A DNA stretch of 64,000 nt from Microcella putealis (GTDB taxonomy: Bacteria; Actinomycetota; Actinomycetes; Actinomycetales; Microbacteriaceae). Below, in pieces: positions 1 to 64,000 of the stretch. Where the stretch lies: positions 248,001-312,000 of the forward strand of contig NZ_SGWW01000003.1 in the NCBI RefSeq assembly GCF_004216575.1, read 5' to 3'. Under the pieces are notes generated by a model. It did not search any database, was not told the DNA's origin, and worked only from the letters and a program-made list of their open reading frames with translations. The stretch's first letter is position 1. Each line of letters starts with the position of its first letter. The position numbers were made by a program, and so were the translations under genes.

Positions 1-949
1 CGCCGCGAGCGTGCTGGGCATTCCGGGGGTCCCGCTCGCGAGCGACGTCGCCGCCGTCGTCGGCTGGGGCGCCGCCTGGCGCGCGGCGCTCGACCCGCTG
101 ATTCCCGGGCTGATTGGCGCGAAGGCCGACACCGTCGGCGAGCTCGTGCGCCGCCGCATGGGCACGGGCGTGCTCGAGAAGCTCGTCGCTCCCGTCGTTG
201 AGGGGGTGCACTCGCGCCACCCCGATGAGGTGCCGGTCTCGGCGCTCGGCGAGGTTCCGCGCCACATGTCGCGCGGCACCGCGCTCGCCGCCGCGGTGCG
301 CCGCGTGCGCGACGCGGCCCCCGCGGGCAGCCTCGTCGCGAGCCTCGACGGCGGCCTTCACACGCTCGTGGATGCGCTGCTCGCCGGAATCGAGAAAGCC
401 GGCGGCGAGATCGTCACCGGCACCACCGCCGAACTGGTCGACGAGGGCACGGTCTCGCTCACCCACGCGAACGGCACGGTCACGCGCGAAAACGGTCGCA
501 TCGTGATCGCCGCGCCCGGCATCGCCGAGCCCGCCACGACGAGCCCCGCGCACCTCGTCACGATCGCCCTCAACGCGCCCGCCCTCGCCGACGCCCCGCG
601 CGGCACCGGCCTGCTCGTCGCCCGCGGCAGCCGCGTGCGCGCCCGCGCTCTCACCCACCTCACGGCGAAGTGGCCGTGGCTGCGTGAGCGTGCAGGCAGC
701 ACCGAACTCGTGCGCCTCAGCTACGCCGAACCCGCCGAGCTGTCGACGGCCCTCGCCGACGCGAGCACCCTGCTCGGCGTCCCCCTCGAGGCGCCACAGG
801 TCGTTGACCACGCGACCGTCTCGTGGAGCCGCGCGCAGCCCACCGAACCGCACCCCAGCATCCCCACCATCGGCGAACAGGCCTCCGGAACGGGCCTCGC
901 CGCCGTCATCGCCCACGCCGAGCGCACTGCGAAGGAGCTCATCCCATGA
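1..949 (+). CDS. cgoX: Coproporphyrinogen III oxidase (CgoX/HemY), C-terminal part
   Basis: The gene enters from before the window in frame 2, so only about the last 315 residues are seen. The product is the FAD-dependent oxidase that turns coproporphyrinogen III into coproporphyrin III in the coproporphyrin-dependent heme route of Gram-positive bacteria (older name protoporphyrinogen oxidase, HemG/HemY). The visible part has the substrate-side region and a C-terminal [18 protein letters not shown] helix resembling the FAD-closing end of this family. The N-terminal dinucleotide fold is outside. The stop overlaps the hemQ start (ATGA), and the next gene in the pathway follows directly, which supports the call. 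hemE is expected upstream but cannot be seen. Confidence 0.9.
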
Positions 950-1611
950 CCGACCAGGTTGCCTACACCCTCTACGCCGTGCTGCGGCGCGACCCCCACC
1001 GCGAGGCCAGCGGCGCGGGCGTCGCCGAGGCACTCGCCGCCGTCGCCGGGACGGGCGTCGTCGTGCGTGGCCTCTACGACGTGAGCGGCCTGCGCTCTGA
1101 CGCCGACATCATGGTTTGGATGCACGGGGAGAGCCCCGAAGCGATTCAGGCGGCCATGCGCACCATCCGTCGCGCCCCGCTGCTGTCGACGTTGCTTCCG
1201 ACCTGGAACGCGATGGGCGTGCATGTGCAGGCCGAGTTCAGCCGCAGCCACGCTCCCGCCTTCATGCTCGGCAAAGACCCGCTCGAGTGGCTCTGCGTGT
1301 ACCCGTTCGTGCGCTCGTACGAGTGGTACTTGCTGCCCGACGACGAGCGCCGCGAGATGCTCGCCGAGCACGGCCGCAAGGGCAGCGCGTTCACGGGCGT
1401 GCTGGCGAACACGGTCGCGGCGTTCGCGCTCAACGACTACGAGTGGTTGCTCGGGTTGGAGAGCGACAATCTGTTAGACCTCGTCGACATGATGCGCGAC
1501 CTGCGCTACACGGAGGCGCGGCGCCACGTGCGCGAAGAGGTTCCGTTCTTCACCGGCAGGCGCTTCGGCGACGCCGACATTGACGCGCAGATCTTGGAGG
1601 TTGTGCGATGA
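946..1611 (+). CDS. hemQ: Coproheme decarboxylase HemQ (ChdC), chlorite dismutase-like
   Basis: This 221-residue protein catalyses the last step of the coproporphyrin-dependent route: H2O2-driven double decarboxylation of coproheme to heme b in the cytoplasm. It has the chlorite-dismutase-like dimeric ferredoxin fold with the family segments [10 protein letters not shown] near the N terminus, [13 protein letters not shown], and [20 protein letters not shown] followed by AEHGRKG (candidate heme-side Tyr and His). The ATG at 946 is chosen because it overlaps the cgoX stop (ATGA) and gives the family's usual length; the frame stays open upstream but without family sequence. HemQ in this operon is diagnostic of the CPD pathway rather than the classical protoporphyrin route. 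Confidence 0.95.
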
Positions 1612-2879
1612 CCATCACGAACAACGGGCTCGGTACCGACGGCAAGGCCGTCGTCGTCGACCTGAACGAGGGCCGCTACGAGGGCGAGCAGTTCGCCCGC
1701 GCGGCGAGCGAGACGGCGCAGAAGTACGTGCTGCCCGGCCGCGTCGAGGAGGCCGTTGCCTACGACGCCGTGATCCTCGCCGGCTTCGGCGGCCCCGAGG
1801 GGCAGGACGATGTCATCCCCTTCCTCCGCAACGTCACCCGCGGCCGCGGGATCCCCGACGAGCGCCTGGAAGAGGTCGCGCACCACTACCGCCACTTCGG
1901 CGGCGTGAGCCCGATCAACCAGCAGAACCGCGAGCTGCAGGCCGCCCTGCAGGCCGAGGCCGACCGCCGGGGCCTTGGCATTCCGATCTACTGGGGCAAC
2001 CGCAACTGGGATCCGTACCTGCCTGAGGCGCTGCAGAAGGCCTACGACGACGGCCACCGCACAATTCTGGGCCTCGCGACGAGCGCGTATTCGAGCTTCT
2101 CGAGCTGCCGCCAGTACCGCGAAGACTTCGCGAAGGCTCTCGACGAGACGGGCCTGTGGGGCGAGGTGCGCATCGACAAGATCGCCCAGTTCTTCGACGC
2201 GCCCGGCTTTGTGCAGCCCTTCGTCGCCGGCGTCGTGGATGCGCTGCGCACGCTGATCGCGGAGGGCGCCGACCTCACGACGACGCGTGTCTTGTTCGCG
2301 ACCCACAGCATCCCGACGTCTGACGCGGAGCGCAGCGGACCGCGTGACGTCGACTGGGGCGACGGCGGCGCCTACGCCGCCCAGCACCTCGCCGTCAGCG
2401 AGGTCATCATGCAGAAGGCGCTCGCCGAGCTGCGCGCCGAAGACGGGCACGCGAACCTGCCCGACGTCGAGTGGCAGCTCGTCTACCAGAGCCGTTCGGG
2501 ACCCCCGAGCCAGCCGTGGCTTGAGCCTGACATCAACGACGCAATCGCCGAGCACGCCGCCGCCGGCGCGACCGCGATCGTCATGGTGCCGGTCGGCTTC
2601 GTGAGCGACCACATGGAGGTCATGTGGGATCTCGACACCGAGGCGATGGAGACCTGCGAAGAGCACAATCTGCGCGCGCTGCGGGTGCCGACGCCAGGTG
2701 TCGACCCCGTCTACGTCAGCGGCCTCATCGACCTGATTGAGGAGCGCCTCAACGGCACCCCGACGAGCGAGCGCGTGCGCGAGACGACGCTCGGCCCCTG
2801 GTACGACGTGTGCCGCCCGGGCTGCTGCGAGAACGTGCGCGCGGGCTTCAAGCCGGCGATTTCGGGTCTGCAGCCGTGA
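1608..2879 (+). CDS. hemH: Coproporphyrin III ferrochelatase (CpfC/HemH)
   Basis: 423 residues; inserts ferrous iron into coproporphyrin III, between CgoX and HemQ in this pathway. Family segments seen include [20 protein letters not shown] near residue 55, [11 protein letters not shown], the ATHSIP segment, and the C-terminal metal-site region [17 protein letters not shown] with its His and Glu. Cys167 and C-terminal Cys402, Cys406 and Cys407 (motif CRPGCCEN) are placed like the [2Fe-2S] cluster ligands known from actinobacterial ferrochelatases; cluster presence is inferred. The start overlaps the hemQ stop (ATGA), and the stop overlaps the hemC start (GTGA). The N terminus is about 45 residues longer than the catalytic core, as in other actinobacterial forms. 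Confidence 0.95.
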
Positions 2880-3841
2880 GTGGTGCCGAGTCCGCCCCGA
2901 TCCGGCTCGGCACTCGCGGAAGCGCCCTCGCGCTCGCCCAGTCGCAGCGCGTCGCCGACTCGATCGCGGCCCGCACAGGTCAGCCGGTCGAGCTCGTGCC
3001 GATCACGACCCACGGCGACACCTCGACGGCGTCGCTTGCGAGCATGGGTGGCGTCGGCGTGTTCGTCGCCGCCGTGCGCGAGGCGCTGCTCGCGGGCGAC
3101 TGCGACGTGGTCGTGCACTCGCTGAAAGACCTGCCGACGACCCCGCACGATGGCCTTGTGGTCGCCGCCATGCCCAAGCGGGCGGATGCGCGCGACGCGC
3201 TGGTCTCACGCGATGCGGTCACGCTCGATCTGCTTCCCGACGGCGCAAAGGTCGGCACGGGCTCGCCGCGTCGGCGCGCCCAGCTGCGCCGGCGCCGCCC
3301 GGCGCTTCAGATTGTCGACCTGCGCGGCAACGTCGACACCCGCATCGGGCGCGTGCTCGGCGATAAGGAGGGCGTGGATGCCGACCTCGACGCCGTCGTG
3401 CTCGCCGCGGCGGGCCTCGAGCGCATCGGCCGGGAAGACGTGATTACCGAGCACCTCGGGATCGACGGCTGGCCAACCGCCCCCGGCCAGGGCGCGCTCG
3501 CCGTCGAGACGCGGGCCGACGCCCGCGGCCCGCTGCGCTCGGCGCTGAAGAGCATGGATCACCACGCCACCCGCGTCGCGGTCGATTCCGAGCGCGCCGT
3601 GCTGCGCCTACTCGAGGCCGGCTGCTCGGCCCCGCTCGGCGCGCACGCGTTCATCGATGGCGGCATGCTCTTCCTCTCGGCGCGGGTCTACTCGCCAGAG
3701 ACGGGGGAGCGCGTCTCGAGCGCCCACGCCCTGTACCTCGAAGACACGAAGACCCCGGCGGAGGACGCGGCGGCCCGCGTTGTGGAGGATCTGCTGAAGC
3801 AGGGCGCCGCCGAGCTCGCCCCGCTGGGAGGGACCCCGTGA
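2876..3841 (+). CDS. hemC: Hydroxymethylbilane synthase (porphobilinogen deaminase)
   Basis: 321 residues from a GTG that overlaps the hemH stop (GTGA). The enzyme joins four porphobilinogens into the linear tetrapyrrole. Signature regions are [14 protein letters not shown] at the N terminus, HSLKDLPT, the [11 protein letters not shown][13 protein letters not shown] arginine-rich active site, and [11 protein letters not shown], where Cys250 should carry the dipyrromethane cofactor. A longer reading frame starting at 2810 would run into hemH and adds no family sequence, so 2876 is preferred. The stop overlaps the hemB start. Confidence 0.95.
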
Positions 3842-4839
3842 CCGACACCTTTTCCCGCGATCTCGCCCCGCGCATCCGCCCTCGCCGCCTGCGCCAGTCG
3901 GCGGCGATGCGCCGCCTCGTCAGCGAGACCGAGCTGAGCCCCCGGCACCTCGTGCTGCCGCTATTCGTGCGCGAGGGCCTCGACGCCCCGCAGCCGATCG
4001 CGTCAATGCCGGGGGTCGAGCAGCATTCGCTCGACAGCCTGCGGCGGATCGCCGCCGAGGCGGCCGAGGCCGGGCTTGGCGGGGTCATGCTGTTCGGTGT
4101 GCCCGCCAGCCGCGATGCGGTCGGCTCGGGCGCGACCGACCCCGAGGGCATCCTCAATGTCGCCACCCGCGCGATCGCCGACGAGGTCGGCGACGCGCTC
4201 GTCGTGCAGACCGACCTCTGCCTCGACGAGTTCACCGACCACGGCCACTGCGGCGTGTTGGATGCGCGCGGCCGGGTCGACAACGACGCCACGCTCGAGC
4301 GCTACACGGCCATGGCGATCGCCCAGGCCGAGGCCGGTTCGCAGCTGCTCGGCCTCAGCGGCATGATGGACGGCCAGACGGCCGCCGTGCGCACCGCGCT
4401 CGACGACGCGGGCCACACCGACGTCGCCCTGCTCGCCTACTCGGCGAAGTACGCCTCGGCGTTCTACGGGCCGTTCCGCGACGCGGTCGACTCGCAGCTC
4501 ACTGGCGACCGCCGCACCTACCAGCTCGACCCGGCGAACGGGCGCGAGGGTGTGCGCGAGGCGCTTATCGACCTCGAGGAGGGCGCTGACGTGGTCATGG
4601 TGAAGCCGGCGCTCGCGTACCTCGACGTGCTGCGCCAGGTCGCCGACCTCTCGACCGTGCCTGTCTGGGCGTACATGGTGTCGGGCGAGTACGCGATGAT
4701 CGCCGCCGCCGCGCAGAACGGCTGGCTCGACGGCGACCGCGCGCAGCTCGAAGCGCTCATCTCGATTCGCCGCGCCGGGGCGGACGCCGTGCTCTCGTAC
4801 GCCGCGCTCGACCTGGCCCAGAAGGGACTCCTCTCATGA
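3838..4839 (+). CDS. hemB: Delta-aminolevulinic acid dehydratase (porphobilinogen synthase)
   Basis: 333 residues; condenses two 5-aminolevulinates to porphobilinogen. Schiff-base lysines are visible as Lys204 ([10 protein letters not shown]) and Lys256 ([10 protein letters not shown]). The metal site reads [15 protein letters not shown] with Cys128, Asp130 and Cys138, so the middle cysteine of the usual three-Cys zinc site is Asp. This is an intermediate between zinc-type and Mg-type enzymes, and metal preference cannot be told from sequence. The GTG start overlaps the hemC stop, and the stop overlaps the hemL start. Confidence 0.95.
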
Positions 4840-6203
4840 CCCGCTTCATTTCGGGCCGCACCCCCACCACCAACGCCGAAGCGTTCGAGCGGGCGCTCGT
4901 CGTCACGCCCGGAGGCGTCAACTCGCCGGTGCGGGCGTTCCGCTCGGTCGGCGGCACGCCCGTCTTCCTCGCGAGTGGTCACGGGCCGTACGTGGTTGAC
5001 GTCGAGGGCACCGAATACGTCGACCTTGTGGGGCAGTGGGGGCCGGCGTTGCTCGGCCACGCGCATCCTGGCGTCATCGCGGCCGCGCGGGCGGCCGTCG
5101 AGAAGGGGCTCGGATTCGGCGCCGCCTCGACGGGCGAGGTCGAGTTGGCCGAGCTCGTGCTTGACCGCCTGACGCTCACCGGGCCGGACGGCGCCGAGCG
5201 CCGCGGCATCGAGAAGCTGCGCCTCGTCTCGACCGGTACCGAGGCGACCATGACGGCGATCCGCCTCGCGCGCGGCGCGACCGGCCGGCCGCTGCTCGTG
5301 AAGTTCGCCGGGCACTACCACGGGCATTCCGACTCGCTGCTGTCGGAGGCGGGCTCGGGCATCGCGACGCTGGGTATTCCGGGCTCGGCGGGCATCACCC
5401 CCGAGACAGCCGCCCAGACGATCGTGATCCCCTACAACGACGAGGAGGCGCTCGCCGAGGTCTTCGCCACGCACGGCGACCGCATTGCCGCCGTCATCAC
5501 CGAGGCCGCCGCCGCCAACATGGGCGTCGTGCCGCCGAAGCCGGGCTTCAACAAGCTGCTCGGCGATACCGCGCACGCGCACGGCGCGCTGCTGATCGTC
5601 GACGAGGTCATGACCGGGTTCCGCTCGACGGCGGCCGGCTGGTGGGGGCTCGAAGAGCGCGAGGGCGTGCCGTACGACGCTGACCTCATGACGTTCGGCA
5701 AGATCATCGGCGGCGGCCTGCCGCTCGCGGGCCTCGGCGGTCGCGCCGAGATTCTCGACCTGCTTGCTCCCCTCGGCCCGGTGTACCAGGCGGGCACGCT
5801 CAGCGGAAACCCCGTCGCCGTCGCGACCGGTGCCGCCATGCTGCGCGGCGCCGGCCCCGAGGTGTACGAGCACCTGCCCCGCGTCGCGCACGAGATCGCT
5901 TCTGGTCTCTCGGATGCGCTGAGTGCGGAGGGCGTCGCCCACACGGTTGCATGGGCGGGCTCGCAGTTCTCGATCTTCTTCCGCGACAGCGCCCCTCAGA
6001 ACTACGCGGAGGCGCAGGCCCAAGACGTCTTCCGCTTCGGCCCCTACTTCCACGCGATGCTCGAACACGGTGTCTCGCTGCCGCCGAGCGTGTACGAGGC
6101 GTGGTTCGTGTCGGCCGCGCACGACGAGCGGGCGGTTGAGCGCGTGCTCGCGGCAGCGGTGCCGGCGGCGAAGGCTGCGGCTGCGGCTCTGCCCAGCGCG
6201 TAG
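4836..6203 (+). CDS. hemL: Glutamate-1-semialdehyde 2,1-aminomutase
   Basis: 455 residues; PLP-dependent conversion of glutamate-1-semialdehyde to 5-aminolevulinate, the C5 route entry. The fold-type I motifs are [13 protein letters not shown] near residue 25, [15 protein letters not shown] near 132, [10 protein letters not shown] near 254, and [13 protein letters not shown], where Lys289 is the PLP lysine. It overlaps the hemB stop (ATGA) and is the last gene of the six-gene operon. The early-step gene hemL and the late-step genes cgoX-hemQ-hemH are therefore co-transcribed, while hemA and hemE are not in the window and hemD lies 7 kb away. Confidence 0.96.
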
Positions 6204-6240
6204 AGAAGGCAGGGCCGGGCAAGCGGGCGGACCGCTGGGA

Positions 6241-6263
6241 AGTGTCAACACTATGTTGACACT
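6241..6263. promoter_or_regulatory. Perfect palindrome overlapping a TTGACA -35 box
   Basis: Perfect inverted repeat with 10-bp arms AGTGTCAACA and TGTTGACACT around a 3-base centre (CTA). The right arm contains TTGACA at 6256-6261, a consensus -35 element. A weak -10 (TTAGGT/TAGGTA, 6279-6285) lies 17-18 bases further and the HTH gene starts at 6294. A repressor bound here would cover the -35, and the adjacent small HTH protein is the natural candidate for autoregulation (inference). Confidence 0.75.
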
Positions 6264-6293
6264 TTGGGTATCGGGCGTTTAGGTAGTCACGAC

Positions 6294-6563
6294 ATGGCGA
6301 CGACAAAGAAGAACAACACCGAGGCGTGGCTCGACGATCTCGAGCTGACGCCGGAAGACATGCGCGACGGCACCCATCTGGCGAGGGTTGGCGCCGCGCT
6401 CGATGCGCTTGAAGCCGCGGAAAAGGGTCTTGCCGACGCGGTCGCGCTCGCTCACGCCGCTGGTGATTCGTGGGCCGCAATCGGGGCTGTGCTCGGCACC
6501 TCTCGGCAAGCCGCTCATCGAAAGTTTGCGCCCCACGTGACTCGCACGGGGATAGTCGGCTAA
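6294..6563 (+). CDS. Small helix-turn-helix DNA-binding protein
   Basis: 89-residue protein of which only the last half has a recognisable motif: the helix-turn-helix-like string SWAAIGAVLGTSRQAAHRKF, of a type common in short actinobacterial DNA-binding proteins. The N terminus is acidic (WLDDLELTPEDM) and the middle is an alanine-rich helix. It starts just after the 23-bp palindrome and TTGACA at 6241-6263. With a -10 near 6280 the transcript would begin within a few bases of the ATG, so the mRNA may be nearly leaderless. I found no Shine-Dalgarno sequence. It is monocistronic, closed by the stem-loop at 6572-6617. Its target is unknown; control of its own promoter is an inference from the palindrome, and a role in heme regulation is only suggested by position. 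Confidence 0.75.
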   Translation: MATTKKNNTEAWLDDLELTPEDMRDGTHLARVGAALDALEAAEKGLADAVALAHAAGDSWAAIGAVLGTSRQAAHRKFAPHVTRTGIVG

Positions 6564-6571
6564 CGACGCGG

Positions 6572-6617
6572 AACGGCCGCCCTTCCCACCGCAGTTGCGC
6601 GGGGAAGGGCGGCCGTT
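6572..6617. terminator. Bidirectional stem-loop terminator
   Basis: Perfect 16-bp inverted repeat: left arm 6572-6587, right arm 6602-6617, 14-base loop. It sits between the convergent HTH gene and the siderophore-binding lipoprotein gene. There is no long T-tract, as is usual in high-GC actinobacteria. Confidence 0.85.
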
Positions 6618-6648
6618 GTCGCGTGCCGCAATTGTGGCCGGGGCTGGC

Positions 6649-7713
6649 TCAGCCGATCTCGGCGACGGCGGCGGCGAGCTGGGCGACGACCTCGTCGAGG
6701 CCCCACGGCAGCGACAGCGCGGTGGGCGGCGAGACTGAGGCGATGAACTCGGTGCCGACGAGCTGGGCGACGGCGCCATCGGCGACGGCGGGAATCGCCT
6801 GCCCGTACGGGGCGTCGAGCAGGGCCTGCGCCTCGTCGGCCGTCGAACCGTAGACGACGACCACGTCGCTCGCCAGCTCGCTCGTACGCTCGTACGACAG
6901 CGTGAAGAAGAACGGCGACTCATCGGTGTCGAGCTCGTCGACGGCGGGGGCGTTCACGAAGCCGAGGTCGAGCATGAACTCGACGCGCGGGTCTTCGTCT
7001 GCGTAGACGTAGAAGGTGCCGGCCGTGTCCCACGCGGTGGCGAGGCTCACGCCCTGGAACTCGGGGTTCGCGTCGGCGGCGGCAGCCAGCTCGGCGTCGA
7101 TGCCGTCGAGCACCGCGTCGGCCTCGTCGGTGAGGCCGAGCGCCTCACCCGTGATCGAGATGACGTCGCGCCACGGCGTCGACCACGGCTGGTCGTCGTA
7201 CGCGACAACGGGGGCGATCGCGCTGAGCGTCTCGTACTGCTCCTCGGTGATGCCCGAATAATGGGCGAGGATCACGTCGGGGTCGGCTGCGGCGATGTCT
7301 TCGAACGGCACGTCTTCGCCGGTGTCGGGCAGCACGGTCGGGGTCTCGGCGCCGGCCTCGTCGAGGGCCTCGGCGATCCACGGAAGCACGCCGTTCTCGT
7401 CGCCGCCGTACGCCTGGAAGGGCATCGCCACGGGCACGACGCCGAGCGCGATGGCCGCATCGGTCGACCCCCAGCCCCAGGTGACGACCCGCTCGGGTGC
7501 CTCGGCGATCTCGGTCTCGCCGAAGGCGTGCTCGATCGTGACCGGGAAGGCGGCCGTGTCGGCCGCGGGGGCGGATCCCGTGTCAGCCTCGTCGGCGGGG
7601 GAGCCGGATGCGCATCCCGCGAGAACGAGAGCACTCGCGGCGGCGAGGGCGATGGCGGGCAGTGCGCGGGCAGTCATGGTGCGCGCAGAGTGGGCGCGGG
7701 GCGCAGCGGGCAT
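6649..7713 (-). CDS. Iron-siderophore ABC transporter, substrate-binding lipoprotein
   Basis: 354 residues. A lipoprotein signal peptide ends in the lipobox LVLAGC (Cys34 from the chosen start), followed by a disordered Ser/Ala/Asp linker and a FepB/FecB-type periplasmic-binding fold (VTIEHAFGETEIAEAPERVV, then GWGSTDAAIALGVVPV). It should be anchored outside the membrane and deliver ferric siderophore to the permeases encoded upstream. The ATG at 7713 has GAGGAG 10 bases before it. The internal ATG at 7677 would give a more typical 21-residue signal peptide but lacks an obvious ribosome site. It is last in its operon and has its own iron box at 7762-7780, so it can be transcribed more strongly than the membrane genes. 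Confidence 0.9.
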   Translation of the reverse strand: MPAAPRAHSARTMTARALPAIALAAASALVLAGCASGSPADEADTGSAPAADTAAFPVTIEHAFGETEIAEAPERVVTWGWGSTDAAIALGVVPVAMPFQAYGGDENGVLPWIAEALDEAGAETPTVLPDTGEDVPFEDIAAADPDVILAHYSGITEEQYETLSAIAPVVAYDDQPWSTPWRDVISITGEALGLTDEADAVLDGIDAELAAAADANPEFQGVSLATAWDTAGTFYVYADEDPRVEFMLDLGFVNAPAVDELDTDESPFFFTLSYERTSELASDVVVVYGSTADEAQALLDAPYGQAIPAVADGAVAQLVGTEFIASVSPPTALSLPWGLDEVVAQLAAAVAEIG

Positions 7714-7761
7714 GGGAAAGGTGCTCCTCGAGGAGGGGCCGCAACGAGGCGGCAGAACGGA

Positions 7762-7780
7762 TTAGGTAAGCCTAACCTTA
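7762..7780 (-). promoter_or_regulatory. DtxR/IdeR-type iron box upstream of the siderophore-binding lipoprotein
   Basis: Read on the minus strand it is TAAGGTTAGGCTTACCTAA, matching 17 of 19 positions of the DtxR/IdeR consensus (TTAGGTTAGGCTAACCTAA). It lies one base beyond the stop codon of the ATPase gene and about 50 bases before the lipoprotein start. This gives the last gene of the operon a private iron-repressed promoter. Confidence 0.88.
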
Positions 7781-8695
7781 CTAAACCGTCGCCTGGAAGA
7801 CAACCGGGGTTTTGGCCGGGTTAGGAACCGTGCTCGCAACCGGGGAGGCAACGGGCGAGACAAGCGCCCGGGGCAGTACGACCGGGCGACCCGTGTCGGG
7901 GTCGGTCAAGATGCGCGCGTCGATGCCGAACGCATCCCGCACCGTCGCCTCGGTGAGCACCTCGCCAGCTGTGCCCTGCGCGACGATGCGCCCGTCGCAG
8001 AGCACGACCAGCTCGTCGGCGTAGCGCGCTGCGAGCGTCAGGTCGTGCAGCACGACGACGACGGTTGTGCCCCGGTCGACCTCGGCCCGCAGCACGTCGA
8101 GCACCTCGACCTGGTGGGCGACGTCGAGCGCGCTCGTCGGCTCGTCGAGCAGCAGGATGCGCGGCTGCTGTGCCAGCGCCATCGCAATCCAGACGCGCTG
8201 CCGCTGCCCGCCGCTCAGCTCGTCCATGCGCCGCTCGGCGAGGGAGGCGGCGTCGGTCGCGGCAAGCGACGCCGCCACGACCGCGTCGTCGTCGCTCGAG
8301 CGGCCGCGGAAGACCGGCTGGTGCGGGTAGCGGCCGCGGGCGACGAGCTCGCCGGCCGTGATTCCCTCGGGAGCGATCGGGTTCTGCGGCAGCACGCCGA
8401 TCGTGCGCGCGAGCTGGCGGGCGGGGATGCGCTCAATCGGGTCGCCGTCGAGCGTGACGTGGCCTTCGTGCGCGGGCAGCAGACGGGCGAGGCCGCGAAG
8501 CAGGGTCGACTTGCCACTCGCGTTCGCGCCGACGAGCACGGTGAGGGCGCCGGGGCGCACGGCCACGTCGACGCCGTGGACGACCGGGCGGTCTTTCGTG
8601 TAGCCGAGGGTGAGATTCTCGGCGCGCAAGGCGGGCGCGGCGGCGCCGGGCGCGTCGGGCGAGAGCGTCACGGGAGCGGGTGCGGTCGCGGTCAT
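7781..8695 (-). CDS. Iron-siderophore ABC transporter ATPase (FepC/FecE type)
   Basis: 304 residues; cytoplasmic ATPase of the siderophore importer. Walker A is VGANASGKST, the ABC signature is LSGGQRQRVWIAMALAQ, Walker B is ILLLDEPTSALD, and the switch His is in VVLHDLTLAARYADEL. The alanine replacing the usual Asn/Gly pair in Walker A (GANASGKS) is common in this subfamily. The start at 8695 overlaps the upstream permease stop (ATGA). A longer reading frame from 8734 would overlap the permease and adds only non-family residues. Confidence 0.93.
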   Translation of the reverse strand: MTATAPAPVTLSPDAPGAAAPALRAENLTLGYTKDRPVVHGVDVAVRPGALTVLVGANASGKSTLLRGLARLLPAHEGHVTLDGDPIERIPARQLARTIGVLPQNPIAPEGITAGELVARGRYPHQPVFRGRSSDDDAVVAASLAATDAASLAERRMDELSGGQRQRVWIAMALAQQPRILLLDEPTSALDVAHQVEVLDVLRAEVDRGTTVVVVLHDLTLAARYADELVVLCDGRIVAQGTAGEVLTEATVRDAFGIDARILTDPDTGRPVVLPRALVSPVASPVASTVPNPAKTPVVFQATV

Positions 8696-9726
8696 GCGCG
8701 TCCTTCCTGGCGGGCGGCGCGGATCAGCAGCCACACGAGCAGTGGGGCGCCGACGGCGCCGGTGACAAGGCCGGCGGGCGGCTGCAGGGATCCGGGGATG
8801 AGGTTCTGGGCGACGAGGTCGCTGGCGAGCACGAGCACTGCACCCACGAGGGCGGCGGTCAGCACGGCGGGTCCTCCGCCGCGCAGGCGTCGGGCGATCG
8901 GCCCCGCCACGAAGGCAACGAAGGCGAGCGGGCCGGCGACGGCGACGGAGGCCGCGGCGAGCACGGTCGAGGCCGTCACCGCGAGGATGCGCGTGCGGCG
9001 CGGGCGCGAGCCCACCGCGGTCGCGGTCTCGTCGCCCAGCAGCTGGGCGGCGAGGGCGCCCCGCCCGAGAACGGTGCCGATGGCGACGACGGCGACGAGC
9101 ATCCCGAGCACGAGGGTTTCGGGGGTCGAGGGCGAGCCGACGCTGCCGACGAGCCAGAAGTAGGCGCTGTCGGCCTGCTCGAGGCGGGCGCGGGTGAGGG
9201 CGTAGCCGAGCACACCCTGTGCGAGGAAGGCGACGGCGATTCCGACGACGACGATGCGGGTTCCGCCGAGCTGTCGGCCGCTCGCGGCGAGCACCAGCAC
9301 GATGGCGACGGCGGCGCCGACGAGGGCCGAGCCCGATACGGCGAGACCCGTGGCGCCCGCCCCGATCGCGAGCACAGCGGCCGCGCTCGCCCCGCCCGTG
9401 ACGCCGACGATGTCGGGGCTCGCCAGCGGGTTGCGCACGACCGACTGCAGCAGCGCGCCCGCCATGCCGAGGGCGGCGCCGACGACGAGGGCGAGTGTGA
9501 GCCGGGGCAGGCGCAGCTCGCGCACGATGAACTGCGCGCCGCCGTCGGCCGTGCCGGCGAGCGCGGCGATGACGTCGGCGGGCGCGATCGCGACCGATCC
9601 GACGGCGAGCGCGGTGATCGCGAGGGCGATCCCGACGGCGGTGAGGATGCCCGTGGTGCTCGCGGCGCGCATCCGTCGTTCGCGTCGGGTGCGGTCAAGC
9701 GCGCCGAGCGCGACGGCCGCGCTCAT
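8692..9726 (-). CDS. Iron-siderophore ABC transporter permease 2 (FecCD/BtuC family)
   Basis: 344 residues with the hydrophobic pattern of about 9-10 membrane helices typical of FecCD permeases. The family region VRELRLPRLTLALVVGAALG and the coupling segment LLGDETATAVGSRPRRTR, which contacts the ATPase, are visible. It forms the membrane channel with the preceding permease. The ATG at 9726 overlaps the stop of permease 1 (ATGA), and its own stop overlaps the ATPase start. Confidence 0.92.
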   Translation of the reverse strand: MSAAVALGALDRTRRERRMRAASTTGILTAVGIALAITALAVGSVAIAPADVIAALAGTADGGAQFIVRELRLPRLTLALVVGAALGMAGALLQSVVRNPLASPDIVGVTGGASAAAVLAIGAGATGLAVSGSALVGAAVAIVLVLAASGRQLGGTRIVVVGIAVAFLAQGVLGYALTRARLEQADSAYFWLVGSVGSPSTPETLVLGMLVAVVAIGTVLGRGALAAQLLGDETATAVGSRPRRTRILAVTASTVLAAASVAVAGPLAFVAFVAGPIARRLRGGGPAVLTAALVGAVLVLASDLVAQNLIPGSLQPPAGLVTGAVGAPLLVWLLIRAARQEGRA

Positions 9727-10811
9727 GCGGCGACCGCCCGTCGGGCGCGCACGAGGGCGATGAGCAGCGGGGCGCCGAGGGCGGCGATGACGATGCCGAC
9801 CTCAAGCTCGCCGGGGGGTGCGACGAGGCGGCCGATCACGTCGGCAACGAGCACGAAGGCGGCACCGGCGACGGCCGCGACCGGCATCAGCAGACCGTGG
9901 TGCCCGCCGACGGCGGCGCGGGCGGCGTGGGCGCCGAGTAGCCCGACGAAGACGAGCGGGCCGGCGAGCGCGGTGGCGGTGCCGGCGAGCAGCACGATGG
10001 CGACGAGGGATCCGCCGCGCACGGCGCCGAGCCGGAACCCGAGGCCGCGTGCCACGTCGTCGCCGAGGGCGAGCGCGTCGAGCGGGCGGGCCAGCAGTGC
10101 GGCGACCATGACGCCGGCGACGACGAGCGGCAGCAGGGTGAGGGCGGCGTCGAGCTCGCGCCCGGTGAGCGAGCCGACCGTCCAGAAACGGTAGCGGTCG
10201 AGGGCCGCGGGGTCGCCGAGCAGCACGAGGGTGGTGAGCGTGCCGAGTCCCGCGGTGACGGCGAAGCCGACGACGACGAGTAGGGCGGGGGTGGCGCGGT
10301 CGCCGGCCGCGCGGGCGAGCGCCCCGATGCCGAGGCTCGTGACGAGCGCGCCCGCGAGGGCCCAGACGGCGAGCCCGATGACGCCGGTCTCGCCCGCGAG
10401 GGCGATGCCGAGCACGACGGCGAAGGATGCGCCCGCCGTGACCCCGAGCAGGCCCGGGTCGGCGACGGGGTTGCGGGCCACGCCCTGCATCACGACGCCG
10501 GCGAGGCCGAGGGCGACGCCGACGATGAGGCCGATGACGGTGCGCGGCACCCGCAGGTCGCGCACGGCGACGGCGTCGGCCGGGTCGCCGAGCGCTCCCG
10601 GGTCGGTGAGCGCGGTGACGACGGTGGCAAGGTCGGTCGCCCGGGCCCCGAGCGCGAGGCTCAGCGCCACGGCGAGGGCGAGACCGAGGCCTAGCAGGGC
10701 GGCGCCGCGCAGGCGGGCGGCGCGTGAGCGACGCGACGCGACGAGGTGCGGCGAGCGCGCCACACCGGCGGGCCGCGCCACCTCACTCGGCGCGGCCTCG
10801 GTCGCGGTCAC
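9723..10811 (-). CDS. Iron-siderophore ABC transporter permease 1 (FecCD/BtuC family)
   Basis: 362 residues from a GTG that overlaps the stop of the siderophore-interacting protein (GTGA). The N-terminal 35 residues are cytoplasmic and basic, then about 9-10 hydrophobic segments follow. Family segments include VRDLRVPRTVIGLIVGVALG, QGVARNPVADPGLLGVTAGA and the coupling region LALGDDVARGLGFRLG. Upstream in-frame sequence back to 10976 reads through the SIP gene and does not look like this family, so it was left out. Confidence 0.92.
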   Translation of the reverse strand: MTATEAAPSEVARPAGVARSPHLVASRRSRAARLRGAALLGLGLALAVALSLALGARATDLATVVTALTDPGALGDPADAVAVRDLRVPRTVIGLIVGVALGLAGVVMQGVARNPVADPGLLGVTAGASFAVVLGIALAGETGVIGLAVWALAGALVTSLGIGALARAAGDRATPALLVVVGFAVTAGLGTLTTLVLLGDPAALDRYRFWTVGSLTGRELDAALTLLPLVVAGVMVAALLARPLDALALGDDVARGLGFRLGAVRGGSLVAIVLLAGTATALAGPLVFVGLLGAHAARAAVGGHHGLLMPVAAVAGAAFVLVADVIGRLVAPPGELEVGIVIAALGAPLLIALVRARRAVAA

Positions 10812-11842
10812 TGTCCTTCGGAGCGCCCTTCGCGCCAGTAACCCATGAAGGCCACGGCGCGACGGCTCACCCCGACGTCGCTCACCAGGTACCGGCGCAG
10901 CCGCTTGATGACGGCGGCCTCGCCGGCGATCCAGGCGTAGAAGTCGCTGCCCGTCAACTCGACGGGGCTGTCCCACAAGAGCTCGGTGTCGACGTCGATG
11001 TCGTCGAGCGCGATGGGGGAGGTGTCGAGGGCGGCTTCGAGGTCACCACGGTGGCCGCTGACCCACTGTTCGAGCGAGCGTTGCAGCAGTTCGCCACGCG
11101 GCGCAATGGCCTGAAAGCCCTGCGCCGTCTCGCAGCCGGCGTCGCGCGCGAGCCATGCGATGCGCTGTCGCGCCTGCGGCACGATGCGCTGAATGTCGTC
11201 GCTCGAGGCGACCTCGATGAACGCCTGTGCCCGGATGCCCGGGGCCAGGCTCTCGAGGATCGACGAGATCGCGGGCGCCGCCGTCTCGTCGCCCACGAGC
11301 AGCACGGTGCCCGCGTCGCCGGGCCGCCAGTCGCACCCGATGAGTGGGTCGGCCGTGCGGGCATCGGGCCCCACGATGAGGACGCTGTCGCCAGCCTGCA
11401 CCCGCTGCAGCCAGCGGGCGGCCGGGCCGTCGCCGCCGGGCGCGGGCTCGTGCAGCACCATGTCGACGTCGAGCCGGCGGCTCGCTGTGTCGATCGCCCG
11501 CACCGTGTACGTGCGGAAGGCGGGCCGCTCGGCGTCGGGCAGCGCACGCCAGCGGGCGTACCAGTCGCCCGCGAGGATCGCCGCGTCGTCGTGCTGGCCG
11601 AGGTCGGGCAGAGACGCGTCCACACCCGCCCCGTCGATCGGAAACACGATCTTGATGCGCTGGTCGAGCCCGGTCGTGCCGAACACGTCGAAGTCGTCGC
11701 TCTCAAAGCTCACCCGTACCAGGTGCCGCCCGAGGGGCAGCACGCGGCTGACGCGCGCGGCGAAGGGGCGGTAGGCCGGGTAGACGGCGGGTGCGGCTGC
11801 TGCATCAGTACCGCGCTCCACCCGGGCAGGTGAGGTAAGCAT
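10808..11842 (-). CDS. Siderophore-interacting protein (FAD-binding ferric-siderophore reductase)
   Basis: 344 residues. An N-terminal FAD-binding beta-barrel (residues about 25-170, with RTYTVRAID as the flavin-binding RxYT motif) is followed by a C-terminal NAD(P)H-binding SIP domain (VLLVGDETAAPAISSILE; FYAWIAGEAAVIKRLRRYL; final GYWREGRSEGQ). The expected role is reduction of imported ferric siderophore to release Fe2+ in the cytoplasm. It is the first gene of the iron operon. An iron box covers its start codon, and a -10-like CATACT ends 6 bases before the ATG, so the transcript should be leaderless and iron repression should block the promoter directly. Confidence 0.92.
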   Translation of the reverse strand: MLTSPARVERGTDAAAAPAVYPAYRPFAARVSRVLPLGRHLVRVSFESDDFDVFGTTGLDQRIKIVFPIDGAGVDASLPDLGQHDDAAILAGDWYARWRALPDAERPAFRTYTVRAIDTASRRLDVDMVLHEPAPGGDGPAARWLQRVQAGDSVLIVGPDARTADPLIGCDWRPGDAGTVLLVGDETAAPAISSILESLAPGIRAQAFIEVASSDDIQRIVPQARQRIAWLARDAGCETAQGFQAIAPRGELLQRSLEQWVSGHRGDLEAALDTSPIALDDIDVDTELLWDSPVELTGSDFYAWIAGEAAVIKRLRRYLVSDVGVSRRAVAFMGYWREGRSEGQ

Positions 11843-11849
11843 TACCTAA
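11831..11849 (-). promoter_or_regulatory. DtxR/IdeR-type iron box spanning the SIP start codon
   Basis: Minus-strand reading TTAGGTAATGCTTACCTCA, 15 of 19 matches to the DtxR/IdeR consensus and strongly palindromic. The start codon ATG of the siderophore-interacting protein lies in its middle (11842-11840). The -10-like hexamer CATACT at 11854-11849 touches its edge, placing the predicted transcription start at the A of the ATG. Confidence 0.8.
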
Positions 11850-12003
11850 GTATGCACCGGGCCCTCCCCCCGCTGTCCAGCTCGAACAGCACGGCAGGCC
11901 CTGGGAGTTGCCTCCACGATCCCGACGCGCGCCGCACGCCCCGCACTACGCTTGACCAGTTGTCCCGGCCGACCGATCCGGCCGAGAAGAGACGGAGGAC
12001 ACC

Positions 12004-12405
12004 ATGCGCGGCAAGATCCTGTTCGCCACCGGCATCGCCGTCGGCTACGTGCTCGGAACCCGAGCCGGCCGCGAACGCTACGAGCAAATCAAGAAGGCGG
12101 CCGACCGCTTTTGGGGCGACCCCCGCGTGCAGCGGCAGGTCGACAAGGTCGACGGCTACGTGCGCGAGAAGGCCCCCGAGGTCGCCGAATTCGTGACGGA
12201 CGGCGCCAAGAAGGTCGTCACCACCGTCATGAACAAGAAGGATGCGCAGGGCAGCTCGTCGAGCTCGTCCCGTTCGCGTGCATCCTCGTCGAAGAGCGCT
12301 GCCTCGAAGAGCTCGACCGCGTCGAAGAGCTCGTCGACCCGCAAGGCTCCGGCGAAGCGCAGCACCACGTCGAAGGGCTCGAGCTCGAGCTCGAGCTCGT
12401 CGTAA
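12004..12405 (+). CDS. YtxH-like small membrane-associated protein with Ser/Lys-rich tail
   Basis: 133 residues. The N terminus MRGKILFATGIAVGYVLGTRAGRERY is the short membrane segment plus basic motif seen in actinobacterial YtxH-like proteins. Residues 30-80 form a charged helix, and residues about 82-133 are a low-complexity Ser/Lys/Ala tail ending in eight serines, encoded by repeated TCGAGC units. GGAGG lies 5 bases before the ATG, and a -10-like TACGCT is at 11947-11952. It is first of three co-directional envelope genes (with Holin-X and DUF3618 proteins), a grouping common in this family. Function unknown; a cell-envelope stress or scaffold role is only guessed. Confidence 0.8.
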   Translation: MRGKILFATGIAVGYVLGTRAGRERYEQIKKAADRFWGDPRVQRQVDKVDGYVREKAPEVAEFVTDGAKKVVTTVMNKKDAQGSSSSSSRSRASSSKSAASKSSTASKSSSTRKAPAKRSTTSKGSSSSSSSS

Positions 12406-12420
12406 CCCGAGGGGATCGCC

Positions 12421-12873
12421 ATGACTGACCCCCTCGACGCCACCACGCCGCCGCGAAAGATTCCCGGCCAGCCCCCGCGCGAGCGCCGCAAGTCGCTCGG
12501 CCAGCTCGTCGCCGAGCTGCCGCGCCTGATCACCGAGCTGATTCAGGCCGAGATCGCGAGTCTCAAGGCCGAGATCTCGAGCAAGCTGAAGTCGGTGGGC
12601 ATTGGCGCGGGCCTGCTGGTTGGCGCCCTCGTCGTCGTCTTCTACGCCTCGCTCGTGCTGGTCGCGGCCGGCGTGCTCGGCCTCGCCACGGTGTTGCCTG
12701 CGTGGGCCGCCGCCCTCATCGTCGGCGTCGCCCTGCTTCTCATCGCCGGCCTCATCGCCGGCATCGGCATCGCACAGCTGAAACGCGGCATGCCCCCCAC
12801 CCCCAGTGACACGATCGACAGCATCGGCGAGGATGTGCGCGCCGTCACCGGCACGCAGAAGGGAGCATCGTGA
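12421..12873 (+). CDS. Phage holin family (Actinobacterial Holin-X) membrane protein
   Basis: 150 residues. A basic N terminus is followed by an amphipathic helix (LVAELPRLITELIQAEIASLKAEIS) and two membrane helices (about residues 60-85 and 92-118), the layout of the putative Actinobacterial Holin-X family. There is no sign of a prophage around it, and these proteins are chromosomal envelope genes in Microbacteriaceae, so lysis is not implied. The stop overlaps the DUF3618 start (GTGA), implying translational coupling. Confidence 0.82.
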   Translation: MTDPLDATTPPRKIPGQPPRERRKSLGQLVAELPRLITELIQAEIASLKAEISSKLKSVGIGAGLLVGALVVVFYASLVLVAAGVLGLATVLPAWAAALIVGVALLLIAGLIAGIGIAQLKRGMPPTPSDTIDSIGEDVRAVTGTQKGAS

Positions 12874-13094
12874 GCGACAGCCCCATCCGCCCCGCAAAAG
12901 AGGTGCGCGACGAGCTCGCCGCCACCCTCGACGAGCTCGAGACGCGCCTGAATCCGAAGGTGCAGGCCAGTGAGCTGAGCCGCCGCGTGCGCGCGGGGTA
13001 CGCGAAGAACCCCGTGCCGTACCTGATCGGCGCCGCGGTCGCGACCGCCGTCGTGGTGGGCCTCGTGGCCTGGGCGATCGCCGGCGACGACTGA
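12870..13094 (+). CDS. DUF3618 family membrane protein
   Basis: 74 residues: an N-terminal helix with the family string VRDELAATLDELETRLNP, a short basic linker and one C-terminal membrane helix (YLIGAAVATAVVVGLVAWAI). The GTG start overlaps the Holin-X stop. Third gene of the YtxH/Holin-X/DUF3618 trio; function unknown, probably a small inner-membrane partner of the two proteins before it. Confidence 0.82.
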   Translation: MSDSPIRPAKEVRDELAATLDELETRLNPKVQASELSRRVRAGYAKNPVPYLIGAAVATAVVVGLVAWAIAGDD

Positions 13095-13171
13095 GCCTGA
13101 CTCTGCGCGCAGCCTGGGCATCCGACTCGCCGATTTGGGTTCCCAGCGACGCGGGGTCATCATGGTAGGCG

Positions 13172-13999
13172 ATGTCCACCATCCGCGAATTCACCGTTGA
13201 GCGCACGCCAACGGCCGCGCTCCCGGTCATCAAGCCCCTGCTCGGGTGGCGCGTTCTCGTGCCCCGCGGGGGCAAGTGGGGCGACGGAATTTCCGCCCAA
13301 CTGCGCGCGCTCGGCGCCCAGCCGGTGATCGCGCCGCTCATCAACTTCGCTCGCCCCGAGAACCCCGAACTGCTCGTCGCCGCGCTCGGGCGCCTGCAGG
13401 AGGGCCGCTACGACTGGCTCGTCGTGACGAGCGCCACCACGGTCGACGTGCTCGTCGGCCACGGCGTGCGCCTGCCCGAGTCGACGCGCGTTGCCGCTGT
13501 CGGTGAGACGACCGCCCAGGCTCTGCAGCTGGCCGGTTATCGGGTGGATGCTGTGCCCAGCGATCACTCGGCGCGCGGCCTCGTCAAGGAATGGCCGGGC
13601 GGCGCCGGGGTCAGCGCTCTCATTCCGCAATCGGAGATTGCGGAGGCGACCCTTGTGCAGGGTCTCGCCGAGCAGGGCGTCGACGCCGAGTTCGTCGGCG
13701 CGTACCGCACGGTCGGGGTGAAGGCTCCGGCCGAGGTCGTCGCCGACGTGGCCGGCCGCCGTATCCGCGCGATCCTCGTCAGCTCGGGCAGTGTGGCCCG
13801 CCAGGTGGCCGAGCAGTTCAGCCCCCTGCCGAGCGAGGCCGTCGTCGTCTGCATCGGCCCCCGCACCGCCTTTGACGCTCGCGCCGCGGGCCTCGCCGTG
13901 CACCGCATCGCGGAAGACCGCTCGAGCTCATCGCTCGTGCGCGCCCTCGCCGAGTACGCGTTGGACCCGGACGACGCGCACCCGCCGGTCATCTCTTAG
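13172..13999 (+). CDS. hemD: Uroporphyrinogen-III synthase
   Basis: 275 residues; cyclises hydroxymethylbilane to uroporphyrinogen III, the step after HemC. The two-domain HemD pattern is visible: GWRVLVPRGGKWGDGISAQL then DWLVVTSATTVDVL in domain 1, and LIPQSEIAEATLVQGL with AILVSSGSVARQVAEQ in domain 2, ending [15 protein letters not shown]. The enzyme family is poorly conserved, but the order of these blocks is clear. No Shine-Dalgarno precedes the ATG; a CATGGT hexamer ends 5 bases before it, so the transcript may be leaderless. It is separated from the heme operon by the iron-uptake genes. Confidence 0.9.
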   Translation: MSTIREFTVERTPTAALPVIKPLLGWRVLVPRGGKWGDGISAQLRALGAQPVIAPLINFARPENPELLVAALGRLQEGRYDWLVVTSATTVDVLVGHGVRLPESTRVAAVGETTAQALQLAGYRVDAVPSDHSARGLVKEWPGGAGVSALIPQSEIAEATLVQGLAEQGVDAEFVGAYRTVGVKAPAEVVADVAGRRIRAILVSSGSVARQVAEQFSPLPSEAVVVCIGPRTAFDARAAGLAVHRIAEDRSSSSLVRALAEYALDPDDAHPPVIS

Positions 14000-14117
14000 A
14001 AGTCAACACGTGCGCTAACGTGAGCGTACTTCTGCACTGACGAGAAGGCCGCAACACATCCGCGGCGGTCGCCGGCGAAGTGTGTCCGTTTTCTCCTTAC
14101 ATGAAGGTGAAGTGCCC

Positions 14118-14687
14118 ATGCGGCGTCCGCGACCTCGATCAGTCAAGCGGCCCGGCTCCGCTCGCGCCTCATCGGGAGCGTGGGCCGTGTGGCCGGTAGC
14201 CGGCCTGTACGTCGGCTTTATCTCCGCTGCGACGTCCTACTGGCTCGTACTTGCGGTTCCCGTAGTGCTGGGTGCGGTGAACGATGGATCACCGCTCGGC
14301 AGGGTCCTGCCGGGTCTCTTGCTGTGGTCTGCATTCATGCTCGGCGGCATTCCGTATGTGGTGGTGAACGCGGTCGGCGGCGCGGTGGTCGCCATCGTCG
14401 CGGCTGTGGTCCGCCGGATTCGCTGGGTCACCATCATCGCGCTGCTCGTCTTCGTCGGATGCTGGGTTGCGGTAACCCAGGTGTGGGGAACGATCTTGTG
14501 GCGCTCGGGCGACGTGCCCTGGTGGTTCCTCGTCGCGGGCGCGATACCCACGGTGATGGTGGTGGCCTGTGCGAGCGCGTTGAGTTGCGTGGCGCAGCAG
14601 GCCCCAGACGACGACGCTGCACACATCCCTCCCGCCGCAGCTATTGCTGAGGGGCAAGAGCAGCGCGCCCTCGCCCCTCAGCAATAA
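14118..14687 (+). CDS. Membrane protein of unknown function
   Basis: 189 residues with an Arg/Pro-rich N terminus and about four membrane helices (residues roughly 23-48, 60-82, 88-106 and 132-156), then a hydrophilic Gln/Ala-rich tail. I recognise no domain. The ATG at 14118 is preferred over the GTG at 14082 because AAGGTGA lies about 9 bases before it. A possible -10 (TAACGT, 14016-14021) would give a leader of about 90 bases. The last 13 codons fold into the terminator shared with putP. Confidence 0.65.
   Translation: MRRPRPRSVKRPGSARASSGAWAVWPVAGLYVGFISAATSYWLVLAVPVVLGAVNDGSPLGRVLPGLLLWSAFMLGGIPYVVVNAVGGAVVAIVAAVVRRIRWVTIIALLVFVGCWVAVTQVWGTILWRSGDVPWWFLVAGAIPTVMVVACASALSCVAQQAPDDDAAHIPPAAAIAEGQEQRALAPQQ
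14643..14685. terminator. Stem-loop terminator inside the 3' end of the membrane protein gene
   Basis: Perfect 13-bp inverted repeat: left arm 14643-14655, right arm 14673-14685, 17-base loop. It lies wholly within the last codons of the plus-strand gene and 8 bases beyond the putP stop, so it can end transcription from both sides. Confidence 0.8.
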
Positions 14688-14692
14688 GTCGC

Positions 14693-16189
14693 CTACTTCA
14701 AGGTCGGCACCGATGCGGTCATCGCGACCGTGTCGTCGAACTCCTCCGTGACCTCCGCGTTGGCGCGGAAGGTCGCGAGGCTCACCGCGACGGTGACCAC
14801 GAGGCTCGCGATGAAGCCCGGGATGATCTCGTAGAGCTCGAAGCCAAGGGCATCCCAGATGAACACCGTGGCGGCGCCGACGATCATGCCGCTGAGCGCG
14901 CCCCAGTTGGTGAGCTTGCGCCAGAACAGCGACAGCAGCACCAGCGGGCCGAAGGCCGCACCGAAACCGGCCCACGCGAAGCCGACGAGCTCAAGAATCG
15001 TGCCGCCCGGGTCGAGCGCGATGAAGACCCCAATCGCGGCGACGACGAGCACGCACACGCGGCCCATCGTCACGAGGAAGCGCGACGAGGGCTCGGTCTT
15101 CGCGACCACCTTGTAGAGGTCTTCGACGAGCACCGACGAGCAGACGATCAGCTGGCTCGAGACGGTGCTCATGATCGCGGCGAGCACGGCAGCGAGCACG
15201 AGGCCGGCGACGAGCGGGTGCAGCAGGGTCTGCGCGAGCAGCAGCGTGACTGTCTCGGGGTCGCCCAGCTCAATGCCGCGGCTTGAGAAGTAGGCGAGGC
15301 CAGCGAGACCAGCAGCCACCGCGCCGACCAGCGACACGATCATCCAGGTCATGCCGATGCGACGGGCGGGCTTCACGGCCTGCACATCGCGCAGCGCCAT
15401 GAAGCGCACGATGATGTGCGGCTGGCCGAAGTAGCCGAGACCCCAGGAGAGTGCCGAGATGACAGCGAGCACGGTGGCGCCGGTGAGCGCATCGCCACCG
15501 GTCAGCGACAGGGTGTCGGGGGCGACGCGGGTGATCTCGTCGACGGCCGGGCCGAATCCGCCGACGGCGACGATCGCCATGACGGGCAGCAGGATCAGCG
15601 CAATCAGCATGATTACGCCCTGCACGACGTCCGTGAGCGAGGCGCCGAGGAACCCGCCGAACAGCGTGTAGGCGAGGGTGACGCCGGCGACGATCATCAT
15701 GCCGGTGAGGTAGGTCGAGCCGAACGACTGCTCGAAGAAGACCCCGCCGGCAACCATCATCGACGCGACGTAGAAGGTGAAGAACACCAGGATGACGAGA
15801 CCCGACGCGATGCGCAGCACGCGGCTCTTATCGCGCAGCCGGTTCTCGAAGAAGCTCGGCACCGTGATCGAATTGCGCGAGCGCTCGGTGTAGGCGCGCA
15901 GGCGCGGTGCCACGAACTTCCAGTTCAGGTAGGCGCCGATGGTGAGGCCGACGGCAATCCAGCCTTCAATGAGGCCGACGGCGAAAATGGCGCCGGGAAG
16001 GCCGAGCATGATCCAGCCCGACATGTCGGATGCGCCGGCGCTGAGGGCCGCCGCCCAGGGTGGAAGCTTCCTCCCCGCCAGCAGATAATCCTCGTGGGAT
16101 TCGGTCTTCTTGTAGGCGTAAAAACCGATAGCAAGCATCACCGCGAAATAGATGACGATCGCGCCGATTTGATAAATCTCGTCGGACAT
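14693..16189 (-). CDS. putP: Sodium/proline symporter PutP
   Basis: 498 residues; Na+-coupled proline uptake at the cytoplasmic membrane (SSS family, about 13 membrane helices). Family segments: GFYAYKKTESHEDYLLAGRKLPPWAAALSAGASDMSGW written here in two parts as YLLAGRKLPPW and SAGASDMSGWIMLGLPG, the sodium-site region SWGLGYFGQPHIIVRFMAL, and SSQLIVCSSVLVEDLYK. AAGGAGA lies 8 bases before the ATG. It is alone on its transcript. With putA 8 kb away it supplies proline as carbon and nitrogen source or as compatible solute. Confidence 0.95.
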   Translation of the reverse strand: MSDEIYQIGAIVIYFAVMLAIGFYAYKKTESHEDYLLAGRKLPPWAAALSAGASDMSGWIMLGLPGAIFAVGLIEGWIAVGLTIGAYLNWKFVAPRLRAYTERSRNSITVPSFFENRLRDKSRVLRIASGLVILVFFTFYVASMMVAGGVFFEQSFGSTYLTGMMIVAGVTLAYTLFGGFLGASLTDVVQGVIMLIALILLPVMAIVAVGGFGPAVDEITRVAPDTLSLTGGDALTGATVLAVISALSWGLGYFGQPHIIVRFMALRDVQAVKPARRIGMTWMIVSLVGAVAAGLAGLAYFSSRGIELGDPETVTLLLAQTLLHPLVAGLVLAAVLAAIMSTVSSQLIVCSSVLVEDLYKVVAKTEPSSRFLVTMGRVCVLVVAAIGVFIALDPGGTILELVGFAWAGFGAAFGPLVLLSLFWRKLTNWGALSGMIVGAATVFIWDALGFELYEIIPGFIASLVVTVAVSLATFRANAEVTEEFDDTVAMTASVPTLK

Positions 16190-16327
16190 GACGTTTCTCC
16201 TTGGTCGCTGTCACCCACGGGGTGCCGCGGGCACAATCGACCAGCCTAACAAAGGCTGTGAGTTGCGCCTGAGATAGGCGTGCATCCGAATGCGTGATCG
16301 CGCGCCGAATGGGCGACGCCGACGGGC

Positions 16328-17353
16328 TTAGCCGAAGAGCAGCGCGGCCTCGTCGTAACGCTCCTGCGGCACGGTCTTCAGCGAGCCGAGCGCCGCCTCG
16401 AACGGCACGAACACGATGTCGGTGCCGCGCAGCGCGACCATCTGACCCCAGCGGTGGCCGTTCACGGCGCGCACCGCCGCCATGCCGAGGCGGGTGGCGA
16501 GCACGCGGTCGTAGGCACTCGGGGTGCCGCCGCGCTGAATGTGGCCGAGCGTCGTCGCGCGCGTCTCGATGCCGGTGCGGGCCTCGATCAGCGGGGCGAG
16601 GCGTTCGCCGATGCCGCCGAGGCGCGGGCGACCGAAAGCGTCGAGCCCGCGGTCGTTGTGCGGCTCGTCGTCGCCCTCGAGCGTGAAGCCCTCGGCGACG
16701 ACCACGAGCGGGGCGCGGCCGCGGTTGTAGGCGCTCTGCACCCACTCGGTCAGCTGGTCCATCGAGGTGCGCTGCTCGGGAATCAGAATCGCGTGCGCGC
16801 CCGCGGCCATGCCCGAGTGCAGGGCGATCCAGCCGACGTGCCGGCCCATGACCTCGGCGACCATGCAGCGGTTGTGCGCGTCGCCCGTCGTGCGCAGGCG
16901 GTCCATCGCCTCGGTGGCGATGCCGACGGCGGTGTCGAAGCCGAAGGTGTAGTCGGTCGCGTCCAGGTCGTTGTCGACCGTCTTCGGAACCCCGACGATG
17001 CGCACGCCCGCGTCGGTCAGGCGCTTGGCGGCGGCCAAGGTGCCTTCGCCGCCGATCGCGATGAGCGCATCCAGGCCGTTCTCGTTCATGACCTCGTTGA
17101 TGCGGTCAACGCCGCCGCGACCCTCGAAGGGGTTCGTGCGGCTCGTGCCGAGAATCGTGCCGCCCTGCTTCGAGATGCCCTTCACCTCGTGGCGGCCGAG
17201 CGTCATCGTGTCGTTCTCGACGAGGCCCTTCCAGCCGTCGCGGAAGCCCACATACTCGTGCTCGTGAACGGTCGTGCCGGTCAGCACGGCACCGCGAATA
17301 ACGGCGTTCAGGCCGGGGGCGTCGCCGCCGGAGGTCAGCATTCCGATGCGCAT
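16328..17353 (-). CDS. pfkA: ATP-dependent 6-phosphofructokinase
   Basis: 341 residues; phosphorylates fructose 6-phosphate in glycolysis. It begins with the family string MRIGMLTSGGDAPGLNAVIRG. The nucleotide-site motif is IAIGGEGT (Gly104) with VPKTVDNDL (Lys124, catalytic Asp127 and Asp129). Gly at 104 favours ATP over pyrophosphate as phosphoryl donor, while Lys124 is typical of the group III actinobacterial enzymes. An in-frame ATG three codons upstream (17362) is possible. I prefer 17353 because it matches the family start and a TTAGAT hexamer ends 7 bases before it (leaderless pattern). Confidence 0.93.
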   Translation of the reverse strand: MRIGMLTSGGDAPGLNAVIRGAVLTGTTVHEHEYVGFRDGWKGLVENDTMTLGRHEVKGISKQGGTILGTSRTNPFEGRGGVDRINEVMNENGLDALIAIGGEGTLAAAKRLTDAGVRIVGVPKTVDNDLDATDYTFGFDTAVGIATEAMDRLRTTGDAHNRCMVAEVMGRHVGWIALHSGMAAGAHAILIPEQRTSMDQLTEWVQSAYNRGRAPLVVVAEGFTLEGDDEPHNDRGLDAFGRPRLGGIGERLAPLIEARTGIETRATTLGHIQRGGTPSAYDRVLATRLGMAAVRAVNGHRWGQMVALRGTDIVFVPFEAALGSLKTVPQERYDEAALLFG

Positions 17354-17534
17354 AGCACCCATCTAAGCGCGTGGCGGTAGCCGACGCGAAAACGGCGGAT
17401 GCACGCCTCGCCTCATTCGCGAACAAACGGAATCGGGGGGCTCGCCCTACTACCCGGCGGGCCGACCCGTCAGTATCGTGGCGGGAAGCACCATCCCGGC
17501 ACGTCGCTAACCACCCTCACCACCAGGAGCACAC

Positions 17535-17831
17535 ATGACCGACGCACCCCCTCCCGCCTACTCGCAGCCCGCGCAGCCCGCCGTGAACCCCGGCCAGACG
17601 CTCGGCATCGTCGCGCTGATCTGCTCGTTCTTCTTCCAGATCCTCGGCCTGATTCTCGGCATCGTGGCGCTGAACCAGTCGAAGAAGGTCGGCATGAAGA
17701 ACGGCCTCGCCGTCGCCGCCATCTGGATCAGCGCGATCCTGCTGGTGCTCGGCGTCATCATCTTCATCGTCAGCATCGCGCTGTTCGGATCGCTCGCTGC
17801 ATTCACGACCGAATACAGCTTCGCGCCCTGA
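17535..17831 (+). CDS. DUF4190 domain membrane protein
   Basis: 98 residues: a short Pro/Ala-rich N terminus, then two membrane helices joined by NQSKKVGMKNGLAVAAIWIS, the typical DUF4190 hairpin (glycine-rich first helix GIVALICSFFFQILGLILGIVAL). Function unknown, widespread in actinobacteria. AGGAG lies 5 bases before the ATG, and a -10-like TATCGT is near 17474. Its stop (TGA at 17829) overlaps a possible CTG start of the glycosylase gene. Confidence 0.82.
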   Translation: MTDAPPPAYSQPAQPAVNPGQTLGIVALICSFFFQILGLILGIVALNQSKKVGMKNGLAVAAIWISAILLVLGVIIFIVSIALFGSLAAFTTEYSFAP

Positions 17832-18826
17832 TCGCACCACCGACCGGCGACCGCGCCGAGCTCATCGACCCCGACGGGCCGTTTGAGCTCGGCGCGGTGC
17901 TGTTTCCGCTGCGACGCGGGACGGGCGACCCGACCCAGGTCTGGGAGGGTCAGCGCGGCGGGGCGGGCCCCGCCTGGCGCGGCCAGCTGACCCCCGATGG
18001 CCCCGCGACGATCCGGATGCACGCCCTCGGCCCCGGCGCACGTGGCGGCATCGACATGCGCGCCTGGGGCCCCGGCGCCGACTGGTCGCTCAGCCACGCG
18101 CGCGAGCTGCTCGGCCTCGACGACGACGGCTGGCCGGCTTTCGACGCGCTGCTCGCCGGGCTTGCCGCCGACGGCGACCCGGCGGCCGCGGCCCTGCAAC
18201 GCCTGCGCCACCGGCGGCCGGGGCTGCGGCTCTTGCGCACGGGCCTCGTGCTCGAGTCCGCCGTCGCGGCCGTGCTCGAGCAAAAAGTCACCGGGGTCGA
18301 AGCGCGGCGCAGCTGGCGGCAGCTGATCCGTGCGCACGGCGCGGAGGCGCCGGGGCCTGCGCCCGCCGGGATGCGCATCCTGCCGACGGCCGAGGCGTGG
18401 CGGAGCATTCCCGACCACGAGTGGCACCGGGCCGGCACGACCCCCGCCCGCCGCGACACCATTCGCCGGGTCGCCGCCGTCGCCCCGGCCCTGCAGCGCA
18501 CGATCGCTGTGGGGCGCAACGCCGGCGCCGACGAGCGGCTCGTCGCCGGGTTTCGGTCGATTCCGGGCCTCGGCGGGTGGACGCTCGCCGAGATCGTGCA
18601 GCGCGCCCACGGCGACCCCGACACCGTGAGCGCCGGCGACTACCACCTGGCGCACGGCGTCACCCACTGGTTCACCGGGCAGCGGGGCGACGACGCCGAG
18701 ATGATGCGGCTGCTTGAGCCGTACCGCGGCCACCGGCATCGGGTTGTGCGATACATCGAAGGAAGCGGGGTCGAGACGCCCCGCTACGGTGCGCGAATGA
18801 CCATCGAGGACCACCGCGACCGCTGA
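17828..18826 (+). CDS. DNA-3-methyladenine glycosylase II-like (AlkA/HhH-GPD) protein
   Basis: About 332 residues. The C-terminal half carries the HhH-GPD fold of AlkA: helix-hairpin-helix FRSIPGLGGWTLAEIV followed by GDPDTVSAGDYHLAHG, whose Asp in AGDYHL matches the catalytic aspartate position. The N-terminal half has the actinobacterial block FELGAVLFPLRRGTGDPT. The expected role is excision of alkylated bases. The start is unusual: no in-frame ATG, GTG or TTG exists between 17399 and this block. The CTG at 17828 overlaps the preceding TGA (CTGA) and would allow coupled initiation, while the first GTG (17897) would remove part of the conserved block. The C terminus ends TIEDHRDR. Confidence 0.8.
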   Translation: MIAPPTGDRAELIDPDGPFELGAVLFPLRRGTGDPTQVWEGQRGGAGPAWRGQLTPDGPATIRMHALGPGARGGIDMRAWGPGADWSLSHARELLGLDDDGWPAFDALLAGLAADGDPAAAALQRLRHRRPGLRLLRTGLVLESAVAAVLEQKVTGVEARRSWRQLIRAHGAEAPGPAPAGMRILPTAEAWRSIPDHEWHRAGTTPARRDTIRRVAAVAPALQRTIAVGRNAGADERLVAGFRSIPGLGGWTLAEIVQRAHGDPDTVSAGDYHLAHGVTHWFTGQRGDDAEMMRLLEPYRGHRHRVVRYIEGSGVETPRYGARMTIEDHRDR

Positions 18827-18844
18827 CCCCACTACCGTCGCGGC

Positions 18845-19396
18845 GTGAACATGTTTTTCCGCCTCGTCTGGCTGAGCATCCGCGCGCGTTTCGGCGAGCG
18901 CATCCAGCCGACCGACGTCGCCCGCACCAGCTTCCGCGTCTGGCCCACCGACCTCGACGTGCTCATGCACATGAACAACGGCGTGTACCTGTCGATCATG
19001 GATCTCGGTCGCATCGACCTCATGGCGCGCTCGGGCGCGTGGCCGCGGCTGCAGAAGCTCGGCTACTACCCGGTCGTCGTGTCGTCGACGATCACCTACC
19101 GGCGCTCGCTCGAGCCGTGGCAGAAGTTCGTCGTCGAGTCGGCCATCATCGGCCTCGACGACAAGGCCGGCTACGTCGAGCAGCGCTTCGTGCGCGACGG
19201 AGAGGTGTACGCACGCGCGATCGTGAAGGCGCGGTTCTTGAAGAAGTCGGGCGGCACTGTGCCGATCGACGAGCTCGCCGAACTGTTCGGCCTCGACCCG
19301 GCCGACCACCCGCTACCCGAGTGGGTGCACGAGTGGAGCACGCGCGCGGCCCTGCCCACCCGCCGCGAGCCCGCGCCCAGCACCTGGGAAATCTGA
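18845..19396 (+). CDS. Acyl-CoA thioesterase (4HBT hot-dog fold)
   Basis: 183 residues of the hot-dog thioesterase type: TDLDVLMHMNNGVYLSIMDLGRIDLM is the catalytic helix region with its N-terminal Asp, followed by VVVSSTITYRRSLEPWQKF and the strand region VEQRFVRDGEVYARAIVKARFL. It probably hydrolyses acyl-CoA in the cytoplasm; substrate unknown. The GTG at 18845 is preferred because TACCGT (18833-18838) ends 6 bases before it, the leaderless pattern; an ATG two codons later is the alternative. It follows the glycosylase by 18 bases but with its own promoter. Confidence 0.85.
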   Translation: MNMFFRLVWLSIRARFGERIQPTDVARTSFRVWPTDLDVLMHMNNGVYLSIMDLGRIDLMARSGAWPRLQKLGYYPVVVSSTITYRRSLEPWQKFVVESAIIGLDDKAGYVEQRFVRDGEVYARAIVKARFLKKSGGTVPIDELAELFGLDPADHPLPEWVHEWSTRAALPTRREPAPSTWEI

Positions 19397-19444
19397 GCGA
19401 TCGTTGCCGCGCGCGCAGGTCGTCGCGCGAGTACTCTCGGCGTC

Positions 19445-19831
19445 GTGACCGACGACGACCGCCGCCCCCGTTCTGTCTACTCGGTGGGGGAAGACCCCGA
19501 CCCGCAGGTGTCGCTCGCGAACGAGCGCACCGCCCTGTCATGGATGCGCACCGCACTCGCGCTCGTCGCCGCCGGGGTGGCGCTGGCCACCCTCGTCAGC
19601 TTCGGCGACCTGCCCGCGCTGCTGCTGATCATCGCCGCCGTGTCGAGCCTCGCGGGCGCCGTGCTCGCCGGCTGGGCGCTCGCTCACTGGCGCACCGCTG
19701 AGCGCGCGCTGCGCCTCGGCAAGCCCATCCCCAAGCCGAGTGCCCTGCCCTGGCTCACCGTCGGCACGGTCGCGGTCGCGCTGCTGCTCGCCGCGTTCGT
19801 CGCGTTCGAGGCGATCGAGCGGGCCGGATGA
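19445..19831 (+). CDS. YidH-type DUF202 membrane protein
   Basis: 128 residues. DPQVSLANERTALSWMRTALALVAAGVAL is the DUF202 signature (NERT..SW.RT) leading into the first of three membrane helices. Function unknown in any organism. The GTG start follows a TACTCT hexamer by 7 bases, so the transcript is probably leaderless. The stop overlaps the next gene (ATGA), which encodes a second DUF202 protein, so the two probably act together. Confidence 0.85.
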   Translation: MTDDDRRPRSVYSVGEDPDPQVSLANERTALSWMRTALALVAAGVALATLVSFGDLPALLLIIAAVSSLAGAVLAGWALAHWRTAERALRLGKPIPKPSALPWLTVGTVAVALLLAAFVAFEAIERAG

Positions 19832-20145
19832 CCGCATCCGCATCGACCGAAAGCGGCGACGTCGACGACGACCGCGACCGGTCGAGCCTGTCGTGGCAGC
19901 GCACGATGGCGCAGGCGGCACTCGTCGTCCTCTTCGCAGCGGTCACGAGCATCCGCGTCGGTGAGCCGGTCGTCACGATCGGCGCCGCCGTGCTCGCCGT
20001 CGTCGCCTTCGGTCTCGCCGCGTTCGCGCCGAGCGCCGGTCGCCGCAAGGCTGCCTGGCCGCTCATGCGCTCGGCCGCGATCGTGACGATCGTCGCCGGG
20101 ATGCTCGGGGCGGCGATTCCGCTCGCCCTGCTGTTCACGGCGTAG
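19828..20145 (+). CDS. DUF202 membrane protein, second copy
   Basis: 105 residues: acidic N terminus DDDRDRSSLSWQRTMAQAALVVLFAA carrying the DUF202 SW.RT core, then three membrane helices. It is translationally coupled to the preceding YidH-type gene by an ATGA overlap. Paired DUF202 genes of this kind are usual in actinobacteria; no activity is known. Confidence 0.83.
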   Translation: MTASASTESGDVDDDRDRSSLSWQRTMAQAALVVLFAAVTSIRVGEPVVTIGAAVLAVVAFGLAAFAPSAGRRKAAWPLMRSAAIVTIVAGMLGAAIPLALLFTA

Positions 20146-20170
20146 CGGCGCCCCGCGGAGCCTCCGCTAC
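20142..20170. terminator. Convergent terminator built from two facing stop codons
   Basis: Inverted repeat GTAGCGG (20142-20148) / CCGCTAC (20164-20170) with a 15-base GC-rich loop. Both arms contain the stop codons of the converging DUF202 and SDR genes (TAG on each strand), so one hairpin serves both transcripts. Confidence 0.65.
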
Positions 20171-21003
20171 CCGCGCAGCAGAATGCGCCGCGTGACGCGG
20201 TCCATCGCCCGGTCGCTCAGCAGGCGTCGCGCGCCGACAACGGTCTTCGCCGAGGCGGGAACAGCCTCGCGCGTCTTCGGTCGGCGCGCGGTCGCCGCCC
20301 GCACGATCGCGTCGGCGACCTGCTCGGGGGTGCCGGCCGTGCGGCCGCCGTCAATCTTCTCGTAGGTGGCGCGCATGCGGCGGGCGATGTCGGCGTACGG
20401 CCCCTCACCCGAGATGGCCGTCATGCTCTCGCGGGCGATCGTGTTCCACTCGGTGCGAATGGGCCCCGGCTGGATGATCGTCACGTCGATGCCGAACGGC
20501 GCCACCTCGAGGCGCAGCGAGTCGCTGAGACCCTCGACGGCGAACTTCGTCGCGTGGTACCAGGCGCCGAGCGGCTCGTAGATGCGGCCCGCGATCGACG
20601 ACACGTTGATGATGCGGCCACTGCGCCGCTCGCGCATCGACGGCAGCACCAGCTGGGTGAGGCGGGCGAGGCCGAACACGTTCACCTCGAACTGACGACG
20701 CGCCTCCTCGAGCGGCACCTCCTCCATCGAGCCGTACGAGCCGTAGCCGGCGTTGTTGACGAGCACGTCGATGCGGTTGCGTTCCGTCAGAATCTGGGCG
20801 ACAGCATCCGTCATGCTCTGGTCGTCAGTGACGTCGAGAGAGAGCGTGTGGGCGCCGCGCTGCTCGATGCCGGCCATGCGGTCGACGCGGCGGGCGCCGG
20901 CGTAGACGATGAAGCCCTGCGCCAGCAGGCGATCGACGGTGGCCTCGCCAATGCCGGAGGAGGCCCCGGTCACGAGCGCGACCCGGGCGTTCTGCGCGCT
21001 CAT
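20167..21003 (-). CDS. Short-chain dehydrogenase/reductase
   Basis: 278 residues of the classical SDR type: cofactor motif TGASSGIGEA near residue 12, NNAGYGSYG, catalytic Ser in IINVSSIAGRIYEPLG and the YHATKFAVEGL Tyr-Lys motif, then PGPIRTEW. Probably NADP-dependent because of the Arg pair in YAGARRVDRM. Substrate unknown. The start ATG overlaps the stop of the FAD oxidoreductase by one base (TGATG); in-frame sequence upstream belongs to that gene. The two genes form a coupled redox pair. Confidence 0.9.
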   Translation of the reverse strand: MSAQNARVALVTGASSGIGEATVDRLLAQGFIVYAGARRVDRMAGIEQRGAHTLSLDVTDDQSMTDAVAQILTERNRIDVLVNNAGYGSYGSMEEVPLEEARRQFEVNVFGLARLTQLVLPSMRERRSGRIINVSSIAGRIYEPLGAWYHATKFAVEGLSDSLRLEVAPFGIDVTIIQPGPIRTEWNTIARESMTAISGEGPYADIARRMRATYEKIDGGRTAGTPEQVADAIVRAATARRPKTREAVPASAKTVVGARRLLSDRAMDRVTRRILLRG

Positions 21004-22607
21004 CACCATGCGCCTCCTCGCTCCTCGAGGACCGCCATGGCAGCGTTCTGCCCGCCGATCGCGCTCACCGCGCCGCCACGGCGGGCCCCCGAGCCGCAGA
21101 GGTAGACGCCATCGACGCCGGTCGCGACGCCCCAGCGCTCGGCCGGGGTCTGCGCACCCGCGGCATCGCCGTCTTCGAGCCACGGCCACGCGAGGTCGCC
21201 GTGGAAGATGTTGCCGCCGGGCAGGCGCAGCGACTGTTCGAGGTCGCGGGTGGTTTTCGTTTCGACGCAGGGGTTGCCGTTGCCGTCGGTCATGAGCAGC
21301 GACTCGATCGGCTCGGCGAGAACCGAGTTGAGCGAGTCGATGACGGAGTGTTGAAGCTGGTCGCGCATCCGGTCGTTGGTGTCCTTACTGAGCAATCGAT
21401 CGGGGGTGTGCAGGGCGAAGACGGTTAGCGTGTGGGCGCCGGCCGCCTGCAGGTCGGGTCCGAGAATCGTCGGGTCGGTCAGCGAGTGGCAGTAGATCTC
21501 GGCGGGCACCGGGTCGGGCACGCGGCCCGCGCTCGCCTGGTCGTACGCCGACTGCAGTTGACTGAACAGCTCGTTGATGTGGAATGTTCCGCCGAAGGCC
21601 GCTGCCGGGTCGATGCTCGCGTCTTTCAGGCGGGGCAGGCGCGTGAGCAGCAGGTTCACCTTCACCTGCGCGCCCTCGGCCGCGGGTTCGTGAACGCGGG
21701 ATGCCGTGCTCGCGCCGTTCGCGTCACCCGCGGCGAGCAGGCGGTTCAGTTCGCGCGGCGAGGCGTTCACGAGCACACGCTCGGCCGCCACCCGGTGTTC
21801 GGCGTCGCCGACCCGGTAGCTGACGACGCGGTCGCCGTCGAGGGCCGTCACCTCGGCGCCCGTGGTGAGGGTCGCGCCGGCGAGGCGGGCCGCGCGGGCG
21901 AGCTCGCCGGTGACGGCGCCCATGCCGCCGACGGGCACGTTCCAGTCACCCGTGCCGCCGCCGATGACGTGGTACAGGAAGCAGCGGTTGGCGGCGAGGG
22001 TCTCGTCGTCGTTCGAGGCGAAGGTGCCGATGAGGGCGTCGGTGTACGCGACGCCGCGCACGAGGTCGCTCGCGAAGGTGCGCTCGATGGTGCGCCCGAC
22101 CGGCTGCTCGATGAGCGCATCCCAGAGCGCGTCGTCACCGAGCGCGGCGCGGGCCTCGCTGCGTGTCAGCAGGGGGTCGGTCACCGTGGGGAAGAGGGTG
22201 CGGGCGAGACGGGTGGTTCCGTCATAGAAGGTGCGCCACGCATCCGCATCGTATTTCGCGCCAATCGCGGCGAACGACGCGTCGGTCGCGGCGGAGTCGT
22301 GGTTGTCGACGAGGAGGCCGCCCTCGCCGCCCGGCACCGGCGTGTACGACGAGTAGCGGCGCGGGGCGAGGCGAATCGACAGCCCGAGGTCGTCAATGAT
22401 GCGCTTTGGCAAGAGGCTGACGAGGTACGAGTAGCGGCTCAGGCGGGCGTCGATGCCGGCGAACGCTTCGGCCGAGACGGCGGCGCCGCCGACGGTGTCG
22501 AGCCGCTCGAGCACCTCGACGTCGAGGCCAGCGCGGGCGAGGTAGGCGGCGGCGGCGAGGCCGTTGTGGCCGCCGCCGATGATGACGACGTCGCGACGAG
22601 TGGTCAC
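21003..22607 (-). CDS. NAD(P)/FAD-dependent oxidoreductase, phytoene desaturase-like (PYROXD2 type)
   Basis: 534 residues. An N-terminal FAD-binding Rossmann motif VVIIGGGHNGLAAAAYLARAG is followed by VLERLDTVGGAAVS. The C-terminal FAD region VDGVYLCGSGARRGGAVSAIGG is as in the CrtI/PYROXD2 group. No carotenoid genes surround it, so a carotenoid role is not indicated; the substrate is unknown. The GTG at 22607 has AGGAG 7 bases before it. It is coupled to the SDR gene downstream. Confidence 0.85.
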   Translation of the reverse strand: MTTRRDVVIIGGGHNGLAAAAYLARAGLDVEVLERLDTVGGAAVSAEAFAGIDARLSRYSYLVSLLPKRIIDDLGLSIRLAPRRYSSYTPVPGGEGGLLVDNHDSAATDASFAAIGAKYDADAWRTFYDGTTRLARTLFPTVTDPLLTRSEARAALGDDALWDALIEQPVGRTIERTFASDLVRGVAYTDALIGTFASNDDETLAANRCFLYHVIGGGTGDWNVPVGGMGAVTGELARAARLAGATLTTGAEVTALDGDRVVSYRVGDAEHRVAAERVLVNASPRELNRLLAAGDANGASTASRVHEPAAEGAQVKVNLLLTRLPRLKDASIDPAAAFGGTFHINELFSQLQSAYDQASAGRVPDPVPAEIYCHSLTDPTILGPDLQAAGAHTLTVFALHTPDRLLSKDTNDRMRDQLQHSVIDSLNSVLAEPIESLLMTDGNGNPCVETKTTRDLEQSLRLPGGNIFHGDLAWPWLEDGDAAGAQTPAERWGVATGVDGVYLCGSGARRGGAVSAIGGQNAAMAVLEERGGAW

Positions 22608-22693
22608 GTGGGTGCTCCTGCTGCGGGGGAATCAGTGGTGCGGTGCGTCGTCAGCCTATGCAGGCGCAGGCATGCTGTGCACGCCTGGGGAGG

Positions 22694-23662
22694 TCACTGG
22701 GTGCGCGGCGAATCCGTGGTGCGCTCGGCGACCGGTTCGGCGACCGGTTTGCTTGGGGTTTCGGCACGGCGGCGGCGTGCGACGTCGAGCGCGACGCCGC
22801 CGATCACGCCGATCGCCAGCGCAACCGCCAAGGGTGGGAGGGCAACCTCGACGAGACCGAGCGCCATCCAGAACACACCAACGCCGTAGTCGAGCATCTC
22901 GAGCGGGTTGCGGGCGAGAATACGGCTGCCCGCGGCGTTTCCGACACCGGTGAAGAACGCGGGGCCGATCCATAGCGCGGCCACGCTGACCACGACGGCA
23001 ACGACGCGGCCGACGGTGCGGAAGCCGCACCAAGCGATCACCGCCCCGACAAGTACCGCGGGCATCCAGCGCAGCGCCATCAGCAGACCGTCGGCGAGCG
23101 GCGAGAGCCCGGAGGGGTCGGAGAGGAAGAGCTCGCGTAGCGCGATGCCGAGCCACGAGCCCGAGACCACGGCGGTCATCGACAGGGCGATCGCGGCGCC
23201 CGGCACCGGTGCCTGGGCGACGAGCAGCAGCACGAGCAGTCCCACGACGAATGCGACAGCGCAGACGGCCACGAGTAGCGCCAGATACAGGGATGCGCGC
23301 ACCGATTGTTCGAGCACGCCCACCGTCACCACCACCGACTGAATGATCGCGATGAGCTGCACACCGAGGGTTCCACCGACGAGGGCACGCGTGCCGCCGG
23401 GCGGGCGCCGCTCGGCGAGGATGCGCGCCGCAAGGCCGGAGGCAGCCGAGCCGACCACGATGAGGGCGACGATGGTGCCGAGAAAGTATTGGTTGAGCGG
23501 CAGCAGGGCGATGGGCATGTCGAGCGTGCCGGCCTCGCCCAGGTTCTGCAGCGGCAGCCGCGCGCCCGTGATGAGCCACGGCAGCAGGCCGACGAGCGCG
23601 CCGCCTGCCCCGATTCCGAGCCAGACGAGAGGAGAAAGCGAGGAACGATCGACAGCGGCCAT
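22694..23662 (-). CDS. Polytopic membrane protein of unknown function
   Basis: 322 residues with about eight membrane helices and a hydrophilic Arg/Pro-rich C-terminal tail (from about residue 295). I recognise no conserved domain. The start at 23662 is chosen over the in-frame ATG at 23683 because TAGCCT (23675-23670) ends 7 bases before it. That hexamer contains the TAG stop codon of the LysR gene, so the promoter sits on the end of the upstream gene. Lying between LysR/putA and the FAD oxidoreductase it could be a transporter, but nothing in the sequence shows this. Confidence 0.7.
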   Translation of the reverse strand: MAAVDRSSLSPLVWLGIGAGGALVGLLPWLITGARLPLQNLGEAGTLDMPIALLPLNQYFLGTIVALIVVGSAASGLAARILAERRPPGGTRALVGGTLGVQLIAIIQSVVVTVGVLEQSVRASLYLALLVAVCAVAFVVGLLVLLLVAQAPVPGAAIALSMTAVVSGSWLGIALRELFLSDPSGLSPLADGLLMALRWMPAVLVGAVIAWCGFRTVGRVVAVVVSVAALWIGPAFFTGVGNAAGSRILARNPLEMLDYGVGVFWMALGLVEVALPPLAVALAIGVIGGVALDVARRRRAETPSKPVAEPVAERTTDSPRTQ

Positions 23663-23672
23663 GGTGGCGAGG

Positions 23673-24563
23673 CTAGGGCACAAACGCGACGGCCTGCGTC
23701 AACACTGCACGCACGGCGACGATCGCGGGCCTGACCGCGGCGGGCACCCGCGCCGAGGTGAAGACCGTGCGCTGCGGGTCGCCCTCGAGCGTAATGAGGG
23801 GGATGCGCGGCGTCTCGCCGCCCCACACCAGATCGGGCAGCAGCGCCACGGCGTGACCGGCCTCGACGAGTCGAATGTGCGCCTGCAGGTCGGCCGTCTC
23901 GAAGCGCACGTCGGGCTCGAAGCCGGCGAGACGGCACTGCTGTTCGGCGAAGTGGCGGCTCGCGGTGCCGCGCGGCTCCATGACCCAGGCGGCGCTCGCC
24001 GCGTCGGCGAGAGAACGGATGCGCGCGGTCGTTGGCGGCACGCCCAGACGCAGGGCGTCGTTCAGCAGGGGAACGCGGTCGAGGTCGGTGCGGCGCGGGG
24101 CGGCGTGCGCCGGGTACTCCTCGGCGATGACGAGGTCGAAGTCGCGGGCCCACACCTCGTCGAGTGCGCTCTCGGGCTCGCGCTGGGTGATCTCGACCCG
24201 CACGGCCGGGTACTGCTCGGCGAGCAGCGTGAGGGCGCGCGGCACGATGCCGAGCGCGGCCGACTGAAAGACGGCGAGCCGCACGGTTCCGCTCGGCGAG
24301 CCCGTCGCTTCGGCGAGGGACTGCTCGAGGCGTTCGAGCTCGTCGAGCACCACGCTCGACCCCTCGGCGAGTAGTTCGCCGGCCGGGGTGAGCTGCAGGC
24401 GGCGTCCGACGCGTTCGAACAGGGTCGCGTTCGCCTCGAGTTCGAGTTGTGCGAGCTGCTGCGAGACGGTGGAGGGTGCGTACGAGAGGGCGCGGGCGAC
24501 GGCGTGCACCGTTCCGCGGCGACGCAGTTCGCGTAACAGGCGCAGTCGACGTGGGTCGAGCAT
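23673..24563 (-). CDS. LysR-family transcriptional regulator
   Basis: 296 residues. The N-terminal winged HTH (LRELRRRGTVHAVARALSYAPSTVSQQLAQLE, seen as the HTH core ALSYAPSTVSQQLAQLE) is followed by the helical linker and an effector-binding domain starting near residue 92 (GTVRLAVFQSAALGIVPRAL). It is divergent from putA, with two inverted repeats in the 106-bp space between them. Control of proline catabolism is therefore likely, by analogy with LysR-type regulators encoded next to their targets. AAGGGG lies 6 bases before the ATG. Confidence 0.85.
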   Translation of the reverse strand: MLDPRRLRLLRELRRRGTVHAVARALSYAPSTVSQQLAQLELEANATLFERVGRRLQLTPAGELLAEGSSVVLDELERLEQSLAEATGSPSGTVRLAVFQSAALGIVPRALTLLAEQYPAVRVEITQREPESALDEVWARDFDLVIAEEYPAHAAPRRTDLDRVPLLNDALRLGVPPTTARIRSLADAASAAWVMEPRGTASRHFAEQQCRLAGFEPDVRFETADLQAHIRLVEAGHAVALLPDLVWGGETPRIPLITLEGDPQRTVFTSARVPAAVRPAIVAVRAVLTQAVAFVP

Positions 24564-24607
24564 CCGAAGCCCCTTCGATGCGAATGCCAGAGATTGTTCG
24601 TCATATT

Positions 24608-24623
24608 CGCACAGAACTGTGCG
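24608..24623. promoter_or_regulatory. Inverted repeat, candidate LysR operator
   Basis: Perfect 7-bp arms CGCACAG and CTGTGCG around AA, flanked by TTC on the left and GAA one base further out on the right. It lies midway between the LysR and putA start codons, the usual place for a LysR-type regulatory site. Confidence 0.6.
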
Positions 24624-24647
24624 GAAAGGCCCGCTATGAGCGAAGGG

Positions 24648-24659
24648 TGACAGGTGTCA
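24648..24659. promoter_or_regulatory. Second inverted repeat next to the putA -10 element
   Basis: TGACA and TGTCA arms around GG. It directly abuts the CAGGCT hexamer (24658-24663) that ends 6 bases before the putA ATG. A protein bound here would overlap the putA promoter. Confidence 0.5.
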
Positions 24660-24669
24660 GGCTTAGCTC

Positions 24670-27600
24670 ATGAGCGAGATCACCGTGGATGCCGCGACCG
24701 GGAACGACGCCGCTGACGCCGCCGTGCAGCGCGTGCGAGGCTGGCTGGCCGACGCGGCCGGCGCCGCGCCCGACCCCGCGGCCGAGCGCCTCGCGGGGCT
24801 GCTACAAGACCCCGACGGCCTCGACTTCGCCATCGGCTTCGTCGACCGCGTCGCCCGCCCCGACGACCTCGGCGTCGCCGCGCGCGAGCTCGAGCGCCTC
24901 AGCCGGCGCGTGCCGAAGTTCTTGCCGTGGTACCTGCGCGGGCTCATCGTGCTCGGCGGCGGCTTTGCGCCCCTCTTGCCCTGGCTTATCGTGCCGATCG
25001 CCCGGCGGGTGCTGCGCCACATGGTCGGCCACCTCATCATCGACGCGACCCCCGAGAAACTCGGCCGCACGCTGGGGCGCCTGCGCGAGAACGGCGACCG
25101 GCTCAACATCAACCTGCTCGGCGAGGCGGTGCTCGGCGACGCCGAAGCCGACCGTCGCCTTGAGGGGCTGCACGCGCTCGTCGCCCGCGACGACGTCGAC
25201 TACGTCTCGGTGAAGGTCTCGGCGATCGTCAGCCAGCTGTCGATGTGGTCGTTCGACGAGACCGTTGAGCGCGTCGTCGAGCGTCTCGCGCCGCTGTACC
25301 AGCGCGCCGCGTTCGGCGGCACCCCCACGTTCTTGAACCTCGACATGGAGGAGTTCCGCGACCTTGACCTCACCATCGAGGTGTTCACCCGGCTGCTTGA
25401 GCGGCCGGGCCTCGGCCAATACGAGGGCGGCATCGTGCTGCAGGCGTACCTTCCCGAGGCGGTGCCCGCACTCGACCGCCTGACCGCGTGGGCGCGGGCC
25501 CGGCGTGAGGCGGGGGGAGCGGGCATCAAGGTGCGCGTCGTGAAGGGCGCGAACCTCGCCATGGAGCGCGTCGAAGCGGCCGTACACGACTGGCCCTGCG
25601 CCGTGCTGCCGTCGAAACAGGCGACCGACGCGAACTACAAGCGCGTGATCGACCGGGCGCTTGACCCGGCGCGCGCATCCGCCGTACGCATCGGGGTAGC
25701 CGGGCACAATCTGTTCGACATCGCGTGGGCCCTGCAGCTGGCGTCGGCTCGCGGCGTCGCCGACCGCGTCGAGATCGAGATGCTCATCGGCATGGCGCCC
25801 GCGCAGGCCGACGCCGTGCGCGCGACCGCCGGGGGGCTCTTGCTCTACACGCCGGTCGTGCACCCCCGCGACTTTGACTCGGCGATCAGCTACCTCATTC
25901 GCCGGTTGGAGGAGAACGCGTCGAGCGAGAACTTCCTCTCCGGCGCCTTCGAGCTCGCCGACGACGCACGCATGTTCGCCCGCGAGGAGGAGCGCTTCCG
26001 CCGCTCGCTCGCTGAGCTCGCCGCCGCTCCGGGCGAGCCGGTGCGGCACCGCGTGCAGAACCGGTCAACGGACGCCCCGCACCCGCAGCCCAACGGCGTC
26101 GGCGTCGACGAGGGCTTCGCCAACGAGCCCGACACCGACCCCTCGCTGCCGGCGAACCGCGCGTGGGGGCGCGAGATTCTGCGGAGCGCTGCTGACGCAT
26201 CCGTTTTCGCGGCTGGCGACGCGGCGCTCGCCGCCGCCGCGGTGCGCGACGCGGGTGCGCTGGAACGCATGATGGCGGATGCGCGGGGAAGCGCATCCGC
26301 GTGGGCGGCGGCGGGTGCCGATCACCGCGCGACCGTGCTGCACGCCGCGGGGCGCGTGCTCGCCGAGCGGCGGGCCGAGCTGCTCGCGGTGATGACGGCG
26401 GAGGCGGGCAAGACTCTCGCCGAGGGTGACCCCGAGGTGAGTGAGGCGATCGACTTCGCGCATTACTACGCCGAGAGCGCGCGTTCTCTTGCCGACGTCG
26501 CGGACGCGCAGTTCGACCCGGTGCGCCTGACGGTGGTGGCGCCGCCGTGGAACTTCCCCGTGGCGATTCCGGCGGGCAGTGTCTTGGCGGCACTCGCCGC
26601 GGGCAGCGCGGTCATCATCAAGCCGGCCCCGCAGGTTCGGCGCTGCGCGGCGGTGATGGTCGAGGCGCTGTGGGCGGCGGGCGTGCCGCGCGAGGTGCTG
26701 CACCTCGTCGACGTGCCTGAGAACGAGCTCGGCCGTCAGCTGATCAGCCACCCGGCGGTTGACCGGGTGGTCTTGACCGGCGCGTTTGAGACGGCCGCGC
26801 TGTTTAGGTCGTGGCGACCCGATCTGCCGATTCTCGCCGAGACGAGCGGCAAGAACGCGATCATCGTCACCGCGTCAGCCGACTACGACTTGGCGGCGGC
26901 CGACATCGCGAAGTCGGCGTTCGGCCACGCGGGCCAGAAGTGTTCGGCCGCGTCGCTCGCGATTCTGGTCGGCTCGGTCGCCGATTCGGCGCGCTTCGAA
27001 CGGCAGTTGCTGGATGCCGTCACCACGATGAAGGTCGGCTGGCCGACCGACCCGGTGAGCGTTGTTGGCCCCCTGATCGAGCCGGCTTCGGGGAAGTTGC
27101 TGCGGGCGTTGACGCAGCTGGAGGGCGACGAGTCGTGGCTCGTGCAGCCGCGCGCGCTCGACGGTTCGGGCCGCTTGTGGTCGCCCGGCGTGAAGCGCTG
27201 GGTGGCGCCCGGCAGCGAGGCGCACATGACCGAGTTCTTCGGCCCCGTGCTCGGGCTGATGCGTGCCCGCACGCTGGAGGAGGCGATCGAGCTGCAGAAT
27301 GCGACGCCGTTCGGTCTGACGGCGGGCATCCACTCGCTCGACGCCGACGAGGTGGGGCAGTGGGTCGACACCGTTGAGGCGGGCAACCTGTACGTGAACC
27401 GCGGCATCACGGGCGCGATCGTGCGCCGCCAGCCGTTTGGTGGCTGGAAGCGCTCCAGCGTCGGCGGTTCGACGAAGGCGGGTGGCCCGTCGTACGTGTT
27501 CGGCTTCGGTACCTGGAAGCCGGTCGCCCGCGAGCCGAAGAAGAACCTGTCGCTGCGGCACCTCGGCGAGGCGGCGGCGCGCGTGCTCGAGGCGGCGCAG

Positions 27601-28215
27601 CCCGGCGTGGACTTTGCGGGCTTCGACGCGGCACGCGCCGGTGCGCTGAGCGACGAGAAGGCGTGGGCCGCCGAGTTTGGGGTGTCGCGCGATGCGTCGG
27701 CGCTCGGGGTCGAGCGCAACGTGTTGCGGTACCGGCCGGCCTCGGTCGTCGTGCGGCAGGCCGAGGGCGCGCCCCTCGCGTCGGTTGTGCGCGTGTTGGC
27801 GGCGGCGGCGCGGGCGCGCGCGGCGGTGACGCTGAGCGTCTCCGAACCGTTGCCTCCCGCGCTGCTCGCGCTGGTGGAGGACGAGTTCGACGGGGCGCTG
27901 CTTCACGATCCGGATGCGCGGGTCGCGATTGAGACGGATGCCGCGTTCGCGGCGCGCGTGCGTTCGGAGCTGCCGGAGCGCATCCGCCTGATTGGGTCGG
28001 ACGGTGTGGTGCCGGGCTCGGGCCGCACCGGAGCCGATGTCGCGCGTGAGCTGCTGCACGCGATCGACGGAGACCCAGGCGTGGCGATTTGGTCGGGCCC
28101 CGTGACGACGGCCGGGCGCGTGGAGTTGCTGCCGTTCCTGCGCGAGCAGGCGGTGTCGATCACGGCCCACCGCTATGGCAACCCGTACCCGCAGCTCGCC
28201 GAGCTGGAGGTCTAG
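24670..28215 (+). CDS. putA: Bifunctional proline dehydrogenase / L-glutamate-gamma-semialdehyde dehydrogenase
   Basis: 1181 residues; oxidises proline to glutamate in two steps. The N-terminal proline dehydrogenase barrel (about residues 80-460) has YEGGIVLQAYLPEA and GIKVRVVKGANL. The aldehyde dehydrogenase domain (about 500-990) has VVAPPWNFPVAIPAGSVLAA, LAETSGKNAIIV, and catalytic Cys758 in GHAGQKCSAAS, with EFFGPVLGLM and RQPFGGWKRSS. A C-terminal segment of about 190 residues has the divergent extra domain of long PutA proteins. There is no N-terminal ribbon-helix-helix, so it is not self-regulating; the divergent LysR gene probably controls it. A CAGGCT hexamer 6 bases before the ATG suggests a leaderless message. 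Confidence 0.95.
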   Translation: MSEITVDAATGNDAADAAVQRVRGWLADAAGAAPDPAAERLAGLLQDPDGLDFAIGFVDRVARPDDLGVAARELERLSRRVPKFLPWYLRGLIVLGGGFAPLLPWLIVPIARRVLRHMVGHLIIDATPEKLGRTLGRLRENGDRLNINLLGEAVLGDAEADRRLEGLHALVARDDVDYVSVKVSAIVSQLSMWSFDETVERVVERLAPLYQRAAFGGTPTFLNLDMEEFRDLDLTIEVFTRLLERPGLGQYEGGIVLQAYLPEAVPALDRLTAWARARREAGGAGIKVRVVKGANLAMERVEAAVHDWPCAVLPSKQATDANYKRVIDRALDPARASAVRIGVAGHNLFDIAWALQLASARGVADRVEIEMLIGMAPAQADAVRATAGGLLLYTPVVHPRDFDSAISYLIRRLEENASSENFLSGAFELADDARMFAREEERFRRSLAELAAAPGEPVRHRVQNRSTDAPHPQPNGVGVDEGFANEPDTDPSLPANRAWGREILRSAADASVFAAGDAALAAAAVRDAGALERMMADARGSASAWAAAGADHRATVLHAAGRVLAERRAELLAVMTAEAGKTLAEGDPEVSEAIDFAHYYAESARSLADVADAQFDPVRLTVVAPPWNFPVAIPAGSVLAALAAGSAVIIKPAPQVRRCAAVMVEALWAAGVPREVLHLVDVPENELGRQLISHPAVDRVVLTGAFETAALFRSWRPDLPILAETSGKNAIIVTASADYDLAAADIAKSAFGHAGQKCSAASLAILVGSVADSARFERQLLDAVTTMKVGWPTDPVSVVGPLIEPASGKLLRALTQLEGDESWLVQPRALDGSGRLWSPGVKRWVAPGSEAHMTEFFGPVLGLMRARTLEEAIELQNATPFGLTAGIHSLDADEVGQWVDTVEAGNLYVNRGITGAIVRRQPFGGWKRSSVGGSTKAGGPSYVFGFGTWKPVAREPKKNLSLRHLGEAAARVLEAAQPGVDFAGFDAARAGALSDEKAWAAEFGVSRDASALGVERNVLRYRPASVVVRQAEGAPLASVVRVLAAAARARAAVTLSVSEPLPPALLALVEDEFDGALLHDPDARVAIETDAAFAARVRSELPERIRLIGSDGVVPGSGRTGADVARELLHAIDGDPGVAIWSGPVTTAGRVELLPFLREQAVSITAHRYGNPYPQLAELEV

Positions 28216-28219
28216 GGAG

Positions 28220-28648
28220 CTAGGTGCCGCTGCCGTCGCTGCCGGTGCCGCTGAGCGCCTCGCGGAGGCGGTCGAGCGCGTCGGCCCACGCGGCGGGGTC
28301 GCTTTCTTCCCAGAGTTCGGCGAGTTCGCCGTCGGGGTGGGCGACGTGGTTGACGGCGCGGAGGGCCTGGGCGCGAAGCTCGCCGCCGGGCGTGCTCACG
28401 CGGCCCGCGAAGGCGGCGATCGTCTCGGTGTGGGCGTCGCTTTGGGTGGGGCGCCCGAGGCCGTGCGCGACGGTTTCGGCGGCCGCGAGGGCGACGGATG
28501 CGATGTCGGCGTCGAGCTCGTTCGGCTCGGTTTCGAGGGCGTCGTCGAGCGCGTCGATGACGATGCCCCAGTCGCTCGCGTCGTCGAGCTCGTCCGCCCA
28601 GTCGGCGGCGTCGTCGTTACCGACGGGGAATGCGCTCCAGGTGCCCAT
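28220..28648 (-). CDS. DUF4259 domain protein
   Basis: 142 residues, acidic and soluble, beginning MGTWSAFPVGNDDAADWADEL, the signature of the DUF4259 family (G.W....F.ND.A.DW...L), with a second helical region ending in SDPAAWADALDRLREAL. Function unknown; often found as a single stress- or phage-neighbourhood gene in actinobacteria. The ATG follows TAGCAT by 6 bases (leaderless pattern). Its 3' end faces putA with only four bases between the stops and no visible terminator. Confidence 0.82.
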   Translation of the reverse strand: MGTWSAFPVGNDDAADWADELDDASDWGIVIDALDDALETEPNELDADIASVALAAAETVAHGLGRPTQSDAHTETIAAFAGRVSTPGGELRAQALRAVNHVAHPDGELAELWEESDPAAWADALDRLREALSGTGSDGSGT

Positions 28649-28788
28649 GCGCCGATGCTAGGCCTGCGGGTCGCCCCGCCGACACCCCCTTTTCGAGCGC
28701 CCGCGCGATGCCCGAGGCCCGCCTGCACGAGCTCTCGACGTCGTCGCGGCGGCGCTCACCTCCAGGCGATGGACATCTACCCCGGATG

Positions 28789-28930
28789 CTTCCACAACAG
28801 CGGGAAACCGAATACGCGTCATCGGGTACTTCCACAACCGCGGGGGCGCGAGTCGTTTTCAGATTGCCGCGGTTGTGGACGCTCACCGCCGGGAGCATGA
28901 CGGGGGTTCGGTTTCCCGCTGTTGTGGAAG
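28789..28930. repeat. 142-bp nested inverted repeat (REPIN/MITE-like), four copies of a TCCACAAC-GCGG motif
   Basis: In the 367-bp gene-free gap (28649-29015) two inverted repeats are nested. The outer arms, 28789-28812 and 28907-28930, are perfect over 24 bases. The inner arms, 28831-28843 and 28867-28879, are perfect over 13. Outer and inner arms share the core TCCACAAC(A/C)GCGGG, so the element holds two direct and two inverted copies of one motif. It could form a cruciform or a long hairpin. No open reading frame with actinobacterial codon use is present. The rest of the gap (28661-28788 and 28931-29015) shows nothing I can name. Confidence 0.85.
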
Positions 28931-29015
28931 GTCCCGAGGGGGTTAAACGCCGTCCGGAGGTCGGGCGCAGTGTCGCGTCGGCGCGGGAAGGCCGGGCGCG
29001 GTATCGGGGCGACCG

Positions 29016-29372
29016 TCAGGCGCGGAGGGCCGCGTCGATGTAGGCGCGGGCGGCTGTGGCGTCGACGCCGAGGCGGCGCACCGTATCGGCGTAGCTGCGG
29101 GCGGCCTCTTGGGCCGCGCGCTCGGTCGCGTCGCCCTGGGCGCGCACGAACGAGCCGTTGCGCCCGCGGGTCTCGATGACGCCGTCGCCCTCGAGCTCGC
29201 GGTAGGCGCGGGCGACCGTGTTGACGGCGAGGCCCAGGTCGTCGGCGAGGCGCCGAACGGTCGGCAGCTTGGCCCCCGCGGCGAGCTCGCCCGAGCGCAC
29301 GGCGTCGCGCACCTGCACGCGAATCTGCTCGTACGGCGGCACCCCCGCCTCGGCGTCGACCCTGACCAGCAT
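29016..29372 (-). CDS. GntR-family regulator, YtrA subfamily
   Basis: 118 residues. The N-terminal winged HTH (PPYEQIRVQVRDAVRSGEL, then KLPTVRRLADDLGLAVNTV and YRELEGDGVIETRGRNGSFV) is followed by only about 45 residues, the short dimerisation tail of YtrA-type GntR proteins that have no ligand domain. The ATG follows TAGTCT by 6 bases, and that hexamer begins with the TAG stop of the membrane gene upstream. YtrA regulators normally control a neighbouring transporter, here probably the 372-residue membrane protein gene preceding it. Confidence 0.88.
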   Translation of the reverse strand: MLVRVDAEAGVPPYEQIRVQVRDAVRSGELAAGAKLPTVRRLADDLGLAVNTVARAYRELEGDGVIETRGRNGSFVRAQGDATERAAQEAARSYADTVRRLGVDATAARAYIDAALRA

Positions 29373-29381
29373 GGGCTGAGA

Positions 29382-30500
29382 CTACTGCGCGTCGCGGCGG
29401 TGCTCGGCGTCAGCGGTGGGCTCGTCTCGCGTGGCAGACGCACCGGCGGCGTCCGCCTCGGCCGAGACCTCGCTGTATCGCGACGGCCGGTCGAGGTTCG
29501 GGTTCAGCGCGAACTGCGGCCACAGGGTGCGCTGCACGTGACGCTCCGGACTGCGCACCGCGATCACCACGGTGACAGCAACCAGCAACACAATGCCGAG
29601 CGGCGCCGCAGCATTCAGCGCGACGAGGGATGCGGTTCGCCAGTCGGCGGGAAATGTCGCTCCGATTGACACGAGACCGATCAGGCCGCTGCCGCCCGTC
29701 AGGACGAAACCGATCGCCAACAGATCGCGAATGCTTCTGCTGGTCAGAGCATCGCTCCAGGCGAGCGCATTGTCGTCTCCGCTGAGCGCGCGTGCTCGTT
29801 GTGCGCGCGCGGTAAACGAGGGCACCGCGAGCGTGATCACCGCTCCCGCCACCGACAGTGCAGCGAGCGGACCCAGCCCCATCCCGCCTACTACATCGCG
29901 GCCGTTCGTCCACGGAGCGCGGCTGAGGGCAAAGACCAGCACGGTGAGGGGGACGGAGACCAGCGCGCTCAGGCGCGCCAGACGCGATTCGAGCGGGTCG
30001 ACAAGCGAGGAGAGCGGCAGCGCGGTGATGCGGGCGGTTCGCGTTGACCGGCCCGCATCCGCTGCCGCGCGTCGGCCGAACGCTCCGCCGATCAGTGACC
30101 CCACGAAGGAGCTCGTCCAGATCGCACCAAACATGGCGATCGACGTCGCTACCCCGAACGGCGTATCCGAGTCCGACAGTGACACGAGCATCGCGGTCAT
30201 GATCGGTCCCGCGACAACAAGGAGTCCAATGAGCCCGCCGCGAGTGCGGAGCGTGAGATACCGGTTCAGCGGTTCGACGAGCTCGTCGGCAATAACCAGG
30301 TTGTATCGCTGGGCCCAACGCGCCAGATCGTCGTCCATCCGACGGCGGGAGAAGGTGCGCGCCAACTGCCACATGAGCGCGCCGAGAATGGCGACGACGA
30401 CAACGAAAAACGTCACTACGCCGCCGAAAAACACGTCAGACGGAATCTCGACTTCAATGACGTTCGAGGCGAGCGGCCCTGCAAGGGGTGCGACGCGCAT
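29382..30500 (-). CDS. Polytopic membrane protein of unknown function
   Basis: 372 residues with an N-terminal helix (about 22-48), a soluble basic loop (MDDDLARWAQRYNLVIADELVEPLNRY) and about seven further hydrophobic segments, then a hydrophilic tail rich in Glu/Ala. No domain recognised. The start at 30500 is chosen over the ATG seven codons upstream because TACATT ends exactly 6 bases before it. Its stop codon overlaps the promoter of the GntR gene that follows, suggesting joint function. Confidence 0.7.
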   Translation of the reverse strand: MRVAPLAGPLASNVIEVEIPSDVFFGGVVTFFVVVVAILGALMWQLARTFSRRRMDDDLARWAQRYNLVIADELVEPLNRYLTLRTRGGLIGLLVVAGPIMTAMLVSLSDSDTPFGVATSIAMFGAIWTSSFVGSLIGGAFGRRAAADAGRSTRTARITALPLSSLVDPLESRLARLSALVSVPLTVLVFALSRAPWTNGRDVVGGMGLGPLAALSVAGAVITLAVPSFTARAQRARALSGDDNALAWSDALTSRSIRDLLAIGFVLTGGSGLIGLVSIGATFPADWRTASLVALNAAAPLGIVLLVAVTVVIAVRSPERHVQRTLWPQFALNPNLDRPSRYSEVSAEADAAGASATRDEPTADAEHRRDAQ

Positions 30501-30561
30501 CCATCGAATGTAGCAATACAAAACGCGCTCGTCGAGTGTTGCTCACAGGCCGGCCGCGCCG

Positions 30562-32034
30562 CTACGGCCCTGACGGGGCGTGCCGCTCCAAGAACCCGTA
30601 CACCTCGCCGCGGTCGACCCCTGGGAACGCGTCGGCCGGCACCGCCGCGAGCAGCGACGAATGGATGCGCGCCTGCGGGCGGGCGGCTCCGCTCCAGCGG
30701 GCGGTGAGCGGCTCGGGCGCCAGCCGGCAGCACGACGGGTCAGGGCAGCTTGACTCCCCGCGACGGCCCGTCTCGCGGCCGCGGAACCACTTCACGTGCG
30801 CGAACGGCGTGCCCACCGAGATCGAAAACTCGCCCGCCGAGCCCGACTCGATGCGCGACGTGCACCAGTAGGTGCCCGTCGGCTTGTCGGTGTACTGGTG
30901 GTACGCGCTGAAGCGGTCGGGCTCGTCGAAGACCTGCCGGGCCGACCACTTGCGGCAGACGACCTGGCCCTCGACGGCGCCGAGCGCATCCGTCGGAAAC
31001 TGCACGCTGTCGTTCTCGTACGCCTTCGACAAGACCCCGCTGGTCGACACCTTCAAGAAGTGCACCGGAATGCCGAGGTGCTCGGTCGCGAGGTTCGTGA
31101 AGCGGTGCGCGGCCGTCTCGTACGACACCGCGAAGGCGTCGCGCAGGTCCTCGACGGCAAGCTCGCGGCGCTGCTTGGCTCGCTCGAGGAAGTCGACGGC
31201 GCCCTTCTCGGGAATGAGCAGGGCCGCGGCCAGGTAATTCGTCTCGACGCGCTGGCGCAAGAAGTCGGCGTAGTCGCGCGGCTCGGGCCGGCCCAGTACG
31301 TGACCGGCCAACGCCTGCAGCAGCGCCGTGCGCGGGTCGCGCCCCGGCGGCAGGTGCGCCGGCAGGTAGATGCGGCCATTCTCGAGATCGGTGATCGACC
31401 GGGTCGAGGCCGGCAGGTCGTTCACGTGGTGCAGCGAGAAGCCGAGGTGCGCGGCGAGCTCGGCGGCGACGCGCTGCGGCAGCGGGCCTCCCTCGTGCTT
31501 CACGGCAGCGAGCAGCTCGGACGCCTGCGCCTCGAGCTCGCCGAAGTAGTTGCCGCGTTCGCGCATCGCCCGGCGCAGCTCGGCGTTGGCGCGCCGCGCC
31601 TCCTCGGGCGTTGCGGCCCGCTCGCGGTGCACCCGCTGCAGCTCGTCGTGCAGCGCGAGGATCGTCTCGATCGCCTCATCGCTGAGGCTCTTGCGCACCG
31701 GCAGCGGCGCGACACCAAGCCCAGCAAAGAGCGGCCCGCGCTGCGCCTTCTCGAGCGCGATCTCGAGCGCCGCGCGCCGGCTCGGCGGCTGCGGGGCGAG
31801 CAGCGCGTCGAGCCCCACCCCGATCGTGCGGGCGATCGTCTGCAGCTCGGTCAGCTTCGCCTCACGCTTTCCGTTCTCGAGGCTCGACAGGTGCGACGGG
31901 GCCACCCCGACAGCGTTGGCGACGTCGGCGAGGGTGAGCCGCGCATCCGTTCGCAATTGACGGATGCGCCTGCCCAGCGTCAACGGATCGGTCACGTCAT
32001 CAGCCTGGTCGCCTGTCGTCGCCATCTCGAGCAT
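30562..32034 (-). CDS. ramB: RamB-type regulator (XRE HTH plus ScfR/IrrE-like domains)
   Basis: About 491 residues. The N-terminal XRE-type HTH (LGRRIRQLRTDARLTLADVANAVGVAPSHLSSLENGKRE, core LADVANAVGVAPSHLSSLEN) is followed by a helical linker and an IrrE/ImmA-like region (LAAHLGFSLHHVNDLPASTR). A C-terminal short-chain-fatty-acyl-regulator domain carries a cysteine cluster (SSCPDPSCC). This is the architecture of RamB, the Corynebacterium repressor of aceA, aceB and acetate activation genes. Here the gene is divergent from aceA, which strengthens the call. Start choice is uncertain: 32034 has an AGGG 7 bases before it, 32025 is the alternative. Codon-rich sequence upstream on this strand is the complement of aceA. 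Confidence 0.88.
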   Translation of the reverse strand: MLEMATTGDQADDVTDPLTLGRRIRQLRTDARLTLADVANAVGVAPSHLSSLENGKREAKLTELQTIARTIGVGLDALLAPQPPSRRAALEIALEKAQRGPLFAGLGVAPLPVRKSLSDEAIETILALHDELQRVHRERAATPEEARRANAELRRAMRERGNYFGELEAQASELLAAVKHEGGPLPQRVAAELAAHLGFSLHHVNDLPASTRSITDLENGRIYLPAHLPPGRDPRTALLQALAGHVLGRPEPRDYADFLRQRVETNYLAAALLIPEKGAVDFLERAKQRRELAVEDLRDAFAVSYETAAHRFTNLATEHLGIPVHFLKVSTSGVLSKAYENDSVQFPTDALGAVEGQVVCRKWSARQVFDEPDRFSAYHQYTDKPTGTYWCTSRIESGSAGEFSISVGTPFAHVKWFRGRETGRRGESSCPDPSCCRLAPEPLTARWSGAARPQARIHSSLLAAVPADAFPGVDRGEVYGFLERHAPSGP

Positions 32035-32068
32035 GCGACGACCCTGCCAGGCCGCAATCTTCAGCGCA

Positions 32069-32092
32069 ACTGAAATCTGCGTGTATTTCAGT
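32069..32092. promoter_or_regulatory. Inverted repeat between ramB and aceA, candidate operator
   Basis: Perfect 8-bp arms ACTGAAAT and ATTTCAGT separated by 8 bases, an AT-rich spot in a GC-rich region and the only clear dyad in the 174-bp divergent gap. It does not match the published Corynebacterium RamB motif as I remember it, so either the motif has drifted or another regulator binds. Confidence 0.6.
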
Positions 32093-32208
32093 CCGGATTT
32101 CGTGGTTTGAGCATCCGAAGTTCGCCCAGAGTCGATGACACGACCAGCCGGCAGCTCGACATCGATTGACGAGCGAGACCGGTAGAAGCACCGACGAAGG
32201 AGCATCCG

Positions 32209-33504
32209 ATGAGCACCACCCGCCCCGGCGACCAGACGCAGACCGCCGCCGAACTCGAGACCAGCTGGAAGACCGACGCCCGCTGGGCCGGCGTCACCCG
32301 CGACTACTCGGCGGAAGACGTCGTCGAGCTGCGCGGCCCCGTTCGGGAAGAGCGCACGCTCGCCCGCCGCGGCGCCGAGCAGCTGTGGGAGCTCATTCAG
32401 CAGAACGTCACCGACCCCAGCGAGTGGACCTACGCGCTCGGCGCCCTCACCGGCAACCAGGCCGTGCAGCAGGTGCGCGCCGGGCTCAAGGCCATCTACC
32501 TGAGCGGCTGGCAGGTCGCCGCCGACGCCAACCTGTCGGGCCAGACCTACCCCGACCAGAGCCTCTACCCGGCCAACTCGGTGCCCGCGGTCGTTCGCCG
32601 CATCAACAACGCGCTGCTGCGCGCCGGGCAGATCGAGCCCAACTCGCGCGAGTGGATGGTGCCGATCGTCGCCGACGCCGAGGCCGGATTCGGCGGCCCG
32701 CTCAACGCCTACGAGCTCATGCACGGCATGATCGAGGCCGGCGCCGCGGGCGTGCACTGGGAAGACCAGCTCGCCAGCGAGAAGAAGTGCGGCCACATGG
32801 GCGGCAAGGTGCTCGTGCCCACCAGTCAGCACATCCGCACCCTCCAAGCAGCTCGGCTCGCCGCCGACGTCGCCGACGTGCCGAGCGTCATCATCGCCCG
32901 CACCGACTCGCTCGCCGCGAACCTGCTCACGAGCGACGTTGACGAGCGCGACCGCCAGTTCACCACCGGCGAGCGCACCGCCGAGGGCTTCTACGAGGTC
33001 GAGCCGGGCCTGCCCGCCGTGCTCAGCCGCGCGCACGCCTACGCCGAGTACGCCGACCTCATCTGGGTTGAGACCTCCGAGCCCGACCTCGAGCTCGCCC
33101 GGGCGGTCGCCGAGAGCATCCACCGCGAGTACCCGGGCAAGCGCCTGGCGTACAACTGCTCGCCGTCGTTTAACTGGAAGATGCACCTCGACGACGCGAC
33201 GATCGCAAAGTTCCAGCGCGAGCTCGCGTCGATGGGATACGCGTTCCAGTTCATTACGCTCGCCGGCTTCCACGCCCTCAACCACTCCATGTTCCAGCTC
33301 GCCCGCGGCTACAACGAGCGGCAGATGAGCGCCTACGTCGAACTGCAGGAGGCGGAATTCGCCTCCGAGGTCGACGGCTACACGGCCACGCGCCACCAGC
33401 GTGAGGTCGGCACCGGCTACTTCGACCGGATCGCCACGGCACTGAACCCGACGAGCGCAACGCTGGCGCTCGTGGGTTCGACCGAGTCCGAGCAGTTCCA
33501 CTGA
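32209..33504 (+). CDS. aceA: Isocitrate lyase
   Basis: 431 residues; first enzyme of the glyoxylate shunt, splitting isocitrate to glyoxylate and succinate. The active-site loop [17 protein letters not shown] has catalytic Cys194. Other family blocks are [27 protein letters not shown] and [16 protein letters not shown] lies 6 bases before the ATG. It is followed after 40 bases by malate synthase, the second shunt enzyme, and faces the ramB regulator gene, so growth on acetate or fatty acids is expected. Confidence 0.97.
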
Positions 33505-33544
33505 TCCGCGCGGTAGACGCGGAAACCAGAGAGTCGAGACGACC

Positions 33545-35236
33545 ATGAACACCACACCCACCACCAGCCTGACCGTGACCGGATCGCTGCGCGACCGCTA
33601 CGACGAGATCCTGAGCCCCGAGGCGCTCGCCTTCGTCGGTGAGCTGCACGACCGCTTTGCCGGCCCCCGCCACGACCGGCTCGCCGACCGCATGAAGCGG
33701 CGCTACGAGCTCGGCAACGGGCGCGATCTCGGCTTCATTCCGGAAACGGCATCCATTCGTGAGGATGCTGACTGGCGCGTCGCCGGCGCTGGCCCCGGTC
33801 TCGAGGACCGCCGCATCGAGATCACCGGGCCGTGCGACCCGAAGATGACGATCAACGCCCTCAACTCGGGCGCGAACGTCTGGCTCGCCGACCTCGAAGA
33901 TGCGACGAGCCCGACGTGGAGCAACATCATCGAGAGCCAGCTCTCGCTGTTCGACGCGATCCGCGAGCAGCTCGAGTTCACTGCGGCGCCGGTTGATGGG
34001 CAGCCGGGCAAGCGCTACCGGGTGACCGACCCGTCGCGCACGCCGACGATCGTGATGCGCCCCCGCGGGTGGCACCTCGTCGAAAAGCACATCGAGCACA
34101 CCGACCGCGGCGGCCAGCGCTTCGCCGCCAGCGCGAGCCTTGTCGACTTCGGGCTCTACGCATTCCACAACGCGCATGAACTCGTGTCGCGCGGTCGGGG
34201 GCCGTACTTCTACCTGCCGAAGATCGAGTCGCGGCACGAGGCTCGGCTCTGGAACGACGTCTTCACCTTCACCGAAGAGCGTCTGGGCCTCGCCCACGGC
34301 ACGATTCGCGCGACCGTGCTGATCGAGACGTTCCCGGCCGCCTTCGAGATGGAGGAGATCCTCTATGAGCTGCGCGATCACTGCGCTGGCCTCAACGCCG
34401 GCCGCTGGGACTACGTGTTCTCCATCATCAAGAACTACCGCGGCCGCGGCCAGTGGTTCGTGTTGCCCGACCGCGACAAGATCCTCATGACGCTGCCGTT
34501 CATGCGCGCGTACACCGAGCTGCTCGTGCAGACCTGCCACAAACGGGGAGCACATGCCATTGGCGGTATGAGCGCGTTTATCCCGAACCGGCGCATCCCC
34601 GAGGTGACTGAGCGGGCGCTCGAGCGCGTCGCCGCCGACAAGCGGCGCGAGGCGAACGACGGATTCGACGGGTCGTGGGTCGCGCATCCTGACCTGATCC
34701 CCGTGGCCCGCGCCGAGTTCGACCGCGTGCTCGGCTCACGACCGAACCAGCTCGATCGGATGCGCGAGGACGTTCACGTGACCGCGCGTGACCTGCTCGA
34801 CATCCGCTCGGCCGGGGGAGAGGTGACGCTTGCCGGCGTGCGCGCCAACATCTCGATCACGGTGCGTTACCTCGAGGCCTGGCTGCGCGGCACCGGAGCG
34901 GTGGCGCTCGACAACCTCATGGAGGACGCGGCGACGGCCGAAATCAGCCGCTCGCAGCTGTGGCAGTGGATCCACCAAGACACCGTCACGGCCGAGGGTG
35001 AGCAGATCAGCCGTCAGTTGGTTGAGCGGCTGCTGCGGGAGGTGCTCGCCGAGCTGCCGACGCCCGAGGGTCACAAGCTCGCCGAGGCGGAGGACGTGTT
35101 CCGCGAGGTCACGCTGCAGGAGGTCTTCCCGACCTTCCTCACCGTGCCCGCCTACACGCGGTACCTCGTCGAGCGCGACGAGACGGAGGCGGGCGAGCCC
35201 GTCGACGTCGAAGATCGCGAGTCGATCAACGCGTAA
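33545..35236 (+). CDS. aceB: Malate synthase A
   Basis: 563 residues; condenses glyoxylate with acetyl-CoA. Type A features are visible: WLADLEDATSPTWSNI, RPRGWHLVEKHIE, IRATVLIETFPAAFEMEEIL with the magnesium-binding Glu, and SRSQLWQWIHQDT near the C terminus. The length is close to E. coli AceB (533) and well below type G (about 720). Only a weak ribosome site precedes the ATG, consistent with translation from the shared aceA transcript. A strong terminator follows. Confidence 0.97.
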   Translation: MNTTPTTSLTVTGSLRDRYDEILSPEALAFVGELHDRFAGPRHDRLADRMKRRYELGNGRDLGFIPETASIREDADWRVAGAGPGLEDRRIEITGPCDPKMTINALNSGANVWLADLEDATSPTWSNIIESQLSLFDAIREQLEFTAAPVDGQPGKRYRVTDPSRTPTIVMRPRGWHLVEKHIEHTDRGGQRFAASASLVDFGLYAFHNAHELVSRGRGPYFYLPKIESRHEARLWNDVFTFTEERLGLAHGTIRATVLIETFPAAFEMEEILYELRDHCAGLNAGRWDYVFSIIKNYRGRGQWFVLPDRDKILMTLPFMRAYTELLVQTCHKRGAHAIGGMSAFIPNRRIPEVTERALERVAADKRREANDGFDGSWVAHPDLIPVARAEFDRVLGSRPNQLDRMREDVHVTARDLLDIRSAGGEVTLAGVRANISITVRYLEAWLRGTGAVALDNLMEDAATAEISRSQLWQWIHQDTVTAEGEQISRQLVERLLREVLAELPTPEGHKLAEAEDVFREVTLQEVFPTFLTVPAYTRYLVERDETEAGEPVDVEDRESINA

Positions 35237-35250
35237 CGTACGCGCGTCAC

Positions 35251-35286
35251 ACGAACGCCCGCTCGATTCCCCGAGCGGGCGTTCGT
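35251..35286 (+). terminator. Terminator after aceB
   Basis: Perfect 15-bp stem (35251-35265 with 35272-35286) closing a 6-base loop, 15 bases after the aceB stop. No T-tract follows. Confidence 0.9.
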
Positions 35287-35349
35287 CGCGTGTGTGTGAT
35301 CGGGCCAGCACTACTCGCGATTCACAGAGATCGGCACTAACGTGAGGAG

Positions 35350-35727
35350 ATGACAGCAACCGTCTCGCGCCCCATGCGGTCGACACACACAGTCAGACAC
35401 TTTGTCGTCGACACGATCGTGGTCGCCCTGGGCTTAGGTCTCTCAGCACTCGTGCTTGCCGTTGCGCCTGCGCCCGAAGCGTGTGCTTTTTCCCTCCCCA
35501 CGCCGGGTCCGTGCTTTGCGGGTGATCGCGACCTCATCGCCCTCGTCGCCGTCATCAGCGTGGCGCTTCTTGTCGGAGTCGGTGTTGTCGCTAACCACTT
35601 GCTTCACGGCCGCGCACGTCAGTTCACCGTCACCGGCGCAACCGTGATCGCGATTGTCTTTGGCCTGCTCGGTGCGAGTTCCCTGCACTTCAGCTACTGG
35701 ATCATCCACCCGTTCTGGCAGCTGTAG
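35350..35727 (+). CDS. Small membrane protein of unknown function
   Basis: 125 residues with three membrane helices (about 17-40, 60-82 and 93-113) and a short loop with two cysteines (EACAFSLPTPGPCF) that may form an external disulfide. No family recognised. TAACGT (35338-35343) ends 6 bases before the ATG. The GAGGAG between them is too close to the start to act as a ribosome site, which fits a leaderless message. Monocistronic. Confidence 0.7.
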   Translation: MTATVSRPMRSTHTVRHFVVDTIVVALGLGLSALVLAVAPAPEACAFSLPTPGPCFAGDRDLIALVAVISVALLVGVGVVANHLLHGRARQFTVTGATVIAIVFGLLGASSLHFSYWIIHPFWQL

Positions 35728-35766
35728 CCAGGCGCGCGGCGGCAGCCCCCAAGAGGTCGCGAAGCC

Positions 35767-36198
35767 TTACTCGCGGTGCACGAGGCGCGAGAAGACGATC
35801 GCCGAGCGGGTGTGGTCGACGTTGGGGGCCGAGCGCACGCGCTCCAGTGCCTCCTCGAGCGAGGGGATGTCGCGGGACCGCATGTGCACGATGGCGTCGG
35901 CCTCGCCGGTGACGGTGCCAGCATCCACCACCTCGGGCACGGCCGACAGAAGGCGGCGCAGGTCGTCGGGCGAGACGGTTCCGCGGCAGAAGAGTTCGAC
36001 GTAGGCCTCGACCGCGAGCCCCTCGACCGCGGGGTCGACCTGCACCGTGAAACCCCGAATGACCCCGTCGGCGACCAGGCGGTCGACGCGGCGCTTCACG
36101 GCCGACGCCGACAGGCCCACCACATCGCCGATGTCGCCGTACCCGGCCCGAGCGTTCTGCCGCAGCTGGTCGATGATGCGCGAGTCGATGGCGTCCAT
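35767..36198 (-). CDS. Lrp/AsnC-family transcriptional regulator
   Basis: 143 residues: N-terminal HTH (MDAIDSRIIDQLRQNARAGY, then VVGLSASAVKRRVDRLVADG) and a C-terminal RAM ligand domain (FTVQVDPAVEGLAVEAYVEL ... VTGEADAIVHMRSRD). Such proteins respond to amino acids; the target is unknown. The start at 36198 gives the canonical MDxxDxxI N terminus and lies 6 bases after TACGCT (leaderless). The reading frame is open 16 codons further upstream but has no family sequence there. Neighbouring kynureninase is a possible but unproven target. Confidence 0.9.
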   Translation of the reverse strand: MDAIDSRIIDQLRQNARAGYGDIGDVVGLSASAVKRRVDRLVADGVIRGFTVQVDPAVEGLAVEAYVELFCRGTVSPDDLRRLLSAVPEVVDAGTVTGEADAIVHMRSRDIPSLEEALERVRSAPNVDHTRSAIVFSRLVHRE

Positions 36199-36305
36199 GG
36201 GGCGAGCGTACGCGCATCCGTTGCGTGACAACGAGGGGCAACGCATGAGACCTGCGTGAACGGGCGCGATCCGCGAATCTGAACGCCCGCCCTATACGCG
36301 GGTCG

Positions 36306-36324
36306 CAAGGTTAGGCTAACCTTA
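36306..36324 (+). promoter_or_regulatory. DtxR/IdeR-type iron box upstream of fbpA
   Basis: CAAGGTTAGGCTAACCTTA, 16 of 19 matches to the DtxR/IdeR consensus, with a perfect 17-bp palindrome core (36307-36323). About 80 bases before the fbpA start. It predicts iron repression of the ferric iron importer. Confidence 0.9.
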
Positions 36325-36403
36325 CCTCTGGCGCCGCCGATGGCGCCCCCGGCCGGGCACCGCCCGCCGGCTCTCCCCTCCTACAACCGGAGCCGATATT
36401 CGC

Positions 36404-37459
36404 ATGCGCGCCAACCGCATCCTCGCCCCTGCCGCCCTCACCGCCGCCATCGCCCTGATGGCTGGCTGCGCCGCCGGTACTCCCGACACTGAGCCGACCG
36501 CGGGCGGCGATGCCACCGCCGACAGCGCGGGCTCGTTCACCCTCTACTCGGGCCGCGACGAAGACCTCGTGCAGCCCCTCATCGACCAGTTCGAAGACGA
36601 GACCGGCATCGAGGTCGAGGTGCGCTACGGCAACACCGCCGAACTCGGCGCGCTGCTGCTCGAAGAGGGCGAGGCGACCCCCGCCGACGTGTTCCTGTCG
36701 CAGGACGCCGGCGCCCTCGGCGCCCTCAGCGCCGCCGAGCTGTTCACCACGCTGCCCGACGACATCGCGGGCACCGTACCCGCCGGCTTCACCTCGACCG
36801 ACGGCAGCTGGGTCGGCGTCACCGGCCGCGCCCGCGTCGTCGTCTACGACGGCGAGCAGTACACCGAGGACGAGCTGCCCGACACGATCGAGGGCTACGT
36901 CGACGGCAGCTTCGACGGAACCCTCGCGATCGCGCCGACCAACGCCAGCTTCCAGTCGGCTATCACCGCGCACCGCGTGCTGCTCGGTGAAGACGCAGCC
37001 GAAAAGTGGCTCACCGACCTGCAGGCGACCGACCCCGAGATTTTCGAGGGCAACACGCCGATCCTGACCGCCGTGAACGACGGCGCCACCGACGCGGGCC
37101 TCATCAACCACTACTACTGGTTCCGCCTCGCCTCCGAGGTGGGTGTCGACAACATGCGCGCGCAGCTGAAGTACCTCGAGGCGGGCGACCCCGGCTCGAT
37201 CGTGAACGTGACGGGTGCGGGCATCATGGCGGGTTCGGCCGACAATGAAGCCGCCCTCGCCTTCGTCGAGTACCTCGTCTCGGAGGCCGGCCAGACGTAC
37301 TTCGTCGAGCAGACCTTCGAATACCCGCTCGTTCCCGGCATCGACGCCCCCGAGGGTCTGCCCTCGCTCGAGTCGCTCGTGAACCCCGAACTCGACCTGA
37401 GCGACCTCGACGACCTGTCGACCACCCAAGAGCTGCTCGCTCGCGTCGGCCTGATCTAG
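36404..37459 (+). CDS. fbpA: Ferric iron ABC transporter, substrate-binding lipoprotein (FbpA-like)
   Basis: 351 residues. Lipoprotein signal peptide with lipobox LMAGC (Cys22), then a family 1 iron-binding fold: FTLYSGRDEDLVQPLIDQFE, ADVFLSQDAGALGALS, and the paired tyrosines in INHYYWFRL that coordinate Fe3+ in FbpA/FutA proteins. It presents ferric iron outside the membrane to the FbpB permease encoded next. A GGAG about 12 bases upstream is a weak ribosome site. Preceded by a strong iron box. Confidence 0.92.
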   Translation: MRANRILAPAALTAAIALMAGCAAGTPDTEPTAGGDATADSAGSFTLYSGRDEDLVQPLIDQFEDETGIEVEVRYGNTAELGALLLEEGEATPADVFLSQDAGALGALSAAELFTTLPDDIAGTVPAGFTSTDGSWVGVTGRARVVVYDGEQYTEDELPDTIEGYVDGSFDGTLAIAPTNASFQSAITAHRVLLGEDAAEKWLTDLQATDPEIFEGNTPILTAVNDGATDAGLINHYYWFRLASEVGVDNMRAQLKYLEAGDPGSIVNVTGAGIMAGSADNEAALAFVEYLVSEAGQTYFVEQTFEYPLVPGIDAPEGLPSLESLVNPELDLSDLDDLSTTQELLARVGLI

Positions 37460-37502
37460 CGGGGAACGAACACACCTACCCGCCCCGTCGGCGGGATGCA
37501 CG

Positions 37503-37532
37503 GGGCCGGGCGTTCGAGAGGACGTCCGGCCC
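37503..37532 (+). terminator. Intercistronic stem-loop between fbpA and fbpB
   Basis: 11-bp stem with one G-T pair (37503-37513 with 37522-37532) and an 8-base loop, 43 bases after the fbpA stop. Probably a partial terminator or 3' stabiliser that makes more binding protein than permease, a common arrangement for ABC importers. Confidence 0.6.
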
Positions 37533-37569
37533 TGCCGCATCCCAGCCACCAACTGCTTCACTTAAGCCC

Positions 37570-39168
37570 ATGACCGCAGTCGCGCGTGCCTCCGAACGGG
37601 CTCGCGCGCGCCCGAAACCCGGCCCGGCCGGGCGCGAAGCCACGCCCGTCACCCGCACCCGCCCGCCGCTCGCCCTCGTCGCCGCGGCACTCGTCGCAGC
37701 CTCGGCCGCCGCGATCCCGCTCGTGTACCTCGTGGTGCGCGCCGGCGAGACCGGCGCGGCCACGATCATCCAGACCCTGACGCGGGGCCGCGTGCTCGAA
37801 TACGCGGCGAACTCACTCACGCTCGCGCTGGCGACAACCGCCGCCGCCCTCGTTCTCGGAACCGCCGTCGCGGTCGTCTTGACGCGCATCCGCGTGCCGT
37901 TCCCGCGCACGTGGCTGCTGATCTCGGCCCTACCGCTCGCCGTGCCCTCGTACCTCGCCGGCTACGGCTGGCTCGTGTCGATTCCGTCGCTGAGCGGCTT
38001 CCTGCCCAGCTGGTTGCTGCTCACCGCCGTCACCGTGCCGTACGTGACGCTGCCCGTCGCCGCCGCCCTGCGCAGCGCGACCGGAGACCTCGAGGGCGTC
38101 GCCCGCAGTCTGGGCCGCGGGCCGCTCGCCGCCTTCTTCGTCGCCACCTGGCCGCAGGTGCGCCCGGCCGCGATCGCCGGCTCGCTGCTCGTCGCGCTCT
38201 ACTCGCTGAGCGAGTTCGGCCTCGTCGCGATGCTGCGCTACCCGACCCTCACCTGGGGCATCAACTCGGCGTACTCGGCGAGCTTCGACCGCGCGCAGGC
38301 CGCAACCCTCGCCCTGCTGCTCGTCGTGCTCGCGCTCATCGTCGTGGCCGGCGAGCGCGGCGCCCGCCGCCAACTGCCCCGGCAGGCGGCCCGCGCGGTG
38401 CGCCCCCGCCCGGTTCGTCGCGGGATGCTCGTCGCGCTTCTGCCCGTCGTCGCCGTCGCGCCCGTGGTCGGCGTCGCCGTGCCCCTGTTTGGCCTCGCCA
38501 CCCGCCTCGTGCAGGCCGAGACGCTACGCGACATCGACGTGCCGCGGCTGCTGAGCGCAGTCGGCGCGACCCTCGGCGTCGCCGTCGCGGCCGCCGTGCT
38601 CGCGACCCTGCTTGCGCTGCCCATCGCGGCGCTGGCCGCCCGCTACCGCGGTCGCTTCGTGTCGGCCATCGAGTCGGTCGGCTACCTCGGCCACGCCCTG
38701 CCCGGCATCGTCGTCGGCCTCTCGCTCGTCTTCTTCTCGCTCGCCGTCGTGCCCGTGCTCTACCAGGGCGTCGCCGTGCTCGTCTTCGCCTACGCCGTGC
38801 TGTTCATGCCGAAGGCGATCGGCACGATGCGCGCCGGCCTCGGCGACGTGCCGCCGCGACTGGTCTCGGTCGCGCGCACCACGGGCGTCTCGCCACTCGC
38901 CGCCTGGTGGCGCGTAACGGTGCCGCTGGCTCTGCCGAGCGTCGGCGTCGGCTCCCTGCTGGTGGCCATCGCCACCATGAAAGAATTGCCCGCGACGCTG
39001 CTCTTGCGCCCCACGGGAATCGACACGCTCGCCACCGAGTTGTGGAACAGGACGGTGGTCTTCGAGTTCGGCGCCGCCGCACCCTACGCCGCCCTGCTGG
39101 TACTGCTCGCCGCAGTGCCGGCGATGATCCTGTCCGGAGTAAGCACCACCGCCAAGGAGGAGCTGTGA
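37570..39168 (+). CDS. fbpB: Ferric iron ABC transporter permease, two fused domains (FbpB-like)
   Basis: 532 residues made of two permease halves of about 6 helices each, as in FbpB/SfuB. Each half carries an EAA-type coupling loop: LEGVARSLGRGPLAAFFVATWP in the first and LVSVARTTGVSPLAAWWRVTVP in the second (both quoted in part: ARSLGRGPLAAFF, ARTTGVSPLAAWW). It forms the membrane pore for Fe3+. The stop overlaps the fbpC start (GTGA) and AAGGAGG just before it serves the next gene. Confidence 0.92.
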   Translation: MTAVARASERARARPKPGPAGREATPVTRTRPPLALVAAALVAASAAAIPLVYLVVRAGETGAATIIQTLTRGRVLEYAANSLTLALATTAAALVLGTAVAVVLTRIRVPFPRTWLLISALPLAVPSYLAGYGWLVSIPSLSGFLPSWLLLTAVTVPYVTLPVAAALRSATGDLEGVARSLGRGPLAAFFVATWPQVRPAAIAGSLLVALYSLSEFGLVAMLRYPTLTWGINSAYSASFDRAQAATLALLLVVLALIVVAGERGARRQLPRQAARAVRPRPVRRGMLVALLPVVAVAPVVGVAVPLFGLATRLVQAETLRDIDVPRLLSAVGATLGVAVAAAVLATLLALPIAALAARYRGRFVSAIESVGYLGHALPGIVVGLSLVFFSLAVVPVLYQGVAVLVFAYAVLFMPKAIGTMRAGLGDVPPRLVSVARTTGVSPLAAWWRVTVPLALPSVGVGSLLVAIATMKELPATLLLRPTGIDTLATELWNRTVVFEFGAAAPYAALLVLLAAVPAMILSGVSTTAKEEL

Positions 39169-40238
39169 GCACCCTCGCCGTCGAGAACGCGAGCGTCGAC
39201 TACGGGTCGACGACCGCGGTCACCGACGTCTCGCTCGCGGTCAATTCGGGCGAGCTGGTCGCCGTGCTCGGCCCGTCAGGCTGCGGCAAGACGACGCTGC
39301 TGCTCGCAATCGCGGGCCTCCTGCCCCTCGCCACCGGCAGCATCCGCGTCGGCGATCGTCAGCTGTCGACGCCCGGCGCGACGGTGCCGCCCGAAAAGCG
39401 AGGCATCGGCTGGGTGCCGCAGGAAGCATCCCTTTTCCCTCACCTGTCGGTCGCCGAGAACATCGGATTCGCGGTGCCCGGCGGTCGCGCGTCTCGCGCC
39501 GCCCGCCAGGCGCGGGATGCGCGCATCGCCGAACTCGCGGAGCTGGTCGGCCTCGGCGGCTTCCTCGGGCGCGCGCCCAACCAGCTCTCCGGCGGCCAGG
39601 CGCAGCGCGTCGCCTTGGCGCGTGCGCTGGCCCCGCGCCCGGACGTTCTTTTGCTCGACGAGCCGTTTGCCGCCCTCGACACGCAGCTGCGGGTCGGCCT
39701 GCGCCGCGAGGTCGCCGAGCTCTTGCGCGAGCAGGGCACGACGGCCCTGCTCGTCACCCACGATCAGGAAGAGGCGCTCACCCTCGCCGACCGCGTCGCC
39801 GTCATGCGCGACGGCGAGCTCGCCCAGTTCGGCACGCCCGAAGAGGTGTACCAGCAGCCGGCCAGCGACTGGGTGGCGCGCTTCGTCGGCGACGTCGTCG
39901 AGCTCGACGGCGAGTGGCGGCACGGCCGCGTCACCTGCGCACTCGGGGCGGTCGAAGCTGCCGCCGTCGGCTTCACGCCGCGCGACGGTGAGCGTGTGCG
40001 GCTGATGCTGCGGCCCGAATGGATCATCCCGCGGCCCGACATGCTCGCCCGCGCCGCCGCTGGCGCCGACGCCCGCGTCACCGGCATCTCGTACGCCGGG
40101 CACGACGCCATGCTCACCTGCGACCTCGTTACCGGCTCGCGCGTGCGCATGCGCCTGCCCGCGGTCGAACTGCCGCACGTCGGCGACGAGCTGCGCCTCG
40201 CGGTGCAGCGCCCCGGGCTCGCGTACTCGGCTGCCTGA
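39165..40238 (+). CDS. fbpC: Ferric iron ABC transporter ATPase (FbpC-like)
   Basis: 357 residues. Walker A GPSGCGKTT, signature LSGGQAQRVALARALA, Walker B VLLLDEPFAALD, switch region LVTHDQEEALTLADR, then a C-terminal TOBE-type regulatory region (LMLRPEWIIPRPD, RVTGISYAGHDAML). The GTG start overlaps the fbpB stop; sequence upstream in this frame is the permease gene's shadow. It powers the iron importer. Confidence 0.93.
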   Translation: MSTLAVENASVDYGSTTAVTDVSLAVNSGELVAVLGPSGCGKTTLLLAIAGLLPLATGSIRVGDRQLSTPGATVPPEKRGIGWVPQEASLFPHLSVAENIGFAVPGGRASRAARQARDARIAELAELVGLGGFLGRAPNQLSGGQAQRVALARALAPRPDVLLLDEPFAALDTQLRVGLRREVAELLREQGTTALLVTHDQEEALTLADRVAVMRDGELAQFGTPEEVYQQPASDWVARFVGDVVELDGEWRHGRVTCALGAVEAAAVGFTPRDGERVRLMLRPEWIIPRPDMLARAAAGADARVTGISYAGHDAMLTCDLVTGSRVRMRLPAVELPHVGDELRLAVQRPGLAYSAA

Positions 40239-40263
40239 CCCCGCCGGGCCGTAGGCTCGCCGC

Positions 40264-41472
40264 ATGAGCACCGCCGCACATCTCGACGCCGCAGCACTCG
40301 ACGCCGCCGACCCGCTCGCCGCGCACACCGCGGCCTTCGTGCCGGGCGGCGACCTCGTCGCCTACCTCGACGGCAACTCGCTCGGTCGCCCGCTCGCGAC
40401 CACGGCCGATGCCCTGCGCCACCTGGTCGAACGCGAGTGGGGTGACCGGCTGATCCGCGGCTGGGACGAACTCTGGCTTTCCCGCGCCGAAGAGCTCGGC
40501 GACCGCATCGGTGCCGCCTGCCTCGGCGCGGCCGCCGGCCAGACGGTCGTGGGGGATTCGACGACGGTGCTGATTTTCAAGCTGATCCGCGCATCCGTTG
40601 CGATGCGGCCGGGGCGCACCGAGATCGCGATCCTCGCCGACGAGTTTCCGACCGACCGCTTCATCGTCGAGAAGGTCGCCGCCGACCACGGCCTCACCGT
40701 GCGCTGGGTGACGGCCCCGCACGACGGCGGCATCACCCCCGAGCTCGCCGCCGAGCACGTCAGCGAGCGCACCGCCGCAGCCCTCTTCAGCGGCGTCGCC
40801 TACCGCAGCGCCTGGTTCGCCGACATGCAGGCGGTCACCGGGGTCGTGCAGTCGCACGGCGCGCTGACGATCTGGGACTGCTCGCACGCCGTCGGCTCGG
40901 TGCCACTCGAGCTCGACGCCTGGGGCGTCGACATAGCGGTCGGATGCTCGTACAAGTATTTGAACGGCGGCCCCGGCGCGCCCGCCTGGGCCTACGTCGC
41001 GGCGCGCCACCAGGAGCAGGTCATCAACCCGATCCCGGGGTGGCTGGGCGCGCGTTCGCCGTTCTCGATGACGGAGGGCTACGAGCCCGCGATGGGCATC
41101 CGCCGCCTCGTGAGCGGCACGCCGCCGATCGTCGGCATGGTGCCGCTCGCTGAGATGCTGACGCTCATCGAGCAGGCGGGCATTGATGCGATTCGCGAGA
41201 AGTCGATCGCGCTGACGTCGTACGCGATCGAGCTGGTCGACGAACTGATTCCGGATGCTGTGGTCGCCTCGCCGCGGGACGTCGCCCGCCGCGGCTCCCA
41301 CCTCACCGTCGACCACCCGAACGCTGCCCGGGCGGTGCAGACGCTGTGGGGCGAGGGCGTGATTCCCGACTTCAGGCACCCGAGCGGGGTGCGCGTCGGG
41401 CTGTCGCCGCTCAGTACGACATTCGCCGAGGTCGAGCGCGGGGTGCGCGCGCTCGCGGGTGCGCTGGCCTAG
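40264..41472 (+). CDS. kynU: Kynureninase
   Basis: 402 residues; PLP-dependent hydrolysis of kynurenine to anthranilate and alanine. Features: YLDGNSLGRPL near residue 36, IWDCSHAVGSVPLELDAWGVD with the PLP Asp, and Lys231 in CSYKYLNGGPGAP as the Schiff-base residue, then GWLGARSPFSM and FRHPSGVRVGLSPL. The ATG follows TAGGCT by 6 bases (leaderless). No tryptophan dioxygenase or kynurenine formamidase is in the window, so the pathway context is open. The gene follows fbpC by 25 bases but has its own promoter. Confidence 0.92.
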   Translation: MSTAAHLDAAALDAADPLAAHTAAFVPGGDLVAYLDGNSLGRPLATTADALRHLVEREWGDRLIRGWDELWLSRAEELGDRIGAACLGAAAGQTVVGDSTTVLIFKLIRASVAMRPGRTEIAILADEFPTDRFIVEKVAADHGLTVRWVTAPHDGGITPELAAEHVSERTAAALFSGVAYRSAWFADMQAVTGVVQSHGALTIWDCSHAVGSVPLELDAWGVDIAVGCSYKYLNGGPGAPAWAYVAARHQEQVINPIPGWLGARSPFSMTEGYEPAMGIRRLVSGTPPIVGMVPLAEMLTLIEQAGIDAIREKSIALTSYAIELVDELIPDAVVASPRDVARRGSHLTVDHPNAARAVQTLWGEGVIPDFRHPSGVRVGLSPLSTTFAEVERGVRALAGALA

Positions 41473-41519
41473 AAGGCTCGCGTCACAAGCCGCGGGTGCG
41501 ACTCGAGGCTTGGCGGTTA

Positions 41520-41574
41520 ACGCGCGAAGGGCGCGACGCGAGACCAGCGTGTCTGCATCGCGCCCCTCGCGCGT
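41520..41574. terminator. Convergent terminator between kynU and the small envelope gene
   Basis: 20-bp arms (41520-41539 and 41555-41574) with two mismatches and a 15-base loop, placed between two converging genes. Confidence 0.85.
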
Positions 41575-41580
41575 CGAGCT

Positions 41581-41838
41581 CTAGCGACGCCCGGCGACGA
41601 CGCCGACGAGCACACCCACGAGGGCGACCGCCACCGCACCGAGAGCCACGCCGAACGCGGTCGGGTAGTCCTCGCGGTACTGGTCGACGCGGCGGCCCAC
41701 CTTGCGGGCCTCGCGCACGACGACGTTCTCGTCGCGGTTGTCGTCGATCGTGTCGGCGACCGCGTTCTGGCCATCGCGCACAGCGTCACGCGCGTCGTCG
41801 ATCAGTTCGTTCGTTTCAGACTTCAGCTTCTCAACCAT
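41581..41838 (-). CDS. Small membrane protein with charged helix (ElaB/YtxH-like layout)
   Basis: 85 residues: a long charged helix (VEKLKSETNELIDDARDAV ... REARKVGRRVDQYREDYP) followed by one glycine-rich membrane helix (VALGAVAVALVGVLVGVVAG). This layout resembles ElaB- or DUF883-like envelope proteins, but the match is by layout only. The ATG at 41838 has GGAG 7 bases before it, so it is preferred over the upstream ATG at 41859. Monocistronic. Confidence 0.72.
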   Translation of the reverse strand: MVEKLKSETNELIDDARDAVRDGQNAVADTIDDNRDENVVVREARKVGRRVDQYREDYPTAFGVALGAVAVALVGVLVGVVAGRR

Positions 41839-41991
41839 CTGGGTCTCCTCTCGTCGCACCGCTGATCGGAGCAGTGCACGGTCTTCCAGTCAGTCGCATC
41901 GCGCGCGAGAACCCCTAGCCATTCCAGGGGACGCTCAGGAGGTCGCCAGGCCCGGCTCAGGGGCGACGCCATGCACGCGGCCCGAGCGCGG

Positions 41992-43998
41992 TCACCGCTC
42001 GGTCGAGACGCTGCGACTCTCGCCGCCCACGACGATGCCGTCGACGCGCACGCGGCCCGCGACGTCGAGCGGCCGCGTCGCGAGGGCGCCGCCGGCGCCC
42101 GGCTCGAGCCCCAGCACGGCCTGCAGCACGGCCACCGCCGAGGCCGCCGACCACGCCTGCGGTCGGCACGCCGCGGGGTACGGCACGGGGGAGTCGACGA
42201 GCTCGACGCCGTCGCCCGAGTGCAGTTCAGGCATGCGGTAGTCGAAGCCTTCGGCGGCGCGTAGCAGACCCGAGATCAGTTCGGCCGCCTCGGCGCCTCG
42301 ACCCTCGCGGGCAAGCCCCAGCACGGCGATCGCCGTGTCGTGGGTCCAGACGGCGCCGCCGTGGTAGCTGAGCGGCCAGTAGCCGCCCGCGTCGCTCGAC
42401 ATGGTGCGCAGGCCGTAACCCGAGCTCATCGCCGGGTCGGCGAGCCGCCGCGCGATGAGCGCGCTCTGCTCGGTGTCGAGCAGGCCGGTGCCGAGAAGGT
42501 GACCAATGTTGGAGGTGACCGTGTCGACGGGACGCTTCTGAGCATCCAGGGCGATTGCCGGGTACGGGCCGAGCTCGCCCGTGAGGGCGGGGTCGGTGAT
42601 CCAGAACTGCTCGTGGAAGAGCCGCTTGAGCGAGCCCGCCCAGGCGCGCCACTCGTCGCCGCCGTCGCGGCCGAACGCGTCGAGCATGTCGGCGCCGTGT
42701 ATGGCCGCCTCGTAGGCGTAGGCCTGCACCTCGCAGAGCGCGATCGGCCCGTCGGCGAGCGAGCCGTCGCGCCACTGCACGCTGTCGCCCGAGTCTTTCC
42801 AGCCCTGGTTCGCGAGGCCGTGGCCCGAGCGATCGACGTATTCGAGCAGGCCGTCGCCGTCGGCGTCGCCGTGGTCGCGCATCCAGGCGAGCGCCTGCTC
42901 GAGCGCGGGCAGCAGCGCGCGCACCTCGTCGTCGGGCATGCCCCAGCGCCAGGCGTCGTGCAACAGGCAGACCCAGAGCGCGGTCGCGTCGACGGTGCCG
43001 TAGTACAGCGGCGGCAGCGAGGTCGCGTCGTCGACGACGAGTGTCTGGCGGCGCAGCTCGTGCATGATCTTGCCCGGCTCTTCGGCGGTGTCGTCGACCA
43101 GCTCGGTGCCCTGCAGCCTGGCGAGCACGCGCAGGGTGTCTGCGGCGAGCTGCGTGCCGAGCGGCAGCAAGAACCGCGCCGCCCACAGCGAGTCGCGGCC
43201 GAACAGGGTGAAGAACCAGGGGGCTCCCGCGGCCAAGAACTGCAGGTCGGGCCGCGCGGTCGTCGCCATGCGCAGCGCGTCGAGGTCGGTGAGCGACTGC
43301 GCGACCCAGCGCGCGAGGCGCTGGTCGCCCGCGTCGACAACCGGGGTCGACCAGGGGGCGGGGCCGTCGGCACCGCGCACCGCGGCGATGCGGTCGGTGG
43401 TGTCGAGGCGCCAGCCGACCGTGACCTCGCCGCGCGGCGGAATCGTCACCTCGGCGCTCAGCAGGATGCTCGCCCCGTCAACGCGCGTCGCTAGACCGCT
43501 CGTCGTGAGGCTCGCGTCGACGCTCTCGCCGCTCCAGCGCACGGCGTCACCGTCGGCGCTCGGCGTGACGCCGACGGCCTCGCGATGACCCTGCTTGATC
43601 GACTCCATGAGGCTGGCGTCGGCCTCGATCACGATCTCGATGGTCGTGGTGATGGTGTCGCCGTGGCGCGAGCGCAGCGTCAGCTGCTCGGTGACGCCCC
43701 CCGCGTCGACCGTGCGATCGAGCTCGAGCCGCACGCCGGGGTCGGGCGTCGTGTCATCAAGGTCGCGCAGCAGGTACTGGATGCGCGCCGCATCCGCGCG
43801 CGCCGCCCCCGTCGCGATGTGCTCGGGCCGGGTACCGCCCACGGTGAGTGCGAGTGCGCGAATGATGCGCACATCCGCCAGATACACGCCGTGGATCGGG
43901 GCCGCACCCATCTCACCCGAGGGTGCTGACCAGACCTGCGTCGGCGCACGCAAGACGGTGAGGGCGTCGTGCAGCAGCGGTTGGCGGGGTGGGGTCAC
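41992..43998 (-). CDS. Amylo-alpha-1,6-glucosidase-like glycoside hydrolase (glycogen debranching N-terminal domain)
   Basis: 668 residues. N-terminal beta-domain (APSGEMGAAPIHGVYLADVR onward) typical of the glycogen-debranching N-terminal family, then an (alpha/alpha)6 catalytic part from about residue 230: APWFFTLFGRDSLWAARFLLP, LEYVDRSGHGLANQGWKDSGD and GYWPLSYHGGAVWTHDT, with acidic candidates for catalysis. There is no signal peptide, so it probably acts inside the cell on imported oligosaccharide. The GTG at 43998 is chosen because GGAG lies 8 bases before it; a GTG at 44064 is possible but has no ribosome site. It is divergent from the LacI-SBP-permease operon, implying shared control. 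Confidence 0.85.
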   Translation of the reverse strand: MTPPRQPLLHDALTVLRAPTQVWSAPSGEMGAAPIHGVYLADVRIIRALALTVGGTRPEHIATGAARADAARIQYLLRDLDDTTPDPGVRLELDRTVDAGGVTEQLTLRSRHGDTITTTIEIVIEADASLMESIKQGHREAVGVTPSADGDAVRWSGESVDASLTTSGLATRVDGASILLSAEVTIPPRGEVTVGWRLDTTDRIAAVRGADGPAPWSTPVVDAGDQRLARWVAQSLTDLDALRMATTARPDLQFLAAGAPWFFTLFGRDSLWAARFLLPLGTQLAADTLRVLARLQGTELVDDTAEEPGKIMHELRRQTLVVDDATSLPPLYYGTVDATALWVCLLHDAWRWGMPDDEVRALLPALEQALAWMRDHGDADGDGLLEYVDRSGHGLANQGWKDSGDSVQWRDGSLADGPIALCEVQAYAYEAAIHGADMLDAFGRDGGDEWRAWAGSLKRLFHEQFWITDPALTGELGPYPAIALDAQKRPVDTVTSNIGHLLGTGLLDTEQSALIARRLADPAMSSGYGLRTMSSDAGGYWPLSYHGGAVWTHDTAIAVLGLAREGRGAEAAELISGLLRAAEGFDYRMPELHSGDGVELVDSPVPYPAACRPQAWSAASAVAVLQAVLGLEPGAGGALATRPLDVAGRVRVDGIVVGGESRSVSTER

Positions 43999-44057
43999 GG
44001 CGGGTGCTCCTCGATCGTGGCTAGCGAGTGGTGCGGCGCCGGGCGTTGCCTCAGGGC

Positions 44058-44120
44058 TTGACACCGGCGTCTGGTGTGGGACACACTACCCAAGAATTAG
44101 AACGTTCAAAATGAACGATC
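44058..44120 (+). promoter_or_regulatory. lacI promoter and LacI-type operator
   Basis: TTGACA at 44058-44063 with CACACT 18 bases on (44082-44087) is the best -35/-10 pair in the divergent gap. Just downstream lie overlapping palindromes: GAACGTTC (44100-44107) and CGTTCA-AAA-TGAACG (44103-44117, 6-bp arms). The spot is strikingly AT-rich. It is the likely LacI-family binding site, so the regulator would repress its own operon and possibly the glycosidase gene. Confidence 0.7.
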
Positions 44121-44164
44121 AAAAATCACCCAAACTTTCTTCTACTGGGCCAAAGGGGGCGCAC

Positions 44165-45220
44165 GTGGGACGCATGCCGACCGTCGACGACGTCGCGCAG
44201 GCCGCGGGGGTTTCCCGCCAGACCGTCTCGAACGTGCTCAACAGCCCCGACATCGTGCGCGAGACCACCCGCGAACGCGTGCAGCGCGCAATCTCTGAGC
44301 TCGGCTACCGCCCGCACGCCTCGGCCCGGCGCCTGCGCACCCGCCGCTCGGCCACGATCGGCATTCGCCTCGACCCGCTGCGCGACGGCATCTCGGGCGC
44401 CGTGCTCGACCGCTTCCTGCACAAGCTCGCCGAGCAGGCCGACGCCCGCGACCTCCGGGTCATGATCTTTACGGCCGACGGTGCCGACGACGAGCTGGCG
44501 CACATTCGCCGCCTGCACGACGGCTCCGACGTCGACGCGTTCGTGCTCATCGGCACCGTGCACGGCGACATCCGCCAGCAGTGGCTCATCGACAACGGGG
44601 TGCCCTTCGTCTCGTTCGGTCGTCCGTGGGGCGGCGACCTCGACGACCCGCGCCACCGCTGGGTCGACGTCGATGGGCGCGCGGGCGTGCGCGACGCCGT
44701 GAACCGGCTGCGCGCATCCGGATCGGAGCGCATCGCGTGGATCGGCTGGCCGAGCCCCTCGGGCACCGGCGACGAGCGCCGCGCCGGCTGGGAGGAGGCG
44801 TGCGGCCTCGACGAGGCGACGCGCGCCGCGCTCTCGCTCGCGACGGAAGACGGCGTGGATGCGGGGGCCGCCTGCGCCACGCAGCTGCTGTCCCAGCCCA
44901 CCGCCCCCGACGCGATCGTCTGCGCCAGCGACTCGCTCGCGCTCGGCGCGCTGATGGCGGCGACCGCGGCCGGCCGGCCCGAACTGCCGATCGTCGGCTT
45001 CGACAACACGCCCGTCGCGGGCGCCGTCGGGCTCTCGAGCGTCGACCAGCCGCTCGACGAGGTCGTCGCCGCGGCCCTCGAGCTCCTGTTCGGCGAGAGC
45101 GGTGGCGACGTGCGCCCGAATCCAGACAGCAACGAGGAGCCGACGCATCGGCTCCTCGTGCCTCGACTCGTCGAGCGCAGGTCTAGCCACCTGACGCTCG
45201 GCGGAATCACCGGTGCCTGA
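44165..45220 (+). CDS. LacI-family transcriptional regulator
   Basis: 351 residues. The N-terminal LacI HTH and hinge read TVDDVAQAAGVSRQTVSNVLN then LGYRPHASARRLRTRRS. The C-terminal sugar-binding domain has IGIRLDPLRDGISGAVLDRF, DAIVCASDSLALGALMAA and IVGFDNTPVAG. The GTG at 44165 has AAGGGGG 5 bases before it; the ATG three codons later would begin at the HTH. It is the first gene of the uptake operon and divergent from the glycosidase, so it is the expected sugar-responsive repressor of both. Confidence 0.92.
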   Translation: MGRMPTVDDVAQAAGVSRQTVSNVLNSPDIVRETTRERVQRAISELGYRPHASARRLRTRRSATIGIRLDPLRDGISGAVLDRFLHKLAEQADARDLRVMIFTADGADDELAHIRRLHDGSDVDAFVLIGTVHGDIRQQWLIDNGVPFVSFGRPWGGDLDDPRHRWVDVDGRAGVRDAVNRLRASGSERIAWIGWPSPSGTGDERRAGWEEACGLDEATRAALSLATEDGVDAGAACATQLLSQPTAPDAIVCASDSLALGALMAATAAGRPELPIVGFDNTPVAGAVGLSSVDQPLDEVVAAALELLFGESGGDVRPNPDSNEEPTHRLLVPRLVERRSSHLTLGGITGA

Positions 45221-45254
45221 GGGCTCCGGCAATCACTCATCGAAAGGAATCACT

Positions 45255-46505
45255 GTGAAGGCATCACAATGGACCGCCCTCGGGTTAACCGGGGCGCTCG
45301 CCGTCACTCTAACCGCCTGTGCCGCTGACGGCGAGGGCTCGGGCGACGGTTCGGGCAACGGCGACGGCGCGTCCGGCGGCGACTCGCTGAGCGTGCTGAT
45401 CGCCTCGTCGGGCCCCGCTGAGGCGGGCTACTACGAAGAGGCCGTCGCCCGCTTCACCGAAGAGACCGGCACCGAGGTCGAGATCGTCGTCGCCAACGAC
45501 CTGATCCAGCAGCTCGGTCAGGGGTTTGCGGGCAACAACCCGCCCGACCTCTTCTACTTGCCCTGGGACCAGTTCGAGACCTATGCGGCGCAGGGCTTCC
45601 TCGAGCCGTACGCGGGTGACCTCGCCAACGCCGGCGACTTCCTGCCCGCGCTCGTCGAGCAGTTCAGCTACGAGGACGAGTTCTACTGCGCGCCGAAAGA
45701 CTTCTCGACGCTCGGCCTGCAGATCAACCTTGAGGCGTGGGAGGCCGCTGGCCTGACCGACGCCGACGTGCCCACCACCTGGGACGAGCTGCAGACCGTC
45801 GCCGCCACGCTCACCACCGGTGACCAGGTCGGCCTCTCGATGGGTCGCGAGTACGCCCGCGTGGGCGTGTTCATGAACCAAGCGGGCGGTCAGCTCGTCG
45901 ACGGTGACACGGTCACGGCCGACACGGCCGAGAACGCTGCAGGGCTTGAGTACCTGCAGGGTCTGATCTCGGATGGCTCGCTCGTCTTCCCGCCCGACCT
46001 CGAGGCCGGGTGGGGCGGCGAGGCCTTCGGTCTCGGTCGCGCCGCGATGGTGATCGAGGGTCCGTGGATCAACGGCGCCATGGCGAACGACTTCCCTGAG
46101 CGCGAGTTCATTTCGGTCGAGCTTCCCGCCGGCCCGGGTGGCGAGTCGACCTACTCGTTCGCGACTTGCTGGGGCATGCCGGTCGGCAGCGACACCCGCG
46201 ATTCGGCCTCGGCGCTCGTTGAATTCTTGACCACGCCGGAAGAGCAGCTGCTCGCCGCCGAAGCGTTCGGTGTGATCCCGTCGACGACCGCCGGCGCCGA
46301 CACCTACGCGAGCGACTTCCCCGAGAACGCCGCCTTTGTTGCCGGTGTCGACTACGCCGTCAGCCCGGTCGCCTTTAACGGCGCCGCCGCGGTCATGAGC
46401 GAGTTCAACACCGAGCTCGAGCAGCTGGGCTCCGCTGACGCGGCCAGCCTGCTCGCCACCCTGCAGGGCAACCTGCAGGCGGCTCTGGACAGCGCCCAGG
46501 GCTAA
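45255..46505 (+). CDS. Carbohydrate ABC transporter substrate-binding lipoprotein (family 1, MalE-like)
   Basis: 416 residues. Signal peptide with lipobox LTAC (Cys22), a Gly/Asp/Ser linker, then an extracellular solute-binding family 1 fold: EEAVARFTEETGTEVEIV, PPDLFYLPWDQFETYAAQGF, PTTWDELQTVAATL and AAMVIEGPWINGAM. The GTG follows AAAGGA by 6 bases. It lies between lacI and two permeases; the stop overlaps the next ATG by one base. The substrate is probably a gluco-oligosaccharide, judged from the adjacent debranching-type enzyme. Confidence 0.92.
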   Translation: MKASQWTALGLTGALAVTLTACAADGEGSGDGSGNGDGASGGDSLSVLIASSGPAEAGYYEEAVARFTEETGTEVEIVVANDLIQQLGQGFAGNNPPDLFYLPWDQFETYAAQGFLEPYAGDLANAGDFLPALVEQFSYEDEFYCAPKDFSTLGLQINLEAWEAAGLTDADVPTTWDELQTVAATLTTGDQVGLSMGREYARVGVFMNQAGGQLVDGDTVTADTAENAAGLEYLQGLISDGSLVFPPDLEAGWGGEAFGLGRAAMVIEGPWINGAMANDFPEREFISVELPAGPGGESTYSFATCWGMPVGSDTRDSASALVEFLTTPEEQLLAAEAFGVIPSTTAGADTYASDFPENAAFVAGVDYAVSPVAFNGAAAVMSEFNTELEQLGSADAASLLATLQGNLQAALDSAQG

Positions 46506-47605
46506 TGTCCGCACCTCGCGCCACAGCGCGCCCTCGTCGCGGCGGAGGAATCCGCCGCGGCGAGGCGCGCGCCGGCTACCTCTTCATCGCCCCCGCGGTC
46601 ATCATCGCGGCGGTGTTCCTGCTCATCCCCATCGCCCTCGCGTTCTGGGTGAGCCTCAGCGACTGGAACGGCTTCCAGTCGCCCCTCAACGAGCGGGTCA
46701 ACTTCGTCGGCGCCGACAACTACGCCGCCATCACGACCGAAGACACGCTGCAACAGCGTAACTTCGGCCGCGCCGTGCGCAACAACCTCTACTACGTGCT
46801 GCTCGTCGTGCCGCTGCAGACGGCGCTCGCGCTCTTCCTTGCCGTGCAGGTCAACCGCGCGGTGCTGCGCGGCCGCGGCTTCTTCCGCACCGCCTTCTAC
46901 TTCCCGTCGGTCACGAGCTCGGTCGCGATCGTCATCGTGTTCCAGTTCCTGTTCCTCGGCACCGGAGCCATCAACCAGATCCTCGCCGCATTCGGCGCGC
47001 AAGGCCCGAACTGGCTGAACGACTCACGCGGCCTGCTGCACATTCTTTTCGGCGCATTCGGCGCCGACAGCGCGCCCTCGGCGCTCGCTGACGGCGGGAT
47101 GCTCGGCATCAGCTGGTGGGATTGGCTCGCCGGCCCCTCGGTCGCCATGACCGTTCTGATCATCCTGGCGATCTTCACCACCTCGGGCACGTTCATGCTG
47201 CTGTTCCTTGCGGCCCTGCAAAACATCGGAAGCGAGATCGACGAGGCCGCCCTGATGGACGGCGCCGGCCCCTGGCGCAAGTTCTTCTCGATCACGCTGC
47301 CGATGCTGCGCCCGACGCTGTTCACGGTGCTCACCCTCGGCTTGATCGGATCGTGGCAGGTCTTCGACCAGATCTACGTGCTGGGAGGCGGGGCGAGCAT
47401 CCTCACCCCCGCGTACCTGCTGTACGAGACGTCGTTCAACGAACTGCAGTGGGGTCAGGGCGCGGCCATCGCGTTCATCCTGTTTGTCTTCATCATCGTG
47501 CTGACGCTGCTGCAGCGCTGGATCCTCCGCGAGCGGTCGCCGAAGAAGCGCGGCTACGCGCAGCGGGCCGCCTCCCGCAACCTCACCGAAGGAGGCGTGC
47601 GATGA
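46505..47605 (+). CDS. Carbohydrate ABC transporter permease (MalF-like)
   Basis: 366 residues, about six to eight membrane helices with a large insertion after the third (residues roughly 155-200, WLNDSRGLLHILFGAFGADS). The coupling loop EIDEAALMDGAGPWRKFFSITLP carries the EAA motif (AALMDGAGPWRKFF). Together with the next gene it forms the channel. The start overlaps the binding-protein stop (TAATG). Confidence 0.92.
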   Translation: MSAPRATARPRRGGGIRRGEARAGYLFIAPAVIIAAVFLLIPIALAFWVSLSDWNGFQSPLNERVNFVGADNYAAITTEDTLQQRNFGRAVRNNLYYVLLVVPLQTALALFLAVQVNRAVLRGRGFFRTAFYFPSVTSSVAIVIVFQFLFLGTGAINQILAAFGAQGPNWLNDSRGLLHILFGAFGADSAPSALADGGMLGISWWDWLAGPSVAMTVLIILAIFTTSGTFMLLFLAALQNIGSEIDEAALMDGAGPWRKFFSITLPMLRPTLFTVLTLGLIGSWQVFDQIYVLGGGASILTPAYLLYETSFNELQWGQGAAIAFILFVFIIVLTLLQRWILRERSPKKRGYAQRAASRNLTEGGVR

Positions 47606-48525
47606 CCACCACCGCACCCGAGGTGCCGAGCGCCCCCGATCGCGAGCCGGCGACGGGGCGCGCCCCGCGCATCCTGAAACGGCGGAAGCGAGTGGGCGCG
47701 AAGGCGCGCAGCGGCATTCTGCTCGGCTACCTGATCCTCATCGGGCTCGCCCTGATCTACATCTACCCGTTCCTGATTTCGATCGCGGGCTCGTTCAAGA
47801 CGGATGCGGAGGCCACCCAGAGCGGGCTGTCGCTGATTCCCGAGACGATCACCTTCGCCGCCTACGAGCGACTGTTCACGCGGGAACCGTTCGCGCTGTG
47901 GGCGGGCAACTCGATGCTCGTCGCCGTGTGCGTGACGATCGGCCGCGTGCTGTTCGACTCGATGGCCGGCTACGCGCTGTCGCGGCTGCGGTTCCGCGGG
48001 CGCACGATCATCTTCGCCGCGTTCATCGCCGTGCTGTCAGTGCCGGGGGTCGTGCTGCTGATTCCCCGCTTCCTGATCTTGTCGGAGCTGGGGCTGTACG
48101 ACACCTACGGCGGCATGATCATCCCGCTGCTGTCGACGGCGGCGGGCGTGTTCATCATGAAGCAGTTCTTCGACTCGATCTCCGAATCGATCGAGGAGGC
48201 GGCGAAGATCGACGGTGCCGGCACCTTTCGGCGCTTCTGGTCGGTTGTCTTGCCGATGGCAACGCCCGCGCTCGTGACGATCTTCATCCTGAGCTTCCAG
48301 GGCTCGTGGAACGAGCTCGGCCACTTCATCGTCGCCCGGCAAAGCCCTGAGCTGAACACGCTCACGGTGGGTGTGGCGCAGCTCGTGTCTGGTCAGCTGG
48401 GTGCCGGCAACCAGTACCCGCTGCAGCTGGCCGCGGCGGTGCTGATGAGCATTCCGGTGGTCGTGCTGTTCTTCATCTTCCAGCGCCGCATCATGAACAC
48501 GACGGCGGGCGCCGAGAAGGGGTGA
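47602..48525 (+). CDS. Carbohydrate ABC transporter permease (MalG-like)
   Basis: 307 residues, a basic cytoplasmic N terminus and six membrane helices. The EAA coupling loop is IEEAAKIDGAGTFRRFWSVV. ATGA overlap with the MalF-like gene. No ATPase gene follows: the operon ends in a strong terminator, so the importer must borrow a shared MsmK/MsiK-type ATPase encoded elsewhere. Confidence 0.92.
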   Translation: MTTTAPEVPSAPDREPATGRAPRILKRRKRVGAKARSGILLGYLILIGLALIYIYPFLISIAGSFKTDAEATQSGLSLIPETITFAAYERLFTREPFALWAGNSMLVAVCVTIGRVLFDSMAGYALSRLRFRGRTIIFAAFIAVLSVPGVVLLIPRFLILSELGLYDTYGGMIIPLLSTAAGVFIMKQFFDSISESIEEAAKIDGAGTFRRFWSVVLPMATPALVTIFILSFQGSWNELGHFIVARQSPELNTLTVGVAQLVSGQLGAGNQYPLQLAAAVLMSIPVVVLFFIFQRRIMNTTAGAEKG

Positions 48526-48533
48526 TGGGCGGT

Positions 48534-48566
48534 GCGGGGCCGCATCCGAGGGGGGTGCGGCCCCGC
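48534..48566 (+). terminator. Terminator of the sugar uptake operon
   Basis: Perfect 11-bp stem GCGGGGCCGCA (48534-48544) with its complement at 48556-48566 and an 11-base loop, nine bases after the last stop. Confidence 0.88.
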
Positions 48567-48584
48567 CGCCATTCGCGGTTGAGT

Positions 48585-48690
48585 GTGTCGCGTCGGCATG
48601 GGGTGGCCCCGCGGTCCTGCGCAGTGGCGCGTGTCGCGTCGGCATGGGGTGGCCCCGCGGTCCCGCGCAGTGGCGGGTGTCGCGTCGGCC
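48585..48690. repeat. 46-bp tandem repeat, two full copies and a partial third
   Basis: Unit 1 is 48585-48630, unit 2 is 48631-48676, and a third copy begins at 48677 and diverges after 13 bases. Units 1 and 2 differ at two positions. Each contains a GGGG-TGG-CCCC hairpin. The copies are contiguous with no spacers, so this is not a CRISPR array. It lies in a 427-bp gene-free stretch (48526-48952). The remainder, 48764-48952, is GC-rich with no convincing gene. Confidence 0.88.
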
Positions 48691-48763
48691 CGGTTGTTGT
48701 GGCTCATGCCGGTGTGTCGCGGTCAGAGTGCGGCGTGTTGCACGCCGAACCGGGCCGACGCGA
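48680..48763. repeat. Nested palindrome beginning inside the third tandem copy
   Basis: Perfect 16-bp arms at 48680-48695 and 48748-48763 enclose 52 bases. Directly inside the right arm is a second perfect hairpin (48731-48747, arms CGGCGTG/CACGCCG, loop TTG). The left arm re-uses the conserved start of the 46-bp unit, so repeat and palindrome share sequence. Confidence 0.82.
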
Positions 48764-48952
48764 TAAGGGATGGGTCGCCAAGCGCCACCCTCCGCATTCC
48801 CACCCGGAGCGCGGTGTCTGCAGCACCGACACCGTCGCGGTGGGCCCGGCGTGTGCGGACCGGCGCGCCGGGGTGGACGCGGCGCTGTCGGTCCTGCGGA
48901 CACGGGGCGGCGCGCCGCTGCGCCACCGGGCCCCGGGCGTCGCGCCGCCGCC

Positions 48953-49867
48953 CTAGCGGCTCAGGGTCGCGAACTTGCGAATCGACAGCGGGACGAAGAC
49001 CAGGAGCATCACGGCGACACCGATCAGCACGGTGGCGAACGGGTTCTGCGCCGTCCACGCGTCGCCGACGATGGCGCCGGGGGGCACGTTGCCGAACAGT
49101 TCGCGTGCCGACTGCACGAGGGCCGAGACGGGGTTCCACTCGGAGAAGATGCGCAGCGGTGTCGGCAGCTCTTCGGTCGGTACGAACGCGTTCGAGATGA
49201 ACGTCAGCGGGAAGAGGATCAGGAACGACGCGTTGTTGATGACTTCGGGGCTCTTCACCGCCATGCCGAGGAACGCCATCACCCACGAGAACGCGTAGGC
49301 AAACAGCAGCAGCAGGGCGACGCCGGCGAAGAACTCGAGCGGCGACGAGTTGACACGCCAGCCGACCAAGAACCCGGTTGCCATCATGACGACCATCGAC
49401 AGCGCGTTGATCGCGAGGTCGCCGTTGGTGCGGCCGACGAGCACGGCAGCGCCGCTCATCGGCAGCGTGCGGAACCGGTCGATGATGCCGTCTTTCAGGT
49501 CTTGCGCCATCGCCGAGCCCGAGTAGGTTGAGCCGAATACGACGGTCTGCGCGAAGATACCCGCCATCAGAAACGACTCGTAGCCGTCACCCGGAATCTC
49601 GATCGCGGCACCAAACACGTAGGTGAACAGCAGTACGAACATGATCGGCTGAATCATCGTGAACAGCAGAATCTCGGGCACCCGGATGATCTTCATCAGG
49701 TTGCGCCACGTCGTCACCCAGCCGTCGGAGAAAAACCGCGAGATCGGGCTGCCAAGAATCGGTTGAAGCGTAGATGCGGTGCCCCCGGCGGTCGCGCCGG
49801 TGCGGTTCGCGGCGGCCCCGGCCGCGCCCGCAACGGATGCGCTGGTTGCGTTCAGTTCGGCGCTCAT
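48953..49867 (-). CDS. ABC-2 type exporter permease (DrrB-like)
   Basis: 304 residues: a Thr/Ala-rich cytoplasmic N terminus, then six membrane helices of the ABC-2 type, with the family region DGIIDRFRTLPMSGAAVLVGRT and SFLILFPLTFISNAFVP. The start at 49867 overlaps the ATPase stop (ATGA). Sequence further upstream in this frame is the complement of coding sequence in the ATPase gene. With that ATPase it forms a DrrAB-like exporter, usually for lipids, drugs or glycans; substrate unknown. Confidence 0.9.
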   Translation of the reverse strand: MSAELNATSASVAGAAGAAANRTGATAGGTASTLQPILGSPISRFFSDGWVTTWRNLMKIIRVPEILLFTMIQPIMFVLLFTYVFGAAIEIPGDGYESFLMAGIFAQTVVFGSTYSGSAMAQDLKDGIIDRFRTLPMSGAAVLVGRTNGDLAINALSMVVMMATGFLVGWRVNSSPLEFFAGVALLLLFAYAFSWVMAFLGMAVKSPEVINNASFLILFPLTFISNAFVPTEELPTPLRIFSEWNPVSALVQSARELFGNVPPGAIVGDAWTAQNPFATVLIGVAVMLLVFVPLSIRKFATLSR

Positions 49868-50847
49868 GCGGCTTCCCCTTCCGTCTCGTCGGCCTGCTCG
49901 GCCGCGTGGCCGGTGAGCTGGAGAAACACGTCGTCGAGCGTTGGGCGGCGCATGCCGGCGTCGTGCAGGGCGATGTTCTGCTCGGCCGCGGCCCCCACGA
50001 TGGCGCTCAATGCGACGGGGCCGTTGTCGACGGGAACCACCCACGTGCGCCCGCCGCCGCCTTCGACGGGGGCGCCCGCCCCGAAGCGGGACATGATGTC
50101 GCGAAGAGGCACAGCATCCCTTTCGGAGACCAGCGTGACGGCGACGCGCTGGCCGCCGACCGACGCCTTCAACTCGTCGGCCGTGCCCTTCGCGATGACG
50201 CGCCCGTTGTCGATGACCGAGATGGCGTCGGCGAGGCGGTCGGCCTCCTCGAGGTACTGGGTCGTGAGCAGCACGGTGGTGCCGCCGCTGACGAGCGACT
50301 CGATGATGTCCCACAGGGCGAGGCGGCTGCGCGGGTCGAGGCCCGTCGTCGGCTCGTCGAGAAATAGCACGGGAGGGTTGATGACGAGCGCGCCGGCGAG
50401 GTCAATGCGCCGCCGCATGCCGCCCGAGAAGCCCTTCACCGGGCGGTTCGCGGCGTCGACCAGGTCGAACATTTCGATCAGCTCGCGCGCCCTCTGCTTC
50501 GCCACCTTCGCGCCCAGGTGGTAGAGCTTGCCGACCATCATGAGGTTCTCGAAGCCGGTGAGGTTCTCGTCGACGGCGGCGTACTGGCCGCTCGCGCCGA
50601 TCATGCGGCGCACGCGGTCGGGGTCGCGCAAGACGTCGACATCGTCGATCGTGGCGGTTCCGCTGTCGGGCTGAATCAGGGTGGTGAGCACCTTGACGGT
50701 CGTGGTCTTGCCCGCGCCGTTGGGGCCGAGCAGTGCGGTGACGGTGCCCTGGGCGACGTCGAGGTCAAGACCGTCGAGGGCGCGCACGACCGGGGCGCCC
50801 TTCGGGGTGTAGGTCTTGACGAGGTCGCGGGCCTCGATGAATGCCAT
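49864..50847 (-). CDS. ABC exporter ATPase (DrrA-like)
   Basis: 327 residues. Walker A GPNGAGKTTT, signature FSGGMRRRIDLAGALV, Walker B VLFLDEPTTGLD, switch LTTQYLEEADRLAD, then the DrrA-type C-terminal extension with the RRPTLDDVFLQLTG ending. The start at 50847 follows TACTGT by 7 bases (leaderless) and gives the family N terminus MAFIEARDLVKTY. An ATG 17 codons upstream is less likely. Coupled to the permease gene. Confidence 0.92.
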   Translation of the reverse strand: MAFIEARDLVKTYTPKGAPVVRALDGLDLDVAQGTVTALLGPNGAGKTTTVKVLTTLIQPDSGTATIDDVDVLRDPDRVRRMIGASGQYAAVDENLTGFENLMMVGKLYHLGAKVAKQRARELIEMFDLVDAANRPVKGFSGGMRRRIDLAGALVINPPVLFLDEPTTGLDPRSRLALWDIIESLVSGGTTVLLTTQYLEEADRLADAISVIDNGRVIAKGTADELKASVGGQRVAVTLVSERDAVPLRDIMSRFGAGAPVEGGGGRTWVVPVDNGPVALSAIVGAAAEQNIALHDAGMRRPTLDDVFLQLTGHAAEQADETEGEAA

Positions 50848-50938
50848 GAGCGCGACAGTACTCCTGGGGTGCGACGCGGCGGTTAACGGTTCGCCCACAG
50901 CGTGCGGGGCTGACTCGCGGCGTGAATCGTCGCGAATA

Positions 50939-50982
50939 GTCAGTAGTGGGGCCTTCGGCGGAGCGTGACCCCCACTACTGAC
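50939..50982. promoter_or_regulatory. 13-bp inverted repeat in the divergent exporter/dehydrogenase gap
   Basis: Perfect arms GTCAGTAGTGGGG (50939-50951) and its complement (50970-50982) around 18 bases. It lies in the 185-bp gap between the divergent exporter ATPase and acyl-CoA dehydrogenase genes, about 50 bases before the latter. It could be an operator or a dispersed palindromic repeat. Confidence 0.6.
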
Positions 50983-51032
50983 CGTTCACGGCGCTGTGTG
51001 CCCGCTAAGGCGCGCGGAGTAGCGTGGCGGGC

Positions 51033-52253
51033 ATGGCGGCGAGCACGGGGCACACCACGCAGGGCGGGCAGGATGCACGCGGCGGCGACCGCGCGCTCGA
51101 CGCGGCGCGCGATGCGCAACTGCTCGCGCGCATCCGCGAGCGGGCGCCGCAGTACGACCGCGACAACGCGTTCTTCGCCGACGACCTCGCCGAGCTGCGC
51201 GCCCACGGATACCTGAAACCCCGCAGCCTGACCGCCGCGATGCGCGACCAGCGGCTGCTCGCCGCGCACGCCCCGGCGACGGCGCTCGGCCTCACGATGC
51301 ACCTCGTCTGGATGGGCGTCGCCCGCGACCTTGCCGCCGCCGGCGACGACTCGCTCGCCTGGGTGCTCGACGACGCGGCCGCCGGCGAGGTGTTCGCCTT
51401 CGCGATCAGCGAGCGCGGCAACGACCGGGTCATGAGCGATTCGACCACCCGCGCCGACCGGGTCGACGCCGGCTGGGCCCTCACCGGCACGAAGATCTTC
51501 ACCACCCTCTCGCCCGCCTGGACCCGCCTCGGCACCCTCGCCCGGCACGACCCCGACCCGGCCCGCGGCGAGACGGGCGACCCCGTCATCGTGCACGGCT
51601 TCCTCACCCGCGACGACCCGCACGGCGACCCGACGGCGACCCCGCCCGGCGTCACCGTCACCCCCGACTGGGACACGCTCGGCATGCGCGCCACCCAGTC
51701 CCACACGACCCATCTCGAGGGGGCGGTCATCCGCGACGAGCGCGTGGCGCGCATCCTGCCCGCGGGGTCTCCCGGCGACCAGTACACGCTCGCGATCTTC
51801 GCGAACTTCCTCACCCTGATCGGCGCGGTTTACGCGGGGCTCGCCGACCGCGCGCTTGAGCTCGCCGTCGAGTCGGCCCGCACCCGCACGAGCATGAAGC
51901 TCGACGGGGCGCCGTACGCGCACGACCCCGACATTCGCCGACGCATTGCGGATGCGGCGATCGCGCTCGACGCGCTCGCTCCGCAACTCGAGGCGGTCAC
52001 CGCCGATCGGGAGGCCGGGGTCGATCGGGGGCTGCGGTGGTTCCGCGACCTGACGGGGCTCAAGCAGCGCTGCGTGCAGACCGCGCGCGAGGTGGTCGAC
52101 CAGTGCATGCACGCCGTCGGCGGCTCGGGCTACCGCAGCGCGGCCGAGCTGAGCCGGCTGCAGCGGGACGTTCTGGCGGGCATCTACCACCCGAGCGACC
52201 CCGAGAGCGTGCAGTCGACCGTCGCCAGCGACCTGCTCGGGCCGCTGCCGTGA
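51033..52253 (+). CDS. Acyl-CoA dehydrogenase family protein
   Basis: 406 residues of the flavin-dependent acyl-CoA dehydrogenase fold: N-terminal helical domain (YDRDNAFFADDLAELRAHGYL), middle beta domain (FAFAISERGNDRV ... GWALTGTKIFTTLSP) and C-terminal helical domain ending CMHAVGGSGYRSAAELSRLQRD. It is closer to the DszC/hydroxylase-like subgroup than to classical fatty acid enzymes, so oxygenation is possible. The ATG at 51033 follows TAGCGT by 7 bases. The GTG at 51024 lies inside that hexamer and is rejected. Confidence 0.85.
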   Translation: MAASTGHTTQGGQDARGGDRALDAARDAQLLARIRERAPQYDRDNAFFADDLAELRAHGYLKPRSLTAAMRDQRLLAAHAPATALGLTMHLVWMGVARDLAAAGDDSLAWVLDDAAAGEVFAFAISERGNDRVMSDSTTRADRVDAGWALTGTKIFTTLSPAWTRLGTLARHDPDPARGETGDPVIVHGFLTRDDPHGDPTATPPGVTVTPDWDTLGMRATQSHTTHLEGAVIRDERVARILPAGSPGDQYTLAIFANFLTLIGAVYAGLADRALELAVESARTRTSMKLDGAPYAHDPDIRRRIADAAIALDALAPQLEAVTADREAGVDRGLRWFRDLTGLKQRCVQTAREVVDQCMHAVGGSGYRSAAELSRLQRDVLAGIYHPSDPESVQSTVASDLLGPLP

Positions 52254-52278
52254 CGGCCGCTGCCGTGAGCCGGCTACC

Positions 52279-53163
52279 GTGACCCGCGTCAAGGAACGCG
52301 ACATCGAGCTCGCCGACGGGCGCACGCTGCACGTCTACGAGGCGGGGCGACGGCGCTCGAGCCGCCTGCCGATCATGTGGCACCACGGCACGCCGAACGT
52401 CGGCTCGCCGCCCGAGCCGCTGATGCGTGCGGCGAAAGACGCGGGGCTTCGCTGGGTGTCGTTTGACCGCCCCGGCTACGGCGGGTCGACCCGGCACGAG
52501 GGGCGCACGGTCGCGTCGGTCGCGCGCGACGCCCTGGCAGCCGCCGACGCGCTCGGCCTCGACCGCTTCGCCGTCATGGGTCACTCGGGCGGGGGTTCGC
52601 CTGCGCTCGCCATGGCGGCACTGGCCCCCGATCGCGTTGTCGCGGTCACCACCAGCGGAAGCCTCGCGCCGCTCGCGCGCACACCCGGCGACCCCGGCCT
52701 CGATATCGACGCCTGGTTTGACGGCATGGGCCCGATCAGCGCGACCTCGCTGCGCGCCGCGCTCGACGGGCCCAACGCGAAGCGCGCCTACGAGGCGAGC
52801 GCCGGCGACGGCATCGACTTCACGAGCCGCGACTTTGCGGCGCTCGCCGGCGAGTGGGGCTGGCTCGGCACCGTCGCCGCGGCCGGCGTCGCCTCCGGGC
52901 CTGACGCGCTCATCGACGACGACCTCGCCTACGTTGCGCCGTGGGGCGTCGACCTTGCGCGCATTACCGCGCCAACCCTGCTCGTGCACGGCGCCGAAGA
53001 CCGGGTCGTGCCGGCCGCGCACTCCCGCTGGCTCGCGGGCGCCGTGCCGGGCGCTACCCACTGGCAGCTTGAGGGCGAGGGCCACATCTCGACCCTTGCC
53101 GACGACGAGCGGGGAGCCGCGGCCGCCGTGCGCTGGGTCGGCGAGCACCTGGCCGGCTCCTGA
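52279..53163 (+). CDS. Alpha/beta hydrolase
   Basis: 294 residues. The oxyanion region MWHHGTPNVGSPP is followed by FDRPGYGGSTRHEG, the nucleophile elbow VMGHSGGGSPALAMA (Ser), a late acid in LVHGAEDRVVPAAHS and His in EGEGHISTL. Substrate unknown. The only usable start is the GTG at 52279, 26 bases after the acyl-CoA dehydrogenase stop, with no clear ribosome site; the two genes are probably one transcript. Confidence 0.87.
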   Translation: MTRVKERDIELADGRTLHVYEAGRRRSSRLPIMWHHGTPNVGSPPEPLMRAAKDAGLRWVSFDRPGYGGSTRHEGRTVASVARDALAAADALGLDRFAVMGHSGGGSPALAMAALAPDRVVAVTTSGSLAPLARTPGDPGLDIDAWFDGMGPISATSLRAALDGPNAKRAYEASAGDGIDFTSRDFAALAGEWGWLGTVAAAGVASGPDALIDDDLAYVAPWGVDLARITAPTLLVHGAEDRVVPAAHSRWLAGAVPGATHWQLEGEGHISTLADDERGAAAAVRWVGEHLAGS

Positions 53164-53207
53164 CAATTTCGTGAACGCCAGGCCTGGTCGCCCTACCCTC
53201 GGCGACC

Positions 53208-54104
53208 ATGGCCAGTGACACGCGACCGACGACGAATGTGCCCGCAACGACCTCGAGCGATCCGGTGCTGAAACGCCGACGGGCCGCGCGCATCCTCGTC
53301 GTCATCCTGGCCGTCGGTCAACCGGTGTCATCGGGGCTGTTCCCGCTGCTCTCCGACGAGATGATGCAGTCGGGCGCACGATTCTCGCCGCTCATTCCGC
53401 CGGGGCCGTGGTTCGCGATCTGGGGCCTCATCATCGTCGCCTCGCTGGTGTGGGCGCTCGCGCAGGTGCGCCCGTCGACGATTCACCGCGAGCGCGGCAT
53501 TCGCGACCGCCTCGTGCTGCCCTTCTCGATCGCCTTCGCCAGCTTCGCGCTGTGGCTGGCCACCGCCGCCTTCGGGCAAGACAACCCGCTCGGCCTCGTC
53601 GTCTTCGTCGCCTACCTCGTGGCGTTCGTCATCGCGTGGCGCCAGGTGGTCGGGGCGCGCGACGAGATCCACCGCTGGAACGTCACCGAACGCGGCCTGC
53701 TGTACCTCACGCTCGGCGTCTACTCGGGCTGGACCTCGATGGCCTTCTTCGTGCAGATCGCCACCGTGGTGCAGTCGACCGGGGCGCCGTACGACACCGC
53801 CTGGGGCATCACCTGGCAGACGTTCGTGCTCGCCGCCGCGACCGGCCTCGCGGTGTTCTTCGCGGTCGTCTCACGCGGCTCGATCGCCTACGCGGCGACC
53901 GTCACCTACGCGCTCGTCGGGGTCGGCATCAGCACGGCGGATGCGGGGCTCACGATTCTCTCGATCGTTGCGGCTGCCGGCGTCAGCGTCGTGTGGGCGT
54001 CGACGGGGGTCGTGCGCGCGCTCGCCATGCGTCGCCGCCGCGACTCTGCCGCGCCGGGCGACTCAGCGGATGCGCGCCCCGCCACTACCCGAACGCGGTC
54101 GTAA
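53208..54104 (+). CDS. Membrane protein, distantly TspO/MBR-like
   Basis: 298 residues with about seven to eight membrane helices. The segment SPLIPPGPWFAIWGLIIVASLVWA resembles the proline-aromatic and W-rich first loop of TspO-type tryptophan-rich sensory proteins, and WNVTERGLLYLTLGVYSGWTSMAF continues in that manner, but the similarity is weak. TACCCT ends 8 bases before the ATG. Its last 20 bases overlap the convergent serine hydrolase gene. Confidence 0.68.
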   Translation: MASDTRPTTNVPATTSSDPVLKRRRAARILVVILAVGQPVSSGLFPLLSDEMMQSGARFSPLIPPGPWFAIWGLIIVASLVWALAQVRPSTIHRERGIRDRLVLPFSIAFASFALWLATAAFGQDNPLGLVVFVAYLVAFVIAWRQVVGARDEIHRWNVTERGLLYLTLGVYSGWTSMAFFVQIATVVQSTGAPYDTAWGITWQTFVLAAATGLAVFFAVVSRGSIAYAATVTYALVGVGISTADAGLTILSIVAAAGVSVVWASTGVVRALAMRRRRDSAAPGDSADARPATTRTRS

Positions 54105-55077
54105 CGAGGTTGCGCAGCTGATCGACGTCGACGGCGGCGTCGCGCGCGGTCGCCGAGAAGCGGTTGGTGACGAGCGTCAGCACGACCCCGGCCTCGGGCG
54201 AGACCCAGAGCTGCGTCGACGTCCAGCCCTCGTGGCCGTACCAGCTCTGGTCGATGAGGCCCGGGCGGCGCGGCAGGTTGAACGCGAGCCCGAAGTCGTC
54301 GTGCACGGCGGCCGGGTGCGGGTCGATGACGTAGAGTCCGCGGGTGCGCGGGCGCAGCATCGCCTCGACCGTCGCCGGCTTCACGAGGGCGCCGTCGCCG
54401 GTGAGCAGGGAGCGCCCGATCGCCAGCAGGTCGTGGATGTTCGCGACCGCGCCTGCCGCGGGGTGCTTCAGCGCCATGAGCGCCGGGTGGTCGTGGTCGA
54501 ACTTCTCGGCGTCGTAGACGGGTCGCGCGTCTGAGTCGTCGAAGCTCAGCGTGGTCGCCCCGGCGTCGCGCGCGAGCCGCTCAATCTGGGCGGCGAACGG
54601 CTCGTCGGTGACCGCCTCCACCATCGCCGCGATGCCCTCCCACGCGATGTTGTTGTAGCGGCGGGCGGTGCCGGGAATGAACTCGAGACCCGCCTTCAGC
54701 AGGGCGTCGCGCAGCGACGCGTACTGCGTCGTGCCCCCGCCGAGCACGACGTCGGCGAGCCCCGAGGTGTGGCTGAGCAGCTGGCCGAGCGTCACCTGCG
54801 GTGACGCCGCCTCGGGTACGAGCGAGCCGAGCGTGGTGTCGGTGCTGAGCAGGCCCCGCTCGACGGCGCGCATCGCGGCGAGCCCACTCAGCGGCTTCGT
54901 CACCGAGTACAGGCAGTAGCGCGAATCCACGTGGGCGTCACCGGCATCGTCTGACCCGGCCGCTGCGATGTCGATGACCCCGTCACGGGTGGCGATGCCG
55001 ATGACCGCGGTCGGGAGCCGACCGGCGGCGACGTGGCCGCGCATCCAGTCGATGGCGGGGGTGGCGAGGTCAGACAC
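54085..55077 (-). CDS. Serine hydrolase of the beta-lactamase / class C-like family
   Basis: 330 residues. The SxxK motif is SVTK (Ser58, Lys61), the second motif is YNN (in RRYNNIAWEGI), and the third is HEGW in YGHEGWTSTQLW, matching the class C / EstB-like serine hydrolases rather than true beta-lactamases. No signal peptide, so probably a cytoplasmic esterase or peptidase. The GTG has AAGGAG 5 bases before it. The 3' end overlaps the preceding convergent gene by 20 bases. Confidence 0.88.
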   Translation of the reverse strand: MSDLATPAIDWMRGHVAAGRLPTAVIGIATRDGVIDIAAAGSDDAGDAHVDSRYCLYSVTKPLSGLAAMRAVERGLLSTDTTLGSLVPEAASPQVTLGQLLSHTSGLADVVLGGGTTQYASLRDALLKAGLEFIPGTARRYNNIAWEGIAAMVEAVTDEPFAAQIERLARDAGATTLSFDDSDARPVYDAEKFDHDHPALMALKHPAAGAVANIHDLLAIGRSLLTGDGALVKPATVEAMLRPRTRGLYVIDPHPAAVHDDFGLAFNLPRRPGLIDQSWYGHEGWTSTQLWVSPEAGVVLTLVTNRFSATARDAAVDVDQLRNLVTTAFG

Positions 55078-55125
55078 GGGGGCTCCTTCGCGGCCGAGAG
55101 GGGGTCGTGTCTGAGCCTAAATGCC

Positions 55126-56136
55126 CTACTTCGCGGCGAGGTGCGGGTGGTGCGCCTCGACCACGTTCGGGTGCGCGCGCACGCGGCTCTTCAGCCAGTT
55201 GCGACCGAACACCGGGTGAATCGGGTTGTTCGGGTCGCGGGTGACGCCGCGTGCCTCGGCCGCCAACTCGGCAGGCAGCTCGATGTGCGGAATCTCAGCG
55301 TCGAGGGCCGGGCCGTGGAAGTAGGGGATAGAGATGCGCTCGTCGCCCTCGGCGGGCGAGATCACGCGGTGCAGGGTCGCCTTGAGGTACCCGTCGGTGG
55401 CCACCTCAAGCAGCTCGCCGATGTTGACGACAAACGCGCCGGGAACGGGCGGCGCGTCGATCCACTCGCCATCCTTCTCGACCTGCAGGCCGCCCTTGCC
55501 CTCCTCGACGTAGAGCAGCGTGAGCACGCCGAGGTCTTTGTGCGCGCCGACGCCCTGCTCGGGGGTCGGGCCGGACTTGCCGGGGTAGCGCACGATCTTC
55601 ATGTTGGGGCTCGGGCGCTCGCCGAACGCGGCGTCAAAGTGGTTGGCGGGGGCGCCGAGGGCCTCAGCCCACGCGCTCAGGAGGCGCGCGCCGATGCCGT
55701 TGAGGCGGTCGATCCACGCGAGGGCCGCGACCTGCAGCTCGGGTAGGTTTTCGGGCCAGAGGTTCGGCCCGTCGAGCACCCAGTAGTCCTCCACGCCCTC
55801 GCCTGCGGGCACGGCGTCACGCTCGGCGCCGATGTCGATCTGCTCGCGCCAGTCTTGCTTGCCGAGGGTCAGCTCGCCGCCGACGCGGGTGTAGCCGCGG
55901 AAGTGGGGGCTCAGCGTGTTCTCGATCGCGAGCTTCTCCTCCTCCGGCAGCGCGAAGAACATGCGCGACAGGCGGATCATCTCGGCGAACTGCTCGGGGG
56001 TCACCCCGTGGCCGACGAGGTAGAAGAAGCCCACCTCGTGGGTCGCGCGGCGCAGCTCGTCGCGGAAACGCTGCTGGTCGGCGGCGTCGCCGTCGAGGAG
56101 GGACATGTCGACGATGGGGAGGCTGGCGGTGCTCAT
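55126..56136 (-). CDS. 2-oxoglutarate/Fe(II) oxygenase, isopenicillin N synthase family
   Basis: 336 residues. N-terminal DIOX_N region (LPIVDMSLLDGDAADQQRF, HEVGFFYLVGHGV) and C-terminal jelly roll with HxD iron ligands in GVGAHKDLGVLTLLYVEE, the distal His in KATLHRVISP, and RISIPYFHGP with the 2-oxoglutarate Arg. This is a general 2OG dioxygenase; there is no beta-lactam cluster here. The substrate is unknown. It is transcribed alone, 48 bases upstream of the serine hydrolase gene. Confidence 0.88.
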   Translation of the reverse strand: MSTASLPIVDMSLLDGDAADQQRFRDELRRATHEVGFFYLVGHGVTPEQFAEMIRLSRMFFALPEEEKLAIENTLSPHFRGYTRVGGELTLGKQDWREQIDIGAERDAVPAGEGVEDYWVLDGPNLWPENLPELQVAALAWIDRLNGIGARLLSAWAEALGAPANHFDAAFGERPSPNMKIVRYPGKSGPTPEQGVGAHKDLGVLTLLYVEEGKGGLQVEKDGEWIDAPPVPGAFVVNIGELLEVATDGYLKATLHRVISPAEGDERISIPYFHGPALDAEIPHIELPAELAAEARGVTRDPNNPIHPVFGRNWLKSRVRAHPNVVEAHHPHLAAK

Positions 56137-56261
56137 GGGTCAATCCTTACGGGTCTGAAGCGGGAGTCGTTGGTGCGGGAAATCGCAGGGGCGCAGAGCG
56201 CGCGGGGTGCTAACGGCGTGCGGCGGTTAGCGACAACAACAGAGGCAACAGAGGCGGATGC

Positions 56262-56909
56262 TCATGGTGAGTCTGACGGTATCCGCGCCGTTTTCGAGGC
56301 GGCCATCTGTGTTACGGATTGTGACGCGGGATGCGCGGGGCGCGCATCCAGGACGGTGCGGATGCGCGGAAGCGCCCGTGCGACGCGCTCGCGCAGCGAC
56401 ACCGCGTCGTTCGCGGCGAGCCAGGTGTGGAGCGAGCGCCGAAACAGCGCGAAACCGATGGCGGCGAGCACATCGGCGTCGTCGTCGCTGAAGCCGCGCG
56501 CCACGAGGGCCGTCGCCACCGCCGACTGCCAGCGCGCCTGTTTCGCCAGCTCGCGCCCGGCGAGGGCCACGTCGGAGTCGATGATGCGCTGCCGTGCGGC
56601 GAGCTCGCGACGCGAGGGTTCGATGGCGTCGGCGAGCACCCCGAGCGCGTGGTGCATGAGTGATTCGGCGGTGGCGGCGCGGGCCTCGTCGGCGCCGGCG
56701 ATGGTGTCGAGCAGGAGGGGGAGGAGCGCGTCGTCGTCGGCGAACAGCACCTCTTCTTTGTCGCCGAAGTGGCGAAAGAAGGTGCGGGCGCTGACGCCGG
56801 CGTGGGCGGCGATCTGGTCGATGGTGGTCGACGGGTATCCGGTTTCGCCGAACAGGGTGAGCGCGGCGTCGACGAGGCGGGTGCGGGTGTCGTCGGGCCA
56901 TCGGGGCAT
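56262..56909 (-). CDS. TetR/AcrR-family regulator
   Basis: 215 residues. N-terminal TetR HTH: TRTRLVDAALTLFGETGYPS, then IDQIAAHAGVSARTFFRHFG. The C-terminal ligand domain is unassigned (MftR-like by its ALARRQRIIDSD-type segment). The ATG follows TAGAGT by 6 bases, so its transcript is probably leaderless. It is divergent from the SDR gene over a 50-bp gap filled with TGTCA/TGACA half-sites, so it most likely represses both. Confidence 0.9.
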   Translation of the reverse strand: MPRWPDDTRTRLVDAALTLFGETGYPSTTIDQIAAHAGVSARTFFRHFGDKEEVLFADDDALLPLLLDTIAGADEARAATAESLMHHALGVLADAIEPSRRELAARQRIIDSDVALAGRELAKQARWQSAVATALVARGFSDDDADVLAAIGFALFRRSLHTWLAANDAVSLRERVARALPRIRTVLDARPAHPASQSVTQMAASKTARIPSDSP

Positions 56910-56927
56910 GCGCCCACTCTACTCTTG

Positions 56928-56975
56928 TGTCAGTTTCTGACATCACCTACTCTCGTGTCATGACAGTTCATGACA
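56928..56975. promoter_or_regulatory. TetR operator cluster between divergent TetR and SDR genes
   Basis: TGTCAG-TTT-CTGACA (56928-56942) is a perfect 6-bp-arm dyad. TGTCATGACA (56956-56965) is a perfect palindrome covering the SDR start codon. TCATGACA at 56958-56965 is repeated exactly 10 bases later at 56968-56975. Both predicted -10 elements (56916-56921 minus, 56948-56953 plus) flank the first dyad. Confidence 0.75.
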
Positions 56976-57919
56976 TCACTCGTCCCACCGTTCTTCTCAC
57001 CGGGCCGACTAGCGGCATCGGCTCCGGAATGCTGCGGCACCTGCTGCAGCACCCGTCACGCCCGAACCTCGTGCTGATGGCGCGCAACGCCGAGGCCCTC
57101 GAGCGCTGCGTGGCCGACGCGCGCGGGGCGGGGCTGACCGCGCGCGGTATCGTCGGCGACCTCGGCGACCTCGACAGCGTGCGGGCCGCTCTCGGCACGC
57201 TCGCGAGCCTCGTCGAGTCGGGTGGAGTCGCCCGCATCGACGCGGCGCTGCTGAACGCGGGAACCCACCTCGGCGACCGCACACACCGCGGGGCCCAGGG
57301 GTACGAGTTGACCTTCACGGTCAACGTGATCGCGCAGCACCTGCTCGTCACCGGTTTGCAGCCGTTGCTCGCGCGGGGCGGTCACACCGTGGTGATGGGC
57401 TAGTCGACCCATCGCGGCAAGCAACGGTCGTTCAACTTGATGCCCGACCCGCAGTGGCAGGAGCCAGCGGCACTCGCAACGATTGACGAGGTTCCGGCCG
57501 CATCCACCGGCGCGGCGTGGGAGCGGGGCGGCATCGCGTACGCCTCGAGCAAGCTCGCTCTCGTGACGGTCGCGCACGAGTGGGCCGAGCGGTACGCCGA
57601 GTCGGGCCACCGCCTCAACGTGTACGACCCCGGTCTGACCGTCGGCACCGGGCTCGTGCGCGACATGTCAGCGCTCAAGTACTGGGTGTGGAAAAACGTG
57701 ATGCCTGTTATGGCGATCCACCCCAAGGCCACCACGGTGCGCGTCACCGGCCGTCACGCCGTCGAGTTGGCGCTCGGTGACGCGCACCCGCGCCTGCACG
57801 ACGGCTACGTCGAGATCGGAAAGGTCACGGCCGCCGAGCCGATCACCGTCGACCGCGAGCGGCGACGGATGCTGGCCGACTGGCTCGACACCGCCGTCGC
57901 GACCGCTCCGCGCGCGTAG
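56960..57919 (+). pseudogene. Short-chain dehydrogenase interrupted by an in-frame amber codon
   Basis: The reading frame gives a normal SDR of about 319 residues except that codon 148 (57401-57403) is TAG. Before it: TGPTSGIGSGMLRHLL cofactor motif, AALLNAGTH and the strand LLARGGHTVVMG. After it: STHRGKQRSF, then YASSKLALVTVAHEW with the catalytic Tyr-Lys, then NVYDPGL. Related SDRs have Ser at this place, and TCG to TAG is one base. Either the gene is broken, or the stop is read through, or the base is a sequencing error. The ATG at 56960 follows TACTCT by 6 bases. An internal ATG at 57437 could start a useless C-terminal fragment. Confidence 0.85.
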
Positions 57920-58046
57920 GGGTACCGCACCCGTTCTGTCAACCCGTTGTGGGAACGCCGGCGGGGGAGCAGTGTCGGGGGGCTGAGCGCCGTGCTGGGC
58001 ATGGGTGCGCTCACCCCGACCGCCAACCCTCTGCGAGGCCACTCGA

Positions 58047-59114
58047 ATGCTTGCCGTTTCCGACATCGCCGCGACCGATCTGCGCGACGATGACCTGAGC
58101 CCGCTCGTGACGCTCGCCGCCCAGCTGCGTGCGAACGACGTGACGGCGGCGCTCGCGGCGGCGCGGATGCTCGGGGATTCCGTCGGACCGGCGACCCGTC
58201 ACGCCGATCGCTGGTCGGCACTCGCCACCCTCGCCACCTGCGACGTGGGGCTCGCCCGCATATGCGAACCCCACCTCGATGCCCTCAGCATCCTCGACGA
58301 GAGCGAGCTGCCGCGCGCGGTGACGGCGCGCGCGAGCGAGCGCACGTGGGGCGTTTTTGCCGCGGAGGGCGGCGACGAACCGCTCGGGGCACGCCGCTCG
58401 CCCGACGGCTGGATCCTTGACGGCGTGAAGCCGTGGTGTTCGCTCGCCGCCTCCCTCGACGCCGCGCTCGTCACGGCGCGCGTCGACGGCTCGGACGAGC
58501 GGTCGCTGTTCGCGGTCGAGCTGCGTCAGCCGGGCATCGAGACCGATGAGTCGTCGTGGCACGCGCGGGGGCTCGCCGAGGTGGCGAGTGGGCCCGTTCG
58601 CTTCCGTCATGTGACGGCCGAGCTCATCGCGCCCGATGGCTGGTACCTCGAGCGCGCCGGCTTCTGGTGGGGCGCCATCGGTGTGGCCGCCTGCTGGTAC
58701 GGCGGAGCCGTGGGTGTCGCGCGCCGCGTGCATCGGGGTGTTGCCGAGCGCCCCGACCCGCACGCGCAGGCTCACCTGGGCGCCATCGACACGGCACTGC
58801 AGTCGGCGCGTCGGGCGCTCGCCGAGGCGGCGAGCCAGGCCGACGGTGACGCCCCTGCTGCCGAATCGGCGGCCTTCACGCAAGACTCTGCGGAGCCGCG
58901 CCTCGTTGCGAAGCGCGTGCGCGCCACCGTGGCCGCCGCGTGCGACGAGGTGCTCACCCGAGCGGGTCGGGCGCTCGGCCCCGCGCCCCTCGCGCTCGAC
59001 GAGCAGCACGCCAAGCGGGTCAGCGACCTCACCCTCTACATTCGCCAGCATCACGCCGAGCGTGACCTCGCCTCACTGGGCTCCGCTCTCGCGAACGGGC
59101 CGGCACCGTGGTGA
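58047..59114 (+). CDS. Acyl-CoA dehydrogenase-like protein of the PIG-L/GT2 cluster
   Basis: 355 residues. It has a degenerate acyl-CoA dehydrogenase layout: helical N terminus, middle domain with RSPDGWILDGVKPWCSLA and FAVELRQPGI, and a C-terminal helical domain (AHLGAIDTALQSARRALAEAA ... LYIRQHHAERDL). The usual catalytic Glu context is not obvious, so activity is uncertain. ATG at 58047 chosen for the GAGG 8 bases before it; the GTG at 58005 is possible. Its stop overlaps the next gene (GTGA), so it is tied to the deacetylase/methyltransferase fusion. Its role there may be oxidation of an acyl or sugar intermediate. Confidence 0.8.
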   Translation: MLAVSDIAATDLRDDDLSPLVTLAAQLRANDVTAALAAARMLGDSVGPATRHADRWSALATLATCDVGLARICEPHLDALSILDESELPRAVTARASERTWGVFAAEGGDEPLGARRSPDGWILDGVKPWCSLAASLDAALVTARVDGSDERSLFAVELRQPGIETDESSWHARGLAEVASGPVRFRHVTAELIAPDGWYLERAGFWWGAIGVAACWYGGAVGVARRVHRGVAERPDPHAQAHLGAIDTALQSARRALAEAASQADGDAPAAESAAFTQDSAEPRLVAKRVRATVAAACDEVLTRAGRALGPAPLALDEQHAKRVSDLTLYIRQHHAERDLASLGSALANGPAPW

Positions 59115-60475
59115 GCTTCGACGCCCGCGTCGCCGGCACCCCTGCCCAGGCCTGGCGCGACGACCCCCGACTCGACCGGGCGGCGCCGCTCGACGTCGCC
59201 ACCGTCGACCGGCTGGTCGTGGTCGCAGCCCACCCCGACGACGAGACGCTCGGCGCGGGCGGTCTCATTGCCGGATGCGCGGCGCGCGGCATCCCCGTCA
59301 CCATCGTGATCGTCACCGACGGCGCCGCCTCGCACCCCGACGATGTGCTGACCTCGCGGCGACGCGCGCGAGAGGCGGCACGCGCCGTCGAGGTTCTCGC
59401 GCCGAACGCCGAACTGCGCCTGCTCGGTTTTCCCGACGGGCGAACTGACGAGCACCGCTGGGCCATCCGCACCGCGCTGAACGCGGCGATCGGTGACGTC
59501 GGCGCGGGCACCCGGGTCGCGGCGCCGTGGCGGGGTGACGGGCACCGCGACCACCGCGTCGTCGGCGAGCTCGTTGCCGACCTCATGCCGGCGCCGCAAC
59601 TGTGGGAGTACCCGATCTGGATGTGGCACTGGGCTGACCCGGCTGATGCGGTGGTTCCGTGGTCGAGGGCGCGGCGCGCATCCATCGATGCGGCGCCGAA
59701 GGCCCGCGCGATCTCGGCATACGCTTCGCAGACGAACGGAGACGCGCCGCAGTTGCTGCCGTCGTTCCTCGAGCATTTCCGCGGCGATACCGAACTGATT
59801 TTCGTCGCCGAGGAGGTGCCGCCGGCCCTCGCCGAGGCGGCGCGGCCCGCCGCGACGGTGAGCCCCACGGTCGACACGGTGGGCCACGAACACTTCGACG
59901 CGCTCTACGCCCGTCGTGCCGACCCGTGGCGCGTCGAAACCCGCTGGTACGAGCAGCGCAAACGCGCGCTCACCCTCGCGAGCCTGCCGCACCCCGCGTA
60001 CGCCTCGGGCCTCGAGGTCGGGTGCTCGATCGGCGTCTTGACCGCAGAACTCGCCGACCGCTGCGCGTCGCTGCACGCCATCGACGTGTCGGCCGAGGCG
60101 GTGCGCCGCACGCGGGAGCGTCTCGACGCCGACGAGGTGAGGGGCGTGACGGTCGAGCAGCGCGACGCCCGCGAGCTTGACGTCGCCGCGCGCTATGACC
60201 TCATCGTGCTGTCGGAAGTCGGCTACTACCTCGACCCCACAGCCCTCGATCAGGCGCTCGACCGGCTTCTCGAGTGTCTCAGTGACGACGGCGTGCTCGT
60301 CGCCTGCCACTGGCGGCACACGGTCGACGGCATTCCGGCGACCGGCGATCAGGTGCACGACGCCCTCGCCCGGCGGCCGCTGCACCGGGTGGCGCGGTAC
60401 CGCGATGACGACGTCGTGCTCGACGTGGTGAGCCGTGACCCGCGATCGGTCGCCCGGCAGGAGGGCCTCGCATGA
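59111..60475 (+). CDS. PIG-L deacetylase / NodS-like SAM methyltransferase fusion
   Basis: 454 residues in two domains. Residues about 33-225 are a PIG-L/LmbE zinc deacetylase: AAHPDDETLGAGG with His41, Asp43 and Asp44, and the distal GDGHRDHRVV with His145 and His148. Residues about 255-440 are a NodS-type class I methyltransferase: HFDALYARRADPWRVETRWYEQRK, motif I GLEVGCSIGVLTAELA, then AIDVSAEAVRRTRERL. Both activities fit N-deacetylation followed by N-methylation of an amino sugar. The GTG at 59111 overlaps the upstream stop; a GTG one codon earlier is equivalent. Coupled to the glycosyltransferase gene by an ATGA overlap. Confidence 0.9.
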   Translation: MSFDARVAGTPAQAWRDDPRLDRAAPLDVATVDRLVVVAAHPDDETLGAGGLIAGCAARGIPVTIVIVTDGAASHPDDVLTSRRRAREAARAVEVLAPNAELRLLGFPDGRTDEHRWAIRTALNAAIGDVGAGTRVAAPWRGDGHRDHRVVGELVADLMPAPQLWEYPIWMWHWADPADAVVPWSRARRASIDAAPKARAISAYASQTNGDAPQLLPSFLEHFRGDTELIFVAEEVPPALAEAARPAATVSPTVDTVGHEHFDALYARRADPWRVETRWYEQRKRALTLASLPHPAYASGLEVGCSIGVLTAELADRCASLHAIDVSAEAVRRTRERLDADEVRGVTVEQRDARELDVAARYDLIVLSEVGYYLDPTALDQALDRLLECLSDDGVLVACHWRHTVDGIPATGDQVHDALARRPLHRVARYRDDDVVLDVVSRDPRSVARQEGLA

Positions 60476-61167
60476 TTCGCATGGGTGTCGTGATTCCGGC
60501 GCGCAACGAGGAGGCGCGCATCGACGCGTGCCTGCGGTCCCTCGCCGTGGCAATCGCCGAAGCGCGGGCGGTGGCCGAGGTGTCGGTGACGGTGGTCGCC
60601 GACGACTGCAGCGACGGGACCGAGGCGATCGTCGCATCCCATGCCGGGGTGCGCGTGTTGCGCTCGCGCGGCGCAAACGTGGGCCTCGCGCGCGCGGTCG
60701 GCGCGCACCGCGAAATCGCCGACGGATGCACGTGGCTGGCTCACACGGACGCCGATTCGACCGTGCCGCCGAACTGGATCGTCGAACAGGTGGCCGCGGC
60801 ACAGGCCGGTGTCGACGTGCTGATCGGCACCGTTCGGCCGAACTTCGACGAGCTGACGGCCGAGCAGGTGGCCCACTGGCGCGCGACGCACGTTCGCGGC
60901 CGCCCGAACGGCCACGTGCACGGCGCAAACCTCGGCGTGCGCGTCTCGACCTACCTCGCCGCGGGCGGCTTTCTGCCGCTGCTCGAGCACGAAGACAACG
61001 ACCTCGTCGACCGGATGCGCGGGGTCGGGTCGATCACGCTCGCGAGCGACCGCGCCGAGGTCGTCACCTCGGGCCGGCTCGTCGGCCGCACGATGGGCGG
61101 CTACGCCGGGCACCTGCGGGCGATTCGCGATGCGCTGAACGAGGAATCGCCGGCGGTCGCCACGTAA
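60472..61167 (+). CDS. Glycosyltransferase family 2
   Basis: 231 residues: GVVIPARNEEARIDACLRSL at the N terminus, VVADDCSDGTEAIV, and the metal-binding AHTDADSTVPPNWI (Asp-Ala-Asp), then GANLGVRVSTYLAAGGF and a HEDNDLVDRM acceptor-side segment (Glu-Asp). No membrane helix, so a soluble or peripheral enzyme. Third gene of the coupled cluster; the acceptor is unknown. The cluster ends 57 bases before the aldo/keto reductase. Confidence 0.9.
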   Translation: MIRMGVVIPARNEEARIDACLRSLAVAIAEARAVAEVSVTVVADDCSDGTEAIVASHAGVRVLRSRGANVGLARAVGAHREIADGCTWLAHTDADSTVPPNWIVEQVAAAQAGVDVLIGTVRPNFDELTAEQVAHWRATHVRGRPNGHVHGANLGVRVSTYLAAGGFLPLLEHEDNDLVDRMRGVGSITLASDRAEVVTSGRLVGRTMGGYAGHLRAIRDALNEESPAVAT

Positions 61168-61223
61168 TGCGTGCGCAGATGAAGGGGTGCGGCGGGCGAC
61201 CGCCTACCCCTAGGCTCGGGCGC

Positions 61224-62102
61224 ATGGATGCGATCAGCGGGGTGTTGGGGGAGCGCGGTGTCGTTCTCGGCGTCGCCTCGCTGGTGCTCAAAGACGGCAT
61301 GACGGCCGAGCGTGCGGAAGAGGTTGTTCGTGCCGGTGTCGCCGCGGGTGCCGTCGCCATTGATACGGCCAGGGCCTACGCGACCGTTGACGATGAGGCC
61401 GTCGGAGAGCGCCTCGCGCGGGTCGCCCGCGACGCCCGCCCCGGACTTCCGATCATTACGAAAGCCGGGCACTACCGCATCGCCACCTCGGCGTGGGATG
61501 CCGACGGCAGCGCCGAACGCCTGCGACACGACGCTGAGGTGAGCCGCGAGGTTCTCGGGGCGCCGCCGTCGCTGCTGCTCTTGCACCGCGCCGATCGCGT
61601 GCGCGACATCGAAGAGTCGGTGCGCACGCTCGCGCAGCTTCGTGACGAGGGCATCGTCGAAACCATCGGATTATCGAACGCCACCGTCGAAATGCTCGAG
61701 CAGGTGCGCGAGATCACCCATATCAACGCCGTCGAAAACCGTCTCGGCCTCGGGGTCGATCGCTTCGACGACTACCAGTACTGCGTCGACAACGACATTG
61801 CCTTCCTCGCCTACGCTCCGTTTGGAGGGCCGCAGGCGGCGCCGTTGCCGACGCGTGTGCCGCGGGTTGCCGCGCTCGCCACGGCGCGAGGCGCCTCGGT
61901 GCACCGCTTGACGCTCGCTGCGATGCTCGACGCCCTGCCCGGGTGCTGGCCTATCGTCGGGCCGACGCGCGTCGAAAGCGCGGTCGACGCGGCCGCCGCC
62001 GGCCACGAGGTGGTCGACGACGAGCTGCGCTCTGCGTTCTCAGAAGACATGCGAACCCGAGAGGTACCGTTGCCGGGTTTGAGTGGCGTCGCCACCGACT
62101 AA
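61224..62102 (+). CDS. Aldo/keto reductase
   Basis: 292 residues of the (beta/alpha)8 AKR fold: [21 protein letters not shown] holds the catalytic Asp and Tyr, IITKAGHY the Lys, [11 protein letters not shown] the His, and [11 protein letters not shown] the substrate loop. Probably NADPH-dependent reduction of an aldehyde or keto sugar. The ATG follows TAGGCT by 7 bases (leaderless). Sequence upstream in this frame belongs to the glycosyltransferase region. It precedes the alcohol dehydrogenase gene by 14 bases and is likely co-transcribed with it. Confidence 0.9.
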
Positions 62103-62116
62103 GCAGGAGGTACCTC

Positions 62117-63181
62117 GTGGCCCACGTGCCCGCCATCGTTGCCCCGTCCGCTGATGCCCCCCTCGAGATTGGCACCGTCGACCGTCGCGCCGTCGGCGCG
62201 CACGACGTGCGCATCGCGATCGATTGGGCGGGCATCTGCCACTCTGACATTCACACGGTGCGCGGTGACTGGGGGCCCCAGCACTACCCGCTGACCGTGG
62301 GCCACGAGATTGCCGGCCACGTGGTGGAGGTCGGCGACGCCGTGACCCGCTTCAGCGTCGGCGACCGCGTCGGCGTCGGCTGCATGGTGAACTCGTGCGG
62401 CGAGTGCGAGAACTGCCGCGCGGGTGAAGAGCAGTACTGCGAGCGTGGCAACACCGGCACCTACGGCGCTGTCGACCGCGACGGCACCATCACGCAGGGC
62501 GGCTACTCGACTGAGATCGTCGTCACCGAATCGTTCGTGCTGCGCGTGCCCGAGTCGCTGCCCTACGAGCGGGTCGCCCCGCTGCTGTGCGCCGGCATCA
62601 CCACCTACTCACCGCTGCGCCACTGGAAGGCCGGCCCCGGTAGCCGTGTCGCCGTCATCGGACTCGGCGGCCTCGGCCACATGGCCGTGAAGCAGGCCGT
62701 CGCGATGGGCGCCGAGGTGACCGTGCTGTCGCAATCGCTGTCGAAGCGCGACGACGGCCTCGCCATGGGTGCTCGCGACTACTTCGCGACGAGCGACCCC
62801 GCGACCTTCGAGACGCTCGCCCGCTCGTTCGACCTCATCATCAACACGGTGAGCGCCCCGCTCGACCTCGCCCAGTACTTCGGGCTGCTCACCCTCAACG
62901 GCACCTTCGTCAGCGTCGGGGCCCCGCCCGAGCCGATGCCCGTGCAGGTCTTCAGCCTGTTCATGAACCGTCGCTCGTTCGCCGGCTCGTCGATCGGCGG
63001 AATCCGCGAGACGCAGGAAATGCTGGACTTCTGCGCCGAACACGACGTCGCCCCCGACGTCGAGGTCATCACGGCGCAGCAGGTCAACGAGGCCTGGAAT
63101 CGCGTGCTGCGATCGGATGTTCGCTACCGCTTCGTGATCGACGTCGCGTCCCTGCGCGAGCAGGCAGCGCCGACCGCCTAG
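62117..63181 (+). CDS. Zinc-dependent NAD(P) alcohol dehydrogenase (AdhC / cinnamyl type)
   Basis: 354 residues. Catalytic zinc ligands are seen in [11 protein letters not shown] (Cys) and [12 protein letters not shown] (His, Glu), the structural zinc in [15 protein letters not shown], and the cofactor-binding [17 protein letters not shown]. The downstream [12 protein letters not shown], with Ser/Lys, favours NADP(H). The GTG has a perfect AGGAGG 6 bases before it. It resembles YahK-type broad aldehyde reductases. Transcribed with the aldo/keto reductase. Confidence 0.93.
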
Positions 63182-63226
63182 CTCCTTTCCCTGCCGCGCG
63201 GCACCCGCCGTCACTAGCCTGATGAC

Positions 63227-64000
63227 ATGTCCGCGCATCCTGCACCGCCGCTGCCGATTACGACGCTGACGATCAATCCGGCGCTCGATGTGAGCACGTC
63301 GACGCCGACCGTCATGGCCGAGCACAAGATGCGCTGCGGGCCCAGCCGGCTCGACCCGGGTGGCGGGGGAGTCAACGTCAGCCGCGTCATCGCGCGACTG
63401 GGCGGACAGTCGACCGCGATCTACGCGGTGGGCGGGCCGACCGGGCAGGCTTACCGCCAGCTGCTCGAGGCCGAAGGCATCGTGGGTCGCGCCGTGCCGA
63501 TCGCCGGCTCGACGCGCGAAAACATCACCGTCGATGAGACCGAGACCGGCAAGCAGTTCCGCTTCGTGCTGCAGGGGCCCGAGGTCACCGAGCCCGAGTG
63601 GCAGGCGGCGCTGGCCGCCACCCTCTCGACGGCGCGCTTCGGCGGCTACGTGGTGCCGAGCGGCTCGCTGCCGCCCGGGGTGCCCGACGACTTCTACGCG
63701 CGCGTGACCCGCGCCGCGCACGAGTCGGGTGCCCGGGTTGTCGTCGATGCCTCGGGTGAGGCGCTCGCCGCCGCGCTCGACGAGGGCGTGTACCTGATCA
63801 AGCCGAGTGGCCGCGAGCTGGGCGAGCTGGTCGGCTCCACCCTCAGCACCGTCGCCGAGAAGACGGCGGCAGCGACCGAGCTCGTGGCGCGCGGTCGGGT
63901 CGAGGTCGTCGCGCTCACGCTCGGCGGCGACGGCGCGGTGCTCGTGACACGAGACGGTGCCCAGCATTTGGCCCCGCCGCCCATCGAGGTGCACTCGACG
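63227..64000 (+). CDS. PfkB-family sugar kinase (1- or 6-phosphofructokinase type), N-terminal part
   Basis: The first 258 codons of a gene that leaves the window. ITTLTINPALDVSTSTPTV and DPGGGGVNVSRVIARLGG are the hexose-phosphate kinase start and PfkB signature 1. VVPSGSLPPGVP and LIKPSGRELGELVG follow, as in E. coli PfkB. The second signature with the catalytic Asp lies beyond the edge. The ATG follows TAGCCT by 6 bases. With pfkA at 16.3 kb the strain has two phosphofructokinase-type genes in this window. Confidence 0.88.
   Translation, partial: MSAHPAPPLPITTLTINPALDVSTSTPTVMAEHKMRCGPSRLDPGGGGVNVSRVIARLGGQSTAIYAVGGPTGQAYRQLLEAEGIVGRAVPIAGSTRENITVDETETGKQFRFVLQGPEVTEPEWQAALAATLSTARFGGYVVPSGSLPPGVPDDFYARVTRAAHESGARVVVDASGEALAAALDEGVYLIKPSGRELGELVGSTLSTVAEKTAAATELVARGRVEVVALTLGGDGAVLVTRDGAQHLAPPPIEVHST

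Follow-up and report, generated by a model that had tools for sequence, protein, structure and literature searches.

Nod-factor synthesis relies, in the steps of NodC, NodB and NodS, on a family 2 glycosyltransferase (GT2), a de-N-acetylase, and a NodS-family methyltransferase, and the same three enzyme types occur in the gene cassette analyzed here. Its individual components have further described relatives. Diacetylchitobiose deacetylases, the closest solved relatives of the deacetylase half in a profile search, share its PIG-L fold, but their chains of 267 to 272 residues lack a methyltransferase, whereas the PIG-L half described here is fused to one. The solved structure 4isc, a putative methyltransferase from Pseudomonas syringae with no function in its entry title, is a strong profile and structural relative of the methyltransferase half; in none of the Pseudomonas loci examined do methyltransferase and PIG-L form a single chain. 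DszC/TdsC, MsuC, KijD3, and DnmZ have the same fold as the flavoprotein of the cassette. DszC-type flavin monooxygenases have a conserved active-site Ser and two His residues; unlike them, the cassette flavoprotein has Gln at the position of the catalytic Glu of acyl-CoA dehydrogenases.

The window, the whole stretch of 64,000 nucleotides of Microcella putealis that was analyzed, differs from the Nod system in that its cassette contains a small GT2 and an additional flavoprotein. No nod genes, including those for the NodA acyltransferase and the NodC synthase, were seen beside the cassette by reading. While the Nod-factor pathway has a NodB-type (CE4) deacetylase, Polysacc_deac_1 (PF01522) had no match in the window's own genome, and the other seven of the eight genomes searched have some. 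The initial annotation had proposed a Nod-like logic with another deacetylase fold. The co-occurrence of GT2, deacetylase, and NodS relative stands; Rubrobacter-type cassettes use a deacetylase of NodB fold. None of the titles and abstract openings listed in searches of the open-licence literature dealt with the cassette.

Gene layout and the fused deacetylase-methyltransferase

The three genes are intact and overlap by 7 bp (genes 1 and 2) and by 4 bp (ATGA; genes 2 and 3). These coordinates, together with the Pfam matches, confirm the earlier description of three coupled genes with PIG-L and NodS domains on a single chain (Table 1). That chain is no chance reading, since full-length or nearly full-length homologs in a single stop-free frame exist in three of 12 further genomes of the genus and in two of seven genomes of the order. 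The fusion is a lineage variant found within the window's own order; elsewhere the two enzymes are encoded by separate neighboring genes.

Table 1. Features of the cassette in the window
Feature	Coordinates	Strand	Basis
Putative flavoprotein, acyl-CoA-dehydrogenase fold, Q334 for catalytic Glu, 355 aa	58047..59114	+	Pfam Acyl-CoA_dh_M, model, alignment; flavin binding presumed
PIG-L deacetylase/NodS-type methyltransferase fusion, 455 aa, GTG start	59108..60475	+	Pfam, model
PIG-L domain, residues 37-158, AHPDDE at 41, GHRDH at 145	59216..59581	+	Pfam and sequence motifs
NodS-type SAM methyltransferase domain, residues 271-404, EVGCSIG at 303	59918..60319	+	Pfam, profile and structural matches
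Small family 2 glycosyltransferase, 231 aa	60472..61167	+	Pfam Glycos_transf_2

The fusion is predicted with a pLDDT of 92.0 and a pTM of 0.72. Its deacetylase half matches PIG-L (PF02585) at 81.9 bits (gathering score, 28.2) and has both PIG-L motifs, AHPDDE and HxxDH (the latter at residues 145 to 149, GHRDH), which we take to hold the zinc and base residues. The methyltransferase half matches Pfam NodS (PF05401) at 77.5 bits (cut-off, 24). In profile searches, it matches 4isc with an E value of 1.7e-65 and NodS with 2.5e-28, and it aligns structurally with SAH-bound NodS at a target TM of 0.83; the profile, the model, and this match bear out a NodS-like SAM-binding fold. The GT2 label of the third gene also stood up, with 63.5 bits for Glycos_transf_2 (PF00535) against a gathering score of 23.3.

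On the NodS equivalog model NF041650 (NCBIfam; cut-off, 300), a true NodS (L196) scores 341.2 bits; the window's fusion, with 77.8 bits, falls far short. In the methyltransferase tree, NodS groups (99/88) with chains of about 970 aa that combine GT2, NodS, and Polysacc_deac_1 domains (confirmed in two), and the cassette methyltransferases (96/87) are placed as the sister group of this clade.

Distribution and exchange of the deacetylase fold

The cassette is carried by Actinomycetota, Pseudomonadota, and Deinococcota. A set of 80 named loci was retrieved by the methyltransferase; anywhere in the stretch fetched, 79 of them have the flavoprotein, 79 PIG-L, and 72 GT2, confirming that homologs of the genes proposed to belong together do stand together widely. 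An actinobacterial sample has the flavoprotein at 27 of its 29 loci, and a Pseudomonadota sample at 22 of 30, 18 of these 22 with a clear PIG-L. GT2 was undetected in eight named loci, one (L054) at a contig end and seven not, five of which belong to Caballeronia or Burkholderia; it was likewise not found in plasmid loci of Roseomonas and D. radiodurans, and a plasmid of Paraburkholderia sp. D15 has the methyltransferase and GT2 only. Within the window's own genus, 9 of 12 other genomes lack the cassette. The set, first noted in an actinobacterium with no nod context, is thus not confined to actinobacteria.

In Rubrobacter-type loci, a CE4 gene of NodB fold adjoins the flavoprotein in all 13 fetched (drawn from 20 such genomes with the methyltransferase), and no PIG-L was found in these 13 stretches. 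One methyltransferase family is therefore paired with deacetylases of changing fold. NodB is the best NCBIfam model for the four Rubrobacter-type CE4 proteins scanned (106 to 123 bits; cut-off, 240). A single CE4 recruitment for NodB and the Rubrobacter type is not supported, as NodB clusters in the CE4 tree with CE4 proteins from outside the cassettes (98/91), whereas those of the cassettes make up a separate group (100/95) that two f14 rows also join; the model built for cassette CE4 proteins gives almost no score on the CE4 part of the chains of about 970 aa. The PIG-L-type branch of the methyltransferase tree (94/78) comprises all other cassette rows, including three without a clear PIG-L (L170, L171, and L178) and one misassigned CE4-context row (L027), and the CE4-side split (96/92) comes from a separate tree. 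Rooting depends on outgroups with long branches, and we therefore claim no direction for the switch. At three loci (L203, L204, and L205), flavoprotein and methyltransferase are present, but no deacetylase of either fold was detected within 14 kb, and in L206 only a weak PIG-L was detected.

We favor, with confidence a little above even, an amino-sugar tailoring cassette. The GT2 would put an N-acylated, GlcNAc-like amino sugar onto an acceptor, the PIG-L half would take off the acetyl group, and the NodS-type half, in this lineage on the same chain, would methylate the freed amine; the flavoprotein may catalyze an oxidative step other than ordinary acyl-CoA dehydrogenation, possibly N-oxygenation. 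What we infer in this scheme is the sequence of reactions, methylation at nitrogen, the identity of the sugar, the kind of oxidation, and the biological role. Weighing against the model are the loci with no GT2 or no deacetylase detected, the lack of the cassette in most genomes of the genus, the undecided fold comparison of the flavoprotein, and the low scores on the NodS equivalog model. Because the methyl-adding half is related to NodS and the set recurs across groups, the product is probably an N-methylated amino sugar, as first suggested; the enzyme set and the exchange of deacetylase fold speak for this proposal, in which N-methylation itself is deduced. The pairing of one methyltransferase family with deacetylases of changing fold supports the proposed combination of GT2, de-N-acetylation, and N-methylation, and replacement by a NodB-fold enzyme fits sugar de-N-acetylation followed by N-methylation.

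On the same sugar scaffold, the methyltransferase might instead act on an oxygen or a carboxylate and PIG-L remove another acyl group, with the likeness to NodS reflecting ancestry only. The low scores of three cassette methyltransferases on the NodS equivalog model (59 to 78 bits) and the identity of 27 to 30% to NodS in structural matches (43% to 4isc) would agree with this, but we consider it unlikely, given that deacetylase and methyltransferase stay paired across the change of deacetylase fold and form one chain here, which fits the amine freed by the deacetylase as the methylation target.

Neighboring genes and a possible role in stress

A further-reaching and rather improbable extension of the tailoring model is that the cassette represents an undescribed pathway, spread over several groups, to an N-methylated, flavin-oxidized (N-hydroxy or nitrone) amino-sugar conjugate serving as a stress protectant. 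NodS would then be a specialized representative of the family to which the cassette methyltransferases belong, a family constantly accompanied by a GT2 and by a sugar de-N-acetylase whose fold can be exchanged. If the tailoring model is right, a conserved set whose automatic names point to lipid metabolism and nodulation yields a common, unrecognized amino-sugar product, and the N-methylation step of Nod-factor synthesis gains a concrete nonsymbiotic relative; the recurrent replacement of the deacetylase next to one family of methyltransferases also offers a handle for substrate prediction.

Stress-type neighbors are modestly enriched near the cassette, with such a gene in 7 of 39 cassette windows versus 2 of 54 control windows, the 13 query genes having been chosen after viewing neighbors. 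In Comamonas, otsA and otsB flank the four cassette genes, the gene ends overlapping, and four Pseudomonas loci have a glgX-type gene, which in L077 ends 2 bp before the flavoprotein start. These observations could point to a stress-protectant pathway with trehalose or an alpha-glucan as the acceptor. We regard this as improbable, however, as 32 of the 39 windows have none of the 13 query genes and visual inspection showed none of the stress-type genes next to the cassette of the window itself. In the named set, 23 of 80 windows have such a gene, but we leave this count out of the argument, as that set was the source of five of the 13 query proteins (Dps, GlgX, GlgB, TreS, and SDR).

The flavoprotein

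The first gene had been described as acyl-CoA dehydrogenase-like, which is true of its fold but not of its probable function. Pfam Acyl-CoA_dh_M matches at 35.3 bits (cut-off, 33.3), while the C-terminal Acyl-CoA_dh_1 reaches only 18.8 bits, under its cut-off of 22.4. The predicted structure (pLDDT, 91.2) matches solved dehydrogenases with Z scores of 31 to 33, and DszC/TdsC tie with them, so that fold comparison does not separate dehydrogenase from oxygenase. Profile matches mix DszC, MsuC, KijD3, and a nitrososynthase with true dehydrogenases; KijD3 and DnmZ are in the Foldseek list and absent among the 50 VIA rows.

In all 62 cassette flavoproteins, Gln stands in place of the Glu of the EGT motif, which we take to be the catalytic base, and three of three ordinary same-genome paralogs used as controls keep the Glu. 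A literal acyl-CoA dehydrogenase role was rejected on this ground, and the protein more likely performs another flavin reaction. Ser132 (62/62) and His76 (61/62) presumably correspond to active-site residues of the DszC/TdsC, MsuC, KijD3, and DnmZ monooxygenases. Gln334 falls at the third DszC-type site, with His at 335 in 34 and at 336 in 47 of the 62 proteins; the DszC alignment ends before this site. One active-site His of DszC is His391 (PMC11134501).

A true acyl-chain dehydrogenase using another base, with a glycolipid bearing a modified acyl group as the product, would suit the fold, the many acyl-CoA dehydrogenases among the best structural matches, and the Acyl-CoA_dh_M match in 45 of 48 members scanned. 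Such a role is distinctly improbable in view of the invariant Gln; moreover, what we take to be the alternative base site, the isovaleryl-type position, is Gly in five of six cassette rows displayed and Asp in one (Rubrobacter), with Glu in none, and no acyltransferase was seen in the cassette by reading. Least probable is a low-molecular-weight thiol pathway akin to those of N-methyl-bacillithiol or mycothiol. Weak matches of the PIG-L half to the BshB1 (41 bits) and MshB (25 bits) models would agree with it, but they lie far below the cut-offs of 182.5 and 224.35, the glycosyltransferase is of family 2, and no cysteine ligase or BshC-like gene was seen in the cassette by reading.

The window's own genome has six Acyl-CoA_dh_M matches, namely, the cassette protein, the 51024 protein, the three controls, and L200, which was left out of the alignment because its stretch resembled another, longer protein. 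The window's other protein of acyl-CoA-dehydrogenase fold has His at the catalytic-Glu position.

A conserved cassette of wider distribution

The initial annotation described a three-gene cluster in the window, and both its gene layout and its domains were borne out (see table), with overlaps of 7 bp and then 4 bp between successive genes. The set also recurs in other genomes. A methyltransferase profile gave at least 577 relatives among at least 595 candidate stretches in named genomes, and the best 80 of these loci contained the flavoprotein in 79, PIG-L in 79 and the family 2 glycosyltransferase (GT2) in 72, counting matches above 45 bits anywhere in the stretch retrieved. The sole locus among the 80 lacking flavoprotein and PIG-L (L107) begins at a contig end, as does only one (L054) of the eight lacking GT2. 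The cassette is a real, conserved gene set, for which no description was found in the open-licence literature searched; that part of the original picture stands, while the set proved broader and less exotic than claimed.

Gene order is most often flavoprotein, PIG-L, methyltransferase, GT2, with GT2 sometimes ahead of the others or in opposite orientation. In even samples, the methyltransferase was matched (E 1e-25 or better) in 32 of 296 actinobacterial and 31 of 299 Pseudomonadota genomes. The flavoprotein accompanied it in 27 of 29 actinobacterial loci examined, the window's own excluded, and in 22 of the 30 loci studied from the 31 matching Pseudomonadota genomes, 18 of the 22 having a clear PIG-L. 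Three Pseudomonadota loci with flavoprotein and methyltransferase (L203, L204, L205) showed neither PIG-L nor the Rubrobacter-type deacetylase described below within 14 kb. The other eight of the 30 Pseudomonadota loci comprised seven single chains of about 970 aa and one NodS. With the fusion as query, matches of full or nearly full length in a single open frame turned up in 3 of the 12 further genomes of the genus, where the cassette is therefore patchily distributed, and in 2 of 7 same-order genomes. The whole set or most of it lies on annotated plasmids of Kitasatospora, Pandoraea, Acinetobacter, Bradyrhizobium, Sulfitobacter, Comamonas, Roseomonas, Komagataeibacter and Deinococcus; GT2 was not found at the plasmid loci of Roseomonas and D. 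radiodurans, and a Paraburkholderia sp. D15 plasmid carries just methyltransferase and GT2.

Features of the window and of the loci compared
Feature	Location	Strand	Remarks
Acyl-CoA-dehydrogenase-fold protein (flavoprotein)	window, first gene of 58047-61167	+	355 aa
PIG-L/methyltransferase fusion	window, second gene	+	455 aa; PIG-L domain 37-158, NodS-type methyltransferase domain 271-404
Family 2 glycosyltransferase	window, third gene of 58047-61167	+	231 aa
Short-chain-dehydrogenase-like gene	window, 56927-57919	+	upstream of cassette; an in-frame TAG at 57401 interrupts it (disrupted gene or sequencing error)
Second acyl-CoA-dehydrogenase-fold protein	window, 51024-52253	+	409 aa; His at catalytic Glu position
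Single chains of ~970 aa, Pseudomonadota	L188-L194; L258, 4513-7425		three domains confirmed in L188 and L190; L258 annotated only as 'glycosyltransferase'
Extended flavoproteins, two Deinococcus species	L012, 2190-4529; L024, 4896-7244		N-terminal extension of ~400 aa
Helicase-type gene between PIG-L and methyltransferase, Deinococcus radiodurans	L012, 4531-8594	opposite	cassette GT2 not found in stretch
Split flavoprotein gene, Acinetobacter soli plasmid	L011, 6950-7959		across two frames; unannotated

One methyltransferase family with changing deacetylases

The structure predicted for the fusion (mean pLDDT 92.0) most closely matched NodS bound to S-adenosyl-homocysteine and, from Pseudomonas syringae, the putative methyltransferase 4isc. 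In profile searches the methyltransferase half matched 4isc at E 1.7e-65 and NodS at E 2.5e-28, and the PIG-L half lay nearest to diacetylchitobiose deacetylases. The match to ligand-bound NodS points to a SAM pocket. The initial reading would have been refuted by genes that do not co-occur or by a methyltransferase half lacking such a pocket, and neither check refuted it.

Rooted with 22 other methyltransferases, the family forms a single group (99/93), in which NodS (8 rows) and the 970-aa chains (5 rows) make up a clade (99/88) sister to the cassette methyltransferases (96/87); these divide into a Rubrobacter-type clade (99/96) and another holding the remainder (94/78). Since three cassette methyltransferases score 59 to 78 bits with the NodS model, far under its cut-off of 300 (true NodS, 341), they are, as judged from sequence, relatives of NodS and not NodS. 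True NodS works with NodB, and nodB and nodS occur together in two loci (L256, L259).

The methyltransferase was matched in 20 genomes of families f23 and f14, termed Rubrobacter-type because L140, the same locus as L027, is from Rubrobacter indicoceani; PIG-L was not detected within about 1.5 kb of it in any of the 19 such loci examined. Thirteen of the 20 (12 of f23, 1 of f14) were fetched at 14 to 15 kb. In all 13, a NodB-fold (CE4) polysaccharide deacetylase adjoins the flavoprotein (Pfam check on L027), methyltransferase and GT2 are separated by a pyridine-nucleotide oxidoreductase, and PIG-L was undetected in the stretches fetched. The same deacetylase is near the methyltransferase in three more genomes (G147, G180, G201); it is absent from seven other actinobacterial loci fetched alongside, where PIG-L is present. 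Some Pseudomonadota join GT2, NodS-type methyltransferase and CE4 deacetylase in one chain (domains checked in two of seven); the profile of the Rubrobacter-type deacetylase does not pick up the CE4 part of these chains. The CE4 tree gave no sign that the Rubrobacter-type deacetylase and NodB had been recruited jointly. PIG-L and three kinds of CE4 deacetylase thus all occur with one and the same methyltransferase family. This exchange is the best evidence here that the methyltransferase would act on the amine that deacetylation frees on an amino sugar, and it lends weight to the amino-sugar product first proposed.

The fusion itself looks like a lineage variant, because it is taxonomically confined, has separate neighbors as its counterpart elsewhere and requires one change on the tree. 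PIG-L and methyltransferase share a single frame in 65 of 131 tallied loci (a few places counted twice), which by titles and kinship labels belong to Microbacteriaceae, Cellulomonadaceae, Micrococcaceae and further families of the same order as the window (Micrococcales); outside those groups they are adjacent separate genes. The lone fused locus of the even actinobacterial sample besides the window's own (L135) is from the same order. In a tree of 160 methyltransferases, one change suffices for fused versus other labelled rows (96/92), with unlabelled split rows sitting among the fused ones.

The flavoprotein

The predicted structure of the flavoprotein (pLDDT 91.2) has a fold common to acyl-CoA dehydrogenases and DszC/TdsC-type monooxygenases alike. 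The best solved matches of its profile were 5gj7, 5z8t (titled flavin-containing monooxygenase) and DszC/TdsC, followed by a mix of dehydrogenases, MsuC, KijD3 and a nitrososynthase. Gln is aligned at the dehydrogenase catalytic Glu in 62 of 62 cassette flavoproteins, and Glu is retained in three ordinary paralogues from the window's genome; with this replacement, the acyl-CoA dehydrogenase label of the initial annotation falls. A Ser (62/62) and a His (61/62) are also conserved, and by analogy may correspond to DszC active-site residues: in one report, His391 of DszC aids oxygen activation and a Ser-His relay of DszA is likened to DszC (PMC11134501). Another lists KijD3 and DnmZ, which it terms glycoside-modifying N-oxygenases, as homologues sharing this fold (PMC5481743). 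Given the Glu-to-Gln change, the conserved Ser and His and these N-oxygenases of the same fold, the flavoprotein may N-oxygenate the methylated amine. The extra oxidoreductase of Rubrobacter-type loci would fit as its reductase. Of the two extended Deinococcus flavoproteins, the one scanned (L012) had no Pfam match at E 1e-4 in its extension, which by eye resembles a glycoside hydrolase.

Neighboring genes

Of 39 cassette windows, 7 contained one or more of 13 stress-type genes; among 54 other windows, taken from 18 genomes, 2 did (one-sided Fisher p 0.027). For the matched cassette windows alone the figure was 4 of 19 (p 0.036). The query genes were picked after viewing neighbors, and the genomes are not independent. 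As the majority of windows contain none of the 13, a stress role is only hinted at. In Comamonas, otsA and otsB flank all four cassette genes, and a glgX-type gene is present in four Pseudomonas loci, one copy (L077) ending 2 bp upstream of the flavoprotein start.
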